Assembly: GCA_024223125.1 (NCBI GenBank)
Contig: JAAEOP010001225.1
Span: forward strand, 1 to 8,249
Source: Chloroflexota bacterium
GTDB lineage: Bacteria; Chloroflexota; Anaerolineae; Promineifilales; Promineifilaceae
Direction of reading: 5' to 3'
Length of the DNA: 8,249 nucleotides
Under the pieces are notes generated by a model, which ran no database searches, had not been told where the DNA came from, and worked only from the letters and a program-made list of their open reading frames with translations. Position numbers and translations under genes: made by a program. Position 1 is the stretch's first letter; each line of letters opens with the position of its first letter. Shown here piece by piece: positions 1-8,249 of the stretch.

Positions 1-555
1 ATGACTTTACCCACACTTGATGATATTAAAGCTTACCGGGAAACGCAGCTTGTGGAGCGGATGATGGTCTGGCTGCGACGCGGCCGTTGTGCCCGTGAAC
101 GTGAAATTGTGGAGACATTAGCAACCGAGGGGTATGATCCGGTAGAAGTGGCGGCGGCCGCATTGAAATTGGCCCGCGCCGAGGAAAAGCAGCGCCCCAT
201 CGCCGCAATCAGTGACGTTGTACCGGCAAAATCACGTTATGATCACAGCAACGGCCGCAGCCGTCACAATGGGCGCCACAAAAAGGGGAATGGACACGGT
301 CGTGCAAACCGGAGCCGAGAACAAGGGATGGTTCGTCTGACCTTGAGCGCCGGTAAAGAGCAGGGGATTCGCCCCAATGATGTTGTGGGCACAATCGCCT
401 ATCATGCCAACATTCCTGGCCGGGTCATCGGCGCCATTCGCATTCAAGAGCAGCACACCTTTGTAGATGTGCCCGAACAGTTCGTACCCCAGGTATTAGC
501 CAGCACCGGCAAATATCAGGTTCGCAAAAAAAACCTGACTATCGAACACATCTAG
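1..555 (+). CDS. DEAD-box RNA helicase, C-terminal part (5' end outside window)
   Basis: This is the tail of an ATP-dependent RNA helicase of the DeaD/CshA type; the catalytic RecA-like core lies upstream of the window. The visible 184 residues start with the LPTLDDI segment that normally follows the second RecA domain. A helical stretch follows (about residues 10-65), then a basic, low-complexity linker rich in Asn, Gly, Arg and His (about 75-110). The last part is a DbpA-type RNA-binding domain (about 109-182), recognised by the VRLTLSAGKEQGIRPNDVVG and IPGRVIGAIRI patterns and the FVDVP motif. The frame ends at TAG 553-555. The ATG at position 1 is probably an internal Met at the window edge, because these proteins usually exceed 450 residues. 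The likely role is RNA unwinding in ribosome assembly or mRNA turnover; the basic linker probably adds non-specific RNA affinity. Confidence 0.88.
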   Translation: MTLPTLDDIKAYRETQLVERMMVWLRRGRCAREREIVETLATEGYDPVEVAAAALKLARAEEKQRPIAAISDVVPAKSRYDHSNGRSRHNGRHKKGNGHGRANRSREQGMVRLTLSAGKEQGIRPNDVVGTIAYHANIPGRVIGAIRIQEQHTFVDVPEQFVPQVLASTGKYQVRKKNLTIEHI

Positions 556-596
556 TCAAGTTTTCAAGGACCATTTCTTACGAATAAGTATGACTG

Positions 597-622
597 AAAA
601 CTGTTCGCTAGCTTCTGAACAG
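597..622 (-). terminator. Possible terminator of the minus-strand operon
   Basis: CTGTTC (601-606) and GAACAG (617-622) form a 6-bp stem with a 10-nt loop. Read on the minus strand the hairpin is followed by TTTT (600-597). It lies 6 nt beyond the stop of the last operon gene, between two convergent genes. The stem and T-tract are both short, so this is a plausible but weak intrinsic terminator. No better one was seen for the helicase gene between 556 and 627. Confidence 0.4.
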
Positions 623-627
623 CGACA

Positions 628-1293
628 TTAGAAGGGCCACAGGGAGAGGATTAAGATTGCCACGGCCGTAACCGTCAAATTGTCCAGCCCCCAGATAGAG
701 ATTGCTTCAACCAGGACGGCAGCCAGACTAACGACAACGGCGGGGGCCAGAGCGGCCAGAGGGGAAATTTCTGGGGAGCCGGACACGAGCCACAAGGCCA
801 GCCAGGTGAAAAACAGACAGGCGCCAAAGAAACCGGCCGAGCCTTCGTAGGTGCGGGTGTGATGAGCAATGGTGTATGGATGACGGCCGTAAGCCCTGCC
901 CACAACCGGCGCCAATCCATCCCCCCAGGTTAAGGGCATCAGAGCAGCTACCATCAACGGTGGCCGATCCCAAAAGATGAGAACTACGACTGCGGCCGCC
1001 AACGGAAAATAGACCGTCCCCAAATTAGCGCGATCACTGCTGGACATGGCAGCAACAAAACCGTATTTCCAATCAAGCAAATTGATTACCATAAAAACAG
1101 CGCTGGCGGCCACAAACGGCCAGGGATTATCAAACAAATATTGAATAAACCAAATCATCATCCCCACCCCAATGTGGATAACTTTGCGCGTAAAATCACT
1201 GCCATATCCCCGCCATCGGCCCAGCCCTTCAGCCAATCCAATAATCGCAAAAATATAAACAAAACAAATAATAATGCCAATGAGGTTATTCAT
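628..1293 (-). CDS. Dolichol/phytol-kinase-like membrane protein (SEC59/VTE5 family)
   Basis: A multi-spanning membrane protein of the CTP-using lipid-alcohol kinase and cytidylyltransferase family, which includes dolichol kinase, phytol kinase and prokaryotic diacylglycerol/polyprenol kinases. Family marks (221-residue numbering): RKVIH (36-40) after the first membrane segment, NLGT (90-93), WGDGLAPVVGR with the GD pair (123-133), the YEGS motif (149-152) and GLDNLTV near the C-terminus. About seven hydrophobic segments are present. The likely reaction is phosphorylation of a membrane isoprenoid or lipid alcohol; the substrate cannot be read from sequence. ATG 1293 was chosen because it directly precedes the first membrane segment. 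The frame also reaches a TTG at 1341, which would overlap the upstream kinase gene by 8 nt and add 16 polar residues. Neither start has a convincing Shine-Dalgarno. It is the last gene of the operon. Confidence 0.8.
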   Translation of the reverse strand: MNNLIGIIICFVYIFAIIGLAEGLGRWRGYGSDFTRKVIHIGVGMMIWFIQYLFDNPWPFVAASAVFMVINLLDWKYGFVAAMSSSDRANLGTVYFPLAAAVVVLIFWDRPPLMVAALMPLTWGDGLAPVVGRAYGRHPYTIAHHTRTYEGSAGFFGACLFFTWLALWLVSGSPEISPLAALAPAVVVSLAAVLVEAISIWGLDNLTVTAVAILILSLWPF

Positions 1294-1333
1294 AGGTGAT
1301 AAGGGTTGGAGTGACGACTTGCCACTTGCAAAC

Positions 1334-2263
1334 TCAAACAATCAAATGGTCATACAACATATCCAGACTAAGATCAGGCACGACCGTTTCATTGGTTTGC
1401 AACGTCAGGCTGGCGGCCGCAGCGCCCAGACGGATAGCCTGAAAGGGGGGTAGATCATTCAAAAAGCCAAAGATGATGGCCGACGTTACCGCATCACCTG
1501 TGCCGGTGCTGTCTACCATTTCCATGTAAGAGGGGGGAATGTAGCCTGTTTCGGTAGAGGTAGCATAAACCAACCCAAAATCAAAGAGCGTGACGACCAC
1601 ATTTTTTACACCCTGACGCACCAATCTACGGGCCAGGTCTAAACTGGCATCGGGGTCATGGCCGGCATAATCACATTGGCATAAGTCGGTTGCTTCCACT
1701 TCATTGGGCACCACAAGATGGAGATTGGAAAGATGCGACCGTAACTTATAAGCCAGTCGCGCCGAAGAAGGATCAGCACAGAGGGGGACATCATATTTTT
1801 GGCAAAGGTTAACAACCGTTTGTATCGTTTCCGGCGTCAGGCTGCCGTCCATCATTACCAGCTTCGCTTCCTGGAAGAGACGGTGGCGCTGGTTAAGGTA
1901 AGCGGGGGTAATATGGCTCATCACTCGCGTATCATCCAACGCTACCGACAGTGACCCATCTTCTTCCAACACAGCAATATATGTGCCTGTATTTTGACCT
2001 TCAATGGTTTGAATATGGGTCACGTCTACACCGGCTGCGGCCGTTTGGTCAATAAGCCGTTGACCGATTAGATCGTCGCCAATGGCAGAGACCAACAATA
2101 CATCGGCCCCCAGGCGCACCAGATTTTCGGCCACATTGCGTGCCGTGCCGCCGCGCGTTACGCGCACATTGGCCGGGTTGGATGTATTTGGCTCCAGGCC
2201 GGCATTTGGTTTACCTTTTGTATCTAACAGGGTCGCTCCTACGACGAGCACATGATTTGTCAT
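1334..2263 (-). CDS. PfkB-family kinase, pseudouridine-kinase-like
   Basis: A 309-residue soluble kinase of the ribokinase/PfkB superfamily, full length for the family. It shows the N-terminal signature with the RGGTARNVAENL segment (38-48) and IGDD (61-64), the ADP region PNEVEA (186-191), and the C-terminal signature DSTGTGD (251-257), whose final Asp is the expected catalytic base. Overall spacing, the NTGTYIAVL stretch (91-99) and the C-terminal VPDLS recall PsuK, the pseudouridine kinase, from memory of that family. Adenosine or sugar kinase activity is not excluded. No pseudouridine glycosidase (psuG) partner is present in the window. Start ATG 2263 is set by a good GGAGAGGAAG Shine-Dalgarno (2276-2267) that sits just after the stop codon of the preceding gene, 14 nt upstream. 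The stop is UGA, showing that UGA terminates normally here. Confidence 0.87.
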   Translation of the reverse strand: MTNHVLVVGATLLDTKGKPNAGLEPNTSNPANVRVTRGGTARNVAENLVRLGADVLLVSAIGDDLIGQRLIDQTAAAGVDVTHIQTIEGQNTGTYIAVLEEDGSLSVALDDTRVMSHITPAYLNQRHRLFQEAKLVMMDGSLTPETIQTVVNLCQKYDVPLCADPSSARLAYKLRSHLSNLHLVVPNEVEATDLCQCDYAGHDPDASLDLARRLVRQGVKNVVVTLFDFGLVYATSTETGYIPPSYMEMVDSTGTGDAVTSAIIFGFLNDLPPFQAIRLGAAAASLTLQTNETVVPDLSLDMLYDHLIV

Positions 2264-2277
2264 TTGCTTCCTCTCCG

Positions 2278-3429
2278 TTAAGGATTTTCAGACATTTGGG
2301 CCACAGGTCGCCACAAACCCATCACCACACCAAAAATGTCCTCCAGATTCATCGTAATCTGATGTTCTGTTTCCGTAAAGATAGCCTTACCATTTTGTAG
2401 AATGAATGTCCCCGTTTGCATTGTGAGCGGTTTTAGGTGAATGCGCTGTCGGGCCATTGGTCGGGCAGTGGATGGATGGGGCTTCAATAGAATTGTACCG
2501 TCAATTTCCGATTCAAACAGGACCATAATCGGTCGTTCCTGCTCTGCTGCTACTGTTTGTTCTGGTTGAGTATAAACTAATAACCAATCTCCTGGTTGCA
2601 CAAAAGGTAAAAATTCATCAGACAATCGTTTATCCACTTCATACCATTGATACTCTCTTTCCGTTTTCACATGGCCTAAAATGGGCAGCAAGTTACGATG
2701 GTTAATATTGCTTATAGGTGGCGGAACGGTCTCTTCATCACTGCCCCGTTCCTCTTCGGCCGCAGGGGGTTCAGATGTGGTGGGTTCGGGAGGGTGGTCT
2801 TCTTCGTTGTTGGGAACTGTTTCTGAATCTTGTTCAATTTGTTCATCTTGTACGGCCGTTTCCGGTACAGGCTGCATAAGTTGACGCAGGTTTTTTTGGG
2901 CTTCTTTAATATGATCCTCTATCGAATTCTTAAACGCTTGCATTCGCTGTTGTTGCTCATCATTATGAGCATAATTGCGAAGGCGGATTTTGGCGTGGTA
3001 ATTTTGGGCGTAATAATAATATTTCATGGCACCTTCATACCGGTAGGCAATTTCCAAAGCATAACCTCTGCCTAAAGAAGCCAGACAGAATAAAGATTGA
3101 TCCACTTCCCTGGCCCAAGCGTCCCAGGCTCTTTTAAAATGATTATCGGCCGCCAGAATTTCCCCCTCATAAAGATAAATGAGACCGGTGTGGAAATAAT
3201 TCAAACCTAATTGAAGTGCATCTGACAGGTTTATTCGCCTGGATTGTTCAATATATTGGATAGCCGTTGCGCTAAGACCGGAAATCTTAAAAGCAAATTG
3301 AAAAGATTCTAGCGTAAATACGTCTGGGCTGGGATCTGGAAAACGGATTTGTATCAGATCCATCAAGTGGTTGACCGCCACTCTGGTTTGCCTGTTGTTT
3401 TGGAAGGATCGCGGAGATTCCCCACTCAT
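2278..3429 (-). CDS. Two-domain protein: TPR-like helical half plus LexA/S24-like half
   Basis: 383 residues with no signal peptide or membrane segment, and not a family I can name. Residues about 41-185 are helical and read like degenerate TPR repeats (NYFHTGLIYLYEGE at 77-90, AADNHFKRAWDAW at 93-105, EIAYRYEGAMKYYYYAQ at 126-142). Residues about 186-245 form an acidic, Pro/Glu-rich disordered linker. Residues 247-376 resemble the S24/LexA fold: LPILGHV (248-254), VQPGDWLLV (277-285), a strand ending in LLK (K316) and IFGVVMGLWR (365-374). LexA relatives have a catalytic Ser about ten residues before the GD and a Lys in the K316 position. Here S270 lies near but not exactly at the Ser position, so activity is uncertain. 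Its ATG overlaps the SPFH gene stop (ATGA, 3429-3426), with an AGGGAG Shine-Dalgarno (3445-3440). The coupling suggests it works with the SPFH proteins. Confidence 0.75.
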   Translation of the reverse strand: MSGESPRSFQNNRQTRVAVNHLMDLIQIRFPDPSPDVFTLESFQFAFKISGLSATAIQYIEQSRRINLSDALQLGLNYFHTGLIYLYEGEILAADNHFKRAWDAWAREVDQSLFCLASLGRGYALEIAYRYEGAMKYYYYAQNYHAKIRLRNYAHNDEQQQRMQAFKNSIEDHIKEAQKNLRQLMQPVPETAVQDEQIEQDSETVPNNEEDHPPEPTTSEPPAAEEERGSDEETVPPPISNINHRNLLPILGHVKTEREYQWYEVDKRLSDEFLPFVQPGDWLLVYTQPEQTVAAEQERPIMVLFESEIDGTILLKPHPSTARPMARQRIHLKPLTMQTGTFILQNGKAIFTETEHQITMNLEDIFGVVMGLWRPVAQMSENP

Positions 3430-4703
3430 GTGTCGTCCACTCCCTGATTAGATTGATCAATTTGGATGGGCATTGCCAGCTCATTGCGGGTATTTTCTAG
3501 CAGGGGCAGTAACACTTGTGCCTGTTGCGTTTTCCTGGCCATCCGTTCCAAAGCTTCTACCAGACGCAAAGCGACAATATCACTGGTGCGGGTAATAGCG
3601 CCAGTACGTTTGGCTTGTTGAATACTTTCTATAATGGCTTTGGTGATAGCCACTTCTGCTTCTGATCTGGCTATTTCTAACTCTTCTACGGCCGTTGCCT
3701 CACCGTCAGCCAAGCGTAAAGAATTTTGTGATTCCCACTGAGAGCGCCAGTAACGAATATACAAATCTTCCACTTCCGAGGGTATATCCAACCTGTCAAT
3801 ATGCACAGAAAGCAATTCTATGCCCAATTTGTGCAAATCTGAACGGGCAGCGCGTAAGACTTCATTTTGTAAGGTGCGATACGGTTCTTCTCCCTGGCCG
3901 GCCGGATGTAGAATTTCATCCAGTTTGTATTTAGCTACGGCCGCACCCAGCTTAGATTTTGTCGTCAGAACAGGTTTGCTGTCCCAATTGCTGACTTTCC
4001 CTTCATCTAATACAGTTTGCGTATAAGCGGCCGTGCGCACGGCCGTTTCAGCAAAAGGAAAAGGTCTGTTTTTGGTAGCGGGCACATCTCCCCGGCGCAG
4101 ACGGTAGGTGATGGAAAATGAGGCGGTCAAATCTATATTATCCCGCGTGCGAAGGGGAACATCGGTTTCCTGACGTTCTTGTAAACGAGTGTCCAACACC
4201 ATATGCACAAATTCAAACGGCCGCAGCCGGTGCGTTCCTTGAGACAGTACGCGGGAGAAACGGCCGTTAATCTCTATCACCGCCACATTCCCTCCGTCTA
4301 CTTTTACTTTGCCCGGTCCGCCTACACGCAGCACTACGGAGGCAAACCGGTCATCTTCCAAAGTGGCATCATTGACAGATACAACGGAGGCATAACGGCC
4401 GTCGGGCGATTTCAACGCTGACAAAAAATCTTGCGCCGCTTGTTGATCTGGCAAATCATATAATACCTTCACTGCATACACGGCCGCCTGGTAAGCAAAC
4501 CACCACCCCACTACAATGGGAATGAGATGGCGACCCAGTTTAATCAGAGCAAGGATTAACGCTCTGAGATCAGTCCACGGGGGCAAAAACATCTCCAGAT
4601 TCGGCCGTTCCAAAAACCAGACAAATGGTAAATAGGCTAAAAATAACCCTACCAATATCCAGGTAAACCAGGTGTGCTTGTAACCAGGTGTTCGTGAATT
4701 CAT
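3426..4703 (-). CDS. Membrane-anchored SPFH/band-7 protein (second of pair)
   Basis: A 425-residue protein of the stomatin/prohibitin/HflK superfamily. Two hydrophobic segments lie at the N-terminus (about 12-31 and 46-80). They are followed by an SPFH domain (about 125-310) with the typical GTHRLRPFEFVHMVLDTR and NIDLTASFSITYRL patterns and the GIELLSVHIDRLDIP strand (294-308). A long helical region follows (about 311-405) containing the Ala/Glu-rich coiled coil normal for oligomerising SPFH proteins, then a polar tail. Such proteins form ring- or cage-like membrane scaffolds that organise lipid domains or regulate proteases and transporters. It is 33 nt downstream of another SPFH gene, so the two may form a hetero-oligomer as HflK and HflC do. 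No FtsH or NfeD partner is present. The start ATG 4703 has only a weak GAGAG element upstream. Confidence 0.85.
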   Translation of the reverse strand: MNSRTPGYKHTWFTWILVGLFLAYLPFVWFLERPNLEMFLPPWTDLRALILALIKLGRHLIPIVVGWWFAYQAAVYAVKVLYDLPDQQAAQDFLSALKSPDGRYASVVSVNDATLEDDRFASVVLRVGGPGKVKVDGGNVAVIEINGRFSRVLSQGTHRLRPFEFVHMVLDTRLQERQETDVPLRTRDNIDLTASFSITYRLRRGDVPATKNRPFPFAETAVRTAAYTQTVLDEGKVSNWDSKPVLTTKSKLGAAVAKYKLDEILHPAGQGEEPYRTLQNEVLRAARSDLHKLGIELLSVHIDRLDIPSEVEDLYIRYWRSQWESQNSLRLADGEATAVEELEIARSEAEVAITKAIIESIQQAKRTGAITRTSDIVALRLVEALERMARKTQQAQVLLPLLENTRNELAMPIQIDQSNQGVDDT

Positions 4704-4736
4704 AAGATACTTTCTCTCATTCTATAAGCGTCAAAT

Positions 4737-6221
4737 CTATGAAGACCCGGTAGAGACTGTCTGCTGGGTAGTTTCTACTTCCATATTAGAGGAAACCTGT
4801 TTGGTTTGAACAGGTACCTCAACCTCATCCTTGCTATCATCTGCTTTCCCGGCCATCAGTAACGGATCGTTGATCTGCGATTGCACATAAGCCGATGTGT
4901 TTGAGACCAGGTTGGTCATGATTTGCTGGGGAACTAAAGTCCGCAAAGAGTTATCAGCCACCGCTTCTTCCAGAGCATCAATCAGGCGCAGTGTAATCAC
5001 CTGATACATATCCGACTCATTTTCCTGCCGCATCGTTTGCAAATTTTGGATAATGGTTTCAATAATTTCAATCTGGGCGTGGGCACGAGCCTGCTTCATA
5101 CGGCGAATCACGTCTGCCTCGCCGATGGCTTCTTCTATTTTAATTTTGCGCTGCCATTCAGCCTGCCACGTTTTGATGTTTTGTTTCTGAACTTCTTCCG
5201 GCAGCATCAAGACGCCGATGGATATGGTGATTACTTCAATACCCCGATGTCCAAATTCACGCTTCATGGCTGTACTGATGCGCTGGCCAACTTCTTGTCG
5301 GGGCGAGACGGCCGTAAGCGGAACATGAATCAAATCATCCAACGTATATTGGGCCAATTCTTGGACTGCTAATGCGGCCGCGCGGGGCACAACCTGATCA
5401 AGCCAGCGGTAAGTTTCACCTTTGTGGTTAACACTGTCATCATAACTCAGGTGAAAAATCGCCTCCCTTTCAAAAGGAAAAAGCAGTTCAGTCTGGGAAT
5501 GATCTGCTTCAGACTGTTTCACCCGAAAAATCACCGTAACCCCGGCTTCAACCCGAATGGCATCCCTTGTATTCACCTTTACCAACGCGCTCCGCAAATG
5601 AGTCCGCAAATCAATCACCTGCCGAATGCCTTCTTTTCTATAAAGGATGACAAATCCTGGGCCGGCCGGCCGAATATAGCTGTTGTCCTTAACAATAGAT
5701 AACACCTGAAAGCTGCGAATAAGCCCGGCGCGTAAAAACTCTAAACTGTAGGGGGTTTCTCTGACTGGTTCTGTTGTTTGCGCGGCCGTTCGCCGCTTCC
5801 TTTTCGTTTTTCGGGGACGAGGTTCAGCCATAAACTGGCCGAATGCTGCCGTATCTGCTCGCAAAATCAGCCGGAGCGCTTCCCACCAGCCTTCATTCCC
5901 AGGCAGGGGGGTAATGAATTGGGCAAAGTAAATGACCCCAAACACAAAAGTTACTATGGCCACCACCACCCAGATAACGGACAACAAGTAACCATAGGGC
6001 ACATTCAGGCTATCCTGGAGAAAGTAAGCCAGAAATGCCAGAATAAATAATGCCAGAATAAAGCCCAACAGTCCTAAGTTTGGCCTTTGTCGTTTTTCTT
6101 GTTTTCGTCGTGTCAAAGCGGTTAACCTGGATATTGTCAAACCAGATAGGTTTGGTTCGCTGAGTAAAATTGGTCTGGCTGCAACTATACCATACGGCCG
6201 TTTACGACGGCAACCAAACAT
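4737..6221 (-). CDS. Membrane-anchored SPFH/band-7 protein (first of pair)
   Basis: A 494-residue paralogue of the next gene and the first gene of the operon. A basic N-terminal region (1-48) precedes two membrane segments (about 49-68 and 77-102) and a strongly basic stretch RPRKTKRKRR (135-144). The SPFH domain spans about 180-345, with GPGFVILYRKEGIRQVIDLR, the DAIRVEAGVTVIFRV strand pair and GIEVITISIGVLMLPEEV. A charged coiled coil (about 346-435) and a Ser/Thr/Glu-rich tail end the protein. ATG 6221 has no Shine-Dalgarno. The first 40 residues contain no hydrophobic signal, so a downstream non-ATG start is possible, but the membrane segments require a start before about residue 48. A weak minus-strand promoter (TTTACA at 6272-6267, TATGCC at 6248-6243, 18-nt spacer) would give a very short leader. 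Confidence 0.83.
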   Translation of the reverse strand: MFGCRRKRPYGIVAARPILLSEPNLSGLTISRLTALTRRKQEKRQRPNLGLLGFILALFILAFLAYFLQDSLNVPYGYLLSVIWVVVAIVTFVFGVIYFAQFITPLPGNEGWWEALRLILRADTAAFGQFMAEPRPRKTKRKRRTAAQTTEPVRETPYSLEFLRAGLIRSFQVLSIVKDNSYIRPAGPGFVILYRKEGIRQVIDLRTHLRSALVKVNTRDAIRVEAGVTVIFRVKQSEADHSQTELLFPFEREAIFHLSYDDSVNHKGETYRWLDQVVPRAAALAVQELAQYTLDDLIHVPLTAVSPRQEVGQRISTAMKREFGHRGIEVITISIGVLMLPEEVQKQNIKTWQAEWQRKIKIEEAIGEADVIRRMKQARAHAQIEIIETIIQNLQTMRQENESDMYQVITLRLIDALEEAVADNSLRTLVPQQIMTNLVSNTSAYVQSQINDPLLMAGKADDSKDEVEVPVQTKQVSSNMEVETTQQTVSTGSS

Positions 6222-6233
6222 TATGTCATTTTT

Positions 6234-6261
6234 TTGACGAAGGGCATAAGATGGATATAAT
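6234..6261 (+). promoter_or_regulatory. Sigma-70-type promoter of tRNA-Val
   Basis: TTGACG (6234-6239) and a perfect TATAAT (6256-6261) are separated by 16 nt. Transcription would start near 6268, a few bases before the tRNA at 6277. The element sits inside the 55-nt gap shared with the divergent SPFH operon, so the two transcription units probably influence each other. Confidence 0.8.
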
Positions 6262-6276
6262 TCGGCTGTAAACAGA

Positions 6277-6350
6277 GGGCGGTTAGCTCAGTTGGTTAGA
6301 GTGCTACGTTGACATCGTAGAGGTCACAAGTTCGAGTCTTGTACCGCCCA
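6277..6350 (+). tRNA. tRNA-Val (anticodon GAC)
   Basis: A complete cloverleaf can be folded by eye: acceptor stem GGGCGGT/ACCGCCC (7 perfect pairs), D-arm GCTC/GAGT, anticodon stem CTACG/CGTAG with loop TTGACAT giving anticodon GAC at 6311-6313, variable loop AGGTC, and T-arm ACAAG/CTTGT with loop TTCGAGT. The discriminator base is A, as expected for tRNA-Val. The 3' CCA is not encoded (the next bases are TAA), so it must be added by a nucleotidyltransferase. It reads GUC and GUU codons. Confidence 0.97.
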
Positions 6351-6351
6351 T

Positions 6352-6393
6352 AAAAAATGTCGCCCCAGAAATATCTGGGGCGGTTTGTTTTTT
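6352..6393. terminator. Strong bidirectional intrinsic terminator
   Basis: CGCCCCAGA (6361-6369), loop AATA, and TCTGGGGCG (6374-6382) form a perfect 9-bp GC-rich hairpin. On the plus strand it is followed by GTTTGTTTTTT (6383-6393), ending the tRNA transcript 10 nt past the tRNA. On the minus strand the same hairpin is followed by ACATTTTTT (6360-6352), so it can also end the DUF411 transcript, whose stop is at 6431. Confidence 0.92.
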
Positions 6394-6430
6394 AGAACAT
6401 GGGGCAAGATTAAGAGGGCAAAACGATTTC

Positions 6431-6916
6431 TCACTTATAACTGGCTACCACTTCCATATTCCCGGCTTCATCAAAAGCCACCACGTCATACGGTTGTGTG
6501 GTCGCCCCATTTACCTCCATACCAGGTGAGCCGACCGGCATTCCGGCTACAGCCAAACCAGCAATGTCTGGCCGCTCGTTTAACATTTGTTCAATTTCTG
6601 TTACAGGCACATGCCCTTCAAGTATATAGCCGTCCACGACGGCCGTATGGCAAGATTGTAATGATGCGGGAATGTGGTACTTGTTTTTTACGGCCGTCAG
6701 GTCAGACACATCATTGACCTGCACCGCGTATCCATTCTCCTGCAAATACGCAATCCAATCGCCACAACAACCTCAGGTAGGCGCCCGAAACACTTCAATC
6801 ACCGGCCCGCTATCGGGCGCTGCGGCTGGCGCTGTCTTTTGTCTGGTTGGGGCCGTATTGCAAGCCGCCAACAACAGCAGGATAAGCAAACTCAGAAAAG
6901 ATAGTCGTTTAATCAT
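6431..6916 (-). CDS. DUF411 lipoprotein with in-frame UGA, probable selenoprotein
   Basis: 161 residues if UGA at 6775-6773 (codon 48) is read through. The start ATG 6916 has an AAGGAG Shine-Dalgarno (6933-6928). The N-terminus is a lipoprotein signal with lipobox LAAC (Cys19) and a Pro/Ala-rich spacer, so the protein should be anchored outside the cytoplasm. From residue 39 it matches DUF411: RAPT, then the UGA codon, then GCCGDW (C50, C51), where the family has P-T-C-G-C-C; then SCHTAVVDGYILEGHVP (C89, H90) and GLAVAGMPVGSPGMEV. UGA thus replaces precisely the first Cys of C-x-C-C, and no other stop interrupts the frame until UGA 6433-6431. DUF411 proteins are often found near copper or metal resistance genes; the Cys/His set suggests metal binding or thiol redox. 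Alternatives are a recent nonsense mutation or a base error. A conventional gene finder would report only a 104-residue fragment from TTG 6745. Confidence 0.85.
6723..6754 (-). promoter_or_regulatory. Putative bacterial SECIS stem-loop
   Basis: Downstream of the in-frame UGA the mRNA can form GCGUAU (6751-6746) paired with AUACGC (6731-6726), six perfect pairs, extended outward by U-G, U-G and A-U (6752-6754 with 6725-6723). The loop is 14 nt (UUGCAGGAGAAUGG), or about 10 nt starting with G if the two U-G pairs close it. The loop starts 27-29 nt after the UGA, within the 16-37 nt range I recall for bacterial SECIS elements, which also like a G at the loop start. The stem lies inside codons for IAYLQENGYAV, so protein conservation alone could produce it. 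Confidence 0.5.
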
Positions 6917-7291
6917 GGTTGTTAACACTCCTTATCATTTGGATTCTCTTACATAAAAGAGTACATTCATGTTACTGAACTCAAGCGGCCTTTTGATAGT
7001 AACAATGATCATATGAATGAGGGATGGATGGCAGGGAGCGTGCGGCTGTCAGCCAATAAAAAATAGCAACGATACAGGTGCGATGCACTTTTCCCAGAGT
7101 CATATGCCCTGACGATGCCTTTTGAAAGTGCGTCGCACCTCTGGTCGCTGTATAGTTGCAAAAAATATACCAACGGTCGTAACCAAATCTCCACAGAATC
7201 ATCGTGACATCCGTAACGGCCGTAACATATCAGAAATCACTATCTCCTGACTCCTCCATTTTATACGATCTGCTTAATGAGGTGCAAAACC
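6917..7291. other. Intergenic region with several inverted repeats
   Basis: No convincing gene on either strand. It separates the divergent DUF411 and CBS-domain genes. Read from left: the AAGGAG Shine-Dalgarno of the DUF411 gene (6928-6933); a small hairpin CTCTT/AAGAG (6946-6961) in its probable leader; a nested hairpin GTTACT...TCAA...TTGA.AGTAAC (6971-7003) with outer arms CATTCAT/ATGAATG (6964-6970, 7013-7019); an 11-nt palindrome GGCTG-T-CAGCC (7044-7054); the long 16-nt inverted repeat listed separately; one ACGGCCGT octamer (7216-7223); and the GAGGTG Shine-Dalgarno of the CBS gene (7279-7284). Promoters for both flanking genes must lie here but no clear -35/-10 pair was found. Confidence 0.6.
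7076..7140. repeat. 16-bp imperfect inverted repeat, each arm itself palindromic
   Basis: AGGTGCGATGCACTTT (7076-7091) and AAAGTGCGTCGCACCT (7125-7140) are inverted copies with one mismatch, 33 nt apart. Each arm holds its own small palindrome (GTGC-GAT-GCAC and GTGCG-T-CGCAC). Outside the arms, GCAACGATAC on the left and GTATAGTTGC on the right continue the symmetry after a 9-nt insertion on the right. It could be an operator pair, an RNA hairpin or a remnant of a small mobile repeat. Confidence 0.7.
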
Positions 7292-7756
7292 ATGAAAGTA
7301 CAACAATATATGAAAACGAACGCTATTTCCATTGGGGTTGAGGACACAGTTCAAGAAGCTGCCGGATTGTTTGTCCAGCACCATATTGGTACCTTGCCCG
7401 TCGTGGATGGGAGTAACCATCTAGTAGGCATTTTACACATACGCGATCTGTTACAGTTGGTCATGCCGGCTTTTGTGGATTTGATACCAGACTTTGATTT
7501 TGTGCGGGCAAATTTTGGTGTATATGAGGAAGCGGCTATTTCGGCCGAAACGGCCGATACACCTATCCGCAATCTCATGGGAACGGCCGTTTCGGTACGG
7601 GAAAGCAGCGGCCTGTTACGCGCCTTTGCCATTTTAGACAAACACGAAATGTATGATTTGCCGGTGGTGGATGATGACGGCCGTCTGGTCGGGTTAGCCT
7701 CTCGCGTTGACATTGGTACGGCGTTCCTGGCTCAGTGGCAGCAAAGCAACCCATAA
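7292..7756 (+). CDS. Two-CBS-domain protein
   Basis: A soluble protein of 154 residues made almost wholly of a CBS pair. CBS1 (about 1-57) contains YMKTNAISI, the AAGLFVQHHIGTLPVVD stretch and GILHIRDL. A charged 35-residue connector follows, then CBS2 (about 93-147) with RNLMGTAVSVRES, YDLPVVDDDGRLVG and ASRVDI. CBS pairs bind adenosyl ligands such as AMP, ATP or SAM and act as regulatory sensors. The start at 7292 was chosen over the in-frame ATG 7277 because GAGGTG (7279-7284) lies 7 nt before it, whereas 7277 has no ribosome site. It is followed after 11 nt by the transporter gene, so it probably regulates or is co-regulated with that transporter, sensing energy state or a nucleotide. The ligand is not deducible. 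Confidence 0.88.
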   Translation: MKVQQYMKTNAISIGVEDTVQEAAGLFVQHHIGTLPVVDGSNHLVGILHIRDLLQLVMPAFVDLIPDFDFVRANFGVYEEAAISAETADTPIRNLMGTAVSVRESSGLLRAFAILDKHEMYDLPVVDDDGRLVGLASRVDIGTAFLAQWQQSNP

Positions 7757-7767
7757 GGCGACATTCT

Positions 7768-8249
7768 ATGACTGAACAAAATACAGCCATCCTCGTTTCC
7801 TCACTCATCTTTGTGGTCACACTATTCATTATCTTTACCGAAAAAATCCACCGTACCATCATTGGCATTGCTGGCGCTGGTCTGATGATTGCCGCCGGTA
7901 TCTTTTGGGGATTTTACAGCGAAGAAGAAGCGGTAACGGCCGTAGATTTTGAAACCCTGGCCCTTCTCTTTGGCATGATGGTGTTGGTAGCGCTGTTGCA
8001 ACCGACCGGCTTTTTTGAATATCTAGCCATCCAAGGGGGACGATGGTCAAAAGGCAATTCCATTCGCCTGCTCATCTTATTGGGCAGCGTCACAACTGTC
8101 CTCTCCATGTTCCTCGATAACGTCACCACCGTTGTCCTCATCGCCCCCGTTACCATTCTCATCAGCGAGATTTTAGCCATCAACCCGGCCCCATTTCTCA
8201 TCGCCGAAGCCATTTTGGCTAACACTGGTGGCGCGGGTACATTGGTTGG
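7768..8249 (+). CDS. ArsB/NhaD-family ion transporter, N-terminal part (3' end outside window)
   Basis: The first 160 residues of a multi-spanning membrane protein of the ion transporter superfamily (ArsB, NhaD, P-protein/SLC13-like). Visible marks are the first helix (8-24), the EKIHRTIIGIAGAGLMIAAG helix (25-44), FETLALLFGMMVLVALLQPT (61-80), then GFFEYLAI. The unwound-helix pattern LSMFLDNVTTVVLIAPVTI (112-130) with its DN-V-TT core and the ANTGGAGTLVG segment (151-161) correspond to the substrate region of these carriers. The family exports arsenite or exchanges Na+/H+ or carries dicarboxylates; this half does not decide between them. No arsR or arsC gene is nearby, so a sodium/proton role is at least as likely. 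The start ATG 7768 is preceded by AAGG (7755-7758), which overlaps the CBS gene stop, indicating one transcript. The gene runs off the window. Confidence 0.86.
   Translation, partial: MTEQNTAILVSSLIFVVTLFIIFTEKIHRTIIGIAGAGLMIAAGIFWGFYSEEEAVTAVDFETLALLFGMMVLVALLQPTGFFEYLAIQGGRWSKGNSIRLLILLGSVTTVLSMFLDNVTTVVLIAPVTILISEILAINPAPFLIAEAILANTGGAGTLV

What the first reader, a model, noticed from the sequence alone, without database searches (positions are those of the whole stretch)
6431..6916. DUF411 lipoprotein with UGA exactly at the first Cys of its C-x-C-C motif: candidate new selenoprotein family
Seen directly: one continuous 161-codon frame from a well-placed Shine-Dalgarno and lipoprotein signal, broken only by UGA at codon 48 (6775-6773). 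The codons around it give A-P-T-[UGA]-G-C-C-G-D-W, while DUF411 proteins have P-T-C-G-C-C there. All other conserved residues (C50, C51, C89-H90, GMPVGSPGM) are intact, with no frameshift or second stop. Replacement of a catalytic or metal-binding Cys by UGA is the classic signature of selenocysteine. UGA is a true stop for other genes here (1334, 3426), so a Trp-recoding genetic code is unlikely. I do not recall DUF411 among listed selenoprotein families. The inferred role is an extracytoplasmic redox or metal-handling lipoprotein with a Sec-x-Cys-Cys site.
Basis: partly seen in the sequence, partly recalled or inferred. Interest (0 to 1): 0.95.

Follow-up and report, generated by a model that had tools for sequence, protein, structure and literature searches.

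The report
Selenium version of copper protein CopG
In this bacterial gene and in 23 relatives examined here, a UGA codon sits exactly where the copper-resistance protein CopG has the first cysteine of its copper-binding motif, so the gene likely makes a selenium-containing CopG, which would be a new selenoprotein family and possibly a natural copper-selenium site.

Summary
The minus-strand gene 6916-6431 is a DUF411 lipoprotein gene with one in-frame UGA, at codon 48, the first Cys of C-x-C-C. The same UGA at the same codon is in 23 further genes: L002 and 22 of 396 genomes of one Chloroflexota class; 20 of the 23 other DUF411-bearing genomes there were read and have Cys. Both sides of the UGA are under purifying selection (dN/dS 0.10-0.22). 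UGA is also a normal stop here. All 22 genomes carry at least one of selA, selB, selD and tRNA-Sec, and 14 carry all four; the window's own genome is not held. The protein matches CopG (PDB 6WJE: 44% identity, 1.3 A over 124 residues), whose CxCC and two Met bind a copper cluster. In 5 of 23 UGA regions it sits beside csoR- and copZ-like genes, in 4 also copA; not in the window. A 2026 catalogue of 119 prokaryotic selenoprotein families lacks it. Not shown: selenium incorporation, copper binding, and a SECIS, for which no test separated UGA from Cys genes. Verdict: likely a new selenoprotein family, Sec-CopG.

The parts
6431..6916 (-). DUF411/CopG-like lipoprotein gene, 161 codons with UGA at codon 48, and a UGA stop
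   Evidence: translation; Pfam PF04214; CopG 6WIS/6WJE
6773..6775 (-). in-frame UGA, predicted selenocysteine, at the first Cys of C-x-C-C
   Evidence: same codon in 23 further genes
6764..6775 (-). U-G-C-C motif (codons 48-51), aligned to the CxCC copper ligands of CopG
   Evidence: role of CxCC from passages of PMC7558416 and PMC8456105
6860..6916 (-). predicted lipoprotein signal peptide ending in lipobox LAAC (Cys19)
   Evidence: lipobox pattern upstream of the UGA in 22 of 24 UGA genes
6928..6932 (-). Shine-Dalgarno AGGAG, 11 nt before the ATG
   Evidence: upstream sequence printed
6647..6652 (-). Cys89-His90, invariant in 66 rows
6518..6541 (-). Met126-x6-Met133, the second copper-ligand motif of CopG
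   Evidence: both Met invariant; M-x6-M as Cu ligands in PMC8456105 passages
6720..6757 (-). candidate SECIS hairpin downstream of the UGA (12-bp core at 6754-6723); unproven
   Evidence: -15.2 kcal/mol, z -1.73 for the 60-nt piece, but z -0.57 to +1.41 for the four other pieces folded; not conserved as a structure

Best explanation
This gene likely encodes a selenoprotein form of the copper protein CopG, predicted to be membrane-anchored, in which the UGA at codon 48 would be decoded as selenocysteine in place of the first cysteine of CopG's copper-binding C-x-C-C motif. Shown: one frame conserved across the UGA, the same UGA in 23 further genes, Cys homologues, Sec machinery in the relatives' genomes, CopG sequence similarity and predicted fold, and copper-gene neighbours in some relatives. 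Inferred: the ribosome inserts Sec at this codon with SelB, tRNA-Sec and a downstream hairpin, while the gene's final UGA stops translation; the lipoprotein is exported and anchored outside the membrane; there its Sec48-x-Cys50-Cys51 site and Met126/Met133 bind a small copper cluster and shuttle Cu(I)/Cu(II), detoxifying copper or handing it on, beside CopZ/CopA export. Sec would bind Cu(I) more tightly, be easier to keep reduced, or resist over-oxidation better than Cys (general selenium chemistry, recalled).
Against: No SECIS proof: my version of the published bacterial model is met by 20 of 22 UGA genes but also by 68 of 73 Cys genes; no consensus structure; synonymous-shuffle z is -0.23 for 22 UGA and -0.33 for 72 Cys genes. 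The same tests gave no consensus for the known selenoprotein SelD, so they lack power. The window's genome is not held. Sec machinery is common in this class (selA over cut-off in 315 of 396), and tRNA-Sec is as frequent in the Cys genomes (20 of 23) as in the UGA genomes (17 of 22), so co-occurrence adds little. No csoR- or copZ-like gene was found in 17 of 23 UGA regions, the window included, though several contigs end close by. In R. capsulatus the CxCC and Met motifs of the homologue CutG were dispensable for CutO activity (PMC8456105 passages).
Confidence: 0.83

Rival explanations
1. The UGA is decoded as Sec, but the protein is a general extracytoplasmic thiol/selenol redox protein or handles another metal, and copper is not its substrate.
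For: Thioredoxin- and glutaredoxin-like folds follow CopG in the fold searches; in G003 the UGA gene lies among ccmB, a ccmC-like gene (129.7 bits, below its NCBIfam cut-off of 186) and a DsbD_TM gene; 18 of 23 UGA regions show no csoR/copZ beside the gene.
Confidence: 0.13
2. The UGA is read through by a near-cognate tRNA (Trp or another), giving a full-length protein without selenium.
For: Not excluded by sequence; no SECIS was demonstrated.
Against: The position is Cys in 65 of 65 non-UGA loci of the scan and lies in the copper-ligand motif of CopG; UGA is a stop elsewhere and absent inside the SelA and SelB matches listed; the relatives' genomes carry Sec machinery.
Confidence: 0.03
3. The gene is a pseudogene, a sequencing error, or two separate genes.
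For: One relative, G034, has an extra TAA, an unknown residue and no recognisable signal upstream.
Against: Separate assemblies share the UGA at one codon in the window and 23 further genes; dN/dS is low on both sides in three close pairs; a lipobox is kept upstream of the UGA in 22 of 24 by pattern; the downstream ORF alone (104 aa) lacks signal and motif.
Confidence: 0.01

Closest known systems
CopG / CutG (DUF411, PF04214; PDB 6WIS, 6WJE), copper-resistance Cu-thiol oxidoreductase with a tetranuclear copper cluster
   Same: Sequence over the mature domain, predicted fold (1.3 A over 124 residues), CxCC spacing, M-x6-M motif, company of copper genes in some relatives.
   Different: The first Cys of CxCC is encoded by UGA; the protein is a predicted lipoprotein; no copper genes were found beside it in the window.
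Catalogued prokaryotic selenoproteins with a thioredoxin-like fold (for example thioredoxin-like selenoprotein Sec.2, UxC, PF13192)
   Same: UGA at a redox or metal Cys, with Cys homologues.
   Different: Other families; here U-x-C-C in DUF411, which is not among the 119 listed.
SO_0444 family Cu/Zn efflux transporter and CopZ-family (2Fe-2S)-binding selenoproteins
   Same: Selenoprotein families with copper-related names in the 2026 catalogue.
   Different: A transporter and an iron-sulphur protein by name; not DUF411 (not compared here by sequence).

Membership tests
Bacterial selenoprotein | single in-frame UGA at a position that is Cys in homologues | tested here: met
Bacterial selenoprotein | UGA conserved in relatives, frame under purifying selection on both sides | tested here: met
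   23 further genes; dN/dS in three pairs
Bacterial selenoprotein | Sec machinery (selA, selB, selD, tRNA-Sec) in the same genome | tested here: inconclusive
   window genome not held; in 22 UGA genomes all four in 14, at least one in 22
Bacterial selenoprotein | SECIS hairpin downstream of UGA | tested here: inconclusive
   a hairpin can form but tests do not separate UGA from Cys genes
Bacterial selenoprotein | selenium incorporated in the protein | not testable with these tools
   needs 75Se or mass spectrometry
DUF411 (PF04214) | profile match over the gathering score | tested here: met
   91.5 bits against 27
CopG | CopG fold with Cys-x-Cys-Cys and two Met as copper ligands | tested here: inconclusive
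   fold, second and third Cys and both Met met; the first Cys is replaced by UGA, so the strict motif is not met
CopG | location in copper-resistance gene clusters | tested here: inconclusive
   5 of 23 UGA regions; not in the window
CopG | binds a tetranuclear copper cluster | not testable with these tools
   needs biochemistry
Already catalogued selenoprotein families | listed in the 2026 inventory of 119 families | tested here: not met
   PMC13188914 Table 1 read whole; no DUF411, PF04214 or CopG

The most novel reading that the evidence does not exclude
A natural, genetically encoded copper-selenolate centre: selenocysteine is itself a ligand of the CopG copper cluster, so that a class of Chloroflexota ties selenium supply to copper handling, with Sec and Cys exchanged several times in the family's history.
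Probability: 0.55. Interest if true: 0.88.

Novelty: new variant of a known kind. Interest (0 to 1): 0.78.

Why it matters
If true, it adds a family to the 119 catalogued prokaryotic selenoprotein families, one whose Cys homologue has a solved structure and binds copper through the very motif in which Sec appears. Sec bound to Mo, W and Ni is known (review); Sec as a native ligand of a copper cluster would be a new kind of biological metal site as far as I recall. It would also explain a set of truncated or miscalled DUF411 proteins in public databases, and offers natural Cys/Sec pairs for a direct test of what selenium adds.

Tried and rejected
SECIS as proof. The published model (loop, stem, spacing, energy; PMC13188914 section 5), in my own implementation, was met by 20 of 22 UGA and 68 of 73 Cys genes. 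Alifold found no consensus. Synonymous-codon shuffles gave no excess stability. The window hairpin's pairs can form in 65% of cells in 22 UGA genes against 53% in 10 Cys genes, and 30-46% when slid in the UGA genes, partly because the protein sequence is conserved. Of five pieces of the window folded, only the 60-nt piece had a notable z (-1.73; the others -0.57, 0.30, 1.41, -0.23). In the three closest sequences synonymous changes are few at codons +4 to +45 (11 of 106) against 38 of 106 upstream and 32 of 94 further on, but 20 UGA genes showed no such dip in the SECIS zone. Rfam listed no SECIS-type match in the window at E up to 5.

Genetic-code change: rejected by the UGA stops. Pseudogene: rejected. 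Co-occurrence with Sec machinery: real but weak, as the trait is common in the class. Copper neighbours are not special to UGA genes: of 13 Cys regions with a readable site, 4 have a copA-like gene on the same strand within 4 kb and one of these (L180) also a copZ-like gene.

Literature searches: 'DUF411 + selenoprotein' 0 papers; 'DUF411' 42 papers, 20 seen as a listing; 'selenocysteine + copper resistance + CopG' 1 paper, a Pseudomonas genome, listing only; 'COG3019, selenocysteine' one paper holds both, listing only; seen as listings. PMC13188914: abstract, passages, section 5 and parts 1 and 2 of 3 of section 7 (the whole of Table 1). PMC12013277, PMC9312934, PMC1088965, PMC7558416, PMC8872213, PMC8456105: passages only. 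The CopG structure paper (10.1074/jbc.RA120.013907) is not held; its content is taken from passages of other papers. bioRxiv and most subscription papers were not searched.

Rows dropped or unread: L007, L051 and L052 did not match the pattern and were read (all TGC); a looser pattern also matched unrelated frames in many loci and was used only for these and L029. L029 and L102 were left out of the tree; L102 was read. Seven Cys regions had no site by pattern; six of these seven were read and the seventh (G050, L192) through L153 there. G135's second, partial hit with a TGA was not inspected. G191, G371 and G237, weak hits without TGA, were not read. L118 (N) was left out, L115 (insertion) of parts, L113 and L115 of part. 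G034's region was not fetched for neighbours.

Full report
What is there. The minus strand from 6916 to 6431 is one frame of 161 codons with an internal UGA at codon 48 and a terminal UGA. It has AGGAG 11 nt before the ATG, a predicted signal peptide ending LAAC at Cys19, and a DUF411 domain (PF04214, 91.5 bits against a cut-off of 27). NCBIfam gave no match. Other genes in the window are two SPFH/band-7 proteins, a PfkB kinase, a CBS protein and a CitMHS transporter, and tRNA-Val(GAC) at 6277-6350. Two further window genes end in UGA, so UGA is a normal stop here, even at the end of this gene.

Relatives. A scan of GTDB species genomes gave 68 loci: 65 have TGC/TGT and three have TGA at the codon, all three in Chloroflexota MAGs: L001 (Ardenticatenaceae), L002 and L004, at 82, 80 and 51% identity to the window protein. 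A search of 396 genomes of the class of L001's genome found DUF411 at E <= 1e-10 in 45; 22 of these have an in-frame TGA, and in each of the 22 it lies at the first Cys of the motif. With L002 that makes 23 genes besides the window. Of the 23 other genomes, 20 were read and have Cys; three weak hits were not read. A sample of 400 genomes of the whole phylum found DUF411 in 7, three of them with the TGA, all three already in the class set. In the protein database, of the 120 best of 4,999 hits, 6 read W-G-C-C, 5 begin after the site (one is the window's own), and 109 have Cys; I take the W forms to be gene calls with TGA read as Trp, but their DNA was not seen.

Selection. Between the window, L001 and L002, dN/dS is 0.16-0.22 upstream and 0.10-0.17 downstream of the UGA. 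A pseudogene or a split gene does not fit.

Sec machinery. No genome is held for the window. Of the 22 UGA genomes, selA is found in 20 (G318 and G396 are not among the matches), selB over the cut-off in 19, selD over the cut-off in 18, of which 17 contain an in-frame TGA themselves, and tRNA-Sec over the cut-off in 17 (ARAGORN gives tRNA-SeC with anticodon tca in the four loci tried, three from UGA genomes). All four are found in 14 of 22, at least one in all 22. In G354 the UGA gene, selB, selD and tRNA-Sec lie on one 3.97-Mb contig; the place of its selA match was not listed. L002's genome (G002) has tRNA-Sec, selA and selD over the cut-off and only a partial selB. Missing genes may reflect incomplete MAGs, which was not tested. 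The trait is common in the class (selA over cut-off in 315 of 396), and 20 of 23 Cys-type genomes also have tRNA-Sec, so this is a necessary condition met, not a discriminating one. G034, whose DUF411 copy is damaged, has a SelD without in-frame TGA and no tRNA-Sec found.

SECIS. A hairpin with a 12-bp core can form after the UGA in the window (-15.2 kcal/mol, z -1.73 for the 60-nt piece; weaker in the four other pieces folded), but neither the published model, a consensus fold, nor synonymous shuffling separated UGA from Cys genes, and the same tests did no better for SelD. The SECIS is therefore inferred, not shown.

History. On a tree of 61 proteins (23 Sec, 38 Cys) the best tree needs 6 changes of state, and well-supported branches force at least 2: Sec and Cys have replaced each other more than once. 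Direction is not inferred.

Known or new. The 2026 inventory of 119 prokaryotic selenoprotein families (PMC13188914, Table 1 read whole) has no DUF411, PF04214 or CopG; in a 2022 list and in the deep-Sep paper the searched words CopG and Chloroflex do not occur, and none of the passages shown names DUF411; searches of the held library found no report. Public annotation outside these tools was not checked. I therefore call it a likely new selenoprotein family and a selenium variant of CopG. The copper-selenolate site is the boldest reading and is untested.

Noticed in passing
whole window; L177, L170, L176, L178, L002, L158, L156, L001, L160, L174, L157, L162: The palindrome ACGGCCGT is hugely over-represented: 15 copies in the window (expected 0.11), CGGCCGT 40 times against 0.99 expected; 1-3 per kb in these other regions and at most 0.17 per kb in the rest of the 45 sources counted. 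It looks like an iterated palindrome confined to some lineages.
   Followed up: partly
window 7076-7136: Imperfect inverted repeat AGGTGCGATGCACTTTTC ... GAAAGTGCGTCGCACCT between the DUF411 and CBS genes, seen by eye; the repeat finder found none at its seed length.
   Followed up: no
P0004, P0005, P0026, P0050, P0094, P0097; P0038, P0079, P0080, P0110: DUF411 database proteins with Trp at the Sec site, or starting just after it: probable miscalls of the same selenoprotein.
   Followed up: partly
L118 / G034 contig 1, 935993-936385: Damaged DUF411 copy (TGA, an extra TAA, an unknown residue, no signal upstream) in a genome whose SelD has no TGA and where no tRNA-Sec was found.
   Followed up: partly
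window 3426-6221; L001; L002: Two tandem SPFH/band-7 genes follow the Sec-DUF411 gene in the window and its two closest relatives.
   Followed up: no
P0002: A 279-residue protein with two DUF411-like units in tandem, each with its own C-x-C-C.
   Followed up: no
window, L001, L002, codons +4 to +45 after the UGA: Synonymous changes are scarce (11 of 106 comparisons) against 38 of 106 upstream and 32 of 94 further on, a stretch wider than a SECIS would need.
   Followed up: partly
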